Assembly: GCF_004135365.1 (NCBI RefSeq)
Contig: NZ_CP035492.1
Coordinates: 2,898,001-2,962,000, forward strand
Source of the DNA: Paenibacillus protaetiae
GTDB taxonomy: Bacteria > Bacillota > Bacilli > Paenibacillales > Paenibacillaceae
Length of the DNA: 64,000 nucleotides
Reading direction: 5' to 3'
This document shows, in pieces, positions 1 through 64,000 of this stretch; within the stretch, counting starts at the first letter, position 1, and the number at the start of each line of letters is the position of its first letter. The notes beneath the pieces were generated by a model that saw nothing but the letters and a program-made list of their open reading frames with translations, ran no database searches and was not told the DNA's origin. The position numbers and the translations under genes were made by a program.

Positions 1-252
1 GTTGCCCACTACAAAAAAAGTAGCCTTGGCATGGTATTGCTTCAGCAGATCCAGAATCGGCTCCGTGGATTCCGGAAACGGCCCGTCATCAAACGTTAAC
101 GCGATTTTTTTGGACTGCATCGGCACCTCCCAGACGATTTCGCCCCTTTTCTCATAGTAAGTCCGGTTTTTCATTTCAGCCGGCATATCAAATCCGCATA
201 ACAGCGCTGCCAGGGCTGTCGCCAGCCCGATTGTCATCCAGCGGGACACCAT
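1..252 (-). CDS. Polysaccharide deacetylase (NodB domain), N-terminal part, cut by window edge
   Basis: The 84 visible codons begin at an ATG four bases after an AGGAGG (257-262). An N-terminal hydrophobic segment ([16 protein letters not shown]) suggests a signal peptide or anchor. The NodB homology motif TFDDGP follows, then [26 protein letters not shown], the typical first strand and helix of carbohydrate esterase family 4. Such enzymes remove N- or O-acetyl groups from peptidoglycan or exported polysaccharides, usually outside the membrane. The substrate cannot be told because the catalytic C-terminal motifs lie outside the window. Confidence 0.85.
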
Positions 253-356
253 TCATCCTCCTAACGGCGATCATGTGTTAACAGATATGGCTTATTGTCC
301 CTCAATCTGCAAACGTTATCCCGCCGCACCGGCAGCTTTGCCAATTGCTGTGCCCA

Positions 357-2283
357 TTACACCTTCAGCTTGATTTCCTCCGCCAGCCGCGCCATAAACG
401 CGCCAAGCGGAAGCTGGCCCAGCTCGCCTTCGCCCCGCTTGCGGACAGCAGCCGAACCGCTGCTTTGCTCCTGTTCGCCGAGTACAAGCGTATAAGGCAC
501 TTTGTCGAGGCCCGCCTGCCGGATTTTGTAGCCCAGCTTCTCATTGCGCAGATCAGCTTCGGCCCGGATGCCTGCCCGCTTCAGCTGCTCCCTCACTTCC
601 TCGGCATACGCATCGAATTTGCTTGAAACCGGCAGCAGCTTCACCTGTACCGGAGCCAGCCACAGCGGGAACGCACCCGCATAATGCTCCGTCAATATGC
701 CGATAAACCGGTCGATCGAGCCGTAGACTGCCCGGTGAATGACAACCGGACGCACCTTCCGGCCGCTATCGTCCGTATACAGCAGGTCGAATTTTTCCGG
801 CATTTGAAAATCCAGCTGCACCGTCCCGCACTGCCAGCTGCGCTTCAGCACGTCGCGGATATGAAAGTCGATTTTCGGCCCGTAGAACGCACCGTCTCCC
901 TCGTTGACCCGGTACGGCAGCTGCAGCTTCTCCAGCACGCTCCTGAGCGAATTTTCCGCCTGCTCCCATAAGGCGTCGTCGCCCATCGAGTCATCCGGCC
1001 GCGTCGACAGCTCGATGCGGTACTCAAAGCCAAACACGCGGTACAACCCGCCGATTACTTGAATAATGCCGGCGATTTCATCCTCGATCTGGTCCGGCCG
1101 GACAAACAGATGCGCGTCATCCTGGCAGAACGTCCGCACCCGCATCATGCCGTTCAGCGCGCCTGAAAATTCATGCCGGTGCACCTGGCCGAACTCGGCA
1201 AGCCGAATCGGCAAATCGCGGTAAGAGCGGAGGCTGTTTTTATAAATCAGCATGTGGCCCGGACAATTCATCGGCTTTAACGCAAACGATTGGTCGTCCA
1301 CCTGCGTAAAATACATGTTTTCCTTGTAATGGTCCCAGTGCCCCGACTGCTCCCATAAACGGCTGTTCATCATAAACGGCGTTCTCACTTCCTCGAAGCC
1401 GCCCTGCAGCATCAGCTCGCGCGCATACGCTTCAAGCTCGGTACGGATCGTCATGCCCTTCGGCAAATAAAACGGCATGCCCGGCGCTTCCTCCGAGAAC
1501 ATAAACAGCGCAAGCTCCCGCCCGAGTTTGCGGTGATCGCGTTGTTTCGCTTCCTCCAGCATGTACATGTTCATCCAGCTCGGCTTTGGACGGGAATGCC
1601 GTTCCGTAAACACGCTGCAGCATTTTGTTGGCAGAATCGCCGCGCCAATAAGCGCCCGCAACACTTGTGAGCTTAAAAGCTTTCAGCCGCCCTGTCGAAG
1701 GGACATGCGGCCCGCGGCATAAATCCACAAATTCGCCCTGCCGGTACAAGCTGATCACCGCTCCATCCGGCAAGCTGCCGATCAGCTCCAGCTTATACGG
1801 ATCATCCAGCTCCGTGAACAGCCGCAGCGCTTCCTCGCGGCTCACTTCCTCGCGGACAATCGGCCAATTTTCGGCTGCAATTCGCTGCATCTCCTGTTCG
1901 ATGGCTGCCAGATCATCCGCCGACAGCGCATGCGGCATGTCGATGTCATAATAAAACCCGTCTTCGATCACCGGCCCGATTCCCAGCTTCACAGCCTCCT
2001 GGCCGTACAGCCGCTTAATCGCCTGCGCCGTCAAATGGGCTGCGCTGTGCCGGTACACCTGCAGCCCTTCCGGGTCCTCCGCCGTTACAAATTGAACCCG
2101 GCAATCCTGCCTGGCCTGCATGCTTAAATCAACAAGCTTGCCGTCCATCGACGCGGCAACCGCCTTTTTCACAAGGCTCGGGCTGATCGCCGCCGCTGCT
2201 TGCAGCAATGTCGTGCCGCGTTCCATCTCCTTTACCGAACCGTCTTTCAGTGTCAATAATACTCCCACAGCTGACTCCTCCAT
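357..2283 (-). pseudogene. thrS: Threonyl-tRNA synthetase gene interrupted by one frameshift
   Basis: ThrRS attaches threonine to tRNA-Thr in the cytoplasm. The first frame (2283 to about 1560) carries the TGS domain and the HxxxH editing-domain motif (HSAAH), ending in RVYGTAFPSKAELDEH. The family continues in the other frame from MLEEAKQRDHRKLG, with class II motif 2 (RVRTFCQDDAHLF), motif 3 (HRAVYGSIDRF) and the anticodon-binding domain to the stop at 357. Homologues normally have two residues between DEH and MLEE, so the shift near 1575 is a net -2 or +1. Together the two pieces give a near full-length enzyme (about 640 residues). The leader is an intact T-box. No slippery heptamer is obvious. 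Either a second threonyl synthetase gene exists elsewhere or this is a sequencing error. Confidence 0.85.
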
Positions 2284-2612
2284 TCAAAAAGGATTGAACG
2301 CAAAAAAACACACTGTCCCAAGGGACGAGTGCGTTCAGCTCGTGGTTCCACCCTCATTCGATCCGTACGGCTTTCAGGCCGGCGCAAGCTGCGCCCGTAC
2401 CTGTGACGGTCCGTGCGAATCCTTATTGAGCATCCGTTAACGGGGATGATCCGGTGACATTTAATGCTGCTAATCATTCAGCTTCAGCAGGTTCAACGCC
2501 ACAGCTACGAAGGGGTAATTCCATATCCGGCCGCAAAGAAGCTCTCAGCTAACGCTTCTTTCTCTGTATTGCCCTTGATAAGAAATCCTGTCTCCGATAA
2601 TCGCCGATGTAT
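2284..2612 (-). promoter_or_regulatory. T-box leader of thrS (tRNA-Thr sensing)
   Basis: The reverse strand contains the canonical T-box AGGGTGGAACCACG (plus-strand 2341-2354), whose TGGAACC bulge pairs with the acceptor end of uncharged tRNA. It is followed by a GTCCC-TT-GGGAC hairpin and seven T's (2302-2334), the intrinsic terminator. Upstream lies a stem-I-like hairpin (AAAGAAGC...GCTTCTTT) and an ACC triplet at 2516-2514 that could be the threonine specifier; that assignment is inferred, not folded. Uncharged tRNA-Thr would stabilise the antiterminator and turn on the synthetase gene. Confidence 0.92.
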
Positions 2613-2618
2613 GGAAGC

Positions 2619-2647
2619 ATTGTAAGTCGCGTTCCAGAAATAGTCAA
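2619..2647 (-). promoter_or_regulatory. Sigma-A promoter of the thrS leader
   Basis: On the reverse strand TTGACT (2647-2642), a 17-bp spacer and TACAAT (2624-2619) form a near-consensus vegetative promoter. It places the transcript start near 2612, giving a leader of about 330 nt, a normal T-box length. Confidence 0.75.
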
Positions 2648-2674
2648 TAGGCGCATAGGATGGACAAGTCCGTT

Positions 2675-4255
2675 TTAATCGGCTGCAGGAGCCGCCAGCG
2701 GAAAATAAACGTCGACATGCGTGCCTTCTCCCACCCGGCTTTGAATCTCGATCCGGCCCTGATGCGACGACATGATGTTGTGAACGACCATCATGCCAAG
2801 TCCGTTGCCTTTCGCTTTGGTCGTATGGAACGGTTCGCCGATGCGGGCCAGCACCTCTTCCGTCATGCCTTCGCCGCGGTCCGTAATGCCGATCCGCTGA
2901 AACCCGTCCGCTGCGTCCAGCGTCACGCGGATTTCCGAGCCGCGCGGCGAAGCGTCCAGCGCATTTTGCAAAATGTTGAGAAACACCTGCTTCACCTGAT
3001 TGCGGTCGCATCTTATCCATTCTTCCCGGATAGAGCTGCATGTAATCGCAACGCCATTAGTGTCTGCTTTAATTTCAATCAGGCCAAGCACTTCCCGCAT
3101 AATGTCAGAACAGCTCTCATTCTTGAACTGCAGCGCCTGCGGCTTGCCGAGCAGCAGCAGCTCGCCTACGATCAAGCTCATCCGCTCCAGCTCGGACATG
3201 ATGAGGTCATAATGCATAATGCCCTGCTGCCTGCTTTCCGACAGCTGCAGCATACCGGTTACCGTCGTGAGCGGGTTTAATATTTCATGGGCGATGCTGG
3301 CGGCAATCTGACCGGCAAAACCCAGTTTCTCCGCATGGTAAAGCTTCTCCTTCGTCTGCTGCAGCTCCGTGATCTCGCGCAGGCTGCCCACAATACAAAC
3401 GATCGTATGCAGCGGGTCGAAGATCGGGACGACATCCAATATAAAATGGCGCGTCCCGGCCTGAATCTCTACGCCGCCATTTTCTTTCTTGGTGAGCAGC
3501 ACCTGGCGGAACCCTTCGCCAAGCATCGGCAGCTCGGCCGCCGGCATGCCCGGCCTGATCGTTTGCTCCGGACAGAACGCTTTGATCATATCTTCAATAC
3601 GCCCGTTCACTTCTGTAACCGTGCCGTGCTCATCTGTCAAAATAATGCCGTAATGCCGATTGTCGAGCAGCGCCTGATTCAAAATTTGCAGCTGCGTGTA
3701 ATGCTGCTTCAGCAATATTTCGCGTTCGGTATAATCCGCCACCATACGCAGCATGGCGAGCAGATGGGGATGCGCCCCCTGAATATCGGTCATTAAAGAG
3801 ATCGTGCCTGCGATCCCTTCACGGGTGCGGAAGGGCGTTGTATAGCAGGCTGCCTGATGAAACGCTTTATGGTAATGGTCTTCGCCAATCAGCTGGACAG
3901 GCTGCTGAAGCGTCAGGCACGCATGCACCGAATTGATGCCGCATGACGCATCGAAACGCACGCCTTCCGTAAAGCCGATGCTCCGTATCGTAGCCGCCAT
4001 TTCTTCATTCCCTTGAATATCGAGAATGTAACCGGTATCATCGGAAACCGCGATCAATAGCGGATACTCGTCCGTAAACGTAAAAAACTTATCTACAAAA
4101 TAATGAACGGTCTTAATAACTTCCTGGTAAGCCTGGCATTGCTCGGCAAGCTGCTCGGGGGTGAACCGTGTATGATAAGGCGGCGGAGCGTCCGTGTCCA
4201 TGCCTGCCGCCGCGCATTCAAGCTTCCATTGCGAAAGTATCGCTTTGTCGACCAT
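2675..4255 (-). CDS. Orphan sensor histidine kinase (GAF-PAS-HisKA-HATPase), sporulation-kinase-like
   Basis: This 526-residue soluble kinase has an N-terminal GAF-like region of the type found in AcoR-class activators (about residues 50-190), a PAS domain (about 200-300, with DNRHYGIILTDEHGTVTEVNG), and the phosphoacceptor H-box HEILNPLTT. ATPase boxes follow: NILQNALDAS (N), ITDRGEGM (G1) and GNGLGMMV (G2). No membrane segment is visible. No response regulator is adjacent, and the H-box region (NPLTTVTGMLQL, YDLIMSELERM) resembles the phosphorelay kinases of Bacillus sporulation, so a Spo0F-type partner is a reasonable inference. The ATG at 4255 was chosen over an upstream in-frame TTG because the GGGGG ribosome site lies between them. 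Confidence 0.8.
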   Translation of the reverse strand: MVDKAILSQWKLECAAAGMDTDAPPPYHTRFTPEQLAEQCQAYQEVIKTVHYFVDKFFTFTDEYPLLIAVSDDTGYILDIQGNEEMAATIRSIGFTEGVRFDASCGINSVHACLTLQQPVQLIGEDHYHKAFHQAACYTTPFRTREGIAGTISLMTDIQGAHPHLLAMLRMVADYTEREILLKQHYTQLQILNQALLDNRHYGIILTDEHGTVTEVNGRIEDMIKAFCPEQTIRPGMPAAELPMLGEGFRQVLLTKKENGGVEIQAGTRHFILDVVPIFDPLHTIVCIVGSLREITELQQTKEKLYHAEKLGFAGQIAASIAHEILNPLTTVTGMLQLSESRQQGIMHYDLIMSELERMSLIVGELLLLGKPQALQFKNESCSDIMREVLGLIEIKADTNGVAITCSSIREEWIRCDRNQVKQVFLNILQNALDASPRGSEIRVTLDAADGFQRIGITDRGEGMTEEVLARIGEPFHTTKAKGNGLGMMVVHNIMSSHQGRIEIQSRVGEGTHVDVYFPLAAPAAD

Positions 4256-4386
4256 AGAGTTGTATTTCCCCCTTCTCCCCAATATATGACAAAATACTAC
4301 AAAACTATTTTACATGAAATTACATAGACCGACATTACTGTTTGAAAAATATATCCAGCTATTGCCGATATTTTTTTATAAACGGC

Positions 4387-4412
4387 AAAAAAAAGCCCTC
4401 GGTTCGAGGGCT
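4387..4412 (-). terminator. Intrinsic terminator of the ABC/two-component operon
   Basis: Reverse-strand AAGCCCTCG-AACC-GAGGGCTT hairpin followed by a run of T's, about 65 bp past the last permease gene. Confidence 0.85.
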
Positions 4413-4477
4413 TCCCGGCGCTGCCGAAGCAGCTGTATTCCAGCACTTGAATGTAACGCTGCAGCTTTTAATGAACT

Positions 4478-5221
4478 CTACAGCTCTTTGCGGTTGAAAT
4501 AAATGAGGCCGGCTGCGGCAAACAGCACAAAACTGCCTAATACCGTAATAAGCAGATTGGTTAACGGAAGGCCGGTGACCGGCATGCCGTAGGTTAAAGT
4601 GCCCGCGCTCATCATCGCAAGCGCCGGCTGCGCCCATGGATAATAAGGGGCGATCGACGCCGAGTTGATCACGAGCATGTTCGGCAGCGTCAGCATCACA
4701 TTGATGACAAGCGGGGCCGCAAAGCTGCTCCAGCCGGTCGATACCCACAGCTGCAGAGCCGCAAGCGGCAGGCACGCCAGCCAGCTGCCGCCAATCGAAG
4801 AGATCAGCTTCAGCGGAGTCAGTTGTCCCGTAATGCCCTGATAGGCGGCAGCCAGCAGCACCGCAGCTATAAACAGCAGCTGGACGGCGGCAAGCAGCAG
4901 CGCGACAATTGTAAACTTGGCCGTATACAGTCCCGTCCGGGACACCGGCAGCGACAGCAGCTGCTTCCAGCCGCCGCTCCCGTGTTCATAGCGGCATACG
5001 AACGCGGAGAAAATGCCGGTTAGAATCGGCAGCAGCAGCGTAGCATGGAACGAAGACATCGCCGACAGCAATACGCCAAGCTCGTCTCCAGATTTTACTT
5101 CGTCCATCCGTGTCAAAACGCCGACGATTGCCGCCACAAGCGGGCTGACGGGAACTAGAAGCCATATGAACGACCGCGACAATTTCAGCCATTCGGAGCG
5201 GAGCATGTTGCCAAACCGCAT
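4478..5221 (-). CDS. ABC-2 type permease, lantibiotic/bacitracin-immunity-like (second subunit)
   Basis: The 247-residue protein has six predicted hydrophobic helices (WLLVPVSPLVAAIVGVL, ATLLLPILTGIFSAFV, FTIVALLLAAVQLLFI and others). It carries the family pattern YEHGSGGWKQLLSLPVSR, shared with the upstream permease and typical of LanE/LanG and BcrB-like subunits. It starts directly after the stop of the preceding permease gene, so the two are translationally coupled and likely form a heterodimeric membrane domain. The role, inferred from family and context, is removal of a membrane-active peptide or export of a small hydrophobic substrate. It is the last gene of the operon and is followed by a terminator. 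Confidence 0.8.
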   Translation of the reverse strand: MRFGNMLRSEWLKLSRSFIWLLVPVSPLVAAIVGVLTRMDEVKSGDELGVLLSAMSSFHATLLLPILTGIFSAFVCRYEHGSGGWKQLLSLPVSRTGLYTAKFTIVALLLAAVQLLFIAAVLLAAAYQGITGQLTPLKLISSIGGSWLACLPLAALQLWVSTGWSSFAAPLVINVMLTLPNMLVINSASIAPYYPWAQPALAMMSAGTLTYGMPVTGLPLTNLLITVLGSFVLFAAAGLIYFNRKEL

Positions 5222-5935
5222 CTACTCCACATCCTTTCGGTTAAAATGGAGCAGGCCCAGCGCCAAAATGATCATGCCGAAGACGATTCCGGCTCCAACA
5301 AACAACACCGCGTGGTCTCCCCTATATGCGGCCGCCGGCCAATTCAGCGGGAGCCACTCCGACAGCGACATCGTAAACAAGGAGCCAACCGAGGCGACAA
5401 CGCCGAACGTAATCGGCAAGGCCTGGTTTTTGAAGCTGAGGCACAGCCACAGCATAAGCGCGAGCATTGGCCACGACGCCAGGAACGGGCAGAAGGAAAG
5501 CCGCAGCAGGCCGCCAACCGGCATTTCTCCGCCGGAGCCGAGCGCAAAGCCAAGCACTGCCGTTCCGGCAGCCAGCAGCGCACAAGACGACGTCAGCAAT
5601 AAGACGCTTACTGCAAATTTGGAGCTGAATACCGCCAGGCGCGATATCGGAAGCGCAAGCAGCTGCTTCCATGAGCTGGTGCCGTGCTCCACGTTGGCGA
5701 GCAAAGAGCTGACCAGCGTGCAGCCGAGAAACAGCGATACCGGAACAAAATACGATGTATATTCGAGCAGCACGCCCCACAGGTTATGGCCGTAATCATT
5801 AACGAAGTAGTCGTAGCGCAGCCCGAAATTTAATGCCATTAACGCAACGAGCCCCAGCGGCGCGCCGGCGGCGAGCAGCCAGAGGCCTTTGCCGCGTATT
5901 TTCAGGAGGTCGGACGAAAGCGCCTTGCCGATCAT
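5222..5935 (-). CDS. ABC-2 type permease, lantibiotic/bacitracin-immunity-like (first subunit)
   Basis: This 237-residue membrane protein has about six helices and the same VEHGTSSWKQLLALPISR signature as its downstream partner, showing the two arose by duplication. Its ATG overlaps the TGA of the ATPase gene (ATGA), a classic coupling arrangement. The ending FNRKDVE matches FNRKEL of the partner. It presumably pairs with the other permease and the ATPase as a LanFEG-type exporter. The substrate is unknown. Confidence 0.8.
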   Translation of the reverse strand: MIGKALSSDLLKIRGKGLWLLAAGAPLGLVALMALNFGLRYDYFVNDYGHNLWGVLLEYTSYFVPVSLFLGCTLVSSLLANVEHGTSSWKQLLALPISRLAVFSSKFAVSVLLLTSSCALLAAGTAVLGFALGSGGEMPVGGLLRLSFCPFLASWPMLALMLWLCLSFKNQALPITFGVVASVGSLFTMSLSEWLPLNWPAAAYRGDHAVLFVGAGIVFGMIILALGLLHFNRKDVE

Positions 5936-6852
5936 AAGCGCGCTCCCCCTTCCACAATTTGCAGAAACAGCTCCTCCAGCGATTTCCGTTTTTCCTCGAT
6001 GCGGTATATATCATGGCTGCCTGCGACGAGAGTACGGACCAGCTCCGCCATTTCGGCGTCGCTCCAAGCGCCTGGCAGCGTAATGCCGGAAGCGGTCATT
6101 ACCGCCTCTTCTACTCCGTGCCTAAACAGCTTCAGCATCGCCTCTTCCGGCTCCGAAACGCGCAGCTGAATAGAGCTTTGCGCCTGCTCCTGCAAGCGGG
6201 CGATCGTATCCTGGAATACCAGTTCCCCATGGCGGATAATGCCGACTGTGCCGGCCATTTGCTCCACTTCGCTGAGCAGATGGCTGGAGATCAGCACCGT
6301 TATGCCGTGCTGGGCGGGCATGCTTTTGATCAGCTCGCGGATTTCCAATATGCCCGAAGGATCAAGGCCGTTAGTCGGCTCGTCCAAAATAAGCAGCTCC
6401 GGCTGCCCAAGCAGCGCGCTGGCAATGCCAAGCCGCTGCTTCATCCCAAGCGAGTAGCCTTTGACGGAACGTCTCGCTTCCTTGGTCAGCCCTACAATCT
6501 CAAGCACCTCGGCAATTCTTGCCCTAGGCGCGTCTATAATGCGGCGGATCGCCTCCAAATTGTCCACTGCCGTCAAGTGGCCGTAATAGGACGGATATTC
6601 CACCAGCGAGCCGACTTTGCGCAGAAGGGGCAAGCGGTCCGTCTTCAGCGGGCGTCCGAACAGCTCCACCGTTCCCTTGGACGGCTTAATGAGTCCTAGC
6701 AACATCCGGATTGTCGTCGTTTTGCCGGCGCCGTTAGGTCCAAGAAAACCGTAAATATCTCCGCGCGAAATGCGTAAATTCAAATTGGAAACGGCGAATC
6801 GCCCTTTGTAGGATTTGCTGAGTCCTTTCGTTTCAATAACCCAATTACTCAT
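5932..6852 (-). CDS. ABC transporter ATP-binding protein (LanF/BcrA-like)
   Basis: The 306-residue ATPase energises the two adjacent permeases. It has Walker A GPNGAGKTT, Q-loop region, signature YSLGMKQRLGIA, Walker B LLILDEPTNGLDP and the switch histidine in SSHLLSEVE. The sequence past residue 220 is the C-terminal extension common in BcrA/LanF proteins. The ATG at 6852 follows GAGGTGAT and fits better than the ATG seven codons upstream. It sits 70 bp after the kinase gene in the same direction, so regulator, kinase and transporter form one operon. Confidence 0.88.
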   Translation of the reverse strand: MSNWVIETKGLSKSYKGRFAVSNLNLRISRGDIYGFLGPNGAGKTTTIRMLLGLIKPSKGTVELFGRPLKTDRLPLLRKVGSLVEYPSYYGHLTAVDNLEAIRRIIDAPRARIAEVLEIVGLTKEARRSVKGYSLGMKQRLGIASALLGQPELLILDEPTNGLDPSGILEIRELIKSMPAQHGITVLISSHLLSEVEQMAGTVGIIRHGELVFQDTIARLQEQAQSSIQLRVSEPEEAMLKLFRHGVEEAVMTASGITLPGAWSDAEMAELVRTLVAGSHDIYRIEEKRKSLEELFLQIVEGGARL

Positions 6853-6922
6853 CTCTATCACCTCGTAACCCACAATACAGGACCAAGGTTAAAGCCAAGG
6901 AGAGGCGAAGTTTAAAATTCGT

Positions 6923-8341
6923 TTAAAATTGCAAATCCCGCATGCGGCTCCCGGGCTGTTTCGGGCGGATGATGACGTTCGTGCCATCCGGCGACCGGTC
7001 CATCTCCCATTCCAGCTCCATCTCGCGGATCAAATGGTCTACAATAGCCAGCCCGATGCCGGCGCCTTTGCCGCTTCCGGACATGCCGCTGCCCCGGTCG
7101 CTGATCACCAGCGCATCCGTATCCCCTTGCCGCTGCAAGGATAACCCGATATAACGCCCGCCGGAAGCATGGCGGACTACGTTCTGAAACAAATTATCGA
7201 GCACGCGCCGGAAGCCGTTCCGGTCAATCCGCCACAGCAGGCGGCGTTCCGTCACCCCGGCGTCAATATCCGCTGCGATTCCTTCTTTCTCCCATAGCGG
7301 ATACCAGGAAGCCGCCGTTTCCCGGACAAGCCGGAGCACATCAAGCTCCTCCAGCTTCAGCGGATACCGGCCGCTCGTCATAAGCGTATAGGAGAGCAGA
7401 TTGTCGATCAGGCTGCTCAAATCGTCGATTTTAGCGGCCAGCTGAATCATCGCCGCATGCCCGGATTCGCTCATCCGCTCGCGCTGCAAGGCGTACAAAT
7501 GGCCGTTCATCACGGTCAGCGGCGTGCGGAGATCATGCGATAAGCTGGAAATAAGCTGCTGGCGCAGCTCCTGCTCCTCGCGTTCGCGGTGCACGCTAGC
7601 TTTCAGCTGCTCCACCATTTGATTAAAGGCGTCCTCCAGCTGGCCGATTTCATCCGGCTTTTTGCGCCCGATCGGCAGCGGCAGGCCGTCTTCGCCGCGC
7701 AGCGCCATCGCCGCCTGCAGGCGGAGCAGCCGCTGGCGGATTTGGCGGAAAAACAGCAGCGAAATAAAAATAAAACCGCCGAACAGCACAAACATGACCA
7801 AAATATAAATCGGTGTGCCCGGCTGCATATTAAAGGCGTTGCGGAACAGCGATCTCGGCAGCTGGATCACCATAAATCCCGGCCCCGTGCTGCCTTCCCC
7901 CAGAAACGCCGCAACCGTAAAAGGCTGGCCGCCGACATAGTCCTTCATAAACCGCATCGCATCATCCGCTGTCCAATGCGCTGGCAGCTCCGGCGTCTGC
8001 TGCACGGGATGCAGAGTGCCGCCGCCGTCCACCCAGAAGACCGACGCTTCCGGATAGGTTCCCGCCAGCTCGCGGAGCCGCTTGTCCACTTCGTCCGGCC
8101 GCCCGGCATCAAGCCGGGCGGCTTCGTTATGCCATACCTCTTCCACATGGCTGGCCGTCCCGTATTTCAGCCCGTCCCCGCTTTGCTGAAACGAGCCTTG
8201 CGTAAACAAATAAGCAATCGCGGTCAGCGGGAAGATGATCGGCAAAAAAATGACCGCAATCAGAACAATGAGCACATAGCGCGACAGCAAGGAATGCCGG
8301 AATTTGATTCCGCTTGTATGAGCACGTTTCGCGTTCTTCAT
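6923..8341 (-). CDS. Membrane sensor histidine kinase (HAMP-HisKA-HATPase)
   Basis: This 472-residue kinase has an N-terminal membrane helix (YVLIVLIAVIFLPIIFPLTAIAYL), an extracytoplasmic domain of about 130 residues, a second helix (IYILVMFVLFGGFIFISLLFF), a HAMP linker, the H-box SSLSHDLRTPLTV and ATPase boxes DNLFQNVVRHA, DRGSGM and GAGIGLAIV. Its ATG overlaps the regulator's TGA by four bases, so the two are co-translated. The large extracellular domain differs from intramembrane-sensing BceS kinases. It probably senses an envelope-active compound and controls the downstream ABC genes; this is inferred from operon structure. Confidence 0.88.
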   Translation of the reverse strand: MKNAKRAHTSGIKFRHSLLSRYVLIVLIAVIFLPIIFPLTAIAYLFTQGSFQQSGDGLKYGTASHVEEVWHNEAARLDAGRPDEVDKRLRELAGTYPEASVFWVDGGGTLHPVQQTPELPAHWTADDAMRFMKDYVGGQPFTVAAFLGEGSTGPGFMVIQLPRSLFRNAFNMQPGTPIYILVMFVLFGGFIFISLLFFRQIRQRLLRLQAAMALRGEDGLPLPIGRKKPDEIGQLEDAFNQMVEQLKASVHREREEQELRQQLISSLSHDLRTPLTVMNGHLYALQRERMSESGHAAMIQLAAKIDDLSSLIDNLLSYTLMTSGRYPLKLEELDVLRLVRETAASWYPLWEKEGIAADIDAGVTERRLLWRIDRNGFRRVLDNLFQNVVRHASGGRYIGLSLQRQGDTDALVISDRGSGMSGSGKGAGIGLAIVDHLIREMELEWEMDRSPDGTNVIIRPKQPGSRMRDLQF

Positions 8342-9012
8342 GCTCTTACCCGGTAACCGATGCCCCGGACGGTCTCAATGACTTCGGGCGCAGCAGGATT
8401 GCGCTCCAGCTTTTCCCGCAAATAACGGATATGGACCATCAATGTTTTATCGCCTTCGATATAAGGTTCGCCCCATACCGACTCATAAATTTGCTCTTTC
8501 GTCAAAATTTGCCCCAAATGGCGGAGCAAATAAGAGAATATTTGAAACTGCTTGCCCGTCAGCGTAATTTCTTCCCCTGTGTCGCGGTTTTCGATCCGGT
8601 TTTCCTGCTCGAATACTAGCAGATGTTTGATTGCAACCGGCTCTGCGCCGACCGCGCCGAACCGGCGCAGCAGCACCTCGACGCGCGCCGCCAGTTCTTC
8701 CGGATGAAACGGCTTCGTCAAATAATCGTCCGCGAACTGCAGCCCGTGCAGCTTATCGTCGATAGACGTGCGGGCCGACAGCATCAGGATCGGGACGGAC
8801 GGCTCCGCTTTTTTCAGCCGCTGGCCGACCGTAAATCCGTCCAGCCCCGGCAGCATGACGTCCAGAATAACCAGCTTGCAGCCGGCCGCTTCCTCCACCG
8901 CCCGTTCGCCGCTTGTCAGCCATTTGATCTCATAACCCCGCTCCTGCAAATAAGCGCGCACGAAATTGCCGATCTCTGCATCATCTTCTATGTATAACAG
9001 CGAAATGCCCAT
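8338..9012 (-). CDS. OmpR-family response regulator
   Basis: The protein has an N-terminal receiver domain with the acidic pair in LLYIEDDAE, the phosphoacceptor aspartate in LVILDVMLPGLDG, the conserved threonine/serine region MLSARTS and lysine in YLTKPF, then a C-terminal winged helix (LTGKQFQIFSYLLRH ... VHIRYLREKLE). The start at 9012 (MGISLLYIEDD) matches the family N-terminus; an ATG 14 codons upstream is possible but leaves an odd extension. As first gene of the operon it probably controls its own transcription with the kinase and the transporter. Confidence 0.88.
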   Translation of the reverse strand: MGISLLYIEDDAEIGNFVRAYLQERGYEIKWLTSGERAVEEAAGCKLVILDVMLPGLDGFTVGQRLKKAEPSVPILMLSARTSIDDKLHGLQFADDYLTKPFHPEELAARVEVLLRRFGAVGAEPVAIKHLLVFEQENRIENRDTGEEITLTGKQFQIFSYLLRHLGQILTKEQIYESVWGEPYIEGDKTLMVHIRYLREKLERNPAAPEVIETVRGIGYRVRA

Positions 9013-9110
9013 GCCAGCTACATCCTTTCCAGCCTTATGTTCCTCTATGTTCAAGTATGCCTCCTATTCTAGATAAAGTTTTCCGTTCCGTAAACGGCAG
9101 ATGGCTGCAT

Positions 9111-9140
9111 TTGCCACCATGGGGCCGAATATGCTACACT
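9111..9140 (+). promoter_or_regulatory. Promoter of the hflX leader
   Basis: TTGCCA (9111-9116), an 18-bp spacer and TACACT (9135-9140) give a plausible sigma-A promoter with a start near 9147, about 430 nt before hflX and just ahead of the upstream reading frame. Confidence 0.55.
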
Positions 9141-9171
9141 GTAGCTAATTTTCAGGAACGGAGGATTGCGT

Positions 9172-9210
9172 GTGATAGACTTTATCCGAGTTAGAACTTT
9201 GCGCGGCTAA
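9172..9210 (+). CDS. Leader peptide MIDFIRVRTLRG (upstream ORF of hflX)
   Basis: A GTG start seven bases after a perfect GGAGG (9160-9164) opens a 12-codon frame ending in TAA. The product is too short to fold and contains Arg-Val-Arg at positions 6-8. Arg/Lys-X-Arg/Lys is the established motif at which macrolide-bound ribosomes stall (as in ErmD-type leader peptides). The position just after a promoter and before a terminator-controlled gene argues for a regulatory role. It has not been tested, and chance occurrence of a short frame remains possible. Confidence 0.6.
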   Translation: MIDFIRVRTLRG

Positions 9211-9500
9211 TGAATGGAACCGGTCGAACGGCGCTTGATGGCGCGGTTTCATTTCCATGTTTACGGCAAAGCTCTGCCTGCGTGCAGAGGACTCAGGATC
9301 AGTCTGTCCATTTCGGGCAATCTCTACGGAAGCCTCCGAACGGATAAACTTGTCGCATCGCGCTACAGGTATACCGGCCTTTCCCTTTACCGTTTATATG
9401 CGGGAAGAAGGCCGCCTGCGGTGCCGATCGGCAGACAATCAGACTGCAGCACCGGATCAATCCGATTCCGGTTATTATTCCGGTCTTCTTGCACATGCTG

Positions 9501-9528
9501 ACACAGGCAGACACGCCTGTGTTTTTTT
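9501..9528 (+). terminator. Attenuator terminator upstream of hflX
   Basis: ACACAGGC-AGACAC-GCCTGTGT, a perfect 8-bp stem, followed directly by seven T's, 45 bp before the hflX start codon. No gene ends just upstream, so it acts within the hflX leader. Confidence 0.85.
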
Positions 9529-9573
9529 ACGTTTTTTATAATGAAAACGAACCTGACGGAGGATGATAAATAG

Positions 9574-10839
9574 ATGGAACAAACACGCGAGAGAGCGATT
9601 ATCGTTGGCGTACAGCTGCAACATCATGACAATTTTGCTTATTCGATGGAAGAGCTGCGCAGCCTGGCGGACGCCTGTTATATCGACGTTGCAGGGGAAC
9701 TGACACAAAAAGCCGAGCGCGTTAATCCGGCGCATTATATCGGGGCAGGCAAGCTGGATGAGCTGCGGGCGATCCGCGAAGAGCTTGGCGCGGAAACCGT
9801 TATTTTTAACGATGAGCTTTCCCCTTCCCAAATCCGCAACCTGGAGGCGGGACTGGACTGCAAAGTAATCGACCGGACCATTCTTATTCTGGATATATTT
9901 GCGGAACGGGCGCAAACCCGCGAAGCGCAGCTGCAGGTTGAAGTAGCGCGGCTGCAGTATATGCTGCCGCGCCTCGTCGGGCTGCGCGAATCGCTGGGCC
10001 GCCAAGGCGGCGGCGCAGGACTTCGAAACCGCGGCGCCGGCGAGACGAAGCTGGAGCTGGACCGCCGGCGCATCGAGGAGCGGATCAGCGCGCTGCAGGG
10101 CGAGCTGGAGAAGCTTGTTGCGCGGCGTCAAATCCAGCGGAAGCAGCGCCGGAAAAACGAAGTGCCCGTCATCTGTCTCGTCGGCTACACCAATACCGGC
10201 AAATCAAGCTTGATGAACGCGATGCTGGAGACGTATCACCCGGATACGACCAAGCAGGTTTTTGCCAAGGATATGCTGTTCGCTACGCTGGAAACGTCGG
10301 TCCGAAGCATCGAGCTGCCGGACAACAAATCGTTTCTGCTGACCGATACGGTCGGTTTTGTCAGCCAGCTGCCGCATCATCTGGTGAAGGCGTTCCGCTC
10401 GACGCTGGAGGAAGTGGCCGAAGCCGATCTGCTCGTGCATGTGGTCGATTACGCTCATGAAGATTACCAGCAGCTGATCGACGTCACCAATGAAACGTTA
10501 AAGGAGCTTGGGGCAAACGATATTCCCACGATTTATGCCTTTAACAAATGCGATTTGACCGATCAGCCATATCCGGTTGTGGCCGATAATGCTATTTATA
10601 TGTCGGTTAAGCAAAAAAGCGGGCTCGCTGAACTGACCGGCCTCATCCGGAAGTCGGTGTTCAGCGATTACGTGGAATGCGAGGTGCTGATCCCGTATGA
10701 GCAGGGAAGGCTCGTCTCGTATTTTAACGAGCATGCCCAGGTGCGCAGCACCAGCTACGAGGAGGAAGGAACCCGCCTCGTCATGGAATGCCGCGCGGCC
10801 GATCTCGAGAAATACCGCCAAGAGATGACGGTGCTTTAA
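9574..10839 (+). CDS. hflX: HflX-family GTPase (ribosome-splitting / antibiotic-protection type)
   Basis: The 421-residue protein has the N-terminal HflX domain (GAGKLDEL), the coiled-coil with the family signature GRQGGGAGLRNRGAGETKLE, and a GTPase domain with G1 GYTNTGKSS, G3 DTVGF, G4 NKCD. HflX binds the 50S subunit and splits stalled ribosomes; the related HflXr of Listeria gives resistance to macrolides and lincosamides. A GGAGG sits 11 bases before the ATG. The attenuator leader with a stalling-type peptide favours an antibiotic-inducible role, but sequence alone does not separate housekeeping HflX from HflXr. Confidence 0.9.
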   Translation: MEQTRERAIIVGVQLQHHDNFAYSMEELRSLADACYIDVAGELTQKAERVNPAHYIGAGKLDELRAIREELGAETVIFNDELSPSQIRNLEAGLDCKVIDRTILILDIFAERAQTREAQLQVEVARLQYMLPRLVGLRESLGRQGGGAGLRNRGAGETKLELDRRRIEERISALQGELEKLVARRQIQRKQRRKNEVPVICLVGYTNTGKSSLMNAMLETYHPDTTKQVFAKDMLFATLETSVRSIELPDNKSFLLTDTVGFVSQLPHHLVKAFRSTLEEVAEADLLVHVVDYAHEDYQQLIDVTNETLKELGANDIPTIYAFNKCDLTDQPYPVVADNAIYMSVKQKSGLAELTGLIRKSVFSDYVECEVLIPYEQGRLVSYFNEHAQVRSTSYEEEGTRLVMECRAADLEKYRQEMTVL

Positions 10840-10872
10840 GCGGCTGAAACGCAGCCGAGACGCCTAGTCTAT

Positions 10873-10922
10873 AAAAACAGGACTGCCTGACCCGTTAGCA
10901 AGCGGGTTAAGCAGTCCTGTTT
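10873..10922. terminator. Bidirectional terminator between hflX and the alarmone synthetase gene
   Basis: Long hairpin with outer arms AAAACAGGACTGC / GCAGTCCTGTTT and inner arms TGACCCG / CGGGTTA, lying between two convergent genes, with A- and T-runs on either side. Confidence 0.75.
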
Positions 10923-10965
10923 CACTTTATACCAGGCAGGCAGTGCATTAAGCGCTTTGGCGCAG

Positions 10966-11721
10966 TTAGTTCTGCGGTCCGGCGACGCCTTCCAGCATGC
11001 CGATCAAGTGGCTTGGCAGCTTTAAGCTTTTGCCTGCGCCAATAATCTGCTTCACCATTTCCTCCAGCTCGTCGGGCTGGCTGCCTTTAATTTCGGCGAC
11101 TTCTTTGTGCAGCCGTTCCATCTTGCGGTCAAGCGCCGCGGCCGAATCCGCCGCCTCCTTCAGCTCCTCCACCAGACCAACAGGCACAGCCTTATCGTAT
11201 TTGTAAAAAATTTTATGCTCCAGGCTCGCCCAGAAATCCATCGCGATCGTCCGGATTTGCACCTCTACGCATACCGTCTCCTGGCTGTCGGACATAAACA
11301 CCGGCACCTCCACGATCAGATGCAGGCTGCGGTAGCCGTTCTCCTTCGGACGCTGGATATAATCTTTCTCTTCCAGCACCGTCAAATCGGCCTGGCTGCT
11401 CAGCATGTCGCGGAGCCGGTAAATATCCGACACAAACGAGCAGGTAATACGCATGCCCGCAATATCGCGCACGTTTTTTTGTATTGATTCAAACGACAGC
11501 TCGCAGTTTTTGCGGTACAGCTTGTTCAGAATGCTTTCCGGGGCTTTGACCCGGGCGCTGGTATGCTCGATCGGATTATATTCGTGTAAAAGCTGAAATT
11601 CCTCTTTTAATATTTCGATTTTCGTCTCCAGTTCCTTGAGCGCAAACTTATATAACATCATAAAGCGAGTCAAATCATGTTTCATTTTACGAAAATGATC
11701 CAAATAGTTGGAATCCATCAT
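10966..11721 (-). CDS. Small alarmone synthetase, RelP/YwaC-like (p)ppGpp synthetase
   Basis: This 251-residue protein contains only a RelA/SpoT synthetase domain: no HD hydrolase and no TGS/ACT regulatory domains. Motifs include VRDIAGMRITCSF (with the catalytic acidic region), PKENGYRSLHLIVEVPVF (G-loop type substrate-binding segment) and VEVQIRTIAMDFWASLEHK. It would transfer pyrophosphate from ATP to GDP or GTP in the cytoplasm. The GYRSLHLIVEVPVF form resembles YwaC/RelP more than RelQ. It starts at the first of two ATGs nine bases after AGGAGG. A C-terminal helical region (from about residue 195) may mediate oligomerisation. Confidence 0.85.
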   Translation of the reverse strand: MMDSNYLDHFRKMKHDLTRFMMLYKFALKELETKIEILKEEFQLLHEYNPIEHTSARVKAPESILNKLYRKNCELSFESIQKNVRDIAGMRITCSFVSDIYRLRDMLSSQADLTVLEEKDYIQRPKENGYRSLHLIVEVPVFMSDSQETVCVEVQIRTIAMDFWASLEHKIFYKYDKAVPVGLVEELKEAADSAAALDRKMERLHKEVAEIKGSQPDELEEMVKQIIGAGKSLKLPSHLIGMLEGVAGPQN

Positions 11722-11811
11722 GCTGCGTTACCTCCTATATGTATCCGGCAGGCGGATAAACATACTTGATTTCCCCACCTATCCATTATAAGCAACCCGA
11801 AGCCCAAGTAC

Positions 11812-11842
11812 AAAAAAACGGACGCTGCGCCGGCAGCATCCG
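11812..11842 (-). terminator. Terminator of the molybdate-regulator gene
   Basis: Reverse-strand GGATGCTGC-CGGC-GCAGCGTCC hairpin with a T-run, 20 bp beyond the stop codon. Confidence 0.85.
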
Positions 11843-11863
11843 CTGTATTGCAATAGATTAGCG

Positions 11864-12967
11864 TTACGATTCGTAAACAATGCCGCCCGTTCCCGTCAGA
11901 TCGTATCCCGACATCGCCTGCAGCTCTTCCCGGAACTGCTCCGAGCGCAAAATGCCCGTGACCGTCTCAATCAGCAGCCGGTTGTCCGGCTTGCGGAGCA
12001 GCACCAAGTCGTAGCTTTCGACGGCCAGCGGAATAAAATCGACATCCCCGACCATAGCTGCAGCCTTCTCGCTGCCCGCTCCTGCATCCGCTTCGCCGGA
12101 AGCCACTTTGGCGGCGACGCCCACATGGTTCATCTGCTCATCCTCGTAGCCCCGGATCTGCTGCGGGCTGATGCCAAGCAGACGGAGCTGCTCGTCCAGC
12201 AGAACTCGGGTGCCCGAACCTCTCTCCCGATTGACGAACCGGATATCCGGACGCGCCAGATCGGACCATGCGCGGATGCCAAACGGATTGCCCCGCTTTA
12301 CGTACAAGCCAGCCTTGCGGCGCAGCATATGGATAACGACATGCGGCATGCCGACAAGCAGCTTGCGGGTAAACGGAACGTTATATTCGCCGGTGTCGCC
12401 GTCCAGCAGATGGGTGCTCACAATATCCGACTGCCCTTTGTACATCGAAATAAGGCTGTCCAGGCTGCCTGTAAAAGAACGCAGCGGACGGAACGCCGCC
12501 GTCCGCGACTCGATATGGCGCGCCAGCAGATCCAGGCTGGCGTCCTGCCCGGTAATGACAATCGGGCGCGCGATGCCCGATGCCGGCTCTTCCGCAGCCG
12601 GATGCGGATACGCTTCCGCCGCTCCGCTCCATGCGGCGGACGGCGCAGCAAGGCCGCCCAGCGATCCGGACACGGGCAGCGTGCCGGAAGCCGCCGTTGT
12701 TCCGCCTTGCGGCTGCGCCTGCGTGTGCAATTGCGGATGTGCCGCCGTATGAGGATGCTGCCGCTGCGACTGCATGTGCGCGGGCACATTTGCCAGCCCT
12801 TTGGAGCGGTTTTTGTACGCTTCCAGATCGGAAGCGTCCACCCGCATCTGCTTGCCGACACGGTAAGCGAGCAGCTCGCCTTTTTTGATCAGATCGTAGA
12901 CGGTCAGCTTTGATATTTTCAGCAGCTTGGCGATTTCATCCGTTGTATAGGATACATTGTCTGCCAT
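11864..12967 (-). CDS. HTH (excisionase-type) plus periplasmic-binding-like regulator, molybdate-sensing type (YvgK-like)
   Basis: The 367-residue protein starts with an MerR/excisionase-type helix-turn-helix (YTTDEIAKLLKISKLTVYDLIKKG, residues 6-30). A low-complexity Ala/Gln/His/Pro linker follows (about 60-130). A PBP-like domain of the ModA/LysR-like class comes next (about 135-365; for example FVNRERGSGTRVLLDEQL). In B. subtilis the cognate arrangement is yvgK next to yvgL-yvgM (ModA-ModB). Divergent transcription from modA and a palindrome in the modA leader support a molybdate-responsive regulator. The long histidine/glutamine-rich linker is unusual and its function is unknown. Confidence 0.8.
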   Translation of the reverse strand: MADNVSYTTDEIAKLLKISKLTVYDLIKKGELLAYRVGKQMRVDASDLEAYKNRSKGLANVPAHMQSQRQHPHTAAHPQLHTQAQPQGGTTAASGTLPVSGSLGGLAAPSAAWSGAAEAYPHPAAEEPASGIARPIVITGQDASLDLLARHIESRTAAFRPLRSFTGSLDSLISMYKGQSDIVSTHLLDGDTGEYNVPFTRKLLVGMPHVVIHMLRRKAGLYVKRGNPFGIRAWSDLARPDIRFVNRERGSGTRVLLDEQLRLLGISPQQIRGYEDEQMNHVGVAAKVASGEADAGAGSEKAAAMVGDVDFIPLAVESYDLVLLRKPDNRLLIETVTGILRSEQFREELQAMSGYDLTGTGGIVYES

Positions 12968-13044
12968 TCGTACACCTCGTTACGTTTGCGTGCATTGCAT
13001 TTCGTATTATTGTAGCACAGCGGCCGTTCCGACGTCCGAAATGG

Positions 13045-13073
13045 TTTACGCATCCAGTGTTTTCCCCTATAAT
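13045..13073 (+). promoter_or_regulatory. modA promoter
   Basis: TTTACG (13045-13050), a 17-bp spacer and a perfect TATAAT (13068-13073). Transcription would start near 13080, just before the palindrome. Confidence 0.75.
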
Positions 13074-13092
13074 CTATAATCATTTATATCTA

Positions 13093-13110
13093 GTTATATC
13101 TAAATATAAC
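13093..13110. promoter_or_regulatory. Palindromic operator candidate in the modA leader
   Basis: GTTATAT-CTAA-ATATAAC has two perfect 7-bp arms and lies about 15 bp downstream of the predicted modA start, where a bound repressor would block transcription. The TATAT/ATATA arms recall the ModE operator of proteobacteria, although the regulator beside it belongs to another family. A partial third TTATAT copy lies at 13083-13090. Confidence 0.6.
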
Positions 13111-13128
13111 GAAAAAGGAGACCCTACT

Positions 13129-13995
13129 GTGAAAATAACAAAAACATGGCTTACGCTCATCGCTCTCTCCGCCCTGCTGATACTGGCAGCCTGCGGCAAT
13201 GACAATTCCGGCAGCAATGCAGGCAGCTCTTCCGCCAGCGCCAGCGCCGGCGCCGAATCGCCAAAACCCGCGGACAGCAGCACCCCTTCGGCGCATGTTG
13301 ATTTGACGATTTCCGCGGCAGCCAGCTTGACCGATGCGCTGAATGAAATCAAAACCGCATACGAGAAAGCTCATTCCGATACGACGCTGAACTTCAACTT
13401 CGGCGCTTCCGGCGCGCTCCAGCAGCAAATCGAGAACGGCGCTCCGGCCGACCTGTTCCTCTCCGCAGCGGAAAAAAATATGAAGGCGCTCGTAGACGGC
13501 GGCCTGATTGATACGGGCAGCGAAACGACGCTGCTGAAAAACGAACTTGTTCTGGTTGCTGCCAAAGGCGGCAAAGCGTCCGTAACGAAAGCGGAAGACT
13601 TAACCAGCCCGGATGTGAAAAAGGTAGCCATCGGCATCCCGGAAAGCGTTCCGGCCGGCAGCTATGCCAAAGAAGCGCTGACGAACGCCGGACTGTGGGA
13701 CAGCCTGCAAAGCAAGCTGGTACAAGGCAAGGATGTCCGCGAGGTGCTGCAATACGTGGAAACCGGCAATGCAGACGCCGGCTTCGTCTACAAAACCGAC
13801 GCGTTAACTTCCGATCAAGTGACGGTAGCGGCGGCGGTTGATCCGTCTTCCTATACGCCGATCACGTATCCGATCGGAATTGTGAAAGCAACCAAACATG
13901 CCGAACAGTCCAAAGCGTTTTTTGACTACCTGCAAACGCCGGAAGCGATGGCCGTGTTTGAAAAATACGGCTTTACGGCTGCTGCCTCCAAATGA
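13129..13995 (+). CDS. modA: Molybdate ABC transporter substrate-binding lipoprotein
   Basis: The 288-residue lipoprotein begins at a GTG eight bases after AAAGGAG. The signal ends in the lipobox LAAC, followed by a Ser/Ala-rich tether and the ModA fold: LTISAAASLTDALNEIKTAYEK, FNFGASGALQQQIENGAPADLFLSA, VRE VLQYVETGNADAGFVYKTDA. These segments carry the oxyanion-binding serines of molybdate-binding proteins. It would capture molybdate (or tungstate) outside the membrane and pass it to ModB, whose gene overlaps its stop codon. Confidence 0.93.
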   Translation: MKITKTWLTLIALSALLILAACGNDNSGSNAGSSSASASAGAESPKPADSSTPSAHVDLTISAAASLTDALNEIKTAYEKAHSDTTLNFNFGASGALQQQIENGAPADLFLSAAEKNMKALVDGGLIDTGSETTLLKNELVLVAAKGGKASVTKAEDLTSPDVKKVAIGIPESVPAGSYAKEALTNAGLWDSLQSKLVQGKDVREVLQYVETGNADAGFVYKTDALTSDQVTVAAAVDPSSYTPITYPIGIVKATKHAEQSKAFFDYLQTPEAMAVFEKYGFTAAASK

Positions 13996-14681
13996 TGGCG
14001 GCAAGCGCAGCGGCGGTCGACTGGCATGCGTTCATCCAGCCGGTCAAGCTGTCCCTGCTGGTGGCGCTGATCGCCAGCATCCTTACAACCGCTTGCGGCA
14101 CGCTGATCGCATGGCAGCTTTCCAAACGGCGTTTCCGCGGCAAATCGCTGCTGGAAACGGCCTTTATGCTGCCGATGGTGCTGCCGCCAACGGTTGTCGG
14201 CTTCCTGCTGCTTCTGCTGCTCGGGCGGCGCAGCTGGCTGGGACGCCTCATTGAGCAGCTGTTCTCGCAGCCGATCATCTTCACGTGGCCGGCCGCCGTT
14301 ATCGCTTCCGTGATCGTGTCGTTCCCGCTTGTGTATCAGACGATGAAGGTCGGCTTCGCCTCCATCGACCGCGACCTGGAAGCGGCCGGGCGTTCGATGG
14401 GCGGCGGCGAATGGCAAATTTTCCGCTATATTACGCTGCCGCTCGTATCCGGCTCGCTCCTGGCCGCCTATGTGCTCAGCTTCGCCCGCTCGCTGGGCGA
14501 GTTTGGCGCAACGCTTATGATTGCCGGCAATATTCCCGGCAAAACGCAAACCGTCCCGACCGCCATCTATGTGGCGGTCGAAAGCGGCAATATGCCGATG
14601 GCCTGGCTGTGGACAGGAGCCGTCATCGCCATTTCGTTCGTGCTGCTGCTGGCCACCGGCCGCGGCGGCAGGAAGGAATAG
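13992..14681 (+). CDS. modB: Molybdate ABC transporter permease
   Basis: This 229-residue membrane protein has about five helices and the family segment FARSLGEFGATLMIAGNIPGKTQTVPTAIY, which includes the EAA-type loop contacting the ATPase. The start overlaps the modA stop (ATGATG), so an exact choice between 13992 and 13995 is not possible. No modC ATPase gene follows: a terminator comes 80 bp later. B. subtilis yvgLM likewise lacks an adjacent modC, so an ATPase from elsewhere must serve. Confidence 0.92.
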   Translation: MMAASAAAVDWHAFIQPVKLSLLVALIASILTTACGTLIAWQLSKRRFRGKSLLETAFMLPMVLPPTVVGFLLLLLLGRRSWLGRLIEQLFSQPIIFTWPAAVIASVIVSFPLVYQTMKVGFASIDRDLEAAGRSMGGGEWQIFRYITLPLVSGSLLAAYVLSFARSLGEFGATLMIAGNIPGKTQTVPTAIYVAVESGNMPMAWLWTGAVIAISFVLLLATGRGGRKE

Positions 14682-14757
14682 CCGCCCGCGCTTCCGGGCG
14701 CGGCGCGCCAGTGTCCCCGTCGCTGCCAGGCACGTTGTTTAAACGCCAAATACAACA

Positions 14758-14821
14758 GCAAAAAACCTCCGTTTGCCCGACAGCCTTCAAGCAGGCCGTC
14801 CGCAAAATGGAGGTTTTTTTG
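14758..14821 (+). terminator. modAB terminator
   Basis: Long hairpin with outer arms AAAAACCTCC / GGAGGTTTTTTT, containing an inner stem around CAGCC-TTCAA-GCAGG. It may work in both directions because the next gene ends convergently. Confidence 0.75.
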
Positions 14822-14932
14822 TTAGACGACAGCATCAGACTTCGCCTATAGGGATTGTACAGCTGCATATCAAGCGCGTCTGCCTTATGCAGCCCGTGCC
14901 TGAATGCATGGGCCAAGCATCTGCCGATGCTT

Positions 14933-15247
14933 CTACAGCTCCTTCAGCAGCTTGTAAATATGATCCACCGAACGCATCGTATATTCAAAGCGGACCGGCT
15001 CGCCTCCGCGCAGCAAGACGAGGCAAGGCACGCTTGAAATTTTCCATGCGTCCCGCAGCGACGGGGAAAAGTTCATGTTCATTTGATATAGCGTTACGGG
15101 AACGCCCGCCGTATCCGCAATTTCCAGCATCCGTTCCGCTACTTTGCACGTGCCGCAAAACGGCGTAGAGAACAAGATCGCTTCCTTGGCCGTTCCCAAA
15201 TGCGCAAGCTGCAGCCATTCCTTTTCTTCAATCGGCTGAATCGCCAT
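14933..15247 (-). CDS. Thioredoxin-family protein (CGTC active site)
   Basis: This 104-residue cytoplasmic protein has the redox motif FCGTC at about residue 30 and the cis-proline segment SSVPCLVLLRGG, matching the small YtpP-like thioredoxin relatives. It lacks a signal peptide. It starts after AAAGGAGAGG. It is the second gene of a short reverse-strand run behind a HAD gene (25 bp gap) and msrA, and could help reduce MsrA, though that is inference. Confidence 0.85.
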   Translation of the reverse strand: MAIQPIEEKEWLQLAHLGTAKEAILFSTPFCGTCKVAERMLEIADTAGVPVTLYQMNMNFSPSLRDAWKISSVPCLVLLRGGEPVRFEYTMRSVDHIYKLLKEL

Positions 15248-15272
15248 CCGTACCTCTCCTTTCGTAACGGCA

Positions 15273-15995
15273 TTACCCCAGCAGCAGCCGGCTCAGCTCC
15301 TCGTAAGAAGATGCGATATGATGCGGCTTATGCGCCGTCTCCGGCTGCTGATGGCGATGGTTCAGCCAGATGGCCGTCCAACCCGCGCCGAGCGCGCCAA
15401 TCACGTCATTGCGCCACGAGTCGCCGATGTAGCAGCTGTCTTCGGGCGCGACGCCCGTCAGCCCGCATACATGGTCAAATATCCGCCGGTCCGGCTTGTC
15501 CCAGCCAACAACGCCGGTAATAAACTGCAGCTCGGCCGGAATAAGCTCCTCCAGCTGCATGGAGTCGATTTTTTTCTGCTGGTGCGCCCCCGCTCCGTTC
15601 GTAATCAGGCCAACGACATGGCCCGCTTCTTTTAAACGTCCGATCAGCTCCCGTGCGCCGGGGAACATATCAAACCGGTATTGGCAGCCGATGTACGCCG
15701 CTTGCACGGCAGCCGCCTCCTGCTCGCTAAGCTCCATGCCGAACTCGCCGAGCGTCCGGCGGAAGCGCTCGCTGCGCATCCACTCCAGCCGCCCTGCCGC
15801 CTCCATGGCTTCCGTTCCGCCCAGCTCGGCCGACAGCGTGTCGCTGTAATAACGGAGACGGTGGTACGCTTCCTCGTACGGAAACATGCCGTCCGCTCCC
15901 GCCGCCTGCTCCACCGCCGTCCGAAACGGAGCCAGATGGTCATATAATGTATCGTCTACGTCAAAAAAGACCGCTTGTTTCCCCTTTAATAACAT
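15273..15995 (-). CDS. HAD-superfamily hydrolase (YjjG/YfnB-like)
   Basis: The 240-residue protein has HAD motif I FFDVDDTLYDH, motif II GLITNGAG, motif III lysine in WDKPDRRIF and motif IV CYIGDSWRNDV, with an all-helical cap after motif I. These features fit small phosphatases such as nucleotide 5'-monophosphatases of the YjjG type, probably removing phosphate from small metabolites or odd nucleotides. The substrate is not predictable from sequence. It lies between msrA and the thioredoxin-like gene on the same strand. Confidence 0.85.
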   Translation of the reverse strand: MLLKGKQAVFFDVDDTLYDHLAPFRTAVEQAAGADGMFPYEEAYHRLRYYSDTLSAELGGTEAMEAAGRLEWMRSERFRRTLGEFGMELSEQEAAAVQAAYIGCQYRFDMFPGARELIGRLKEAGHVVGLITNGAGAHQQKKIDSMQLEELIPAELQFITGVVGWDKPDRRIFDHVCGLTGVAPEDSCYIGDSWRNDVIGALGAGWTAIWLNHRHQQPETAHKPHHIASSYEELSRLLLG

Positions 15996-16027
15996 GCCTG
16001 CTTCTCTCCCATTCTCTATCTTTCGTT

Positions 16028-16690
16028 TTACCAGCGGATTTGCTTAACCAGCCGGATCAGCCGGGATTTCTCCTCCGCATCCGCCGGCCATTGCTCCATC
16101 TCCGCTATAACCCGCTGCAAGCTGGTATAACCTTTGGCCAGCCCGTTTAATCGCGCCGCCAGCGTACCGTGTTCCCACCTCTGCCCGGGCGGATATAACC
16201 GTTCCAGCAGCTCCACTGCATGGGGATACCTTTTTACATCATACTTTTGGTGCCGGTCCTCGGCAATAAAAAAACGGTCATAAAGCCTTATTTCCGTTTC
16301 CGGCTTAAGCTTGCCACCTGCGGACAGCTGCTCCAGCACCATGAGCGCTTCCGCCAGCTGCGCTTCGTTCCGGTAAAGCAGCAGCGACTGGTATTGGCGG
16401 CCTTTATACCCGTTAATATTTACAGGATTATGGCTGTCCCAGAACAGCTTCAGCAGCTTGGCGAGCGGTATTGCCGCAGGATCATAATCCACTTCCACTA
16501 CTTCCGTATGATCGCCCATCCGGCGGTAGTTCGGGTCTGCCGACGTTCCGCCCGCATAGCCGGTTCGGGTACGGATAACGCCCGGCAAATGGCCAAACAA
16601 CGCGTCCGGCTTCCAAAAACAGCCCATGCCCAGCGTAATCGTCTCTGCAGGTCCCGATGTGCAGCCCGCATTAAGCAAGCGGTCGCCCAT
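16028..16690 (-). CDS. msrA: Peptide-methionine (S)-S-oxide reductase
   Basis: MsrA reduces methionine-S-sulfoxide in proteins. The 220-residue protein carries the catalytic GCFW (GMGCFWKPD), GYAGG, HTEVVEVDYDP and the segment FWDSHNPVNINGYKGRQYQS. The last is a variant of the usual D-P-T-Q-x-N-x-Q-G-x-D-x-G-x-Q-Y-R-S region, so this is a divergent MsrA. A GGGGG sits nine bases before the ATG. No msrB domain is fused or adjacent. It heads the reverse-strand msrA-HAD-thioredoxin group. Confidence 0.85.
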   Translation of the reverse strand: MGDRLLNAGCTSGPAETITLGMGCFWKPDALFGHLPGVIRTRTGYAGGTSADPNYRRMGDHTEVVEVDYDPAAIPLAKLLKLFWDSHNPVNINGYKGRQYQSLLLYRNEAQLAEALMVLEQLSAGGKLKPETEIRLYDRFFIAEDRHQKYDVKRYPHAVELLERLYPPGQRWEHGTLAARLNGLAKGYTSLQRVIAEMEQWPADAEEKSRLIRLVKQIRW

Positions 16691-16869
16691 TTGTCATTAA
16701 CCCCCTTAATAATTCATCCTATTTATCCTTGATGCGGCGAATCCATTATGCCGTGAATCATGCCGCGCCTAGAAGCCGGTCATTGCGGTATGTGCCAAAG
16801 TAAGGTACACTGATTACCTTACAACCGCTTCCAAAAATGCGAATAACGAAAAGCAGGTGACCATACAAA

Positions 16870-17298
16870 ATGATCGAAATTAAAACGTCCAAGCTCAGCG
16901 ATGGCGAATTTAATCGGGGAGTATTTGCGACTTGCGATATAGCCAAAGGCACATTGTTTCATGAAGCGCCTGTTATCCCTTTCCCCAATGAACAGCATGT
17001 GCATATTGAAAAAACGCTTCTGGCCGATTACGTGTTTGAATACGGCGCCAACCATACCGCGATTTTGTTAGGCTACGGCATGTTGTTCAATCACTCCTAC
17101 ACGCCTAACTGCACCTATGAACTGAACTTCGATAACATGACCGTTGATTTTTATGCCTATACCGATATTCCCGCCGGAGAAGAAATTCTGATCAACTATA
17201 ACGGCGAAGTGGATAACGACGATCCGTTATGGTTTAATCAGGGCCCTGCCGATGAAGACGGCGGACAGCCTGAAGACTCAAGCGGCACAAACGAATAA
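16870..17298 (+). CDS. Small SET-domain protein (lysine-methyltransferase-like)
   Basis: The 142-residue protein consists almost entirely of a SET domain: NRGVFATCDIAKGTLFHEAPV (N-terminal SET strand), the core motif FNHSYTPNC (equivalent of NHS in eukaryotic SET enzymes) and the cofactor/tyrosine motif GEEILINYNG. It lacks the post-SET cysteines. Bacterial SET proteins have few known targets. It begins nine bases after AGGTGA, stands alone between an msrA operon on the other strand and its own terminator, and ends in an acidic tail. A protein-methyl-transfer role is inferred from the fold only. Confidence 0.8.
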   Translation: MIEIKTSKLSDGEFNRGVFATCDIAKGTLFHEAPVIPFPNEQHVHIEKTLLADYVFEYGANHTAILLGYGMLFNHSYTPNCTYELNFDNMTVDFYAYTDIPAGEEILINYNGEVDNDDPLWFNQGPADEDGGQPEDSSGTNE

Positions 17299-17308
17299 AT
17301 GCCGTCCG

Positions 17309-17348
17309 CCCCTGCAGTTCTCCCCGGAGATTGCAAGGGGCTTTTTTT
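17309..17348 (+). terminator. Terminator of the SET gene
   Basis: CCCCTGCA ... TGCAAGGGG hairpin followed by eight T's. Confidence 0.75.
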
Positions 17349-17451
17349 TATAAAGAAGCCTTATATTCCCGAAGAACCCCGCAAGCAGCCGCTGCATACA
17401 CTGCCCATTAGGTAAACGTCCAATTCTGGTAGAAGGGCAGGAATTTCAATC

Positions 17452-18114
17452 ATGGCGATCAGCTATATGGATTATACATCCCCAAACACGCAATTCACAT
17501 ATGATTTGAACAGCAACCCGTTTTTCACCAAAAACAGCCAGAACCGCATCAACATGCTTTCCGTTAACCAGCTCAATACGCTTGGCAACGTATCCCTGCT
17601 GGATATTTATTTAAGCAAAAGCAATATCGTGGAGCCCCATATTCACCAGAACGCATCCGAGCTTGTCTATGTCATCTCCGGCTCCGCTATTGTATCGCTG
17701 ATTAATCCGTTTACGAAAAAACTGCTTAACTTCAGCCTGCAGCCCGGTCAAGTGGCCAACGTTCCGCAAGGCTGGTGGCATTACGAAATTGCCACAACGG
17801 ACAATACGCACCTGCTGGCTATATTTGACGCGCCGATTCCGGAATTTATCCCCGGCTCCGATCTGCTCCGCTTAACGCCGGCAGCGGTATTCGCTCATTC
17901 GTATTGCCTGAATGAAAACCAGGTGAAAGAAACGCTGGCGCCGATTACCGATACGGTCGTCATCGGCCCGCCTAACAACTGCCAGCCTTCCCGTGAAGGC
18001 GCGCCGGATGTTGAACAGCTGCAGCAATCTCCTTACCCGGCCCGGGCTTACCATTACTCCTACGCCGGCCAGCCGTACGGCTACTACCCGGTTTATTATT
18101 CCTATCCGTATTAA
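17452..18114 (+). CDS. Cupin-domain protein with Tyr-rich C-terminal tail
   Basis: The 220-residue protein has one cupin domain (about residues 45-135) with metal-ligand-type motif 1 PHIHQNASELVYVISG and motif 2 PGQVANVPQGWWHYEI. It ends in a Tyr/Pro/Gln-rich stretch (SYAGQPYGYYPVYYSYPY) like those of spore-coat or spore-surface proteins. No signal peptide is present. The enzyme activity, if any, is unknown. A spore-coat location is an inference from the tail and from the spore-former context. The glycosyltransferase-like gene 80 bp downstream may be co-transcribed. Confidence 0.75.
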   Translation: MAISYMDYTSPNTQFTYDLNSNPFFTKNSQNRINMLSVNQLNTLGNVSLLDIYLSKSNIVEPHIHQNASELVYVISGSAIVSLINPFTKKLLNFSLQPGQVANVPQGWWHYEIATTDNTHLLAIFDAPIPEFIPGSDLLRLTPAAVFAHSYCLNENQVKETLAPITDTVVIGPPNNCQPSREGAPDVEQLQQSPYPARAYHYSYAGQPYGYYPVYYSYPY

Positions 18115-18194
18115 TGCCGCTCCGCCCAGCCGGATGCTCCCGAATCGGCATATGTTATATACGTCCGAACAGCCTAAACGGGAGTTGATCACGC

Positions 18195-19013
18195 ATGGCG
18201 TCTGCAACCGGAACCCGAACAGCCTCCGGCTACCGGCTTGACCTGATTATTCCGGTTATCGAAAAAGATTTAAAAACATTGCCTCATGTCGTGCAGGCCG
18301 CCAAGCAAAACGTACGGCATACGATAGGCGACGTCATTATTGTGGCGCCAGACAAACCGGCTATCCGCTCGCTCTGCAGCCGGAACGGCTACCGGTTCGT
18401 AAACGAAAACAGTGTGCTGCCGCTGCGGAAGCAGGATATCCGCTACAGCTCCAAACATTGGGAGCGTTCGGGCTGGATGCTCCAGCAGCTGCTGAAGCTA
18501 AGCGGCGACAAGCTTGCTTCAACGAAGCATTTTCTCGTGATCGACGCCGACACCGTGCTCCTTCGTCCGCATACGTTTATTGCGGGCGGGCAAACGACCT
18601 ACTACACCCGCAACTGGAGCCAGCCGGAATATTATCGCACCTATCAAAAACTGATCGGCCGCAAGGCCGCCGCCCCCCGCTCCTTCGTCACGCATTACAT
18701 GCTGTTCGAGAAAGCAAAACTGCGCGAGCTGAAGCGGCATATTGAGCAGCGCCACGGCCGAATCTGGTATAAAGCCATACTCGCCAGCATGAACAAAAAA
18801 AGACAGTTCGCCTTTAGCGAATATGAGACGTACGGCAATTTTGTATACAGCCGCTATCCCCAAAGCGTGAAGCTGAAAGCGGCGCTCAACCGCGCGCTGC
18901 ATTCGGACGCATCGACCTTAACGAAGGACCGCATTCAATCGCTTGCGGCCAAATACCGCTCGGTTAGCTTTCATGAGCGCAAGCTGTATACGAAGCGGCT
19001 GACAGCATACTGA
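18195..19013 (+). CDS. DUF6492 glycosyltransferase-like protein
   Basis: The 272-residue protein has a GT-A-like N-terminus (LDLIIPVIEKDLKTLPHVVQAAKQN is split over the first strand and helix) and a DxD motif in FLVIDADTVLLRPH at about residue 116. It then has the conserved FSEYETYGNFV block. This matches the DUF6492 family, whose members look like nucleotide-sugar transferases but mostly lack tested function. A GGGAG ribosome site precedes the ATG. It follows the cupin gene in the same direction and ends in front of a bidirectional terminator. Confidence 0.78.
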   Translation: MASATGTRTASGYRLDLIIPVIEKDLKTLPHVVQAAKQNVRHTIGDVIIVAPDKPAIRSLCSRNGYRFVNENSVLPLRKQDIRYSSKHWERSGWMLQQLLKLSGDKLASTKHFLVIDADTVLLRPHTFIAGGQTTYYTRNWSQPEYYRTYQKLIGRKAAAPRSFVTHYMLFEKAKLRELKRHIEQRHGRIWYKAILASMNKKRQFAFSEYETYGNFVYSRYPQSVKLKAALNRALHSDASTLTKDRIQSLAAKYRSVSFHERKLYTKRLTAY

Positions 19014-19159
19014 ACGGTTCATTGCGGAAAAGCCTGCCGGCTGTGAAAAACGGCAAAGCGTTTGCCGTCAGCAGCAAATGGGGCTTTACTGACCGGATGA
19101 CGTTAAACGGGCCGCTAGATGAGATGACCAGCACAATGAAAGCAAAACAAACTAAATAA

Positions 19160-19199
19160 ACCAAAAAAAGAACAGGAGATCCTGTTCTTTTTTTGGTTA
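19160..19199. terminator. Bidirectional terminator
   Basis: A perfect palindrome of about 40 bp (AACCAAAAAAAGAACAGG / CCTGTTCTTTTTTTGGTT) between the convergent DUF6492 and PAP2 genes. Confidence 0.9.
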
Positions 19200-19202
19200 T
19201 CA

Positions 19203-19853
19203 TTAGAGGGGCACTCCCGAATCCGGGTGCCTCTTGACCGTTATGCGGGCGCGGATAGCCAGCGCAGCAAACAGCACTGCACCGGTGGACAAATAAGCGC
19301 CGGCAATATCGGTCGGGTAATGCACGCCCAAATAGATACGGCTGACGCCTGCGGCCAGCGTAAAAAAGCTGCATATGACCACAAGCGCGGTTCTCCCGGC
19401 ACGCGAAGGAATCCGGCTCCAGCCTAACACCGCCAGCATGCCGAACAGCGCCAAGGCGCTTGTTGCATTCCCGCTTGGAAACCCGTATCCGCTTGCTTCA
19501 ATAAGCCGGTGCACATCTGGCCTTTCGCGCTGAAACAGCTCTTTTAACGCCAAATTTACAGCTTGTGAACCTGCCAATACAGCAATGAAGGTTACCCATT
19601 CGCCAATACGCCTTGCCAGCAGCAAATAGAGGCACACAAGCGCAATGATAACAGCAACCGGTATCCCCGAAGCGACCGACCCGGCTGTCTTCAAAAAGGC
19701 GGTCCATCCATCCGACTCCAGATTGTGCAAGCCATCCGTCAGCGGCCGGTCAAAGCCGTCCGAATATCCCGTGCTGACAAACGCGGCAACCACGGCAAAA
19801 GCAGCTGCACAGCCGATCCCCCAATATAACGCCAAACGCGGTGTGGACCTCAT
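19203..19853 (-). CDS. PAP2-family membrane phosphatase
   Basis: The 216-residue protein has about six helices and the three PAP2 motifs: KELFQRERP, FPSGNAT and RIYLGVHYPTD. The second has Asn where the classical motif has His (PSGH). That is seen in some Gram-positive members, but it alters the general-acid residue. Likely substrates are undecaprenyl pyrophosphate or phosphatidyl-glycerol phosphate at the outer face of the membrane. The ATG at 19853 was chosen because GGAGGGG lies nine bases before it and inside the longer alternative (start 19871). Confidence 0.82.
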   Translation of the reverse strand: MRSTPRLALYWGIGCAAAFAVVAAFVSTGYSDGFDRPLTDGLHNLESDGWTAFLKTAGSVASGIPVAVIIALVCLYLLLARRIGEWVTFIAVLAGSQAVNLALKELFQRERPDVHRLIEASGYGFPSGNATSALALFGMLAVLGWSRIPSRAGRTALVVICSFFTLAAGVSRIYLGVHYPTDIAGAYLSTGAVLFAALAIRARITVKRHPDSGVPL

Positions 19854-20056
19854 CCGATCCCGCCCCTCCATTCATCTGCCCGTCATGTATCTTCTATTAT
19901 ATTGCCAAAAATTTCTTCGTGCTCGGCAAGTCGATTTTAGCATGGCGGACATGCCCGCTCAATAGCGTGCAGCAGGTTGAATCCGTTAATGTTGTTATTC
20001 CATCCCATGGACATGGACTATATTGCGATTTCTGGACAAGATAATGCTATTCGGCT

Positions 20057-20074
20057 TGTGAAAGCTGCTTCACA
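20057..20074. promoter_or_regulatory. Inverted repeat upstream of the sugar porter
   Basis: TGTGAA-AGCTGC-TTCACA has perfect 6-bp arms, 145 bp before the porter start. The 14-bp core TGAAAGCTGCTTCA matches 12 of 14 positions of the catabolite-response consensus but lacks the central CG. A CcpA-type or sugar-specific regulator is possible. Confidence 0.35.
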
Positions 20075-20218
20075 GCGGGTCAAGCGTTCTTTTTAATGCT
20101 GGTACAACACAAATTAGTGAAGAAGAACGCCCCAAATCGCCTGTTTTATGCGTGTTATAATGAATCCGCTTTAAATTGCAACCATTTATTCAATTCGCAT
20201 TGGAAGGGGAATAAATAC

Positions 20219-21631
20219 ATGAGTTCAACCAACTCGAACGCAGTCCATGCAAACGCAGCCGACTCGGATACCGCTGAAAAAAGCGTAAAATCGAGCATGC
20301 TGTTTGTTTCGCTTGTTTCAGCTATCGCCGCAATTGGCGGTTTATTGTTTGGCTTCGATACCGCCGTTGTATCCGGAGCTATCGGATTTTTAAGCGACCG
20401 CTTTGATCTGAGCAAATTTGAAGAGGGCTGGGCAGTTTCCTCCCTAATCGTCGGCTGCGTAGTCGGCGCAGGCTTCTCCGGAATGCTGAGCGACCGCTTC
20501 GGCCGGAAAAAAGTGCTGATCGTTGCCGCTTTGCTGTTCATTATCGGCTCGATCGGTTCGGCTATTCCGGACACGTTCAGCTTTTATGTCATCGCCCGTA
20601 TGGTCGGCGGCCTCGGCATCGGGATTACTTCCACGCTGTGCCCGCTTTATAATGCGGAAATCGCACCTGCCAAATACCGCGGACGCCTTGTCGCACTGAA
20701 CCAGCTGGCGACGGTTGCCGGCATTTCGCTTGTTTACTTCGTCAACTCCGGCATTGCCGGCATGGGCGATGATGCTTGGGACGTTGCCAACGCTTGGCGC
20801 TGGATGTTTGGGGTTGGCGTTGTGCCCGGCCTGCTGTTTATGGTGCTGCTGTTCTTCGTGCCGGAAAGCCCAAGATGGCTGATCAAACAAGGCAAATCGC
20901 TTGAAGCGCTGAACATTTTGTTGAAAATTCACGGCGAAGAAGACGCAAGAAAAGAAGTTTTGGAAATTAAAGAATCGTTTAAGCAAGAAAACAGCTCGCT
21001 GAAACAAATTTTCAGCCCTGGCCTGCGCGTTGCGCTTATTGTCGGCGTTGTGCTGGCCGTCCTTCAGCAAGTTACCGGCATTAATGCAGTCTTGTATTAT
21101 GCGCCGGAAATCTTCCAGTCGATGGGTACCGGAACGGATTCGTCGCTTGTTCAAACGATCTTTATCGGTGTCGTTAACGTATTGTTTACGATTCTCGCCA
21201 TCTGGCTCATCGACAAAGTCGGCCGCAAGCTGCTGCTGCTCGTCGGATCGGGCTTAATGACGATCTGTCTTGCGGTTATCGGCCTTGCTTTCCACACCGG
21301 ACATACAACCGGTCCGCTGGTTCTGGTGTTTATCCTGATTTATGTAGCGGCTTTCGCGGTTTCGCTTGGACCTGTCGTATGGGTCGTGCTGAGCGAAATT
21401 TTCCCGAACCGCATCCGCGGCCGGGCGACCGCTATTGCTTCCATGGCGCTGTGGGCTGCCGATTATGCGGTATCGCAATCGTTCCCGCCGCTGCTCGATT
21501 CCGCCGGTCCTGCTCCAACGTTCTGGATCTTTGGCGTTATGGGCGTGATCACCTTCTTCTTTACGCTTCGCGTCGTGCCGGAGACGAAAGGCAAATCGCT
21601 TGAAGAAATCGAAACTTCGTGGAGTAAATAA
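20219..21631 (+). CDS. MFS sugar porter (XylE/AraE/IolT-like sugar:H+ symporter)
   Basis: The 470-residue protein has 12 predicted helices and the sugar-porter signatures LLFGFDTAVVSGAIGF, GCVVGAGFSGMLSDRFGRKK (loop 2-3), PAKYRGRLVALNQL, the PESPRWLIKQGK motif, QQVTGINAVLYYAPEIF and the C-terminal PETKGKSLEEIE. It imports a pentose, hexose or inositol with protons; the substrate is not resolved. The ATG at 20219 lies eight bases after GGAAGGGGA. A longer frame upstream has no ribosome site. Its terminator has been split by an insertion sequence. Confidence 0.9.
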   Translation: MSSTNSNAVHANAADSDTAEKSVKSSMLFVSLVSAIAAIGGLLFGFDTAVVSGAIGFLSDRFDLSKFEEGWAVSSLIVGCVVGAGFSGMLSDRFGRKKVLIVAALLFIIGSIGSAIPDTFSFYVIARMVGGLGIGITSTLCPLYNAEIAPAKYRGRLVALNQLATVAGISLVYFVNSGIAGMGDDAWDVANAWRWMFGVGVVPGLLFMVLLFFVPESPRWLIKQGKSLEALNILLKIHGEEDARKEVLEIKESFKQENSSLKQIFSPGLRVALIVGVVLAVLQQVTGINAVLYYAPEIFQSMGTGTDSSLVQTIFIGVVNVLFTILAIWLIDKVGRKLLLLVGSGLMTICLAVIGLAFHTGHTTGPLVLVFILIYVAAFAVSLGPVVWVVLSEIFPNRIRGRATAIASMALWAADYAVSQSFPPLLDSAGPAPTFWIFGVMGVITFFFTLRVVPETKGKSLEEIETSWSK

Positions 21632-21644
21632 TGAACGGAATTAA

Positions 21645-22144
21645 ATAAAAAAAGCGATGCACCTTCCCGGGGGACTGACCCCCGTTACTGAGACAGGGAT
21701 CAAAACACCTTTCAAGTTAAGCGACCAGTTGTCGGTACTCTACCGGCGACTGGTTATTTAGTTTCGCTTGAATTACGAATTGAGTTATAGTGGTAATGTA
21801 TTCTCGAACGTTTCAGACTTTAGTGTGGAATGGAACGATTCGGGTGGGGTAATGCCTTTTCCTTTTACGGCCTCCTGATACGCCTGAGACGTGTATACGC
21901 TGCCATGATCGCTATGTAGCACCATTCCCGAGCTCATTCATAACCTCTCGAACCGGCACACCGGCCATTCTCATTTCAACGGCCTTCATTTCCACTTCAA
22001 CGGGGTAGCCCACTCTTGTTGCCAATGCAAAAACACCTCCAAAGTTGTCCCCCATATCTTACGACATGGAGGCTTTCTCTTGAAGGTGTTTTAATTTGTC
22101 TCACGCTATGGGGTCAGTCCCTTCCCGGTGCACCGCTTTTTTGT
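21645..22144. terminator. Terminator split by an IS insertion in its loop
   Basis: The left half, A-run plus GCGATGCACC (21654-21663), and the right half, GGTGCACCGC plus TTTTTT (22127-22142), together make a good stem around a TTCCC loop. It would have served both convergent transporter genes. The 451-bp relic now lies in the loop, so the hairpin arms are about 460 nt apart. Confidence 0.75.
21671..22121 (-). mobile_element. Degenerate IS3-family (IS150-type) insertion sequence relic
   Basis: The element has inverted ends GGGACTGACCCC / GGGGTCAGTCCC, with further matching inner blocks (TGAGACA...AAACACCTT / AAGGTGTTTT...TGTCTCA), and is flanked by direct repeats TTCCCGG (21664-21670, 22122-22128). 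The reverse strand encodes recognisable DDE-transposase pieces: LHSDHGSVYTSQAYQEAVKG, then ESFHSTLKSETFE, and the C-terminus QAKLNNQSPVEYRQLVA. Internal deletions (the segment between GIT and ESFHS) and a frameshift show that it is dead. A 7-bp duplication is longer than the usual 3-4 bp of the family, so the exact ends may be off by a few bases. Confidence 0.85.
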
Positions 22145-22232
22145 ATGTTGTTCAGCTTCAAATGCTCATCCGCTTCAGGCAGGTTTCATGGAATAAACGG
22201 ATACCGGCTTTGTACAGCCTTCCTGCCGCGAA

Positions 22233-23465
22233 TTAAGCAGCCGTTGCATTCGGTTTGCCTCCGCCAAGCTTGGATTGCCGGCGGTGATGCAGCACATAAT
22301 AACCAAGAGCGGATAACATCGGCACGATACCGGCCACGACGTACATGACGCGATAATCGGTAAACGAAGCGATTAACCCCATAAAATAGGAACCAAAGCC
22401 GTAACCTAAATCGAACATCAAGAAAAACGTTCCCGTTGCACTGCCTCTCCGGTGCTCCGGCGCAAGCTTCATTGCCAGCGTCTGCAGGCACGGCAGCAAA
22501 GCGCCGTAGCCGATCCCCATAATCACGCCGTCAATTAAAACCATCGTGCCCGAATGCGCTTGGCTGAGCAGCAGCATGCCGGCAATAAACAAGGCAATGC
22601 CGGGATAATATAAATAATGTTCTTTATACTTATCGAAAATTTTACCGATCACCGGACGGAACAACACGATCATGAGCGCAAACGCCACAAAAAACGTGCT
22701 TGTCACCTGCGACTGGTGAATTTCGGCCGTAAAGGAAGACATAAAGCCGGACAGCGAGCTGTACGAAAACGATAAAATAAACCCGACAAACGACACCGGC
22801 AGCGCCTTCAGCTCAATTAAATCGCTCAAGCGGCCGCGCAGGCCGGATGCCTTCAGCGCCGGATGCCCGTAATCCGGCTTCCCGGTGCGGCGCGGCTGTT
22901 CATTCGGCTTCATCGCTAAAGCAAACAGCAGCGAAAGCGCAGCGATGATACTTACGCCAAACAGCAATACATTGACATTGTGCCCCTTCCATAAAGTAAG
23001 CCCCAAAGCCGGGCCGATGACCATCGCGATGCTCATAAACATGCTGAAGTAGCCCATGCCTTCTCCTTGGCGCGATTCCGGAATCATCGCGGAAGCCGCC
23101 GTGCTGGTCGCTGTGGACGCCAACGCGTAAGCCATGCCGTGGATGAGGCGCACGACCAGAAACAGGAACATCACGTTTTTGGTCGCGAAATAACCGAGGC
23201 AGGCTGCCAGAAACACAACCATTCCGAGCACCGCCATTTTCTTTTTCCCGAACCGGTCTACCCATCCGCCCGACAGCGGCCGGAGCAGCACGCCCCCGAT
23301 AACATAAACGGTAATAACCAGCCCCATCTGCTGCTGGTTGCCGTGCATCCCGTCTTTAACATAAAGCGGAAACGCCGTCGCCAAAATATAAAACGTGAGA
23401 AACATAAAAAAACTGCTCATGCAAACCACAATAAAGTTGCCCGTCCAGATTTTCTCTCTATTCAA
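22233..23465 (-). CDS. MFS efflux transporter (DHA1-like)
   Basis: The 410-residue protein has 12 predicted helices and the DHA1 loop motif GGWVDRFGKKKMAVLG between helices 2 and 3. GPALGLTLW of helix 5 is an antiporter-type motif C. Such proteins export drugs or metabolites by proton antiport. The substrate is unknown. It is transcribed divergently from a LysR regulator 122 bp away, the usual sign that the regulator controls it. Confidence 0.85.
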   Translation of the reverse strand: MNREKIWTGNFIVVCMSSFFMFLTFYILATAFPLYVKDGMHGNQQQMGLVITVYVIGGVLLRPLSGGWVDRFGKKKMAVLGMVVFLAACLGYFATKNVMFLFLVVRLIHGMAYALASTATSTAASAMIPESRQGEGMGYFSMFMSIAMVIGPALGLTLWKGHNVNVLLFGVSIIAALSLLFALAMKPNEQPRRTGKPDYGHPALKASGLRGRLSDLIELKALPVSFVGFILSFSYSSLSGFMSSFTAEIHQSQVTSTFFVAFALMIVLFRPVIGKIFDKYKEHYLYYPGIALFIAGMLLLSQAHSGTMVLIDGVIMGIGYGALLPCLQTLAMKLAPEHRRGSATGTFFLMFDLGYGFGSYFMGLIASFTDYRVMYVVAGIVPMLSALGYYVLHHRRQSKLGGGKPNATAA

Positions 23466-23502
23466 CTCGATTTCTCTCCATTCTCCTTTTCTATGCTGAA
23501 CT

Positions 23503-23547
23503 ATTATAAGACCATCAATTTATAAAGTATAATACATATCTTATAAT
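23503..23547. promoter_or_regulatory. Inverted repeat in the MFS-lysR divergent region
   Basis: ATTATAAG (23503-23510) and CTTATAAT (23540-23547) form perfect 8-bp arms 29 bp apart in an AT-rich intergenic region between divergent genes. It is a candidate binding region for the LysR protein, though the arms are further apart than a simple T-N11-A box. Confidence 0.35.
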
Positions 23548-23587
23548 GGAATCATTACATGGATGTGATAAGGAGCCGTAGCCGGTT

Positions 23588-24481
23588 ATGGAGTTTCTTC
23601 AACTTAAATATTTCCAGGCTGTCGCACGCCACGAGCATATGACGCAAGCAGCCAAAGCATTAAATGTGTCGCAGCCATCGTTAAGCAATTCGATCCACCG
23701 GCTGGAAAAAAAGCTAGGCGTCCCGTTGTTTGAACGGCATGGCAGGCAAATCAAGCTGAATGCGTTTGGAGAAACGTATTTGCGCAGAGTCGAGCAAGCT
23801 TTTCGGGAGCTGGAAGAAGGTGAACGGGAACTGGCCGACATGGCCGGGCTTGAGCACGGGACGGTAACGCTGTCGGTAACGCTGCCGTATGTACTGCCAA
23901 CGCTGCTGAAGGAGTTCCTCACCGTTCATCCGCATGTGCGGATCATTCAGCGGCAGCTCGGTTCCATCGTGGAAATGAAAGCGGAGCTGGAAAATGCCGC
24001 AATCGACTTCTGCATCTCCACTATGCCGATTAACGGGCCGGATATTGAATGGATGACGCTGGTGGAAGAAGAGCTGTGCTTAACCGTCCCCAAAGGTCAC
24101 CGCTTTGCTTCGCGTAAATGCATTTCATTAAGCGAAGCGGCTAATGAGCCTTTTATCGCCTTGTCGTCGCGTTCGCATTTCCGCCAAATAACGGACGGGT
24201 TTTGCCGGCAGGCCGGCTTTGAACCGCATATTGCATTCGAGCTGGAGGAAGCAAGCGCTGTTCAAACGCTGGTCGAGATGGGACTTGGCATTACGTTCAC
24301 CCTTCCGCTTTCGCTTGGGCGGAGAGCCTCCAATGCGGACACAGTCCAGCTGCGGATCACGAGACCGCAATGCCGGCGCACCTTCGGCATCGCCTGGAAC
24401 CGGAAGCATTATTTATCGGAAGCAGCTATCCACTTTCGCGAGTTTGCTGCCGGATTTTTCAGACAGGGCGCCGGCAGCTAG
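23588..24481 (+). CDS. LysR-family transcriptional regulator
   Basis: The 297-residue protein has an N-terminal winged helix (FLQLKYFQAVARHEHMTQAAKALNVSQPSLSNSIHRLEKKLGVPLF) written here as two adjoining segments, EFLQLKYFQAVARHEH and MTQAAKALNVSQPSLS, and a C-terminal effector-binding domain starting near residue 90 (HGTVTLSVTLPYVLPTLLKEF). It likely regulates the divergent MFS gene and possibly the SDR gene downstream (141 bp). The inducer is unknown. Confidence 0.88.
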   Translation: MEFLQLKYFQAVARHEHMTQAAKALNVSQPSLSNSIHRLEKKLGVPLFERHGRQIKLNAFGETYLRRVEQAFRELEEGERELADMAGLEHGTVTLSVTLPYVLPTLLKEFLTVHPHVRIIQRQLGSIVEMKAELENAAIDFCISTMPINGPDIEWMTLVEEELCLTVPKGHRFASRKCISLSEAANEPFIALSSRSHFRQITDGFCRQAGFEPHIAFELEEASAVQTLVEMGLGITFTLPLSLGRRASNADTVQLRITRPQCRRTFGIAWNRKHYLSEAAIHFREFAAGFFRQGAGS

Positions 24482-24551
24482 AACAGCCAAACCGAAGGAG
24501 AGTGCTTGCGTCGCAGCAGAAGTCCTTCGCCTCCTTCATGAATGCGCAGGT

Positions 24552-24580
24552 TTGCTTCAATCGCGGCTCTGTTTCATAAT
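24552..24580 (+). promoter_or_regulatory. Promoter of the SDR gene
   Basis: TTGCTT (24552-24557), a 17-bp spacer and CATAAT (24575-24580) lie 43 bp before the start codon. Confidence 0.5.
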
Positions 24581-24622
24581 AGACAAGTATATAAATAAAT
24601 GAAGGATAAGGAGAGAAAAACT

Positions 24623-25342
24623 ATGACCTTACATAACAAAACCGCCATTATTACCGGAGCCGGCAAAGGCATCGGCAAAGCAACCGCTATCGCGCTGGCA
24701 AAAGAAGGGGTGCACCTCGGCTTGCTGGCCCGGACAACAACCGATCTGGAGGCGCTAAAAGATTCGCTGGCGAACGAATACGGCGTGAACGTATTTATCG
24801 CGAATGCAAATATAGCCGTTCGTGCAGAAGCGGAGAAAGCCATCGCTTCGCTTGCGTCCAGCCTGGGTTCAATTGATATTCTGATCAACAACGCCGGTAC
24901 GGCGCAATTCGGCACCGTGCTGGAGATGGACCCGGACATTTGGGAGCAAATCATTCAAACGAACCTGATGGGCACGTATTACGTGACGCGTGCCGCACTG
25001 CCGACAATGCTCGGCCAAAACAGCGGCAGCATTATCAATATCGCTTCCACAGCCGGCGAACGCGGCTTCGCTACCGGCTCCGCATATGCCGCTTCCAAAT
25101 TTGCGGTGATGGGCTTTACGGAATCGCTCATGCAGGAAGTGCGCAAATCGAACATTCGTGTGACCGCTTTGACGCCTAGCACGGTAAATACCGAACTGGC
25201 CGTCAACACCGGCCTGAAGATCGGCGACGAGGACCGCATGATGCAGCCGGAGGATGTGGCAGAACTGATTCTGGCCGCATTAAAGCTGCCGCAACGCGTA
25301 TTCATCAAATCCGCCGGCATTTGGACGACCAATCCGCAATAA
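24623..25342 (+). CDS. Short-chain dehydrogenase/reductase (FabG-like)
   Basis: The 239-residue classical SDR has the cofactor motif TGAGKGIGKATA, NNAG (ILINNAGTAQFG), the catalytic serine in IINIASTAGERG and the YAASK motif with Tyr and Lys. An arginine in LLARTTTDL after strand 2 suggests NADP(H). It resembles 3-ketoacyl-ACP-reductase paralogues, but no fatty-acid or polyketide genes are nearby, so the substrate is open. AAGGAGA sits eight bases before the ATG. Confidence 0.85.
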   Translation: MTLHNKTAIITGAGKGIGKATAIALAKEGVHLGLLARTTTDLEALKDSLANEYGVNVFIANANIAVRAEAEKAIASLASSLGSIDILINNAGTAQFGTVLEMDPDIWEQIIQTNLMGTYYVTRAALPTMLGQNSGSIINIASTAGERGFATGSAYAASKFAVMGFTESLMQEVRKSNIRVTALTPSTVNTELAVNTGLKIGDEDRMMQPEDVAELILAALKLPQRVFIKSAGIWTTNPQ

Positions 25343-25392
25343 CCGATTGCTCCGGATTTTAGCCGAATACGGCTGATCTGTACTTACCGCCT

Positions 25393-25440
25393 AAGCTAAA
25401 AAAACCGGCACCCTTAAGAGGGTGCCGGTTTTTTTAGCTT
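25393..25440. terminator. Bidirectional terminator
   Basis: A 48-bp near-perfect palindrome (AAGCTAAAAAAACCGGCACCC / GGGTGCCGGTTTTTTTAGCTT) between the convergent SDR and GH3 genes. Confidence 0.92.
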
Positions 25441-25493
25441 TGAGCGCTGCGCACATACGGCGCTTCACAGCTGTTACACGGGATAGACGAAGG

Positions 25494-28274
25494 CTACTCG
25501 CGCGTAAATTCAATCCAGTCGATCTGCATGCCCGGTTTGACAAAATCAAGCTTCAGCTCGTACAAGCCTTCCGCCAATTCCACTTTCACAAGCTTCTGGC
25601 GGATCCAGGCGCCTTCCGTTCCGTTGGTCTGCACCGTCGTCATCAGCTGCCCGTTCATATATACGTTGCAGGCGCTTTGCGCCCATGCGAATTCCGTCGA
25701 CATCAGATGAACCGTCATCCGGTAAATGCCCGCCTGTTCCACCTGCATCACGCCGGCTTCACCTGAAGCTACATGCACGCGCCCTGCCTCACCGGACAAA
25801 CGCTGCGCCGCCCCAAGCGGCAAGTCCTCGCGCGGCTCATACCGTTCCGCATGCTCCTCCTTGACCAGCTCGCGGGAAAACACCGGCGCCTGCATGAGAA
25901 ACCGGCATATGTTCATCGCGCTGCGCTGTAGCTCGCCGCGGGTTAAAGTGCCGTCAGCAAGCGACTCCACCGTGTTGTCGCCCCAAACGTTCGACTCCGC
26001 ACCGTAGTTGCTCACGACCATATACAGGTCATTTTGCGAGCGGACCATCCAGTTCGTAAACTTGCGGCTGGCCGGGCCGCCATTGGCCGTGTCGTTCATA
26101 ACTGCCCACCAGTCCGTCATGACAATGCCTTCGAAGCCCCACTCGCCGCGCAAAATCGTTGTATTCAAGTCATAGTTGGAAGCCGCCCAATGCCCATTAA
26201 CCGGATTATAGGAAGTCATGACCGAATTCGCTCCGCCTTGCTTCACGGCAATTTCGAATCCTTTCAAATAAATTTCCCGCAATGCGCGCTCTGACACGAC
26301 CGCATTCACTTTATGGCGGTGCTGCTCCTGATTGTTGCAGGCAAAATGCTTCAAGGTCGCGTTCGAACCGCCTCTGCGGATGCCGCGTGTGCATGCTGCT
26401 GCGAACAATCCCGATACAAGCGGGTCCTCCGAAAAGTATTCGAAGTTGCGCCCGTTCAGCGGGCTGCGGCGAATGTTGAGGCCCGGGCCAAGCAAGGCGT
26501 CGATGTTGTTGCGCAGCAGCTCCTGCCCTTCCAGCACGTACAGCTCTTCTACGAGCCGGGTGTCCCAAGTTGCCGCAAGCAGCGTGCCGATGGCGACTTG
26601 CGTCGCTTTGTGCCCGCTGTCCATCCGGATGCCGGACGGGCCGTCCGCGGTGCACGCCAGCGGAATGCCGTAACCAAGCAGGCTTTCGCTGACTCCGCCA
26701 AACGCAGACGCCGTTCCCGGCGTAACAAGCGGGCTGCTCATGCCTTCCCCGCGCACAATGGCGGCCAGCTCCTCATCGCCCAGCTGCGCAATGAATGCTT
26801 CCAGGCTTACTTTGCCGTCCGCCACATCCTGCAGCTTGTAGCCGGCATCCCCGGTCTGCGCAAAGCTCTCCGGCAGACGGCTCGCAATCCGCTCGGCAAG
26901 CGATATGGAACGCACCGGCACTTGCGCCGCTGCCTGCTCATAAGTGCCGTCAGGCTTACGCGCGCCCGGCTGCAGGCGGTTAAAGCTTTCCGTCGGGGCA
27001 GCCGCTTCCTCGAGCTGCTGCACCACCCGAAGCGAGTCCACCAGGTAACCGGTTTTGTCGCCGACGCTGACAGGCGCTGCCTGCTTCACGCTGCTGCCGG
27101 CATACAGCCGGTATTCGCCCGCTTCCAGCACATATGCGGAAGCATGCCCCGTTACGCCGCTGTCATCATAAGAAGCCATCTGATCGACCGGGAAGCTTAA
27201 CACAAGCCGCTCCGATTGTCCCGGCGCAAGCGCCTTCGTTTTTGCAAAAGCGGCCAGCGCCCGGGCTGGCTTGCCCAGCTTGCCTTGCGGCGCTTCCACG
27301 TAAACCTGTACCACTTCTTTGCCGGTATACACCGTACCGCTATTGGTCACAGTAACGCCGATTTCAATTGTCTCCGCGCCTTCGGCCGCGGTTACCCGCG
27401 CAGGTTCCAGCTCCAATGCAAATGTCGTATACGACAGCCCGTACCCAAATGCAAACTGTACTTGTTCCGGGCAAAACGTTTCAAAATAACGGTACCCGAC
27501 ATAGATGTCTTCCTCGTAAATATTGGACAGCTCATTCCCGTAGTTCCGCGTGGACGGATAATCGCCGATGGAATAAGCAATCGTATCGGTCAGCTTGCCG
27601 CTTGGCGTTACATCGCCCGCAAGCACATCGGCTATGGCGTTGCCGCCCTCCATGCCGCCCTGCCAAGCATAGACGACGCCAAAAACCGGATGCTTGTAAT
27701 CGTCATTCAGCCAGCTCATATCTATAATATTAGAGACGTTAAGCACAACGGCAGTCCGTTCAAAATGATTCGTCACCTGCCGCAGCATCGCTTTCTCTTC
27801 TTCCGTCAGCCGGTAGCTGCCCGGCGCGTCGGCGTTATCCTGATCTTCGCCGGCCGTGCGGCCGATCACGATAACCGCCTTGTCGGACTTGGCGCGTGCC
27901 TCTGCCACCAGCTCATCGGTTAAGGGCATCTCCTTCTGGTGCCACGGCTCGGCAGCCCAGCCGCCGCCGCCGTTATCAAACGGATTGCTCTCCAGCCAGC
28001 CTTCGTACACTGCTGCCAGCTCTTCGTTTACATGGATGCCGGGTTTGCTGCGCAGCCCATCAAGCAGATTTGTCGTATGGGTAACGTTGACGCTGCCGCC
28101 CGACCCTGTGCCGCTGCGGTAATAATTGATTTGCGTCCGGCCAAAAATAGATACGCTTTCATTTTCGCGGATCGGAAGCACTTCTTGTTCATTCCGTAAT
28201 AATACTGCGCCCTCTGCTGCAACTTTCCGGCTAAACGCTGCAAATCCTTCTAAAGGCACTCCCAGTTTCGACAT
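25494..28274 (-). CDS. GH3 beta-glucosidase/xylosidase with swapped domain order and C-terminal CBM-like domain
   Basis: The 926-residue protein begins with the GH3 C-terminal alpha/beta sandwich (AEGAVLLRNEQEVLPI, VIVIGRTAGEDQDN) and a fibronectin-like domain (GKEVVQVYVEAPQGKL, PGQSERLVLSFPVD). Only then, from about residue 500, does the GH3 TIM-barrel-like domain appear: TADGPSGIRM, GPGLNIRRSPLNGRNFEYFSEDP is split here as GPGLNIRRSPLNGR and NFEYFSEDP, then KHFACNNQE. The nucleophile aspartate is D721 in GIVMTDWW. The last ~110 residues look like a CBM6/36-type sandwich (YMNGQLMTTVQTNGTEG). No signal peptide, so it acts in the cytoplasm on imported oligosaccharides. Inverted GH3 enzymes are known from Ruminococcus and Butyrivibrio. 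Confidence 0.88.
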   Translation of the reverse strand: MSKLGVPLEGFAAFSRKVAAEGAVLLRNEQEVLPIRENESVSIFGRTQINYYRSGTGSGGSVNVTHTTNLLDGLRSKPGIHVNEELAAVYEGWLESNPFDNGGGGWAAEPWHQKEMPLTDELVAEARAKSDKAVIVIGRTAGEDQDNADAPGSYRLTEEEKAMLRQVTNHFERTAVVLNVSNIIDMSWLNDDYKHPVFGVVYAWQGGMEGGNAIADVLAGDVTPSGKLTDTIAYSIGDYPSTRNYGNELSNIYEEDIYVGYRYFETFCPEQVQFAFGYGLSYTTFALELEPARVTAAEGAETIEIGVTVTNSGTVYTGKEVVQVYVEAPQGKLGKPARALAAFAKTKALAPGQSERLVLSFPVDQMASYDDSGVTGHASAYVLEAGEYRLYAGSSVKQAAPVSVGDKTGYLVDSLRVVQQLEEAAAPTESFNRLQPGARKPDGTYEQAAAQVPVRSISLAERIASRLPESFAQTGDAGYKLQDVADGKVSLEAFIAQLGDEELAAIVRGEGMSSPLVTPGTASAFGGVSESLLGYGIPLACTADGPSGIRMDSGHKATQVAIGTLLAATWDTRLVEELYVLEGQELLRNNIDALLGPGLNIRRSPLNGRNFEYFSEDPLVSGLFAAACTRGIRRGGSNATLKHFACNNQEQHRHKVNAVVSERALREIYLKGFEIAVKQGGANSVMTSYNPVNGHWAASNYDLNTTILRGEWGFEGIVMTDWWAVMNDTANGGPASRKFTNWMVRSQNDLYMVVSNYGAESNVWGDNTVESLADGTLTRGELQRSAMNICRFLMQAPVFSRELVKEEHAERYEPREDLPLGAAQRLSGEAGRVHVASGEAGVMQVEQAGIYRMTVHLMSTEFAWAQSACNVYMNGQLMTTVQTNGTEGAWIRQKLVKVELAEGLYELKLDFVKPGMQIDWIEFTRE

Positions 28275-28357
28275 AGTTCCTCTCCCTTGATCTTATGATT
28301 TCTAAGTATTGTACCATGTAAAGGCATTCATGGGACGGGCAATCATGAATGCGCGCG

Positions 28358-28538
28358 TTAAAGCGGCTGCGCCGCCGCAAACCTGTTCACATCAAACGGC
28401 TCCAGCAGTACTTCTTCGCCGGTATTCTTCAGCGTTCCGCTCACCCATGAGCGCCTCATGCCCGTCCCGGCGGATTTCGCCCGCCAGCGCGGCCAGCTTT
28501 AATGCAATGGCGTTATAGTCCAAATAAATATGCCGCAT
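28358..28538 (-). pseudogene. Small frameshifted ORF, unrecognised
   Basis: An ATG six bases after GGGAGGG opens MRHIYLDYNAIALKLAALAG... to about residue 31. The conserved-looking continuation SGTLKNTGEEVLLEPFDVNRF lies in the next frame, up to a stop at 28358. The good ribosome site and sensible amino-acid composition in both parts suggest a real gene of about 60 codons broken by one base. Alternatively it is the remnant of a longer gene. I do not recognise the family. It lies between the GH3 and xylanase genes. Confidence 0.4.
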
Positions 28539-28699
28539 CTGCGCCCTCCCTTTTCATCTGAAACCAGCTATTAAACTATCATCCAATTATTTCTATGCGA
28601 TTGCAATAAAATTTTGAAGCGCCGCAACGCAATGCAGCCGGATTCGCCTCCCATAAACTCCATAGTTAGTACAGTAAATTCTTTAATTCGTCCGGTAAA

Positions 28700-28732
28700 A
28701 CGCTTTCATTATTAACGATATGATGAAAGCGT
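28700..28732. promoter_or_regulatory. Inverted repeat upstream of the xylanase gene
   Basis: ACGCTTTCA-N15-TGAAAGCGT has perfect 9-bp arms 60 bp before the start codon. Each arm read outward gives TGAAAGCGT, the left part of a CcpA catabolite-response element. The pair may bind CcpA weakly or another dimeric regulator such as a xylan-responsive one. Confidence 0.5.
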
Positions 28733-28791
28733 GTAAGAAAGTTTATATAGAAACTTCTTTCACTACCATTAATTAAGGAGGAATTCGGCAA

Positions 28792-31700
28792 ATGAGTAGT
28801 AAGCTCAAAAGGGTTACCTCGCTATGGCTGGCAGCTCTCCTGCTTCTCCCGCTCGGCTGGCTGGCGCCGGCTGCGAAAGCGGCGGATGCAAGCAGCACGA
28901 CCGTATACCATGAGACTTTCGCGGATAGCACAGGAGTCGCCCAATCTTCAGGCAATGCTGTGCTGTCGCAGGTAGCCGATAAAAATTTTGAAGGCAATGA
29001 CGACGGAGGCGCTTTATACGTCAGCAGCCGCACGGCCAGTTATTCGGCCGCCGATTTCAATTACAGCGACATCGGACTCGCGGACGGGCAGACCTACACG
29101 GTGACCGTTACCGTCTACGTCGATCCGGGTGAAACGATACCGGAAGGCGCGCAAGCTTACCTGCAAACAGCTGACCAAAGCTTCGGCTGGCTGGCCGGGG
29201 CCGCTTACAAGGCAGGCGAGCCGATTACGCTTTCGGGCGAGCTGACCGTTGGCGCCAATGAAGATACGAAAATTCGCGTCCAATCCAACGATGCAGGCGC
29301 AAACGTACCTTTTTATATCGGGGATATTCTGATCAAAGGGCAGCCAACTGTTGTTTACCACGAGACGTTCGCAGACAACACCGGAGTCGCCCAATCTTCA
29401 GGCAATGCTGTGCTGTCGCAGGTAGCCGATAAAAATTTTGAAGGCAATGACGACGGAGGCGCTTTATACGTCAGCAGCCGCACGGCCAGTTATTCGGCCG
29501 CCGATTTCAATTACAGCGACATCGGACTCGCGGACGGGCAGACCTACACGGTGACCGTTACCGTCTACGTCGATCCGGGTGAAACGATACCGGAAGGCGC
29601 GCAAGCTTACCTGCAAACAGCTGACCAAAGCTTCGGCTGGCTGGCCGGGGCCGCTTACAAGGCAGGCGAGCCGATTACGCTTTCGGGCGAGCTGACCGTT
29701 GGCGCCAATGAAGATACGAAAATTCGCGTCCAATCCAACGATGCAGGCGCAAACGTACCTTTTTATATCGGGGATATTCTCATTGAAGGGCAACAGGCGC
29801 CGCCTGACCTTCCTGTCCAGGATCTGACGCCTATCCAAGATGTGTACGCAGACGATTTTCTGATTGGCAGCGCGGTCGCCGAGCAGGACTTGGCTGATAA
29901 ACGTTTAGAGCTGTTGACCAAACATTTTAATGTGGCAACAGCCGAAAATGCGATGAAGCCGGAATCGCTGCAGCCGACCAAGGGCAATTTTACGTTTGAC
30001 GCAGCAGATGCCATCGTGAATAAGGTGCTGGATGCCGGCATGCAAATGCACGGCCATGTGCTTGTCTGGCACAGCCAGACGCCGGCCTGGATGTACACTG
30101 GCAGCAAGGAAGAAGTACTGGCCAACATGCAAGACCATATTACGACGGTGATGGAACATTTTGGCGACAAGGTCATCTCCTGGGATGTCGTGAATGAAGC
30201 GATGAACGATAACCCAAGCAACCCGTCCGACTGGAAAGCTTCGCTTCGCCAATCGCCATGGTATACTGCGCTTGGACCGGACTATGTGGAGCAGGCGTTT
30301 CTGACGGCAAGAGCCGTACTGGACGCTCATCCGGAGTGGAAAGACATTAAGCTGTATTACAACGATTACAACGAAGACAATCCGAATAAAGCACAAGCCA
30401 TTTACAACATGGTGAAAGAGCTTAATGACAACTATGCCGCAGACCATAACGGCAAGAAACTCATTGACGGCATCGGCATGCAGGCGCATTACAGTGTGAA
30501 TACAAGCCCGGATAATGTAAAAGCGTCGCTTGAGAAATTTATATCATTAGGCGTAAAGGTAAGCATCTCTGAGCTCGATATCGGAGCAGGAAGCGGCAAT
30601 AAGCTTTCCGACAAACAGGCGATTGAACAAGGTTATTTGTATGCGCAGCTGTTTAACATTTACAAAGCGCATGCCAAAGATATTGAACGTGTAACATTCT
30701 GGGGGATGAATGACGCAGCTAGCTGGAGATCCGACACTTCCCCGCTGTTATTCGACAACAGCCTGCAAGCCAAACCGGCCTATTACGGCGTCATTGATCC
30801 GGATACCTTTATCGACGAGCATCCGCCAGAGGTAAAAATTACGAAACAGACAACAGCTTCGTACGGTACGCCGGAAGCGATTGACGGAAAAGCAGATGCG
30901 GTTTGGAGCAAGGCGCCGGATATTCCGGTGAATCAATACCAGTTGACCGGGCATGGCGCGACCGGCGTGGCTAAAGCATTGTGGGATGAACATAATTTAT
31001 ACGTGCTCTTTCAAGTCAGCGACCAGCAGCTGGACGATACGAGCAATAACGACTATGAACAGGACTCCATTGAAGTATTCCTGGATCAAAACAATGCGAA
31101 AACAACAAGTTATCAAAGCGATGACGGGCAATACCGGGTTAATTACAACAACAAAACTTCCTTTAACCCAACTTCCATCGCAGCCGGTTTCGAATCGGCA
31201 GTTGAAGTTTCCGGCACCAACTACACGGTAGAGGTTAAAATCCCTCTCACCGCCATTACGCCGAAAAACGGCACCGTTGTTGGCTTTGACGCGCAAATTA
31301 ATGATGCCAAAGACGGCAGCCGCCAAAGCGTTGCTTCCTGGAACGATTTAACGGGTACCGGTTATGCCAATCCTTCCGTGTTCGGGGAATTGAAGCTGAA
31401 CGGCAAATCGGATACTACCGGCGGCAACAACAACACGCCGCAGCCGGAGACCGGAAGCGTAGAAATCAATAGCGGCACTGTGACCATTCATCCTGTGCTG
31501 AAAACATCCGGAAACGTTGTAACAGGCGTAGTCACGGATGATCTGCTGGATAAAGCTTTAAAACAGGCAACTGCCGGCGCCGACGGGCGGAAGCAGGTAA
31601 CCATTAACCTGCCTAAGCAAACTGGCGCAAGCTCCTATGAAGCGCAGCTGCCGGCACAGCGGCTCGACAGCGGCGATAACCTGTCCCTGCTGTTGCAAAC

Positions 31701-32637
31701 CGAATTCGGAACGATCGAACTTCCAAGCCGGATGCTGTCCAATGTAACAAACAGAGGAGATCAAGTATCCGTTCGCGTCTCGCAAGTATCCGCAAGCGAT
31801 CTGGATGTGGATGCCGCAGCGCGTTCTGCCATCGGCAGCCGTCCGGTCGTGGAACTCAGCTTGCTGTCCGGCGGCCGTACGATTGCCTGGAATAACCCGG
31901 AAGCACCGGTGACGGTTTCGATTCCTTACACGCCAACAGCCGACGAGCTTGCCCAGCCGGACTCCATCGTCGTATGGTATATCGACGGCAACGGTCAAAT
32001 CACCTCCGTCCCTAACGGGCGTTATGATGCGGCAACCAAGACGGTAACATTCCAAACGACGCATTTCAGCGCTTATGCCGTGGCCGTATCGTCCAAATCG
32101 TTTACGGATTTGAGCAGCGTGCCTTGGGCACAATCGGCGATTGAAGCGATGGCAGCCCGCGATATCATTAAAGGCGTCTCTGCATCCAGCTTCTCGCCTG
32201 GCGCCTCCATCAAGCGGGCGGACTTTATTGCGTTGCTTGTCAGAGCGCTGGAGCTGAAAGGAAGCGGACAATCCGTATCCATGTTCAGCGACGTTCATGA
32301 TACCGATTATTACTATGAAGAGCTGGCCATTGCGAAAGAGCTTGGCATCGCAGCCGGCTATGAAGACAATACGTTCAAGCCAAACAGCACGATTTCCCGC
32401 CAGGATATGATGGTGCTGACCGCACGCGCGCTCGAGGCGGCCGGCAAGCCGCTTGCAGCAGGCGGAACGTTAGCCGCATATCCGGATGCGGCGCAGGTTG
32501 CCGGCTATGCGGAGGAAAGCGCCGCAGCGCTGGTGCAAGCCGGTATTGTGAACGGCAAAGGCAGCATCATCGCTCCGGCCGATTCGCTGACCCGCGCGGA
32601 AGCAGCCGTCATCTTGTACCGGATTTGGAGCTTGTAA
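28792..32637 (+). CDS. Modular S-layer-anchored endo-1,4-beta-xylanase (CBM22x2-GH10-CBM9-SLHx3)
   Basis: The 1281-residue secreted enzyme cuts xylan backbones at the cell surface. Order: signal peptide ([20 protein letters not shown]), two CBM22 modules (about 38-185 and 188-335), GH10 catalytic domain (about 343-675), CBM9 (about 680-873), a Thr/Asn-rich linker with a beta-domain, and three SLH repeats from about 1102 ([47 protein letters not shown]) that bind cell-wall polymer. The GH10 acid/base is E469 in DVVNEAMND and the nucleophile is E594 in SELDIG. GGAGG precedes the ATG. This is a familiar architecture for Paenibacillus xylanases, except that the two CBM22 copies are almost identical at DNA level. 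Confidence 0.93.
28933..29330 (+). repeat. CBM22 tandem repeat, copy 1
   Basis: These 398 bp are identical to 29383-29780 (period 450 bp, 150 codons). The few differences lie only in the flanking linker codons (for example GCGGATAGC against GCAGACAAC before, GATCAAAGGG against CATTGAAGGG after). Confidence 0.95.
29383..29780 (+). repeat. CBM22 tandem repeat, copy 2
   Basis: Second copy of the 398-bp identical block, encoding the same carbohydrate-binding module in frame. Absence of even silent changes points to a recent duplication or ongoing gene conversion. Confidence 0.95.
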
Positions 32638-32646
32638 CACTTAAGC

Positions 32647-32682
32647 ACAAAGGGACTTGCCAGTAATGGCAAGTCCCTTTGT
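32647..32682 (+). terminator. Xylanase terminator
   Basis: AAAGGGACTTGCC-AGTAAT-GGCAAGTCCCTTT hairpin followed by a T-rich stretch. Confidence 0.8.
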
Positions 32683-32743
32683 TTGCTTGTGCCGCTCCCT
32701 GCACCGCTTGATGCCGGCGACGGCAGCAGTTTTAAGCTGCGTG

Positions 32744-33106
32744 TTACAGCACGCCTAGCGCAAGAAGCACCCAGCCGATAATTAAGCACAGCCCGCCAAG
32801 CGGCGTAACCGGTCCGAGCAGGCGTGCTTTTGCCACACTTAATACGTACAGACTTCCCGAGAATAACACAATGCCTGCAAACATCAACCAGCCTGCTGCT
32901 GTAATCATGCTGGAGTCCGGATAATGATCGGCCAATATTCCAACGCCAATCAAGCCTAATGCATGTGTAATATGGTATTGCACGCCAACCTCGTAAACTT
33001 TCAGCTTATCGGGTTCCAGCCTGCTCTTCAGCATATGCGCGCCAAACGCCCCGATGATGACCCCGATCGCCATCAAAATACTGCCAAGCACGACAAACGT
33101 TTGCAT
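32744..33106 (-). CDS. DUF423 membrane protein (YwdK-like)
   Basis: The 120-residue protein has four predicted helices and the family motif GAFGAHML near residue 20, with HALGLI in helix 2. Its function is unknown. The ATG at 33106 lies ten bases after GGAG and just past the ung stop (33123), so it is co-transcribed with ung. B. subtilis also has ywdK close to ung. A longer frame running into ung was not used. Confidence 0.85.
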   Translation of the reverse strand: MQTFVVLGSILMAIGVIIGAFGAHMLKSRLEPDKLKVYEVGVQYHITHALGLIGVGILADHYPDSSMITAAGWLMFAGIVLFSGSLYVLSVAKARLLGPVTPLGGLCLIIGWVLLALGVL

Positions 33107-33122
33107 AAGTCTCTCACTCCAT

Positions 33123-33797
33123 TTACAAATTAGAAATTTGCCAATCAATCTCCTGCAGCCCTACGCTTCGCAGAAATTCGTTAGCCTGCGAGAACGGCTT
33201 GCTGCCAAAAAAACCTCGGTGGGCCGATAGTGGGCTTGGATGCGGCGAGCGGATAAGCCGGTGTTTCGGGTTGGTAATGAGCTGGGCTTTCTTCTGGGCA
33301 TGGCTTCCCCACAGCAGAAAGACGACAGGCTCATGCTTCCGGTTAACCGTCTCAATGACTTTATCCGTAAACGTCTCCCAGCCTTTGTCTTTGTGCGAGT
33401 TCGCTTCATGTGCCCGTACCGTAAGCACCGTGTTTAACAGCAAAACCCCTTGCTGCGCCCATTTCAGCAAATGCCCGTTATTCGGGATATAGCAGCCCAG
33501 ATCATCGCGCAGCTCCTTAAACATATTTAATAAGGATGGAGGCGTACCTACGCCTTCTTTGACGGAAAAACTTAATCCGTGGGCTTGTCCCGGGCCATGA
33601 TAAGGGTCCTGTCCCAAAATCACGACCTTCACACCGGCGAGCGGCGTGTAATGCAAAGCGTTAAAAATATCATATGGATCCGGATAAATCGTTTTTGTCT
33701 GATACTCCTCGACCAGAAACGCCCGAAGCTGCAAATAATACGGTTTTGCAAACTCCTGCTCTAATTCAAGCGCCCAATCGTTTGTTAAGATAGCCAT
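33123..33797 (-). CDS. ung: Uracil-DNA glycosylase (family 1)
   Basis: Ung removes uracil from DNA at the first step of base-excision repair. The 224-residue protein has the catalytic water-activating motif [18 protein letters not shown] (Asp and His), the uracil-binding NTVLTVR segment and the DNA-intercalation loop [14 protein letters not shown]. It is full length for family 1. It is followed at 16 bp by the DUF423 gene in the same direction. Confidence 0.96.
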
Positions 33798-34011
33798 TTC
33801 AAGCTCTATCCCCCTGCCGGTAAAATAAGTTCAGCACGATTATATCATATTGCTCTTTCAGACCAACAAAAAAAAGCATAGCAACCGACAGATGCCTGCC
33901 CGTTTTCCATGATGAAGAAAACAGCCATCCTTGCCGGCCTGCCGGACAAATATCCACGCCTTCTATCGCTCACCCGAGTAATATACACCATACGTGATGG
34001 AGGTGTTTCGG

Positions 34012-34446
34012 TTGAAATGCGCACCAATGAAACGAAAAAAAGGGTGCAATGCCAAAGTTGTTATCGTCTGCCCCCCAAAACGAAAAAAACGAGCGAAAAA
34101 GAAAGCTCGTCCGCGCCAAAAAAGAAAACGCAAGCTCCATGTCACCATTATCCCTTCCATCCAAAGGTACTTTACTTTGGCCGAAGCCGATATCGCACTG
34201 ACGACAGGCAAAACTTTATATGCCAGCCAGTTTGTGAATGATGCAGGCGAGGCAATCAGCCGGTTTGCCGAACATGGACGCAGCGGATACTATAACCTGT
34301 ATATCAATTCCACCTTGCAAAGCAGCCAGCTTTACACCATTGATGCAAATACATTAGTGATTTTCCCAACTGGCCAGATCATAAAAGAAAACACCCCGAT
34401 CATCCTGGAGTCCGTGGCCTTCGCGGCAGAAATAAACCGTTCGTGA
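34012..34446 (+). CDS. DUF4183 protein with Lys/Arg-rich N-terminus
   Basis: The 144-residue protein starts at a TTG six bases after GGAGGTG. Residues 1-50 are very basic (KRKKRAKKKARPRQKRKRK) and the remainder is a DUF4183 domain: ASQFVNDAGEAISRF, GYYNLYINSTLQ, LVIFPTGQIIKENTPIILE. DUF4183 proteins are common in Bacillus and Paenibacillus, often near spore or exosporium genes, with no biochemical role established. A second copy faces it on the other strand. Confidence 0.75.
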   Translation: MKCAPMKRKKGCNAKVVIVCPPKRKKRAKKKARPRQKRKRKLHVTIIPSIQRYFTLAEADIALTTGKTLYASQFVNDAGEAISRFAEHGRSGYYNLYINSTLQSSQLYTIDANTLVIFPTGQIIKENTPIILESVAFAAEINRS

Positions 34447-34491
34447 CCATCGAAACCAGTATGACCGGTGGTGTTCAAAAAGCGTTACCCC

Positions 34492-34833
34492 TTAAGAGAC
34501 CATAACAGCCTCCAGAACAAGAATGGTGTCTGCCGTAAAAGTCGCGTTTACATTAAGCGTAATAACAGCAACGTCATCTGTGCCGGGGGTTACTGCGAAG
34601 CTGCCGCCTTCCTGCATAACGCCATTCACATAAAAGTTGTAATATCCGGTAGTTCCTACAGCCGGTACCGTAACCGGCGAGGCGCCCGTATCATTGCTAA
34701 AAGGCTCATCCTCTCCGTTGAGAGCAATAGTCCCGCCTGTTGCAACCGTCAAGTCAGCCGCTAACTGACGGAAAAACCTTTGCGGAGCAATTACCGCAGT
34801 GGGAAAGGCAATTTGATAGATTTGAAGAGCCAT
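34492..34833 (-). CDS. DUF4183 protein
   Basis: The 113-residue protein matches DUF4183: LTVATGGTIALNGEDEPFSND, GTTGYYNFYVNGVMQEGGSFAVTPG, TADTILVLEAVMVS is the C-terminal strand. The start at 34833 (MALQIYQIAFP) lies nine bases after AGGAG. It is convergent with the basic DUF4183 gene, 45 bp apart. No signal peptide is seen. Assembly on the spore surface is a guess based on family distribution. Confidence 0.75.
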   Translation of the reverse strand: MALQIYQIAFPTAVIAPQRFFRQLAADLTVATGGTIALNGEDEPFSNDTGASPVTVPAVGTTGYYNFYVNGVMQEGGSFAVTPGTDDVAVITLNVNATFTADTILVLEAVMVS

Positions 34834-34927
34834 TCCAATCATCTCCTTTTATTTTCTTCTATAGTAGATGCAGTGAAATGGCAACCTGACAGGACATACA
34901 GCTTGATGCAAATATACTATTTTACAG

Positions 34928-35653
34928 TCAGTAATACATTTCGCTGGAGATGATATTTCCTATCTTGTCCAATCCTACGACCTTATAGCTTCCCTTTGCC
35001 TCCGGTAAATAAATGTACCAATACGTATTCCCGTTTTGGCTAGGGATCAGTTTCCCTTCATAAACCTGATTGTCACTATCTATAACTTGGATCTGCTGGA
35101 TTTGCGGATCCCTGATTATGCCTAAAAAAACAGGGATACGGTCCAATTCAAACCAACCGGTCGGCACTCCCGTTTGAGAATCGGCAATAGAGGTAGAGCC
35201 TTGCTGCCTTAAAACCCACTGCCCCGCGTCTTCCACGAACTCGCTGGCTTCCAGCTCGATGTTCTGCTGATTATCATTCCATTCATAGGTTCTGCTGCTT
35301 AAAACAAGCATTATAGCATCCCCTATCCTTTGCTTCACCAATATCTCGGTCCGGTCAGCCGGATTGCCGGCTTGAAGGGCATCCAGCCAAAACCGGTCTG
35401 CCGGAACAGCTGCACTCTTCCGCTCTTGATCCGTTCCGTATCCTAATGAACTCATCGTATAAAACGCGATGGCAGCAGCAACGATCAAACCGATGCCAGC
35501 CAGCGTTAACCGGCGGGCGGCTGGTTTCCCCACCCGATCAGTGGAAACGAACGCTTTATCCCTGATTCTTGCTTTTAATTGTTCTGTAAAAGCCGCTGAA
35601 CGAAGCGGATTGCCTTGCAGCGATTGATACCATTCCGGATCAGATGAATTCAT
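34928..35653 (-). CDS. Membrane anti-sigma factor-like protein
   Basis: The 241-residue protein has a short cytoplasmic part, one membrane helix (LTLAGIGLIVAAAIAFYTMSSL, about residues 49-70) and a beta-rich extracytoplasmic domain of 170 residues. Its start overlaps the end of the ECF sigma gene by 14 bp. This single-pass layout beside an ECF gene is the standard cue for an anti-sigma factor, though the cytoplasmic part lacks a recognisable zinc-binding HxxxCxxC. The outer domain could sense an envelope signal. Confidence 0.7.
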   Translation of the reverse strand: MNSSDPEWYQSLQGNPLRSAAFTEQLKARIRDKAFVSTDRVGKPAARRLTLAGIGLIVAAAIAFYTMSSLGYGTDQERKSAAVPADRFWLDALQAGNPADRTEILVKQRIGDAIMLVLSSRTYEWNDNQQNIELEASEFVEDAGQWVLRQQGSTSIADSQTGVPTGWFELDRIPVFLGIIRDPQIQQIQVIDSDNQVYEGKLIPSQNGNTYWYIYLPEAKGSYKVVGLDKIGNIISSEMYY

Positions 35654-36194
35654 GCCGATAATTCTCCTTTAATAAACGCGACATTTTTTTGCGGGCCGCA
35701 AACAGTCTCGATTTTACCGTTCCCTCGGGGATTTGCAGAACCTGGGCAATCTCCGTTAAGGAAAGCTCGTATTTGGCTTGCAGCAGCAGTGCTTCCCGAT
35801 ATTTGGCCGGCAGGCTTAACAGCCGGATCCAAACCTCGTTGGAAGCTTCGTTTTCCAGAAACGCTTGCTCCGCGGAAGCGGCATGTCCTCTGGATTTGAC
35901 TGCCTCCACCAGCAATACTTTTCGAATAAAAGCCGATTTGCGATAGTTATAGCTGATGTTTCTCGTCATTCTGAGCAGCCAGGTTTTGACGGACGATTCG
36001 CCCCGGAAGGAAGCGGCATGCAAATAAGCCTGCAAAAAAACATCCTGCGCAACGTCATCCGCCATGCTGCGGTTTTTCGTTAAAGAATAAGCAAAATTCC
36101 AAACATCCTGCCCAAATGCACTCATCAGCTTCTCAAGCGTCGCCGAATCCATATTGGCCATATACCGCAAATAATCATAGCTCAACAAACTCAC
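35640..36194 (-). CDS. ECF-family RNA polymerase sigma factor
   Basis: The protein has region 2 (VWNFAYSLTKNRSMADDVAQDVFLQAY is split as VWNFAYSLTKNRSMADD and VAQDVFLQAYLHA) and region 4 (LPAKYREALLLQAKYELS, IAQVLQIPEGTVKSRLFAARKK) without regions 1 or 3, as expected for ECF sigma factors. The start is uncertain: GTG 36194, TTG 36185 (best spaced from GAGGTGA) or ATG 36161. A TGAACC-N16-TGTCTA promoter just upstream suggests that it transcribes its own operon with the anti-sigma gene. Confidence 0.88.
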   Translation of the reverse strand: MSLLSYDYLRYMANMDSATLEKLMSAFGQDVWNFAYSLTKNRSMADDVAQDVFLQAYLHAASFRGESSVKTWLLRMTRNISYNYRKSAFIRKVLLVEAVKSRGHAASAEQAFLENEASNEVWIRLLSLPAKYREALLLQAKYELSLTEIAQVLQIPEGTVKSRLFAARKKMSRLLKENYRHEFI

Positions 36195-36204
36195 CTCATG
36201 AGTA

Positions 36205-36232
36205 TAGACAATTTAACGCCTATATCGGTTCA
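36205..36232 (-). promoter_or_regulatory. Probable ECF-sigma-dependent (autoregulatory) promoter
   Basis: Reverse-strand TGAACC (36232-36227), a 16-bp spacer and TGTCTA (36210-36205). This resembles the TGAAAC-N16-CGTC pattern of Bacillus ECF promoters and lies immediately before the sigma gene. Confidence 0.55.
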
Positions 36233-36235
36233 AAA

Positions 36236-36260
36236 AAAGACACTCTGAAGGAGTGTCTTT
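36236..36260 (-). terminator. Terminator behind the GNAT relic
   Basis: AAAGACACTC-CTTCA-GAGTGTCTTT hairpin with seven T's on the reverse strand. It insulates the ECF promoter from upstream transcription. Confidence 0.8.
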
Positions 36261-36266
36261 AACGGG

Positions 36267-36430
36267 TTAAATATTTAGTTCCATCCATTCGTCCGTTTGT
36301 TGAAAACCAAACTTTTGGTAGACGGGCCTGCCTGGCTTCGATGCGCCAAGCCATATTCTCGTAATGCCGGCATGTTGGGTTTCAGTCCCTTATCCAGGGG
36401 CGAGGCCGGGGTTGCATGTATAACAACGAT
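36267..36430 (-). pseudogene. Relic of a GNAT acetyltransferase (C-terminus)
   Basis: The reverse strand reads IVVIHATPASPLDKG in one frame and then, after a shift, TRIWLGASKPGRPVYQKFGF followed by QQTDEWMELNI and a stop. PVYQKFGF is the typical last helix-strand of GNAT acetyltransferases (acetyl-CoA-dependent). Only about 55 residues remain, out of about 140-160, with an internal frameshift. Confidence 0.6.
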
Positions 36431-36442
36431 CGGGCCGCACAG

Positions 36443-37099
36443 CTAAAGCGTCATCGCCTGGCCATATTGCTGAAGGAATGCTTCCTTCTTCTTGTAATCC
36501 GGCATAACACTCCCGACAAGCCGCCAGAAGGAGCGGTCATGGTTCATATGCACAAGATGGCAAAGCTCGTGCACAATGACATAATCAATCGCTTCAACCG
36601 GCGCCATAGCAAGGCGATAATTAAACGTTAGCTGCTTGGCCGAGCTGCAGCTGCCCCATTTGGTCGCGGATTCGACGATCTCGACCGATTTGGGCGTTAC
36701 TTTCAGCTGTTGCTGGTAGCCTTTGATCCGCTCCAGAATCACCTTCTTGCAGCTGGCAAAATAAAACTTTTTCAGCCGCTGCTTCAGTTCTTCCTCGCCT
36801 GCCGACTCCGTATCAATCAATTCGCTCAGCCGGTAATACCGCCCCAAATGCAGGAATTTGCCATGATCTTCATATTCCCGGATATGCGAGGCGTCACGGG
36901 CTTTCTCCATCGCATCGAGCCGTGCGGCGATTTGTTCCCCATGCTGCAGCACCGCGTTCACAATGGCCGTCTCGGCAGTGCCGTTTGGCGCTTTGACCGT
37001 CACGAATCCGGCCGGATCGATATGGATCGAAAGCTTATTCCGCGGCCCATATACAACATGGGGAGTCAGTATTCGATTTCCAAGTTGAATGTTCATCAT
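36443..37099 (-). CDS. YgjP-like M48-type metallopeptidase
   Basis: The 218-residue protein has the zinc-binding HELCHL (VIVHELCHLVHMNHDRSFW), with the further histidine in NHD, and WGSCSSAKQLTFNYRLAM, all characteristic of the YgjP/DUF45 (SprT-like) family. It is soluble. The cellular target of this family is unknown in Firmicutes; a minigluzincin-type peptidase is the structural expectation. It lies 25 bp after leuA on the same strand and may be in its transcript. Confidence 0.85.
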   Translation of the reverse strand: MMNIQLGNRILTPHVVYGPRNKLSIHIDPAGFVTVKAPNGTAETAIVNAVLQHGEQIAARLDAMEKARDASHIREYEDHGKFLHLGRYYRLSELIDTESAGEEELKQRLKKFYFASCKKVILERIKGYQQQLKVTPKSVEIVESATKWGSCSSAKQLTFNYRLAMAPVEAIDYVIVHELCHLVHMNHDRSFWRLVGSVMPDYKKKEAFLQQYGQAMTL

Positions 37100-37124
37100 T
37101 TCTGAACCTGAACCTGCTTAACGT

Positions 37125-38786
37125 TTATTTGCTGATGATTTTGTTAATGGCGCTAAATAATGCCCTGACCGAAGATACCATAATATCGGCATCAATGCCG
37201 CAGCCCCAATATGCCGCGCCGTCAGCGCCTTTAATGCCGATATAGGATACCGCCTGGGACTTCGAGCCCGTCTCCAGCGCATGCTCCGTATACACCAGAT
37301 CGGTATAATCAAAGCCAAGCTCGGTTTGCAGCGCATTGCTGATCGCATCCAGCCGGCCGTTGCCGTTGCCCGTAATTTCCTTCGTTTCGCCTCCGGTACG
37401 GATAGTTACAACCGTGCTGAACTCCTCATCATCATTAAAGCGGTATTTCACGAATTCGACCGGCGATTTCAGATTGACATATTCCTGTTTGAAAATGTCA
37501 TAAATTTCGTCCGGCTGCAATTCCTTTTGCTGCTGGTCGGATACGTTTTTCACGCAATAGCCAAAATGCTCGCGCATTTTCGGCGGCAGATCCAGGCCGT
37601 ACTTCTGCTGCAAAATATAGCCGATGCCGCCTTTGCCGGACTGGCTGTTAATGCGGATAATATCCCCTTCGTATTGCCGCCCGATATCTTTGGGATCAAT
37701 AAGCAAATAAGGGACGGACCAATACTGGCGTTCTTCCTCTTCGCGCCACTTCATCCCTTTGGCAATCGCGTCCTGATGAGAGCCGGAGAACGCTGTAAAT
37801 ACAAGCTCGCCGCCGTACGGGTGGCGTTCGCTTACGCGCATTTTGGTGGCTTGCTCATAGGCGGCAACAATTTCCGGCAAGTTCTCGAAGTTCAGCTTCG
37901 GATCGACGCCATGCGAGTACATATTCAAAGCAAGCGTCACAATATCGACGTTGCCGGTACGTTCGCCATTGCCGAACAATGTGCCTTCCACGCGCTGCGC
38001 GCCGGCCAGCATGCCAAGCTCGGCGTCAGCCACGCCTGTGCCCCGGTCATTATGCGGGTGCACCGACAAAATGACATTCTCGCGGTACTTCAAATTTTCG
38101 CTCATATATTCAATTTGGCTGGCGTACACATGCGGCATCGACATGGATACGGTAGCCGGCAGATTAATAATCACCGGGTTTGCCGCAGCCGGCTGCCATA
38201 CATCAAGCACGCGATTGCAAATATCGAGCGCAAACTCGATTTCCGTACCGGTAAAGCTTTCCGGCGAATATTCGAATTGGAAATTGCCTTCCGTTTCAGC
38301 GGCAATTTGCTTCACCAGCTTCGCGCCGGTTACGGCAATATCAATAATTTCCTCTTTCGATTTGCGGAATACTTGCTCGCGCTGCGCTAACGAAGTCGAA
38401 TTGTACAGGTGGACGACCGCTTTGTTGGCGCCTTTCAGCGATTCGAACGTTTTGCGGATAATATGCTCGCGCGATTGGGTCAGCACTTGAATCGTCACAT
38501 CGTCCGGAATCAGATTTTGCTCGATCAGCGTACGCAGAAACGTGAATTCCGTCTCCGATGCAGCAGGGAAACCGACCTCGATTTCCTTAAAGCCGATGTC
38601 AACCAAAACTTTGAAATATTCCAGCTTCTCCTCCAAATTCATCGGAACGATAAGCGCCTGATTCCCGTCGCGAAGATCCACGCTGCACCAGATCGGCGCC
38701 TCCGTAATATATTCCTTTTGCGCCCATTTCAAGCTTGTTTTCGGCGGCATAAAATACCCTCTGGCATATTTCTCAACATGTTTCAT
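37125..38786 (-). CDS. leuA: 2-isopropylmalate synthase, long (type II) form
   Basis: LeuA condenses 2-ketoisovalerate with acetyl-CoA, the first step of leucine synthesis. The 553-residue protein has the catalytic SVDLRDGNQAL start of the HMGL-like barrel, the metal-binding VHPHNDRGTG, GNGERTGNVD, and a C-terminal LeuA dimer/regulatory domain from about residue 425 (VVTIRTGGETKEITGNGNGRLDAISNAL is split as VVTIRTGG and NGNGRLDAISNAL). This layout is the actinobacterial-type LeuA, also found in some bacilli. Transcription is under a leucine-type T-box leader. No leuBCD genes are adjacent. Confidence 0.93.
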   Translation of the reverse strand: MKHVEKYARGYFMPPKTSLKWAQKEYITEAPIWCSVDLRDGNQALIVPMNLEEKLEYFKVLVDIGFKEIEVGFPAASETEFTFLRTLIEQNLIPDDVTIQVLTQSREHIIRKTFESLKGANKAVVHLYNSTSLAQREQVFRKSKEEIIDIAVTGAKLVKQIAAETEGNFQFEYSPESFTGTEIEFALDICNRVLDVWQPAAANPVIINLPATVSMSMPHVYASQIEYMSENLKYRENVILSVHPHNDRGTGVADAELGMLAGAQRVEGTLFGNGERTGNVDIVTLALNMYSHGVDPKLNFENLPEIVAAYEQATKMRVSERHPYGGELVFTAFSGSHQDAIAKGMKWREEEERQYWSVPYLLIDPKDIGRQYEGDIIRINSQSGKGGIGYILQQKYGLDLPPKMREHFGYCVKNVSDQQQKELQPDEIYDIFKQEYVNLKSPVEFVKYRFNDDEEFSTVVTIRTGGETKEITGNGNGRLDAISNALQTELGFDYTDLVYTEHALETGSKSQAVSYIGIKGADGAAYWGCGIDADIMVSSVRALFSAINKIISK

Positions 38787-39134
38787 CCGTCATCCATCCC
38801 TTCTTCAATATCGTCTTGCGGCATGCAGCAAAAAAATAAAAAAAGCCTTTCATCTCCATTAACAGAGACGAAAGACTTTGACATCCTACGCGGTACCACT
38901 CCGACATTCATGCCGTTTACCGGCATGCACTCGACAGGCATAAATTTGCATATGCAAATTCCACACCCCTGATGATAACGGTCAGGCGCCGGCTCCGCTT
39001 ACTGGTTCATTCGGCGGGCAACTCCAAGGCGAGTTCAAGTTTCCTCCACGACTGTTTCGCAACATCCAACAGCTCTCTGAACGTATGGAAAACTTTACTA
39101 CTCCTCTTCAACATCTTTTAGGTTTGAATATGTT
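38787..39134 (-). promoter_or_regulatory. T-box leader of leuA
   Basis: The reverse strand has the T-box GGAGTGGTACCGCG (plus-strand 38889-38902) followed by the terminator GCCTTTCaTCTC-loop-GAGAcGAAAG with a T-run (38836-38879). A CTC triplet at 39033-39031, in a GAACTC context upstream, is a candidate leucine specifier. The leader length of about 350 nt fits. Uncharged tRNA-Leu would allow read-through into leuA. Confidence 0.92.
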
Positions 39135-39140
39135 ACATCT

Positions 39141-39169
39141 ATCCTACCCTACAAAAGCGATGTTAGCAA
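39141..39169 (-). promoter_or_regulatory. Promoter of the leuA leader
   Basis: Reverse-strand TTGCTA (39169-39164), a 17-bp spacer and TAGGAT (39146-39141), upstream of the T-box leader. Confidence 0.5.
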
Positions 39170-39207
39170 GTGCTGTAATCATGTGCAGCGCCGATCCAGC
39201 AGACCAT

Positions 39208-39750
39208 TTAGCAAACCGTGCTTTCTAACTCTGCGTTTAACCGTTCTGCAAGCTCCAGCAGCTCAAGCGGTTCTCGGATCGTATAGGCGGGCCGCTCGCT
39301 TGCATCGGCCGGTTCATGCGGATACCGCGGCGTCCAGCTGAGGAACACGCTGGTTATGCCCAGCGCGTTTGCGCCTTTCATATCACGGCTCAAATTATTG
39401 CCTACCATCACGATGCGAGAATAGTCCTCTTCTTTCAGTTCGACAGCGCCCGCTGCCGCTTTGAACATACGAGGGCTCGGCTTAGTCGCTTTTATATTTT
39501 CCGAATAAATCATAGCGGTGAAATAATCATAAAGCCCATGCTGAGTAAATACATTTTTGAACGACTGCGCGTCTCCATCGGCTACCAGCACAAGGGTGTA
39601 ACCTCTATCGTACAACGTTTTTACCATTTCCGAGGCTCCCGGAATGAGATTGGCGGCAATTACGATCCCCGCCTCGTCCCTGGTTTCTGTACCTTCATCC
39701 ACAATCGTATCGCCGCTGTCCAGGAACAACACTAGCTTTTTCCCGCTCAT
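39208..39750 (-). CDS. HAD-family hydrolase
   Basis: The 180-residue protein has motif I LFLDSGDTIVDE (first Asp nucleophile, with a Gly-Asp variant DSGDT), motif II LVLVADG, a motif III lysine in KATKPSPRMFK and motif IV VMVGNNLSRDMKGAN. In this last motif Asn-Asn replaces the usual GD, and the acidic residue follows later (SRD). The cap is minimal. A small phosphatase role is expected; the substrate is unknown. It stands alone between the leuA leader and an unrelated divergent gene. Confidence 0.8.
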   Translation of the reverse strand: MSGKKLVLFLDSGDTIVDEGTETRDEAGIVIAANLIPGASEMVKTLYDRGYTLVLVADGDAQSFKNVFTQHGLYDYFTAMIYSENIKATKPSPRMFKAAAGAVELKEEDYSRIVMVGNNLSRDMKGANALGITSVFLSWTPRYPHEPADASERPAYTIREPLELLELAERLNAELESTVC

Positions 39751-39925
39751 GGTATGACCTCCCTCAATATTGGATGATCTCTTCGTTCCGTCTTATCCCG
39801 TTTGTTAAGATTTCGTGCATCGGATTCAAATTCGCACCGGACTAATCTATAATAATTAGTAACACGATTAACCATATATACCATAAATTATAAAGCCATT
39901 ATTGGTTTAAGGAGGACTCCCCTTC

Positions 39926-40597
39926 ATGTCCCTGTCCGACAAACATGCGCTTCAGGAACTTGCGCTTCGTTACGCCCCTCTGCTTCATTTCGACCGCCTT
40001 GAGCCTTTCACGCTCATTCGGGCTGGCATTACCGTATTCGAAGCATCTGCGCCTTCTCCTTCGTTCAACAGGCTTATTACAGTAAACCGCGATAAGGTTC
40101 GCATGGTCATCGAATACGCGCTTTATTGGGATTACGACATTCAGCATACGTACGATCTGGAACATGTCTGGGTGTACATCGGCCATGATGGCGCCGTTGT
40201 TTCTTGCGAAGCCAGCTTCCATGGCCGTTATCTTTTAGGCATTTTGCGCGACCGCAGCAATGTGGCGGACGATCGGCACGTCAGCCTGTTCGTACAGCCC
40301 GGCAAGCATGCGCTGTCGCCGCTCGCTGAGCTTTTCCGGCTGCTGCCCAATGCGGAATCCTGCTGTCTGGAGGAAGCCGGCGTCGACGGCGTGCTTGAGC
40401 CGGCGCTGTTCGAAGGCGAGTTCAACACCGCAGCCGGTATCGACCAGCTGGCGGAAGCACATTTGCGTTCGTTTGGTTTTAAACCATCGTTTCACTATGT
40501 GCCATACGAGTGGAACCCGGCTGTTTTTGTTTCCTGGGACGAGCTGCGGATGGAAATTCCCGTCCGCATGAGGACTCTTCTTGCTTCATTGGCTTAG
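39926..40597 (+). CDS. Conserved-looking hypothetical protein, faint Vps62-like features
   Basis: The 223-residue soluble protein starts after TAAGGAGG. I do not recognise the family firmly. The stretch RYAPLLHFDRLEPF near the start and IEYALYWDYDIQHTYDLEHVWVYIG in the middle (shown as IEYALYWDYDIQHTY, DLEHVWVYIG) resemble the 'APxxxFxxxExF ... GDWExVxV' pattern of Vps62/DUF946 proteins. A clearer member is present 9 kb away (49150-50649). No signal peptide, no membrane helix. A weak GGGGCT/AGCCCC hairpin follows at 40634-40650. Confidence 0.6.
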   Translation: MSLSDKHALQELALRYAPLLHFDRLEPFTLIRAGITVFEASAPSPSFNRLITVNRDKVRMVIEYALYWDYDIQHTYDLEHVWVYIGHDGAVVSCEASFHGRYLLGILRDRSNVADDRHVSLFVQPGKHALSPLAELFRLLPNAESCCLEEAGVDGVLEPALFEGEFNTAAGIDQLAEAHLRSFGFKPSFHYVPYEWNPAVFVSWDELRMEIPVRMRTLLASLA

Positions 40598-40653
40598 GAA
40601 AATCTCCCTTCCGCCAAATCCGCTTCATCTAAGGGGCTTGCACAGCCCCTCTA

Positions 40654-42773
40654 TCATTTTCCGTTAGACTTCAGCCGCAGCCGGAAACGGAACTTGGCGT
40701 CCTCCTCATACCACATCGGAAAGTTCGTACCCCAAATATTGTTATGAAGATTAAAATGCCATCCCTGTTCAAGCGGTGAAAACGTATGGTCGAACTGAAG
40801 CAGCCGTCTCCGGCCGGGCGCGGCTAGCGCCGCATCCATAGTCTCGAGCATAGCCGAGCCGTCGGCCCCCGCATAGGAAATGCCACGGCCTACCGCATGA
40901 AGATTCCGGTTTCCGCCTTTTACAACTTGAAGCGGCGAGATCGGACTGCCCAGCTTGTCCATCATCCACAAATTCGGACTGTCAACCTTTAAGCCGCAGC
41001 TGAACCAGCTGGCTTCCGGAAGCCGGCTCGCATCTTTGCCGAACCATTGCAAAGCAATGTCGATGATGCCATCCGCATGGCGCCAATCGTATGCAATCTC
41101 CAGCTCTCTGGGCGCCCCGTATTGCTCGTAGGCTTCGACCGGCATTCGCAAACGAAGTCTGTATTCATCTGCAGACGCTCCTGCGCGGAACCGCACATCG
41201 TCGACAGTTGGAACAAACACGCCATGGGAAGGCAGCGGCCGCACATATTCAAACCCCGGTTTGCCAAAATCCGCATCCGCCCACGGATGAGTAACCGGAA
41301 GGTTTTGCATGTAGGTACGAAAATAACCTGCATAATCTTCCGTTCCAAACGTCTCATAGACGAAAGCCCCGAAAGGCCGATGTTCATCGCACCAGCTTTT
41401 CCCGTTTTCGTCCGTTAAATGAACAAGCGATCCGTTATCGCCAAAAGCAAACGCATAACTGCCGCTCCGATAAACTTCGCGAATGCGGGCGGCTGCAGCG
41501 CCCTCCGTATTTGCTTTAACAGGCTGCAGCGCCTGGAAAGCCTGCTGCGCTTCGGCTTGCTTATCCTTGCTTAAGCCTAGAATGGCGCGTTCGGTATACG
41601 CTCTTTGCTCCGCCCATGAGCTCTCCAGCATGGAATACGAACGGCGATGTTCCGCTGCGGCAAATTGTCCCCTGCTATGATGGCGATCGAATTCATCCAA
41701 CGCAAACGCTCCGATATAACCGTATTTGGCCGGAATATCGCTTACGTCCACTTCATCCTTCAGACGCGCGGCCTGAAAGTCGCTTTTCCCGTAATTGCGG
41801 AAATCAGGCAGCCATTTCTTCACATCGAGCCCCATGTATGCTCGGCTACAAGCAGCAGCGCTTCGCTCATTTGGCTGTATTCAATGCTTGATTCATCCAT
41901 TCGCCCCTGCGCAATCCAGTCGTTCCGAAGCCTCTGCAGCTCGCGCAGCCTGGCTACTTTAAGGGGATCGGTGCCCGCTCCGTGAATCCACGTATCCCCA
42001 ATCTCCTCGCGCACGACTGGCAGACCGCTGCGCATTTCCTCCAGCCGCGCCGCAAATGCGTCCAACGTAGAAGCTTGAACATCCGCTCCCGGATAGCGTC
42101 TCCGGATATCGGCGAACTGCCGGCGAATGTCCTGAATAGAGGGCGGCCCGCAATTGTCGCCCGTATGAGCGAACAGGAGCACGTCGCTTAGCCCCGGCAT
42201 CTGGACCGGTTCTCCGTAGCTGCCGGCATAATTCACGATCACCTCGGCTCCGCCATCCGCTTGCCATCGAAACAGCCTTGGAACATCGGGACGCCTCGAC
42301 GCCGGATTGACGCCAAGATGCAAATAACGTATACCGGCTTCCTGCATATACGGAACCATCGCAAGCGTATGGCCCGGCACGTCCGTCATCTTGGCGGCGA
42401 TGGTCCGTTTGCCGTATAGTGCATCCAGGCTGCGGCTGATGGACAGGCCATAGCGGAACAGCCGGGAATCCATTAGCTCCGTATGCGTGGTGAACGGCAG
42501 CCCGTGCCAGGCGATATGCCCTTTCGCAATGGCGTCCTCCATCTTTTTCTTATTTTCAGCAGATGCTTGTTCCAAATAATAACGTATAAGCCACGAGCCT
42601 GTTGTCCATACGAAACGCTCGGGCCCGCCCTCGGCTTCCAGCTGCTCCGCCAGCTCGATTGCCTTTGGAATATACTCCTCCGTATATTGCTTCATCACCC
42701 GGGAGGCCAAATGAGTAAACCCGATATCCAGGTGCGTCTTAAAAATAACGTGCACTCTTTCGATGACCGTCAA
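40654..42773 (-). pseudogene. DUF5054 (GH38-like) glycosidase gene with one frameshift
   Basis: The N-terminal frame (42773 to 41826) begins RVHVIFKTHLDIGFTHLA, a GH38-barrel-like start with the metal-binding His-Leu-Asp, and runs to LLLVAEHTWG. The second frame (from 41834 to 40654) carries on with LDVKKWLPDFRNYGKSD and the C-terminal beta domains to FRFRLRLKSNG. Restoring one G in the TGGGGCTC run near 41830 joins them into a single ~705-residue DUF5054 protein. It follows oppF by 53 bp in the same operon, so it presumably cleaves the imported oligosaccharide in the cytoplasm. Real mutation and sequencing error cannot be told apart here. Confidence 0.8.
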
Positions 42774-42826
42774 TTGCTTGTTCCTCCATTATTCCAATGC
42801 GTTATTCCTGCAGCTTGCGCCCGGAT

Positions 42827-43861
42827 TTATGCCCTCTGCCCGGCGAGCGCAGGAGCCGTTATGCCTTCCAGCGTCAATTCCCGCGCATGGTGGCAGGCAA
42901 CCAGTCGTCCTTCTCCAATGTCTTGCAGCTCCGGCACAACCTGCTCGCAAGCTGCGGTCTTGTAAGCGCAGCGCGGGTGAAAATGGCATCCCTTCGGCGG
43001 ATTGGCGGCGTTAGGCACCTCCCCTTGCAGTACAATTCTTTCTCTTCGAATCAGCGGATCGGGATTCGGAACCGATAACAGCAGCGCTTCTGAATACGGA
43101 TGCATCGGCCGGCTGAACAAGGCGTCCGTGTCGGCCAGCTCCACAATCTTCCCTAAGTACATCACGGCAATCCGGTCGGATATATGCTTGACGACGGACA
43201 AGTCGTGCGAGATAAACAGATAGGTCATTTGATATTGACGCTGTAAATCTTTTAACAGGTTAATAATTTGCGCTTGTATCGAAACGTCGAGGGCGGATAC
43301 CGCCTCATCGCAGACAATAACCTTCGGATTCGTGACGAGCGCCCGGGCAATACCGATCCGCTGCCGCTGCCCGCCGGAGAACGCATGCGGGTACCGTCTT
43401 AAATAGCTGGCGTTCAGCCCTGTCTGTTCAGCCATGGCAACGACCCGCTCGTCAATTTCCTGCTTGGACAATGTAGATAAAGCCCGCAGCGGCTCGCTTA
43501 TAATGTCATAGACCGTCATCCGGGGGTTCAAGGAAGAATAGGGGTCCTGAAATATCATCTGAATATTTTGTCTGACCGCCTTGTACTCCTGTTTTTTCGC
43601 TTTCAAAAAATCAATCCGTCCGCCGTTCCCGTAATAATAAATATGCCCCGATGTCGCCTCGATGCCCCTGACGAGGCAGCGGCCCAGCGTCGTTTTGCCG
43701 CAGCCCGATTCTCCGACAAGGCTGAACGTCTCGCCCTTGCGGACGGTAAACGAAACGTCGGAAACCGCTTTGACAGCTGTCCCTTTGCGGTCCTTGCCAA
43801 GGCCGCTTTGCACGGGGTATTCCTTGACGAGACGGCTTATTTCCATGATCGGCTCATTCAT
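42827..43861 (-). CDS. Oligopeptide/dipeptide-type ABC transporter ATP-binding protein (OppF-like)
   Basis: The 344-residue ATPase has Walker [10 protein letters not shown], signature [14 protein letters not shown], Walker [13 protein letters not shown], the H-loop ISHDLSVV and the C-terminal oligopeptide-transporter extension with cysteines ([17 protein letters not shown]). In Opp-type ATPases that extension can hold an iron-sulfur cluster. The ATG at 43861 overlaps the end of the oppD-like gene by 8 bp. Note alanine in DEAVSALD where most have DEPTSALD. It pairs with the OppD-like subunit. Confidence 0.9.
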
Positions 43862-44882
43862 GTTTGCTCCCCGTTTCTTCTTCATGTTCGGCGTACAGAA
43901 AACAGCTGACGCTGTGGCGGTCGGACAATTGCGTATGCGGCACTTCCCGTTTGTTGCACAGGCCTGGAATCCGGTCCGGGCAGCGATCGTAAAATTCGCA
44001 CATCGGCGGCATATGAAGCGGAATCGGCACGGTACCTTCGATTGATTCCAGACGCTCCTTGCGCGACTCGATCGTCGGAATAGACCGCAGCAGCCCCTGC
44101 GTATACGGATGTTTCGGCGCATGATAAATGTCCGCTACCGGCGCCCGCTCCACGATTTTTCCCAAATACATAACCGCGACCTCGTCGCACATCTCTGCAA
44201 CGATGCCCAGATCGTGGGTAATAAAGACGATAGCCATGCCAAACTCCTGCTGCAGCTCTTTCATTAATTCCAGCACCTGGGACTGAATGGTCACGTCGAG
44301 TGCGGTAGTAGGCTCGTCCGCAATGAGCAGTTCCGGATTGCACGACAACGCCATCGCAATCATCGCCCTTTGCATCATGCCGCCGGAAAATTCATGCGGA
44401 TACTGATGGAACCGTTTCTCCGGATTCGAGATCCCGACTCTTCGCAATATATCAATCGTCAGCTTTACAGCTTCCTTTTTGTTTTTTGTACGGTGCAGCA
44501 GAATGGACTCCATAATTTGATTGCCTATCGTATACAGCGGTGAAAAAGCGGCCATCGGCTCTTGGAAAATCATAGCGATCCGGCTGCCGCGAATAGCGCG
44601 GATTTCTTTGCCGTTGCGTTTCAGCTTAACCAAATCCACGTCTCCGAGCTTAACCGAACCTGTGACGGCCGAGGTTTTGGGCTGTATGCCGATAATGGCC
44701 TTCCCCGTAATGCTTTTGCCGCACCCGGACTCTCCAACGATGCCTAACGTTTGCCCTTTGGACACGCTGAAGTTAACTCCGTTTACCGCTTTAAGCATGC
44801 CTCTGTCGGTCGGAAAATGAACTTTCAAATCTTCCACCCGGAGCAAATCTTCTGGTTGTTGTGCTATTACCGTATCCGTCAT
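43854..44882 (-). CDS. Oligopeptide/dipeptide-type ABC transporter ATP-binding protein (OppD-like)
   Basis: The 342-residue ATPase has Walker [13 protein letters not shown], signature [15 protein letters not shown], Walker [14 protein letters not shown] and H-loop ITHDLGIV, with the C-terminal cysteine-bearing extension ([19 protein letters not shown]). It forms a heterodimer with the OppF-like subunit and drives the OppBC channel. It starts 25 bp after the oppC-like gene. Confidence 0.9.
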
Positions 44883-44907
44883 CTGGATTTCCTCGCCCCG
44901 CTAGTTT

Positions 44908-46065
44908 TTATTTGTAAGGGTCGGCCGCATCCCGCAAGCCGTCGCCCAAAAAGTTAAACGCCAGCACCGTAACTACAACAAACCCAAGCGGAATCAGCTT
45001 CCACGGATATAAGGCCACATTCTCCATTTGCTGCGCTTCCTGCAGCAGAACGCCCCAGCTTGCCGCCGGAGACCGGATTCCGAGTCCCAGAAAGCTCATT
45101 GCCGTTTCGCCGATAATCATGGAAGGAATCGAAAGCGTCATCGTTACAACCAAATAGCTCATAAAACCGGGAATGAGATGAATCCGAATAATTTTTGCGT
45201 TGCTGACGCCGGAAATTTTGGCCGCCATCACATAATCTTCGTTCCTTAATGCCATAAACTTGCTGCGCACAACTCTGGCGAGGCCTGTCCATTCTATAAA
45301 CGCCATAATAATTGTGATATAGAAAAACATCCGCACGATCGGCACCCGGGGAGGAATAGCCGCCGATAACGCCATCCATAGCGGAAGCGTCGGAAAGGAA
45401 CGGATGATTTCGATCAGACGCTGAATGACCGTATCTGTGACGCCTCCAAAATAACCCGAGATTCCTCCGATCAATAAACCTAGAAAAAAGCTGATTGCTA
45501 CCCCGACAAGCGGAATCGTCAGCGAAACCTGGCTGCCAAGCACGATGCGGGAAAACAAATCTCTTCCCATGCCGTCTGTGCCAAATACAAAAAACCTTCC
45601 CGGCTCGTCAACGCCAAACAGATGCAGATTGCCCGGAATAAACCCCCACATTTTGTATTCCGTGCCGGTAACCAAAAATCGGATCGGGAATATTTTTTCC
45701 TTATCCTCCACAAAAATTTTGCGAAGCGTCTCCGGATCGCGTCCCGACTTGAGGCCGTACACAAAAGGAACGAAATGAAATTTGCCTTCCGGGTCCACCC
45801 AGTGCAGCTTGGAAGGCCTGCTGTTCAGATTGTCGCTGTCGTAACTGTCCAGTCCCTGCGGCGCGATAAAATTGCCGAACAGCACCATCAGATACATGAA
45901 ACCGAGCACAAACAAACTGATTCGGGCCAGCTTGTGCTTCATAAGCTTCCGAATCATCAGCTTCCAGTGTGAAGCCGCATAATAGGACTCTTCCGCGCCG
46001 ACTTCCACCGTCTTTCTGGACCATAAGCCCGACCATAATCTAGTGTTGATTAACCGCGTTTTCAT
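44908..46065 (-). CDS. ABC transporter permease (OppC/DppC-like)
   Basis: The 385-residue membrane protein has a long cytoplasmic N-terminus, a first helix (ARISLFVLGFMYLMVLFGNFI), and an extracytoplasmic insert of about 100 residues. The BPD transport core follows, with the EAA-type loop AAKISGVSNAKIIRIHLIPG. The insert between helix 1 and the core is larger than in standard OppC and is typical of the subgroup found in carbohydrate-linked loci. It starts 3 bp after the oppB-like gene. Confidence 0.88.
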   Translation of the reverse strand: MKTRLINTRLWSGLWSRKTVEVGAEESYYAASHWKLMIRKLMKHKLARISLFVLGFMYLMVLFGNFIAPQGLDSYDSDNLNSRPSKLHWVDPEGKFHFVPFVYGLKSGRDPETLRKIFVEDKEKIFPIRFLVTGTEYKMWGFIPGNLHLFGVDEPGRFFVFGTDGMGRDLFSRIVLGSQVSLTIPLVGVAISFFLGLLIGGISGYFGGVTDTVIQRLIEIIRSFPTLPLWMALSAAIPPRVPIVRMFFYITIIMAFIEWTGLARVVRSKFMALRNEDYVMAAKISGVSNAKIIRIHLIPGFMSYLVVTMTLSIPSMIIGETAMSFLGLGIRSPAASWGVLLQEAQQMENVALYPWKLIPLGFVVVTVLAFNFLGDGLRDAADPYK

Positions 46066-46068
46066 CCG

Positions 46069-47067
46069 TCACATTCCTTTTCTTTGCATTCGAATTCGTG
46101 GGTCGAGCCAGACGAGCAAAATATCGGAGAGCAGCGTCCCGAGCACGATGCACACCGCCATGAACAGCAGCCACGTACCCGCCAGGTACATATCCTGACT
46201 GAGCAGCGCTTTGTACATAACCGGCCCTTGCGTAGGCAGATTCAATACGATTGCCGTAATCGTGGAGCCGGTAAAAATCGAGGTAAGCGACCATCCGATC
46301 GTGCTGACGATCGGATTGATCGCGGCGCGGACCGGGTACTTCATAATTATTTTTTTCTCCGACAACCCTTTGGCTCTTGCGGTCAGCATATAAGGCTTGT
46401 CCATCTCGTCCAGCATCTGGGCCCGCATCACGCGGATCAAATCGCAAGTGCTGCCAAGCCCAATGACAATAACGGGGATAATCATATGCTTCAGAAAATC
46501 TTCGAACTTGGCAAACGACCAGGCGGCATCCACGAATTCAGGCGAAAAGAGGCCCAGCATCGGATCGCCTACCCAAATATAAGAGAAGTACATCAATATA
46601 ATCGCCAGCAAAAAGTTAGGGGTGGCCATTCCCAGAAAGCCAAAAGCGGTAAACACATAGTCGGCGATCGAATATTGCCTGACCGCACTGAAGATGCCGA
46701 TCGGAATCGACACCGCGTAAGTGAATAACATCGAAATAATGGAGACGACAAGCGTAAGCGACATGTATTGCCCGATAATGCCGGATACCGGACGATTGTA
46801 GTTTAAGGAATAACCAAAATCGCCTCTGCTGATCATCCCCCACATCCATTTGCCGTATTGAACGTACCAGGCCTGATCCAAACCGTAAGCGCTTCGCATC
46901 GCAGCAAGAGAAGCGTCGTCGATAATTTCTCCGCCCGTTGTCATCTTCGCTGCATAAATGCTGATAAAGTCTCCGGGAGGAAGTTGAATAATGAAGAAAA
47001 CTATGATCGAAATGAGCAGAACGACCGGAATCATGAAGATCACCCTGCGTACGATGTAACTTAACAT
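46069..47067 (-). CDS. ABC transporter permease (OppB/DppB-like)
   Basis: The 332-residue protein begins MLSYIVRRVIFMIPVVLLIS, the standard first helix of OppB permeases, with later LTARAKGLSEKKIIMKYPVRAA as the EAA loop (shown partly: LTARAKGLSEKK). About six helices. The start at 47067 follows GAGAGG; an upstream in-frame ATG has no ribosome site. It forms the channel with the OppC-like subunit. A 68-bp gap separates it from the binding-protein gene. Confidence 0.9.
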   Translation of the reverse strand: MLSYIVRRVIFMIPVVLLISIIVFFIIQLPPGDFISIYAAKMTTGGEIIDDASLAAMRSAYGLDQAWYVQYGKWMWGMISRGDFGYSLNYNRPVSGIIGQYMSLTLVVSIISMLFTYAVSIPIGIFSAVRQYSIADYVFTAFGFLGMATPNFLLAIILMYFSYIWVGDPMLGLFSPEFVDAAWSFAKFEDFLKHMIIPVIVIGLGSTCDLIRVMRAQMLDEMDKPYMLTARAKGLSEKKIIMKYPVRAAINPIVSTIGWSLTSIFTGSTITAIVLNLPTQGPVMYKALLSQDMYLAGTWLLFMAVCIVLGTLLSDILLVWLDPRIRMQRKGM

Positions 47068-47135
47068 GGCGTTCCTCTCTTCAAGAAGCAAAAAGATGGG
47101 GGGAGGACAAGCTCCCCCTACCATTTTGCAACTGT

Positions 47136-49121
47136 TTATTCGATATAAAATTGCGCCGGATGTGCAAATCCGATTCCCCTGTACTCGTCGGCGTTGACGA
47201 GGGCAGGAACGTTTTTCACGTTATTTTTGACGACGACCAAGGATGGAGTTGGAGCGGTATAGCCGATAATCCATTGGTTTTTCTGATGGAGCTTAATAAT
47301 GTCGTTGCCAAGCTGGCTGATTTCTCCCTTGGATTTGGCGGCTTTCAGCTTATCCCAATCTTGCAGCAGAAGGGCAACGTCGCCTTCCGGCTTCACGCCT
47401 TCCTTGCCGCCGGAAGAGGTGTACAAGCCGTAATGGCCAAACCATGGCGTAATGACGCGGAGCGGCATCAGCTCATCCGGTCTGAGAGAGACGTCTACGA
47501 CGGATACGCTCTTGACGGCTACCGGAATTTTGTTAGCGTACTTCAGGTCGAAGTAGCTGCCTTGGTCAACGATTTTCAGCTCGGTTTTAATGCCGGCTTG
47601 ATCATAATATTTGCGAAGCAGCTCGATGAACTTCTCATCGTCCGTGCCTTTTTCTTCGTAAATCAACAAGGACAAATTGGAGCCGTCGGCAAATGTTCTG
47701 TATTTATGATTGCTGTCCCATTTCAGGCCGATTTCGTCAAAGAGCTTCTCGGCGCCGGCAACATCGTAATCGGTCCACTGCTTGTCCCATCCTTCTTGAT
47801 AGCCCGGGAGGCCTTTCGGTACGGATGCTTGCGCCGGTGTGCCGACTCCGCTCGTAATAATTTCCGACACCTCGTTGCGGTCGACGGCAATGGACAACGC
47901 TTGACGGAAGCGAATATCCTGGAAGAGCGTGCGGAGCTTCGGATCTTCCGTCGTCTGGTTCAGCTGTACACCGGTGCTGGACCAAGACGGCGTTTGCCAC
48001 GGGATAACGGTGTAATCGCCTTTTTTCTCGTTTTCCTTCAGCACGGTATAATCCTTGAAATCAAACTGGGCGATATCCACGTCGCCAGCCAGCGTTTCGA
48101 CGAGCTTATGGCTCGGATCTTGCATTTTATCCAATACGATCCGGTCGATGTAAGGCAGCTGTTGGCCTTCTGCGTCCGTCTTGAAGTAATAAGGATTGCG
48201 TTCCATAATGAAACGGTCGCTGTTGGCGTCGTTTTTTGCGACCCAAGGGCGAAGCGTCGGACGCTGCGGGTACAGCCAGTAATAGTAGCCTGTCCATTGG
48301 CCAAGCGTTTTGGTGTCTGCGAAGCCGTATTGCTTCGCCACTTCAAGCGCTTTGTCTTCGCCGATAAATTCAGGAAGAATCGTCTTGTAGTAATGCGCCG
48401 GCGCAAAAAACCATTTGTTGTCGATAGCGAGGCGCTCCAGGAACTGTACGCTAGGATGCTTGAATGTGACTTTCACCGCGTAGTCATCTACCTTCGTAAC
48501 CTCTGCCCTTTCCTTCTCGCCGGTATCCGGATTAACCGAGTAGTAGCAATCGTAAAGCGCTTTGCCAAACGTCTCAGGGACCAGCATATGCTCCCAGTAG
48601 AAAATAACGTCATCTGCCGTAAACGGCACGCCGTCAGACCACTTCATGCCTTCGCGCAGATGAATAATATATTCGGTGGAGTCCGCGTTCACCTCGTAGC
48701 TTTTCGCCACGTTGGGCTCGATGCCTGTGCCGTCCTGCTTGAAGCGGAACAGCGGCTCCTCCGTAATCATCTCAATGCCCCATTTATCATCGGGACCGTT
48801 CCATGGATTCCGCCATTCGCCGCCGTATTTGCCGATGCTTTCGTATACCGGCTCGACCATGACATCGCCCTTTGCAGGGAGGCGCTGCTCAACAGGAGGA
48901 AGCGTTCCGGCCTTCACAAGCTCTTGCAGCATCGGCGCTTCTTTGAATCCTTCGCTTGCGGCGGCAGTCGTTGCGCTAGGCGCTGCCGAAGCAGACGGCG
49001 CCACGCTTGCATTGCCTTTGGCAGCCGAGTTATTTGCATTGTTGCTCGTACAGCCGATTAAGGTTGCAGCCGTAAGCAGCAAGGCTATTGCCGTAACACC
49101 AAGTCTTTTCCTAACGATCAC
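47136..49121 (-). CDS. ABC transporter substrate-binding lipoprotein (family 5, oligopeptide/oligosaccharide)
   Basis: The ~661-residue lipoprotein starts at a GTG (49121). Its signal ends in LIGC, the lipidated cysteine, followed by a Ser/Ala/Asn spacer. The mature part is a solute-binding family 5 protein (IIHLREGMKWSDGVPFTADDVIFYWEHM is shown as LREGMKWSDGVPFTADD; RQALSIAVDRNEV). The size and NPYYFKTDAEGQQLPYIDRI block resemble members that bind oligosaccharides (for example xyloglucan or mannan fragments) rather than peptides. The DUF5054 gene at the operon end agrees with a sugar ligand, but this is inference. Confidence 0.88.
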   Translation of the reverse strand: MIVRKRLGVTAIALLLTAATLIGCTSNNANNSAAKGNASVAPSASAAPSATTAAASEGFKEAPMLQELVKAGTLPPVEQRLPAKGDVMVEPVYESIGKYGGEWRNPWNGPDDKWGIEMITEEPLFRFKQDGTGIEPNVAKSYEVNADSTEYIIHLREGMKWSDGVPFTADDVIFYWEHMLVPETFGKALYDCYYSVNPDTGEKERAEVTKVDDYAVKVTFKHPSVQFLERLAIDNKWFFAPAHYYKTILPEFIGEDKALEVAKQYGFADTKTLGQWTGYYYWLYPQRPTLRPWVAKNDANSDRFIMERNPYYFKTDAEGQQLPYIDRIVLDKMQDPSHKLVETLAGDVDIAQFDFKDYTVLKENEKKGDYTVIPWQTPSWSSTGVQLNQTTEDPKLRTLFQDIRFRQALSIAVDRNEVSEIITSGVGTPAQASVPKGLPGYQEGWDKQWTDYDVAGAEKLFDEIGLKWDSNHKYRTFADGSNLSLLIYEEKGTDDEKFIELLRKYYDQAGIKTELKIVDQGSYFDLKYANKIPVAVKSVSVVDVSLRPDELMPLRVITPWFGHYGLYTSSGGKEGVKPEGDVALLLQDWDKLKAAKSKGEISQLGNDIIKLHQKNQWIIGYTAPTPSLVVVKNNVKNVPALVNADEYRGIGFAHPAQFYIE

Positions 49122-49149
49122 TTTTTCCCACTCTCTTTCCTGTATATGT

Positions 49150-50649
49150 TTAGTCCAGCAGGACATCGCTGGTTAAAGCTGTTTTCTCTTGCGGTCCGGT
49201 TGGGCCTTCGGCGAACAGCGGCTGGCCAAAGAAGGTGCCTACTTGCGGATTGCCAAAGTGATAGACGGCGCCGCCGTCCGGGTTCGTATAATCTTTGTCC
49301 AGCCACGTCGGCCAAGCGTTGCCAAGGCCGTTGCCGGTCGCCTCGTTCGGGTAATATTGGAACGCCTGTACGTTGTTCCATGTATCCCAAGCCGTCCCCT
49401 GATTGGTGACGTCCGTCAGTTGATCAATGACCAGCTCTTGATACACATGGTTTCCCGGGTCCTTCCACATCCCATGCGAGCCTTGCGCCGAATAAACAAC
49501 CGGATGCGTTCCGTTCACTTTGTCGACTTCGTCCCAGCGATACGTCGTTCCGAAGGAATGCGCCCCATAATACACTTGCACCGGCTTCACATAATTCACG
49601 CCGTTATCGGCAAACTTGGCCAGGCGGACCGTAATGCGCTCCCAGTCGCCGACATGGTCGCCCACTTCTGTGCCAAGCACGTTTTTGCCCAAATCGTAAG
49701 GCGTAAATTGGAAATAGACGAGGTCGACGTTGTTGTACTCCTTTTCTACCCAAAACGCATAGATAGGCGCATGGGCGAGGTCGCCGGTGAAATACGGCAG
49801 TTTAAGCGTAAGCGGGTCCAGCGTCGTTTTCGTCTTGAACTCATATTTGCCAGAGTTCGGGTTCAAGTAACGGTCTACATAAGGGAACGTAAATTCCACA
49901 GAGGAAGGGAAATAACTTTCGCCTTGGGCGAACCAGATTTTTGGCGCAAAGTTCTGGAGGAGCTGGCGTTTGGACGCATCGCTGTATGCATTGTCCGGAA
50001 CGGCGACGCCTGTCGCGTCCAGCGGAGAGATCGCCTCGACCCGCAGGCTGGATACATCGTCATTGAAGTCGTCTACATACATCGCGTCCGAGGTAAATAC
50101 TTTCGAACCGCCCGAGAAGTTGTAATCCTGATACAAGGTGACTTTGTAGCCCGGAGCGACTCTTAGCGAGGAAATCTGATCATTGCCTACGCCGGCCTTC
50201 AACTCTTCCACGTTATGATCGCCAACGCCAAACTCCTGCTCAAACCCGCCGTACGGAGCATTCGAATAAACGGTGACAGGCGCATGAGAAGCTCCAATTT
50301 GTTCGACTTTAAGGCTGGAAGCCTCATCGTTCATGTCGTCCACCCAGCTTGCGTCAGCGGTAAATGTTTTGGTCCAGCCTCCGTAATTGGAGTCGCTGTA
50401 CAACGTTACCCTGTACCCTGGTGCAACTTTGAGAGAAGAAATCGCATCGTTTCCTACGACGGCCTTAAGCTTGTCCACGTTGTAGAAACCAACATCCAGC
50501 GTTTGCGATGCGCCGGCGTAATCGCCGTCTTTGTAGATCGTGACCGGAGCTTGTCCTTCCGCACTCACAGGCTTGTCTTGCCAAACGATAGACGCAGCGG
50601 CAGCGCTCATCAGAAGCGTAACGGAGATCCATTTCTTCACAGCCTTCAT
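49150..50649 (-). CDS. Secreted protein with two beta/gamma-crystallin domains and a Vps62 (DUF946) domain
   Basis: The 499-residue protein has a signal peptide (ISVTLLMSAAAASIVW ... VSAEG). Two beta/gamma-crystallin domains follow (about 36-115 and 120-205), each with two calcium-binding motifs of the (N/D)(N/D)xx(S/T)S type: NDAISS, NDEASS, NDQISS, NDDVSS, all intact. From about residue 220 a Vps62 domain follows (FAPKIWFAQGESYFPSSVEF, VGDHVGDWERITVRL, VVYSAQGSHGMWKDPGNH). Its stop is 28 bp before the binding-protein gene, so it heads the transporter operon. The biochemical function of Vps62 domains is unknown; calcium-dependent folding of the first part is expected. Confidence 0.85.
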   Translation of the reverse strand: MKAVKKWISVTLLMSAAAASIVWQDKPVSAEGQAPVTIYKDGDYAGASQTLDVGFYNVDKLKAVVGNDAISSLKVAPGYRVTLYSDSNYGGWTKTFTADASWVDDMNDEASSLKVEQIGASHAPVTVYSNAPYGGFEQEFGVGDHNVEELKAGVGNDQISSLRVAPGYKVTLYQDYNFSGGSKVFTSDAMYVDDFNDDVSSLRVEAISPLDATGVAVPDNAYSDASKRQLLQNFAPKIWFAQGESYFPSSVEFTFPYVDRYLNPNSGKYEFKTKTTLDPLTLKLPYFTGDLAHAPIYAFWVEKEYNNVDLVYFQFTPYDLGKNVLGTEVGDHVGDWERITVRLAKFADNGVNYVKPVQVYYGAHSFGTTYRWDEVDKVNGTHPVVYSAQGSHGMWKDPGNHVYQELVIDQLTDVTNQGTAWDTWNNVQAFQYYPNEATGNGLGNAWPTWLDKDYTNPDGGAVYHFGNPQVGTFFGQPLFAEGPTGPQEKTALTSDVLLD

Positions 50650-50729
50650 GATTCAACTCCTCTTTCATTCATTTGATTGTTCATCCGCATTTTCCCAGGA
50701 AAGTAATATATACCAGAAGCTCAATTTCA

Positions 50730-50763
50730 GATTAGTTTATGTTATTGACATATTCAATTGAAC
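50730..50763 (-). promoter_or_regulatory. Candidate promoter with overlapping operator of the crystallin-opp operon
   Basis: Reverse-strand TTGAAT (50758-50753), a 17-bp spacer and TAATCT (50735-50730). The -35 region overlaps TTCAATTGAA (50754-50763), part of TATTCAATTGAAC, which matches the two 13-bp repeats in front of the regulator gene at 10 of 13 positions. Confidence 0.45.
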
Positions 50764-51066
50764 TAGAACTATTAATTTTGTTAAAACAATTGCACTTTTT
50801 TGTTAAATTTGCAGGAGTGTTAACAGGGTGTTAAGCTAAAAGAAAACGGAAACGGTTAGCTAAACTGCAAAATAGCGGTTCGATCATACGGGAGTATGGC
50901 GTTACTTGCGCGTAATCCCCTCACAAAACACCATGTCACTGATATTTAATGCTTCTTGTCCTTCTGTTAATTTTGTTAAATGTTCTCACGATTTGCGTTA
51001 AGCCGATGGACTTCGTCTGCCGCCATATTTTACTAGATAATGGAATACACGGCTTATACGGCAGCG
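50764..51066. other. AT-rich intergenic region without gene
   Basis: About 300 bp between the operon promoter and the regulator's terminator. It has several TTGTTAA/TGTTAA repeats (near 50778, 50800, 50819, 50830, 50973) and an A-rich AAAACGGAAACGG stretch. No open frame with a ribosome site was found. Confidence 0.5.
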
Positions 51067-51113
51067 CAAAAAGCCGCCTCCATAGGATATCCCTATCCCG
51101 TGGAGGCGGCTTT
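51067..51113 (-). terminator. Terminator of the GntR/LacI-type regulator gene
   Basis: Reverse-strand AAAGCCGCCTCCA ... TGGAGGCGGCTTTTT hairpin with an inner GATAGGGATATCC palindromic loop. Confidence 0.85.
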
Positions 51114-51135
51114 CTTCCGAATGCTACAATATGAT

Positions 51136-52266
51136 TTATTCCGCCTGCATCATGCGAACGGAGCTGCGTTCGATGATTGAGGTGTTTAATTTTATCGTAA
51201 TGGCTCCTTCTCGCGAGTTTTCAATTCTCTTAAGCAGCAGCTTTACGGAGGATTGTCCCAGTTGTTCGGTCGTTTGCCTTGCTGTTGTTAACGGAACGGG
51301 AAGCAGGCTGGCCAGTTGAATATCGCTAAACCCGACAATTGAAAGCTGATCGGGAACGGATCTGTTCATATAAGCGGCTGTATATTGGCAGGAAGTCGCC
51401 AAATAATCGTCGGTGCACACTACTGCGGTTAGCGAAGGGTTGTCGCCGATAAACTTTGCAAGCTGCGGATTCGGGGCACTCAAGTTTTTCATATAATCCT
51501 CTGTGCATTGCAGCAAAATATTATGGCTGTTAATCGGCAAGCCGTGATCCAGCATCGCCTGCACATACCCCTTATACCGGTCTTCCCGGCTCGTTACCCC
51601 GTCAAACGCCATTGAAATGTACCCGATCTCCTTATGGCCCTTATCAATCAAGTATTCCGTCATGTTATACATCCCTTGATAATGATCATGATACACGCAG
51701 TCGATGCTGACCTCCCGGAATATCCGGTCAATAATAACAAGAGGATAGTTCAAAAGATTAAGCGACAATACCTTCTCGCTGCATTTTGTTCTTCCGCGCG
51801 GATACAAAATAATGCCGTCCACCCGGTCGTCGTACAGCTCCTGGAGGCATTCGCTTTCATCTTCCCGATCCGTAGAGATGCGTACGATCAGATAGCAGTC
51901 CGAGTTTCTCGCTTCGCGTTCCGCCGCTGCAATAATGCTTGAAGTATAATCGTCCAGATTGGGAAAAATCATCGCGATTCTCTTCTTGGAAGACCTCTCC
52001 GCCACCGTTGCCTGAACCGCGGCATCCCCTTGTGTTTCCGCCATAAACGTCCCTCTTCGCGGCAGACGGTAAACAATGCCTTCCTTCGCCAAAATCTCCA
52101 ATGCCAGCTTTGCGGTCATCCGGCTCACAGAATAAAGCTCGGCCAGTTCTCCTTCAGAAGGCACCGGATCATGCGACCGCAGCTTTCTGCGCCGAATCTC
52201 CTCTTTCACCTTTTCAGCCGTCTGCATATACAGCAGCGGTTTTTTATTTTTCTGGAGTTTCATCAT
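51136..52266 (-). CDS. GntR-HTH / LacI-type sugar-binding regulator (AraR-like architecture)
   Basis: The 376-residue protein has an N-terminal GntR winged helix (VKEEIRRRKLRSHDPVPSEGELAELYSVSRMTAKLALEIL, seen here as HDPVPSEGELAELY and VSRMTAKLALEIL) and a periplasmic-binding-like effector domain of the LacI class (RIAMIFPNLDDYTSSII, YLIDKGHKEIGYIS, LSIVGFSDIQLASLLPVPLTT). This fusion is typical of AraR-type repressors of sugar operons. The start lies five bases after GGAGGG. It is the gene upstream of the crystallin-opp operon on the same strand, with matching repeats in both promoters, so it probably controls both. Confidence 0.88.
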   Translation of the reverse strand: MMKLQKNKKPLLYMQTAEKVKEEIRRRKLRSHDPVPSEGELAELYSVSRMTAKLALEILAKEGIVYRLPRRGTFMAETQGDAAVQATVAERSSKKRIAMIFPNLDDYTSSIIAAAEREARNSDCYLIVRISTDREDESECLQELYDDRVDGIILYPRGRTKCSEKVLSLNLLNYPLVIIDRIFREVSIDCVYHDHYQGMYNMTEYLIDKGHKEIGYISMAFDGVTSREDRYKGYVQAMLDHGLPINSHNILLQCTEDYMKNLSAPNPQLAKFIGDNPSLTAVVCTDDYLATSCQYTAAYMNRSVPDQLSIVGFSDIQLASLLPVPLTTARQTTEQLGQSSVKLLLKRIENSREGAITIKLNTSIIERSSVRMMQAE

Positions 52267-52287
52267 GCCATCCCTCCGACTTTGGCA

Positions 52288-52313
52288 TATCAACCGAATA
52301 TATCAACTGAATA
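52288..52313. promoter_or_regulatory. Two adjacent 13-bp direct repeats upstream of the regulator (candidate operators)
   Basis: TATCAACCGAATA (52288-52300) and TATCAACTGAATA (52301-52313) differ at one base and abut each other, 22 bp upstream of the regulator start. A related TATTCAATTGAAC lies in the opp-operon promoter at 50752. This would allow negative autoregulation. Confidence 0.6.
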
Positions 52314-52352
52314 CTACCATATTAATCGGACGCGGTATATGTAGTCTCGCAG

Positions 52353-52384
52353 AAAAAACCGGGCGGATTGATCCGCCCGGTTTC
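52353..52384 (-). terminator. Terminator of the zinc-ribbon gene
   Basis: AAACCGGGCGGAT-CA-ATCCGCCCGGTTTTTT hairpin on the reverse strand. Confidence 0.88.
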
Positions 52385-52421
52385 CCGCTTGTTCCATTGT
52401 CCTTTACTGTACCCCGTCCGC

Positions 52422-53540
52422 CTAAAGCTGCCGGGCCAACACGGCAATAACGACGCCAACGATCAGAATACAAAGCAGCGTAAACAATGTAATTTTCCAA
52501 GGGCTTCTCGGCACATGGCCGGTTACGCTCCCTGTCTCCCCGTTCACCATATAACGGTACGTTTTGTCCTTGTACTTGTAGCTCGCATTCCATACCGGCA
52601 GCAATATGTGCTTATACGTCTGGTCAGAATAACGGGTGCTGATGCTCAAGTTGCGCACTTCATCTCCGGCGATCAGCCCTCTGATTTGGCCAGCCAGCTC
52701 TTCCTGTATACGGGATTCGGCCCGCTCCCAGCCTTCCTTCAGCGAAACGGAATAACGCTCCGCGATAAATCCGCTTAAATATTCCGGCTTGTAAGCCGCC
52801 AATTGATCCAGCCGATAGTCGTGGAGCTTGTAAAGCAGCTTGCTGTCGTACTGCCCGGAAGCCGGAATAAGCACATCGTCGAAATAATGCTCGTATGTAC
52901 CGCTGGTCCAATGCCATACCGTATAACGGACATTTTCCGTATACGTTTCGGTTTTGCCGTTCACGACGCGGGTGCGAACCTCTTGCCGGTAGTGGTAAAC
53001 GCCGACCTCCGCTCGGTACGACGAATCCGTATTGGAATCAAATGTCCAGAACGGCACATAAATCCCGTTCAACCGGGAATCTACCGACCGCTTTTTAAAT
53101 TCGCTAGGCACAAACCACTTTTTGCTGCGCCAAGCTTGAAATGCCTGCGCTGCCTGCTCCTTCGACACATGGAACGGAATGACCGATTCCGGGCGTATGC
53201 TGCCCGGGCTGCCCTGCGGGAGCACCTTGGGCGAACCGCAAAAGCCGCATACCGCCGCCGTCTGGCGGGCCGGGAGCAGCATTTCGCCGCCGCAATTGCT
53301 GCATTTGACCGCCTGCTGCTCCGTTCCCCAATCCATCAAAGCTGCATTGTCCTCGTCAGCCCAATTGAGCTCATGCTCCGCAGGTTGTTCACGCGGCCCC
53401 TCCGCGATTGGCCGTTCACTGCCGCAGTAGCGGCATTTCAGCATTTGGCTTGCGGTATCGAACGCCATTTGCCCGCCGCAGCCCGGGCACGGAAAACCAG
53501 CCGCATGACCATGCGGATCCGGATGCTCCTTATCTCCCAT
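52422..53540 (-). CDS. Zinc-ribbon membrane protein, YdjG-like
   Basis: The 372-residue protein has two N-terminal zinc ribbons (CPGCGG ... CRYCGS and CSNCGG ... CGFCGS), a central domain (about 120-340) and one C-terminal membrane helix (ITLFTLLCILIVGVVIAVLA), a TFIIB-type zinc-ribbon arrangement. In B. subtilis ydjG lies with ydjI in a PspA-type envelope-stress operon. Here it follows the YdjI-like SPFH gene by 13 bp. The molecular role is unknown; membrane-stress association is inferred from that synteny. Confidence 0.78.
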   Translation of the reverse strand: MGDKEHPDPHGHAAGFPCPGCGGQMAFDTASQMLKCRYCGSERPIAEGPREQPAEHELNWADEDNAALMDWGTEQQAVKCSNCGGEMLLPARQTAAVCGFCGSPKVLPQGSPGSIRPESVIPFHVSKEQAAQAFQAWRSKKWFVPSEFKKRSVDSRLNGIYVPFWTFDSNTDSSYRAEVGVYHYRQEVRTRVVNGKTETYTENVRYTVWHWTSGTYEHYFDDVLIPASGQYDSKLLYKLHDYRLDQLAAYKPEYLSGFIAERYSVSLKEGWERAESRIQEELAGQIRGLIAGDEVRNLSISTRYSDQTYKHILLPVWNASYKYKDKTYRYMVNGETGSVTGHVPRSPWKITLFTLLCILIVGVVIAVLARQL

Positions 53541-53553
53541 CTCGCATCATCCT

Positions 53554-54633
53554 CTACACCTTCGTACCGCAGCTGGAGCAAAATTTGGCCTCCGCAGCCA
53601 GCTGATCTCCGCATTCCTGGCAAAAGCGGCGCTGCGGGCGTGCAGCTCCGCATTCCCCGCAAAATTTATCCTCCGGCTTCAGCAGATGGCCGCACTGCGA
53701 ACAGGAAACATCCCCCGCCGGCTCCTTCTTCGTCGCCGTCTCGCCTGCATCGCCGCTTGGCTGAGACGGCTGGCCCGGATTATTCATCATCCCTTGAATC
53801 ATCTGCCCCATCGCCATTCCGGCTCCAAGCCCCGCTCCGGCCCCCGCCAGCCCGCCTCCCGGATTATTCGCAGCTTCGCGGATCGACTCGGCCGTCTGGT
53901 ATTTCATATACTGGTCGAGATTGCCTGCAATTTGCATCGACGATTTGCGGTCGATCATCCGTTCGACTTCTTCCGGCAAGGAAATATTTTCGATCACGAA
54001 TCCGGCCAGCGCCAGCCCCATGGCTTCAAAGTTCGGGCCAATCTTCGCGGCCGCCCGGGCGCTCAATTCATCGTAATGCATGGCAAGATCAATAACAGGA
54101 ATCGCCGATTCGGCAAGCAAATCGCTGATGCCCGACACGATCATCGTTTTGAAAAAACCGCCAAGCTGCTCCGGATGAAACGACTGCTGCGCGCCTAATA
54201 TTTCACGCATAAACAAAGCCGGGTCCTTGATTTTAAAAGAATAGTTGCCGAACCCGCGCGCGCGCACGACGCCAAATTCTTTATCCCGCATCATGACGGG
54301 ATTGGTTGTGCCCCATTTTTGATCCGTCTGGATCGTTGTATTCATGAAGTAAACATCCGCTTTGAACGGCGAATTGAAATCGTATTTCCACGACTTGAGC
54401 GCCGTCAGCACCGGCAAGTTTTGCGTATGCAGTTCATACCTGCCCGGTCCAAACACGTCCGCCACTACGCCTTCATTCAAAAAAACTGCAGCCTGCCCTT
54501 CGCGAACCGTCAGCTGCGCCCCCATTTTGATCGCATGATCGTATGCGGGAAAATGGTACACGAGCGAATCCGTATTTTCGTTCCACTCAATAACCTCGAT
54601 AAACTGGCCTTTAATGAATGAGAACAGCCCCAT
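53554..54633 (-). CDS. SPFH/Band-7 protein with C-terminal zinc ribbons (YdjI-like)
   Basis: The 359-residue protein has an N-terminal SPFH (flotillin/stomatin-like) domain (LTVREGQAAVFLNEGVVADVFGPGRYEL is seen here as REGQAAVFLNEG, FGPGRYELHTQN). A coiled segment and a Gly/Ala/Met-rich stretch (GAGAGLGAGMAMGQMIQGM) follow. The protein ends in two zinc ribbons (CSQCGH ... CGECGA and CQECGD ... CSSCGT). YdjI of B. subtilis has the same order and acts with the PspA homologue YdjF at the membrane under stress. No pspA gene is next to it here. The ATG at 54633 is six bases after GGAGG. Confidence 0.82.
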   Translation of the reverse strand: MGLFSFIKGQFIEVIEWNENTDSLVYHFPAYDHAIKMGAQLTVREGQAAVFLNEGVVADVFGPGRYELHTQNLPVLTALKSWKYDFNSPFKADVYFMNTTIQTDQKWGTTNPVMMRDKEFGVVRARGFGNYSFKIKDPALFMREILGAQQSFHPEQLGGFFKTMIVSGISDLLAESAIPVIDLAMHYDELSARAAAKIGPNFEAMGLALAGFVIENISLPEEVERMIDRKSSMQIAGNLDQYMKYQTAESIREAANNPGGGLAGAGAGLGAGMAMGQMIQGMMNNPGQPSQPSGDAGETATKKEPAGDVSCSQCGHLLKPEDKFCGECGAARPQRRFCQECGDQLAAEAKFCSSCGTKV

Positions 54634-54738
54634 GCTCAACCTCCGTTCGAGTCAACATGCATGAAATGATCATTTCAATTATTTCTATTATACGGTAAAT
54701 AAAGGGATATAATAGCTTCAACACTGCCGCTGGCCTGC

Positions 54739-56004
54739 TTAAAATATATACGTGTCCAAAAAGCGGTTCCGGAACTTGCCGTCCGGGTCGCACTCCTTAG
54801 CCAGCGCTCTGAAATCCGGGAGCTTGGCGTACATCGGCTGCAGCTTTGCCGGTTCCATCGTAAACAGCTTCCCCCAATGCGGGCGGGCGCCAAACGGCTC
54901 CAGCTGTTTCTCCATCAGCGGCAGTACTTTGCGAACCGCCTCCCATTCCGGCTTCCATGTGAAATGAAAGGCAACGGAACGCTGCCCGCGGCATGGACTC
55001 AGCCACAAATCGTCGGCCGCGATCGTCCGAACCTCTGAAGTAAACAATAACGGCGATATAGCCTCGCGGATGCTGTCCAGCGCTGTCAAGGCAGCATAAG
55101 CATCTTCGCGGGCCACAAAATATTCGCTCTGCAGCTCCTCCCCCGCGCTAGGGGTAAAGTCCATCCGGAAATGCGGAAGCCGTTCATGCCATGGCCCTAC
55201 AATGCCGCGCTGCTCGCTGCAATTGTCTGCGGCGCAGCCAGGCACCGGATGAAGATTAACACCGGAGAGCGCCGCGCCATAATAATCCGAATCCGCGATT
55301 ACCGTGGCTCCGGCGCCAGCCGGCGCGATGCGTTTCAGCCAAACCTGATTGAACACGGAATCCTTCCAGTCCGTGAACAAGCTGACGCTGTAGCCTGCCG
55401 ATACAATCGCATCAAAGTTGTCCTGCAGCCGATGCAGAGGCAGACCTTCATAAATATGCTGGGTCATTTGGAAAGCAGGAACCACGTCCAGCGTCAGCTT
55501 GGTCACAACGCCAAGCGCGCCTAATCCAACAACAGCGCCTGCGAACTTGCCGTCCTTGTCGCCGCGGGTAAACGTTACGGTCTCTCCGTCCGCCTTTACA
55601 ATCTCTATGCTGTACACCGCCGCAGCCAGATTGCCGTTCTCGTCTCCCGAACCATGCGTAGCCGTCGCGCATGCGCCCGCCACCGTAATATGCGGCAGCG
55701 AAGCCAGATTGTGAAGCGCATACCCATAGCTATTCAAATACATGCACAGCTCTCCGTACCGAATGCCGCCTTCAACAGTCACCCGGTGATTCTCGCGGTC
55801 CAAAGCAATAACGCGATTCATCCGCTCCAGCGATATATGTGCAGCACTCGTATCCGCAATCCCGTTAAAAGAATGGCGAGACCCCAGCACTTTAATGGAA
55901 TCGCTTTCAGCAACCAGCTGCTGAACGTCTTCCAGCCGTTCCGGCACATGGCATTCCACAGCGCCGTATCTATAATTGCCTGCCCAATTTCGTTCGTATC
56001 TCAT
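54739..56004 (-). CDS. FAD-linked oxidase, alditol/xylitol oxidase-like
   Basis: The 421-residue enzyme belongs to the VAO flavoprotein family. The FAD-binding N-terminal half has VLGSRHSFNGIADT, whose histidine corresponds to the covalent FAD attachment site in alditol oxidases, and ACATATHGSGDENG. The C-terminal substrate domain ends in the DALO-type RPHWGKLFTMEP and CDPDGKFRNRFLD. It would oxidise a sugar alcohol with O2, releasing H2O2. A broken Mn-catalase gene lies 430 bp upstream. The ATG at 56004 is nine bases after GAGGAG. Confidence 0.85.
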   Translation of the reverse strand: MRYERNWAGNYRYGAVECHVPERLEDVQQLVAESDSIKVLGSRHSFNGIADTSAAHISLERMNRVIALDRENHRVTVEGGIRYGELCMYLNSYGYALHNLASLPHITVAGACATATHGSGDENGNLAAAVYSIEIVKADGETVTFTRGDKDGKFAGAVVGLGALGVVTKLTLDVVPAFQMTQHIYEGLPLHRLQDNFDAIVSAGYSVSLFTDWKDSVFNQVWLKRIAPAGAGATVIADSDYYGAALSGVNLHPVPGCAADNCSEQRGIVGPWHERLPHFRMDFTPSAGEELQSEYFVAREDAYAALTALDSIREAISPLLFTSEVRTIAADDLWLSPCRGQRSVAFHFTWKPEWEAVRKVLPLMEKQLEPFGARPHWGKLFTMEPAKLQPMYAKLPDFRALAKECDPDGKFRNRFLDTYIF

Positions 56005-56161
56005 CCTATTCAGCTCCTCTATCATTTAAATTGATATATTTCAACTATTATTCAGTTTAGCTTATTATAGCGTGCTTGTATAACCACAAGCCCGTTATCC
56101 AACTTCTATCGTTTGGCGTCACGTTTTTCCTTGTCCGTACAAGCCGGGGATTATTCGCACC

Positions 56162-56287
56162 TGTAACGCAACAATCCTGCTTGGCAGTCCTCCCGGCAAT
56201 ACGAATGCTTTCACCGCCGTATGGGCAGCATCCGGTATTTTAGAGGTCATTATATTTATGCTCCTTCCGGTTAGGAACAAAAAATAA
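56162..56287 (+). pseudogene. C-terminal relic of an MFS transporter
   Basis: The plus strand reads TILLGSPPGNTNAFTAVWAA then SGILEVIIFMLLPVRNKK and a stop, a typical last helix and tail of a major-facilitator protein. No start or preceding helices in frame are present. A terminator follows immediately. Confidence 0.5.
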
Positions 56288-56326
56288 ACCCAGCTTCCTT
56301 TGTATGAAGGACTCTGGGTTTATTTT
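56281..56326. terminator. Hairpin terminator after the MFS relic
   Basis: AAAATAAACCCAG ... CTGGGTTTATTTT with a long loop (TTCCTT...AAGGA inner stem). It can act on both strands. Confidence 0.7.
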
Positions 56327-56435
56327 AAATAATAAAGCGATAGTCAGCGATGTTTTGGCGTATCCTGAAGGACAACGCCGCTCCGTTGCTTGCAGCCGCA
56401 CATGGACAGCAGGGCTTGGCGCTATAGCGGCATCT

Positions 56436-57292
56436 CTACCGGTTCATATCAGATAAGCCGGGGCTGTGCTGATTAGGCATATCCGGCCATTCCGGCACCG
56501 GAAAGCCTTGTGGCGGATCAATGACGGTTAGCTGCCCGCCGTTCCGGCTTGGGCTTTCCCCGGAATAAATTTCGGCGATTCGGGTGTGATCCAGCCGGAA
56601 ATTGAACTGGGCATTATGGTAGCCCTTATCAATAAACTTCCGGCATTCCGGGTATTTATTAATATCATAATTCGGAACGGGAAAACATTTGCCCCAATCG
56701 ACGCCTAACGTCTCCAGCGCTTTGGCAAATGCGTTCTGATGGGCGTTATCGCGCACAATTAGAAAACCAATCGTTTCCCGGAATGTCTGGTTCGAGCTCA
56801 TTTCGTAAATTCTTGACTTCTGCAGGACGCCTGTCGATTCGAGTACGACATTGTTCAGCATATCGGCAATCAGGTTGCCATGCGCATACACCCACGAGCC
56901 GCTCCACGGGTTGCCTCCGGCGTCTATTGGCAGCGAGCTTTTGGCTCCCATAATATAGTGATGCGGATTGCCCAGCTTCACCGCCTCATCAATTGGCGCT
57001 GCATCCGTACCCGCATTGCCCGGCAACGAAAGCCCCGAATCATTGAGCAGCTGATTAATGGTGGATTGCACCAGTTCTACATGCGCAATCTCCTCCAGAA
57101 ACACGCCGCGCAGCAAATCGCGGTACTGCTTGTCCTTCCCCTGAAATTCGAGCTTTGAAAAAAATATTGCATCATCGTGCGCATTTCGCCAAACTGCCCG
57201 CCCAGCGCCTCCTGCAGTACCTTCGCCGCCGCCGGGTCCGGTTTGTCCGGCTTAATGATATTGATTAATTCTTCTTTGTAGTAATACAGCTC
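56436..57292 (-). pseudogene. Manganese catalase gene, frameshifted and without a clear start
   Basis: The upstream part reads YYYKEELINIIKPDKPDP, AKVLQEALGGQFGEMRTMMQ and YFFQSSNFRG; the family continues in another frame with LLRGVFLEEIAHVELVQSTI, GAKSSLPIDAGGNPWSGSWV and DNAHQNAFAKALETLGV. The metal-binding Glu and His residues (EEIAHVE, DNAHQNAF) are present. One base is missing near 57155 (TTCAGGGGAAGG). The upstream frame has no ATG, only an ATG out of frame at the GGGATGG near 57296, so there may be two lesions. A functional enzyme would destroy H2O2 in spores or cytoplasm. Confidence 0.75.
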
Positions 57293-57535
57293 AATCCATC
57301 CCTTCGTACAAGATTGTCATTGCTTTTATTCCTAACTAGAGTGCCTTAATTGGACATTTTTATTTATCGGCAGCATTGGAAGGTGACGAATCCGCAATGG
57401 TAAACTTTTCAACTAAAGCTTTTGCGAATTATTGCAGAAAGGACAGCAGACCGGCGGGCTCGATGCCTCGAAAGACGCGAGAGCGCTGGCTGCTGCTGAA
57501 TCTCAATCACAGCATCAAGGTCCTGAAATATAACC

Positions 57536-57816
57536 TTGGTTGCTGCGGCCATTGAAATGGACATGAGCGTATCGGCAAACCATGTTCTCGGGCAGCGCGT
57601 CATCTTCTCTTTGGGAGCGGAATTTCGCAGCCGCCTTAACGGCTTGTTTATGGCGATTTTCTTCGGCTGTGGCGCTCTGGGCTTCGCTTGGGAACATGGG
57701 CATACGCTTCAGGCGGCTGAACGGCAGCCTTGTCCATCGGTATGGCGCTGCCGGTTCTCGCGATGATTGATTATGCAACGGAAAGAAGCCGCAGTTGGCG
57801 AACTGCGGCTCATTGA
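57536..57816 (+). pseudogene. Relic of an MFS transporter (C-terminal half)
   Basis: The plus strand reads [20 protein letters not shown] and [20 protein letters not shown], then after a frame change and an in-frame [30 protein letters not shown] and ERSRSWRTAAH to a stop at 57816. This is the last third of an MFS drug-efflux-type protein. It is too short and too damaged to work. An AGCCGCAGTT-GGCG-AACTGCGGCT hairpin overlaps its end. Confidence 0.6.
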
Positions 57817-57902
57817 CTTGCGTTGCAAGAAATTTACATAGTTGGGCACCGGCGCTCCGTTCCCCATTTTCAAATGCTGAACCGCGGTTTTCTGTCCGGC
57901 TG

Positions 57903-59039
57903 CTAGGAAAGACAGCTGTACACCATGTTTCTTAATCGCGGATGTACATAAGGCTCCTGATTATTCACGAGATGCTGCGCATACATGACGGTCAACTGCG
58001 ATTCGGGATCCATGATGGCGTAGCTGCCGGCCGCGCCGCTCCAGCCAAATTCGCCGAGCGGGGATAAAGAGCCGCTGTCTGCTTTAGAGATATGGGTTCT
58101 GACGCCAAGCCCATAACCGTAACCGGCATGATGCGCCCAGTTATAGTCACCCCTTGTATGCCCGTTCAGGTGGTCCGTCCTCATCAGATCGACGCTGGCA
58201 GCTGACAAAATACGCACGCCTTCCGGGCTTGTGCCGCGATTGGTCAGCGTATTCAGGAAAAGCGCATAATCGCGTACAGTGGATAAGAGACCCGCTCCGC
58301 CGCTCTCGAATTCCGTTCCGATGCGGTACCAGTCCCCGTCCATACGAACAGCCTTGCCCAGCTCATCATTAAATTCATATTGCGGCACAAGGCGGCTGTG
58401 CTGCGCTTCTGACAAGAAGAAGCCGGTGTCGGGCATGCCCAGCGGTTCTGTAATCTCTTCGCGCACGTAGGTGCTGAACCGCCTTCCGTCCACCACCTCA
58501 ACGAGAGCCGCAAGAACGTCATGGCACAGACTATAGTTCCACCGGGTCCCCGGCTCGAACAGCAGAGGCTCCTTAGCGAGTGCTCTCGCAAATTCGCGGG
58601 TTGGCAGTCTTCCTTCCGTGCGTTCCGCAGCTTCCCGTATGGAGGGCGAATCAAGGTCATAGGAGAAACCCGCCGTCATCGTAAACAGGTCGCGGACCGT
58701 GATCGGACGTTCCGGCAGCCCGGTTCTGCTTCCATCGTCCTTCTGCTGCTTTCGCACCGCCGTTTCGGCGAACTCCGGCAAATAGTCGGAGAGAGGATCG
58801 CCGAGCAGAATCTCCCCTTTTTCAACCAGCTGGAGCGCAGCCGTGCATGTCATGATTTTCGTAAGCGAATAGAGATAAATTATTTTGTCCTCGTCAATCG
58901 GGGTGTTCGCTTCCAGATCGGCGTACCCGGCCCGGTAGCGGAAAACTGTCTCATTGCGGTGCATAACAACTACTTCTGCCCACGGAATGCGCCAGGCAGC
59001 GATATGATCAATAAACCGGGATAACGGTGCAAAGTTCAT
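57903..59039 (-). CDS. Serine hydrolase of the beta-lactamase/penicillin-binding family
   Basis: The 378-residue protein has the SxxK motif in LYSLTKIM (nucleophile Ser), the YxN-type region in WNYSLCHDV (Tyr-Ser-Leu variant) and a late GWSGAAGSY segment replacing KTG, typical of class C-like esterases. No signal peptide, so it is probably cytoplasmic. Many such proteins are esterases or D-amino-peptide hydrolases. GAGGA precedes the ATG. Monocistronic. Confidence 0.83.
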   Translation of the reverse strand: MNFAPLSRFIDHIAAWRIPWAEVVVMHRNETVFRYRAGYADLEANTPIDEDKIIYLYSLTKIMTCTAALQLVEKGEILLGDPLSDYLPEFAETAVRKQQKDDGSRTGLPERPITVRDLFTMTAGFSYDLDSPSIREAAERTEGRLPTREFARALAKEPLLFEPGTRWNYSLCHDVLAALVEVVDGRRFSTYVREEITEPLGMPDTGFFLSEAQHSRLVPQYEFNDELGKAVRMDGDWYRIGTEFESGGAGLLSTVRDYALFLNTLTNRGTSPEGVRILSAASVDLMRTDHLNGHTRGDYNWAHHAGYGYGLGVRTHISKADSGSLSPLGEFGWSGAAGSYAIMDPESQLTVMYAQHLVNNQEPYVHPRLRNMVYSCLS

Positions 59040-59240
59040 TATTCCTCATCCTCTGCTACAAAGTCTCCTTTCCATTATTGTACAAGAAGACGTTCCTGCC
59101 AACCCCGCGCTTAGGCGGACCAAGCGTGCGTATAGCCCAACTATTGGACGGATACGGCGAAATATAGACGAATGGTTACTTATGCGGACCGTTAATTTCA
59201 CGTAGAATGACCGTAGAATACGGAAAAGGCTGGGATAACC

Positions 59241-59963
59241 ATGTTAATCCAAAGAGACAAATGGCTGCAATATCGCATTCTTCGCAGTAATCCTTCTCTC
59301 GCCGGACGGTTGCCAGACACACAGCTGCTTCAAAAAAACGCCTTATCGAAAATGCTTCTTCACTATCAAAGCGTCGTACTGAAACCTCGCGACGGGCGCT
59401 ATGGAAGAGGCATCCTGTTCATTAAACGGAACAGCGCAAACGCCTATCGTATTCATTACGAACAAAGAGCAGTCACCATGAGGGACACCGGTAAAGTGCT
59501 CCAACTGCTCCGTAAAAAAAACAAAAGTCGCGGATATATAGTCCAAAGGCGGCTGCAGCTCGCGCAAATTGGACACAAGCCGTTCGACATTCGGATCATA
59601 GCCCAGCGAAAAAAAGGCGTTTCCTCCCGTTGGAGCGTGACCGGTTCATACGCGAAAGTAGCTAAACAAGGATACCTGGTCACGAATGTGGCGAGCCGCA
59701 CCATTCCAGTGCCCCAAGCGCTCAAATTAGCCCAAATCGGAAACCGGAGCCTGCTGGCCAGAGCAGAACGGATCGCATTGCAGGCTGCCAAGCGGCTGGG
59801 GGAGCGTTACCCCACGCTTAGGCAAGTCGGGTTCGATATTGGCATCGACCGGAACCAACGGATCTGGATCATCGAAGGCAATTACCAACCGGATTTGCGT
59901 CCGTTCCGGCTTTTGAAAGACCCTTCGATGCTTCGCAAAATCGTATGGTATAAGCACCATTAA
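59241..59963 (+). CDS. YheC/YheD-family ATP-grasp-like protein
   Basis: The 240-residue protein fits the YheC/D family: VVLKPRDGRYGRGILFI (ATP-binding lysine region), PFDIRIIAQRKKG, QVGFDIGIDRNQRIWIIEGN with the Glu-x-Asn metal site. The related B. subtilis proteins are spore-coat-associated, and the fold predicts ATP-dependent ligation. The substrate is unknown. It is shorter than YheC (about 360-450 residues), lacking the N-terminal domain. A weak ribosome site (GGCTGGGA) precedes the ATG. Confidence 0.8.
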   Translation: MLIQRDKWLQYRILRSNPSLAGRLPDTQLLQKNALSKMLLHYQSVVLKPRDGRYGRGILFIKRNSANAYRIHYEQRAVTMRDTGKVLQLLRKKNKSRGYIVQRRLQLAQIGHKPFDIRIIAQRKKGVSSRWSVTGSYAKVAKQGYLVTNVASRTIPVPQALKLAQIGNRSLLARAERIALQAAKRLGERYPTLRQVGFDIGIDRNQRIWIIEGNYQPDLRPFRLLKDPSMLRKIVWYKHH

Positions 59964-59971
59964 AGCGAAAA

Positions 59972-60010
59972 AAAACGACCAGCCTTTTATCCACGGCCTG
60001 TCGTCTTTTA
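59972..60010 (+). terminator. Terminator of the YheC/D gene
   Basis: Imperfect hairpin ACGACCAGCC ... GGCCTGTCGT followed by CTTTT. Confidence 0.6.
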
Positions 60011-60068
60011 GCTTGGCGCCTACGCGGAGTCATGCCCCCGCTTCAGATTTCACCTGCATGCTCCAGGT

Positions 60069-60389
60069 TTACCTGCGGCCTTTGCCACTTACCACGCGCG
60101 TCACTCGGAACTGGTTTGCCCCTACTTGTATAATGGCAAACTGGCTGAAAGAAGTGCCGGAAGAAACGTATGGTTCCGCTTGAATATTTCCGCTTGGCGT
60201 TCTAACCGTTGCGCTAATTCTCGTCAACAAGCAAACTCCGCGGCTAGAAGCTCTCCAAGTTTCGTCGCGCTCCACAACAAAATTGTCGTTACTGCAAAAG
60301 ATGGACGCATATTCAACTGTCCCAACCGCATTAAACGAAGTAGAGTTGACAATTTGAACGGGGTCATAACCCCCAGGTCTATTTCCCAT
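60069..60389 (-). CDS. Small hypothetical protein, possible spore-surface type
   Basis: The 106-residue protein starts eight bases after GGAGG (ATG at 60389). It is rich in Ser, Thr, Val and Asn with regular beta-strand alternation (NSTSFNAVGTVEYASIFC, RGVCLLTRISATVRTPSG, IQVGANQFRVTRVVSG), two cysteines, and an Arg-rich end. I do not recognise the family; small proteins of this appearance in spore-formers can be spore-surface or appendage subunits, but this is a guess. An upstream-extended frame has no ribosome site. Confidence 0.6.
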   Translation of the reverse strand: MGNRPGGYDPVQIVNSTSFNAVGTVEYASIFCSNDNFVVERDETWRASSRGVCLLTRISATVRTPSGNIQAEPYVSSGTSFSQFAIIQVGANQFRVTRVVSGKGRR

Positions 60390-60515
60390 TCTCAAAACCT
60401 CCTTGTTATTCATATAGTTCAGTAAATGCAACTGAATCGTTTTGGTCAGGTATAAGTGTGGACAAGAAAAAAAAGTACGTTTGTACGGTGATTGCGGGAT
60501 CCTGCAGATACAGAA

Positions 60516-60550
60516 GAAAAGAACCACCCTCGTAGTTACGAGGGTGGTTC
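60516..60550 (-). terminator. Terminator of the methyltransferase gene
   Basis: Perfect GAACCACCCTCGTA-AC-TACGAGGGTGGTTC hairpin followed by TTTTC on the reverse strand, 50 bp after the stop. Confidence 0.85.
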
Positions 60551-60600
60551 GAGAGCTATGGACAATATATCAATATAGCAGCCCTGATCGTGCAAAAGAC

Positions 60601-62280
60601 TTAGAAGTTGAATAAAGATAGTATACCAGGATAGTTTATTTTTCTACCTTCAAGCAATTCTCGAATAGTAATTATCTGAATACGCGGGAACTGTCCATTT
60701 AATGCGTAGAAAAATCCTGCTGATGCAGATTCCTTCCTCATTGGTTGAGTAGGCTTCTGTAATGTAATCATAACCCCCATATCTGCTTTCTCTCTTTCTA
60801 TCACTCCCCATAGTTCTCTCACATGTGCAACACTGACATTTCCGGCTTTAACAGAAAAAATTATCTGCTTTGTCTTTTTCTTATCACTATCGTGAAAATA
60901 TAAACGACCATCAATGCCTTTATCAGCCCCTTTTTTCTGTTCATTTGGTCTAGCCCCCACCAAACCAAGTGCCCACCACTGAAACTGATAAGGATCTTGT
61001 CGTGCTAATTCTTCAGCGTCTGGAAGTGATGTTGGCTCACCTTTAACCTGATATTTTATTTGTTCTCCAAACCCTTTTTGAAGACGGTGTCTAATAAGAG
61101 CTATTGCGAGATGTGTTACATCAATGCCCACCCAATTTCTTCGAAGCTTTTGAGCAGTAGCAATAGAGGTTCCACACCCGCAGAAGGGATCCAGAATTGT
61201 ATCACCTTCATTGCTGCTGGCTTTAATTATTCTCTCCAATAAGCCCTCAGGTTTCTGTGTAGGATATCCAAGTCTTTCTTGATCTTGCGGCGTGAGCCAA
61301 CGCACATCTTCATCAATACCTAAATTAGTTCCAAATACTGTACCACTTGTATAAGGTTGAAATGCCCAAACATCCGGCAAAGGCTGCCCATCAGTCTCTC
61401 TTATGTACCTCTCATAAATTGGCCACGCTTGCCCATCCTCAATTGTTATATATCCTAATTCTAATAATCGATCTAACTTCTGATGCTGTGATAGCTTGGA
61501 AATATCTTCATCCAAGTCTTCAATCAGCGCACCAGGAATTGCCCAATGCCTCCCTTTTGCAGAAGGATCTATACCGCGCCAAGGTTTTCCAGATTCACCG
61601 CCTCTGACACCTGAGCCAGTTAACACATTTCCATAATAATTAGTTCGATAACCCTTCTCATCAAGAATAAAATACTGCTTTACATGACCTTTCATATATG
61701 GCTTCTTAGGGTAGTTCCAATTAAAATTATTTGTTTTAGTATAAAACAAAATAGTATCATGTATCGGAGCAAAACGTTTCATCTTATTATGAGAGCCTGT
61801 TCTTCTCCAGATAATCTCACTCCGAAATTGTTCCTGTCCGAAAATTGAATCCATAAGTAATTTCAAATAATGACTAGCCGTTGGATCACAATGTAAATAT
61901 ATTGAACCAGTTTGCTTTAGGACTCTGTGTAGTTCAACTAATCGGGGTGCCATCATCGAGATATACGCCAGCATATCACTTTCACCTAAAAAAGCTCTTA
62001 TTGCTTGCATAAATCGGGATACTTTCCCATTAGGATTCAGTACGGCCTGCTCATAAGCCCTTGCAGCTTCATCATCCCAATGCCACGTGTCTTCGAATGC
62101 TTTAATCTGTGCTTTAGAAGATGTACCATCTTTTTCTTCAAACAATACATTAAAATTTTGATTACTGTTAAACGGCGGGTCCAAATAAACAAGATCTACT
62201 GAGTATTCTTTAATATATCTGCATAGTATATCTAAGTTATCCCCATAAAATAGTATGTTCTTATCCAGCCTCATCACCAT
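60601..62280 (-). CDS. DNA methyltransferase (N4/N6, beta-class order) fused to an Mrr-like nuclease domain
   Basis: The ~559-residue protein has the amino-methyltransferase catalytic motif DPPF ([13 protein letters not shown], about residue 36) before the SAM-binding motif FCGCGT ([15 protein letters not shown], about residue 365), the beta-class order. The C-terminal ~140 residues ([21 protein letters not shown], shown within limits, then [20 protein letters not shown]) look like an Mrr/PD-(D/E)xK endonuclease domain with the Asp of GIDG and the Lys of SVKAG. It may methylate and also cut DNA. Codon use is AT-rich compared with the main window, pointing to transfer. The ATG at 62280 follows GGAG by six bases; an upstream TTG is less likely. 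Confidence 0.85.
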
Positions 62281-62515
62281 CCTGGTCTCCAAGAATGGTA
62301 TACGTTATGCTTGTAAACAGTTGTACAATTACCATAATTTACAAAACATCTTATTTGATGATCTTTATGCATAATTCGCCTAAAACGAGGTTACCACTAG
62401 AAACATTGCTCCCGTACATCCCCTTGAATCAGTGGCTCTCTACTGGCTAAATCAACAGCTCCAGCAAGTCCTTCCTAATCACAACGCACCCTCCTGCAAC
62501 GGGACTATTAGATAC

Positions 62516-62545
62516 AAAAAGACCACCTCATGAGGTGGTCTTTTT
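62516..62545. terminator. Bidirectional terminator
   Basis: Perfect palindrome AAAAAGACCACCTCA / TGAGGTGGTCTTTTT between the methyltransferase region and the recombinase scar. Confidence 0.9.
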
Positions 62546-62582
62546 GATAGTATTGGTGGGGGCGAACCGCGGCTGTGCAAAA

Positions 62583-62595
62583 CCACAATTCGCCG
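62583..62595 (+). repeat. Direct repeat CCACAATTCGCCG, copy 1
   Basis: Thirteen bases identical to 62748-62760, 165 bp apart, bracketing the recombinase remnant. It could be a scar of integration or deletion. Confidence 0.6.
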
Positions 62596-62641
62596 CTACG
62601 TGTTGATGCGGATGCTTAGTGAGGCGGCTTGAAAACGGAAC

Positions 62642-62770
62642 CTTCCCGAAATCAAGAAGTTCATCGGTAGCTATGTAGAGAAGGTGATCGTCTATAAGGA
62701 ACATGTAGAGCTTATCCTAAACCTACATGTCGATGAAAAAACAAAATCCACAATTCGCCGACGGGTTTAG
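62642..62770 (+). pseudogene. C-terminal relic of a serine recombinase
   Basis: The plus strand reads LPEIKKFIGSYVEKVIVYKE and HVELILNLHVDEKTKS to a stop. The pattern matches the extreme C-terminus of large serine recombinases (x-E-I-K-x-F-I-x-x-Y-V-x-x-V-x-V-Y-x-x-H-V-E-I-I). No catalytic N-terminal domain is in the window, so it is a scar of a lost or rearranged mobile element. Confidence 0.65.
62748..62760 (+). repeat. Direct repeat CCACAATTCGCCG, copy 2
   Basis: Second copy of the 13-bp repeat; it lies inside the last codons of the recombinase relic. Confidence 0.6.
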
Positions 62771-62872
62771 AGTACACAACCTCAATTCTAACTTCAGCGT
62801 TAGTGCGATCTTAAGCATACCCATAATCAGACGATCCATACTGTCTAATAATGGATCCTCTTTTATTTATTC

Positions 62873-63379
62873 TTATAAATAAGCCCTGTATTTAGATTGA
62901 ATACTTTCTAATACATCTTGAACTTGTAATATTGGAATGCCTAGTCTGGTAGCCACCTTATTAATATTACGATCTTCCAGCATCAGTGAAATCACTTGCT
63001 TTTCCATTCGAGACAATTGATCTGTAAAGCAGTTTACATCAAAAAGAGTATCATCATATGGATCTGCCCTTAAAACATCATTTAATGTTGCTGAGACACT
63101 ATGAGGAGTTAAAGGTGCATCAAGTGAGATGATAGATTCCGGTTTTCTCATCGCCCATGCTTCTTTGTTCTTTTGTTTCAAAATTAATTTAACCTGAGAT
63201 AACATGTACTCTTTAAAACTTCCATGATGTGTCCTGTATGTACGGATAGCATGAATGATTGCGAATGTACCTTCTGCAATTCGATCCTCTAATTCCAACC
63301 CTTTATATGCTGCTTTACATTCCTGAGTGACAAGAGAAGTATAATATATTACAACATCTTGTTCGGTAATCTTTTGCAT
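62873..63379 (-). CDS. Small sigma-70-like protein (regions 2 and 4)
   Basis: The 168-residue protein has a region-2-like start (YKGLELEDRIAEGTFAIIHAIRTYRTHHGSFKEYMLSQV is seen here as DRIAEGTFAIIHAIRTY and HGSFKEYMLSQVK) and a region-4-like end (LSRMEKQVISLMLEDRNINK, VATRLGIPILQVQDVLESI). It resembles minor sigma factors of mobile elements or positive regulators in Firmicutes. It is AT-rich like the methyltransferase gene. The partner genes are unknown, as nothing downstream on this strand is clearly under its control. Confidence 0.75.
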   Translation of the reverse strand: MQKITEQDVVIYYTSLVTQECKAAYKGLELEDRIAEGTFAIIHAIRTYRTHHGSFKEYMLSQVKLILKQKNKEAWAMRKPESIISLDAPLTPHSVSATLNDVLRADPYDDTLFDVNCFTDQLSRMEKQVISLMLEDRNINKVATRLGIPILQVQDVLESIQSKYRAYL

Positions 63380-63391
63380 TATATTGTTCCT

Positions 63392-63650
63392 GGGATGAAT
63401 TACTTCGAATTCGAAACTTAGGTGCAGTCAGTTTACAGCACTTAATAGAACTTCTTAGACGGGCTTCTCTACACCCAGAAAAGCTGAATACAGCCTTAAT
63501 CAACAAAAATGAACAGTTAAAACCACCGGGATCGTTAAGGATCTTGCACAGAAATACGAAAAAAGAGCAATAGATTCGTTCAGTACCGAAAAGACGCCAA
63601 AGCAACAAGAAATCCTTCAGAAACTTCGAGCCATGGGGATGATAACTTAA
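63392..63650 (+). pseudogene. Relic with an RNA-polymerase alpha-CTD-like segment
   Basis: The plus strand reads WDELLRIRNLGAVSLQHLIE then LLRRASLHPEKLNTALINKN; after a frameshift it gives GIVKDLAQKYEKRAIDSFST and EKTPKQQEILQKLRAMGMIT to a stop. RIRNLGxxSLxxLxxxLR is the helix-hairpin-helix of the RNA polymerase alpha C-terminal domain. It lacks a visible start, because its 5' part overlaps the sigma-like gene on the other strand. Confidence 0.45.
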
Positions 63651-63681
63651 AAGGCCAGCATCCAAAAGGGGTGCTGGCCAA
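63650..63681. terminator. Hairpin after the alpha-CTD-like relic
   Basis: GGCCAGCA-TCCAAAAGGGG-TGCTGGCC, with TTTT on the reverse strand; a possible terminator for reverse-strand transcription from 64 kb. Confidence 0.6.
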
Positions 63682-63879
63682 TGTTACGATTTGAGAATTT
63701 TACATATACGTTTTCGGGATCTGTTATATTTTGAGTTTACACCGTTTTGGGGAAGCTTTCTGCGGTGTTTTCTTATTCAAACCCTTCTATGTCCTTTACT
63801 TCAAACCATTCTCCGTCTGAACCTCATGCTTTCCACTTTATCCATTTTTGAAGCTATTTACATGCCTTCGTGACTTTTC
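63682..63879. other. AT-rich stretch without supported gene
   Basis: A 60-codon plus-strand frame (63691-63873) has no ribosome site and unlikely composition. Nothing else is supported here. Confidence 0.4.
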
Positions 63880-63999
63880 TCACTCTTCTTCCTTTATTTT
63901 TACAGCTATATAAGCCGTAAAGCTAATTAGCGTTAATAAAGCACATATCTTAAGCAGTCTTTCCATTTGCACAACATTTACATTTATTAATAAATACCT
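63880..63999 (-). CDS. Partial small membrane protein at window edge
   Basis: The reverse strand gives ...NVVQMERLLKICALLTLISF then TAYIAVKIKEEE and a stop, one membrane helix with a charged tail. It either starts at the internal ATG (28 residues, no clear ribosome site) or continues beyond the window. Family unknown. Confidence 0.3.
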   Translation of the reverse strand, partial: RYLLINVNVVQMERLLKICALLTLISFTAYIAVKIKEEE

Positions 64000-64000
64000 G

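Follow-up and report, generated by a model that had tools for sequence, protein, structure and literature searches.

How is the hflX gene of Paenibacillus protaetiae switched on, and by which signal? The gene lies in a window of 64,000 nucleotides, the whole stretch of DNA analysed here, which belongs to a 4.23 Mb genome. For its leader, the original prediction had proposed attenuation of the kind known from Listeria hflXr, relieved when a macrolide-type drug stalls ribosomes on an Arg-x-Arg peptide. Sequence comparison and folding models support this reading through the conserved frame and its Arg codons, covarying helices, a mutually exclusive antiterminator and terminator, refolding under a ribosome footprint, the HflXr clade of the gene, occurrence of the same RNA before resistance genes, and homology to the proven attenuators of ermD/ermK and Listeria rli80. 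The leader is thus very probably a macrolide-inducible, ribosome-mediated transcription attenuator controlling hflXr; the stalling, the stall codon, the inducing drug and the effect on resistance we infer.

The hflX locus and its leader

By sequence, the window gene encodes a member of the HflXr clade. Among solved structures, its product matches best the HflX chain of PDB 8a57, which we take to be Listeria HflXr, at 470.8 bits; other HflX structures reach at most 284 bits. The HflXr and canonical clades split with high support in a tree of HflX proteins, and the window HflX groups with that of Listeria. The second hflX of the genome (L002) is canonical and matches HflX chains other than 8a57 better. 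The closest relatives of the window protein are from Paenibacillus, mostly at 71-80% identity. In Listeria, HflXr has been proposed to split drug-stalled ribosomes (PMC6310831).

The features of the locus, in window coordinates, are as follows.

9111-9140, +: promoter TTGCCA-18-TACACT with a TG extended -10; position kept in 66/113 hflX leaders
9160-9164, +: Shine-Dalgarno (SD) sequence GGAGG of the leader ORF; conserved in relatives
9172-9210, +: leader ORF MIDFIRVRTLRG, 12 codons and TAA, with GTG start at 9172 and R-V-R as codons 6-8; from sequence and relatives
9164-9169, +: P1 5' strand GAUUGC, overlapping the SD end; pairs with 9317-9322
9317-9322, +: P1 3' strand GCAAUC; pairs with 9164-9169, swap test in relatives
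9184-9191, +: P2 5' strand AUCCGAGU, codons 5-7; pairs with 9291-9299, A9295 bulged; covariation in the diverse set
9291-9299, +: P2 3' strand ACUCAGGAU; pairs with 9184-9191; covariation
9197-9202, +: P2b 5' strand CUUUGC, codons 9-11; pairs with 9266-9271
9266-9271, +: P2b 3' strand GCAAAG; pairs with 9197-9202; covariation
9272-9289, +: P3 hairpin CUCUGC-CUGCGU-GCAGAG, putative anti-antiterminator; 99.7% of cells paired in hflX leaders, with CG to UA double changes
9273-9283, +: predicted antiterminator 5' strand (P3 5' arm and loop), a mimic of the terminator 3' arm; from duplex and folding computations
9501-9511, +: predicted antiterminator 3' strand, the same bases as the terminator 5' arm; best-duplex target in 94/113 hflX leaders
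9500-9528, +: intrinsic terminator GACACAGGC...GCCUGUGUU and U run; stem 9500-9523, terminators of relatives
9574-10839, +: hflX (HflXr clade), 421 aa; TIGR03156 at 445.7 bits, chain 8a57_D at 470.8 bits, tree

The promoter and the GGAGG-GTG ORF of 12 codons were predicted correctly. Taken alone, the promoter is weak (9/12, where about one such site per region is expected by chance); in the 66 leaders that keep its position, the strongest candidate promoter stops 16-18 nt short of the module. The peptide has Arg at positions 6, 8 and 11. P2, P2b and P3 meet in a three-way junction that has ORF codons 5-11 among its strands, and P1 further encloses the SD. The hairpin at 9272-9289, described earlier as a local one, does exist, but as one arm of this junction. 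The antiterminator proposed with it is also found, though with 10 of 11 pairs, C9281 facing A9503 in a mismatch. The expected strong terminator is in place as well: its T run lies about 45 nt upstream of the hflX ATG, and the final base of its stem about 50 nt. Set against shuffles of itself, the whole leader of 387 nt has a better fold by 3.5 SD.

An extra stem-loop of about 45 nt is inserted in the P2b arm of the window (9211-9265); the aligned relatives lack it. On the opposite strand and divergent from the leader (5932-9054, -), co-oriented genes for a response regulator, a sensor kinase and an ABC ATPase look like an antimicrobial-peptide-type sensor/transporter unit.

Conservation and alternative folds of the leader

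Leader alignment among relatives, named in advance as a check on the prediction, found the 12-codon frame conserved. The same ORF precedes hflX in about 30 Paenibacillus loci, including nearly every Paenibacillus hflX in L003-L034; relative to the gene it sits at -284 to -475, with the peptide consensus M-[IV]-[DHN]-[FYS]-I-R-[VI]-R-[ST]-.... The second Arg, codon 8, is written as AGA, AGG, CGC, CGT, CGA and CGG and is replaced by Lys three times among 69 distinct ORFs which, being selected by the motif, inform on codon diversity only. R/K-x-R/K occurs in 117 of 120 hflX leaders, a count helped by an ORF choice biased toward the motif. The leader shows the short, conserved ORF with this motif and a good SD that an attenuator of this kind should have.

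The helices are conserved as pairs. In the hflX set, 97.2% of cells are paired and covariation is 0.103, against 0.081 when shuffled (0/500). In the diverse set, whose alignment was fitted to the structure and so favours it, 89.5% are paired, covariation is 0.407 against 0.183 when shuffled (0/500) and at most 0.145 in slid controls, and double changes are present in 20 of 21 pairs. When P1 strands are swapped between species, the native partner is superior in 90 of 105 relatives, by 3.3 kcal/mol on average; the 3' site lies about 110 nt downstream of the SD end in most of them. The terminators of relatives have ACACAGGC...GCCUGUGU in common, with compensatory changes of the 5' arm ACACAGGC; linked changes give ACGGGC in L003, L027 and L033, and ACAGACA in L016 and L018.

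In 94 of 113 hflX leaders, the terminator 5' arm is the best duplex partner in the whole leader for the strand made of the P3 5' arm and loop. We modelled the stalled ribosome as a footprint from 15 nt upstream to 36 nt inside the ORF, forced unpaired, on an RNA that ends once the terminator 5' arm is transcribed. In the window, expected antiterminator pairs rise from 0.04-0.09 to 6.4-7.5; with the same footprint in 94 relatives, their mean rises from 4.1 to 8.4 (64 up, 0 down). The leader thus has a terminator upstream of the gene with a mutually exclusive antiterminator and, in these computations, an anti-antiterminator that involves the ORF and is opened by a stalled ribosome.

Once the complete terminator is present, the energy model prefers it by 3.8 kcal/mol with the ribosome stalled and by 9.1 kcal/mol without, and equilibrium folding of the full leader alone does not predict antitermination. 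As the terminator wins at equilibrium, the mechanism should be kinetic and require antiterminator pairing ahead of synthesis of the terminator 3' arm. In the minimum-energy fold, the P3 3' strand is paired with codons 9-12 instead. We count this alternative fold against the attenuator, together with the one mismatch of the window antiterminator, the unconserved stretch of about 175 nt from P1 to the terminator, and the moderate outcome of the swapped-partner test of the antiterminator, in which the own partner is superior in 123 of 182 cases.

The switch can be pictured as follows. In the absence of drug, the ORF would be translated fast or not at all, and P1, P2, P2b and P3 would form. The antiterminator strand would be held in P3, surrounded by P2, so that the terminator at 9500-9528 forms and transcription ends upstream of hflX. 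When a macrolide-type drug occupies the exit tunnel, the ribosome would stall at R6-V7-R8, its footprint covering the SD and most of the ORF and opening P1, P2 and P2b. As P2 surrounds the antiterminator strand, its opening would presumably lift a topological block, too. The freed 9273-9283 could then pair with 9501-9511 upon transcription of the latter, blocking the terminator; hflX would be made, and HflX would split drug-stalled ribosomes.

Relatives of the leader across Bacilli

A covariance model trained on 26 hflX leaders only (R1) has matches in 220 of 297 Paenibacillaceae genomes and, across the order, in 117 of 200; in P. protaetiae, covariance-model searches find the hflX leader as the sole copy of the RNA. 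We looked at the genes downstream of 198 R1 copies, a sample enriched in second copies and collected without use of those genes: hflX (120), macrolide phosphotransferase, mph (27), erm (22), macrolide esterase (13), Msr ABC-F (4), rlmA(II) (3), SDR (3) and unclear (6). The tested esterases pass the NCBIfam macrolide-esterase cut-off (NF052610). A second model (R2), built from Paenibacillales sequences only, has matches in 53 genera of Bacilli (119 of 399 genomes). Behind 71 of its copies, 70 from other Bacilli families and one from the Cytobacillus locus L031, lie mph (19), erm (15), ABC-F/mef operons (12), hflX (7), esterase (7), rlmA(II) (3), SDR (2) and other MFS genes (6).

R2, trained on neither of them, recognises two studied attenuators in unfiltered searches: the Bacillus licheniformis ermD/ermK leader (58.3 bits, E 9e-13) and the Listeria monocytogenes hflXr (rli80) leader (34.7 bits, E 2e-7). 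On these scores, the window leader is of one RNA family with both. Mutations in the Listeria leader have probed its start codon, antiterminator and anti-antiterminator (PMC6310831). The two hflXr leaders are alike in an hflXr-clade gene, a short R-x-R ORF, an anti-antiterminator in the ORF region, an antiterminator and a terminator (PMC6310831), and the HflX proteins cluster. They differ in the peptide (rli80 MRYIRLRFPKNLCN, 14 aa with RLR; window MIDFIRVRTLRG, 12 aa with RVR), in the P3 and terminator sequences and in the window's extra P2b stem-loop, and the drug response of the window leader is a predicted one. The ermD/ermK leader shares transcription attenuation with an R-x-R peptide (PMC4335068) and, by R2, the RNA family; it differs in controlling an rRNA methyltransferase, with the peptide MTHSMRLRFPTLNQ. 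The prediction of a possible new member of this control class therefore holds, whereas its RNA layout, homologous to those of rli80 and ermD, is not new.

Other likenesses are less close. The uORFC-6-1 group of Bacillales, mainly before hflX, has a conserved Arg-x-Arg uORF, an ORF-including structure and covariation (PMC8632094). It differs in its R-L-R and 51 representatives, and the part of the source consulted does not connect it with erm, mph or esterase genes (PMC8632094); compared by that description only, it may be the same RNA and is probably a subset of the present family. The tlrB (yxjB) leader of B. subtilis, MIIQFIRYR, is similar in its FIR-x-R core, macrolide-dependent stalling and attenuation (PMC6851288), a likeness seen at the level of the peptide; it is set apart by its 9 codons ending in RYR, its tylosin specificity and a further control at translation (PMC6851288). 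The mef(E)/mel and msr(A) leaders, MTASMRLR/K, combine an R-x-R/K peptide with attenuation (PMC4335068). R2 matches the Lysinibacillus mef(F)-msr(G) leader (59.3 bits); the Staphylococcus epidermidis msr(A) leader (MTASMRLK) was rejected as a member at 5.2 bits, which is not significant. Chancey et al. found the mef(E) and ermK leaders to be without homology except in the peptide (PMC4335068).

An Rfam 15 search with the window and 14 diverse members matched no family, and a plasmid blastn search with the leader gave no match. R2 did not match the region upstream of Lysinibacillus fusiformis hflX. No R-x-R leader was recognisable at the HflXr genes of five loci in other Bacilli (L303, L306, L309, L328, L331), so that the switch is not universal for HflXr. 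A literature search returned nothing relevant that ties mph or esterase genes to such leaders.

What appears to be new here is that these leaders make up one Bacilli-wide RNA family, outside Rfam. A fuller proposal has, in our estimate, an even chance of being right: a single family, a three-way junction round an R-x-R ORF plus a terminator mimic, for which we found no single-family description in the literature, would have been re-used as a plug-in sensor of drugs in front of nine or more gene families (hflXr, erm, mph, macrolide esterase, Msr/Sal-type ABC-F, mef, rlmA(II), LmrB-type MFS and SDR oxidoreductase), its R-x-R-less copies (esterase, SDR) would sense other drugs, and the SDR enzyme would be an unrecognised resistance factor. 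One conserved RNA connects the Listeria hflXr and Bacillus ermD attenuators with mph, esterase, mef/msr and rlmA genes, so that macrolide-responsive genes can be sought through their RNA switch rather than their protein. A guess at one locus becomes a testable family; most of the interest lies in that family, found behind many resistance genes.

The inducing signal and alternative explanations

The RVR peptide resembles the tylosin-specific tlrB leader as closely as it does erythromycin-type leaders. Classical macrolides are not the sole candidates for the signal: it might be another ribosome-targeting drug, for instance a lincosamide, a ketolide or a peptide antibiotic of soil bacteria. Lincomycin induces Listeria hflXr more than erythromycin does (PMC6310831), and stalling at R/K-x-R/K depends on the drug: tlrB, whose FIR-x-R resembles the MIDFIRVR of the window, stalls with tylosin and not with erythromycin (PMC6851288). 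The other carriers of the RNA are mostly macrolide-specific genes (mph, esterase, mef/msr), and we consider such a signal rather unlikely, yet a serious candidate. Those same neighbours tell against a sensor of low charged tRNA-Arg, which the three Arg codons in 12, repeated in most Paenibacillus hflX leaders, might bring to mind. The RNA precedes macrolide phosphotransferase, erm, macrolide esterase and Msr genes instead of Arg genes; many members have the R-x-R only (MANFIRLR, MINFSRLR), some have Lys, and only the R-x-R spacing is conserved. Judged by the gene content of 269 module copies, no series of Arg codons leads into an Arg-related gene, and arginine attenuation was rejected as exceedingly improbable.

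A riboswitch binding the drug directly, its ORF incidental, would account for the compact three-way junction and the strong covariation. It would leave unexplained why the peptide is kept through differing Arg codons and the SD is conserved; besides, the homologous Listeria leader requires the ORF start codon for its response, which ErmC abolishes (PMC6310831). On the conserved peptide, the SD and the Listeria start-codon requirement, we rejected the riboswitch, giving it hardly any probability, even if the esterase and SDR copies with constant RNA and changed peptide still need an explanation. Control of hflX translation by SD sequestration, in place of transcription, has a precedent in tlrB, where both modes operate (PMC6851288). 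In the window, a canonical terminator is the hairpin closest to hflX, its U run about 45 nt ahead of the gene, and it does not include the hflX SD; this alternative is very improbable.

Under the attenuator reading, the esterase and SDR copies suggest that specificity was retuned by altering the peptide on a constant RNA. Varying peptides on such a scaffold offer a natural series for nascent-peptide discrimination among macrolides. The esterase copies in question keep the RNA and have peptides without R-x-R (MLDNSNSGVLGFTN; MWQINFS...), at L167-L170 in Paenibacillales and at L252, L254, L261, L272, L273 and L290 in other Bacilli, which suggests a different stalling motif.

An SDR-family oxidoreductase (NF006114 subfamily) follows the RNA in five genomes, three of Paenibacillales (L104, L120, L187) and two of other Bacilli (L241, L246), and is a candidate for an unrecognised macrolide-responsive enzyme. 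At L120, L241 and L246 its leader has six codons, MIDSSR or MIDFSR. Further MFS genes behind the RNA are of the LmrB type (lincomycin efflux; L260, L268, L283, L291) or TetA-like (L243). At L086, L092, L146 and L147, tandem modules lie about 350 nt apart upstream of a single erm, with peptides (MVDNNRV..., MVDQ...) that have no R-x-R.
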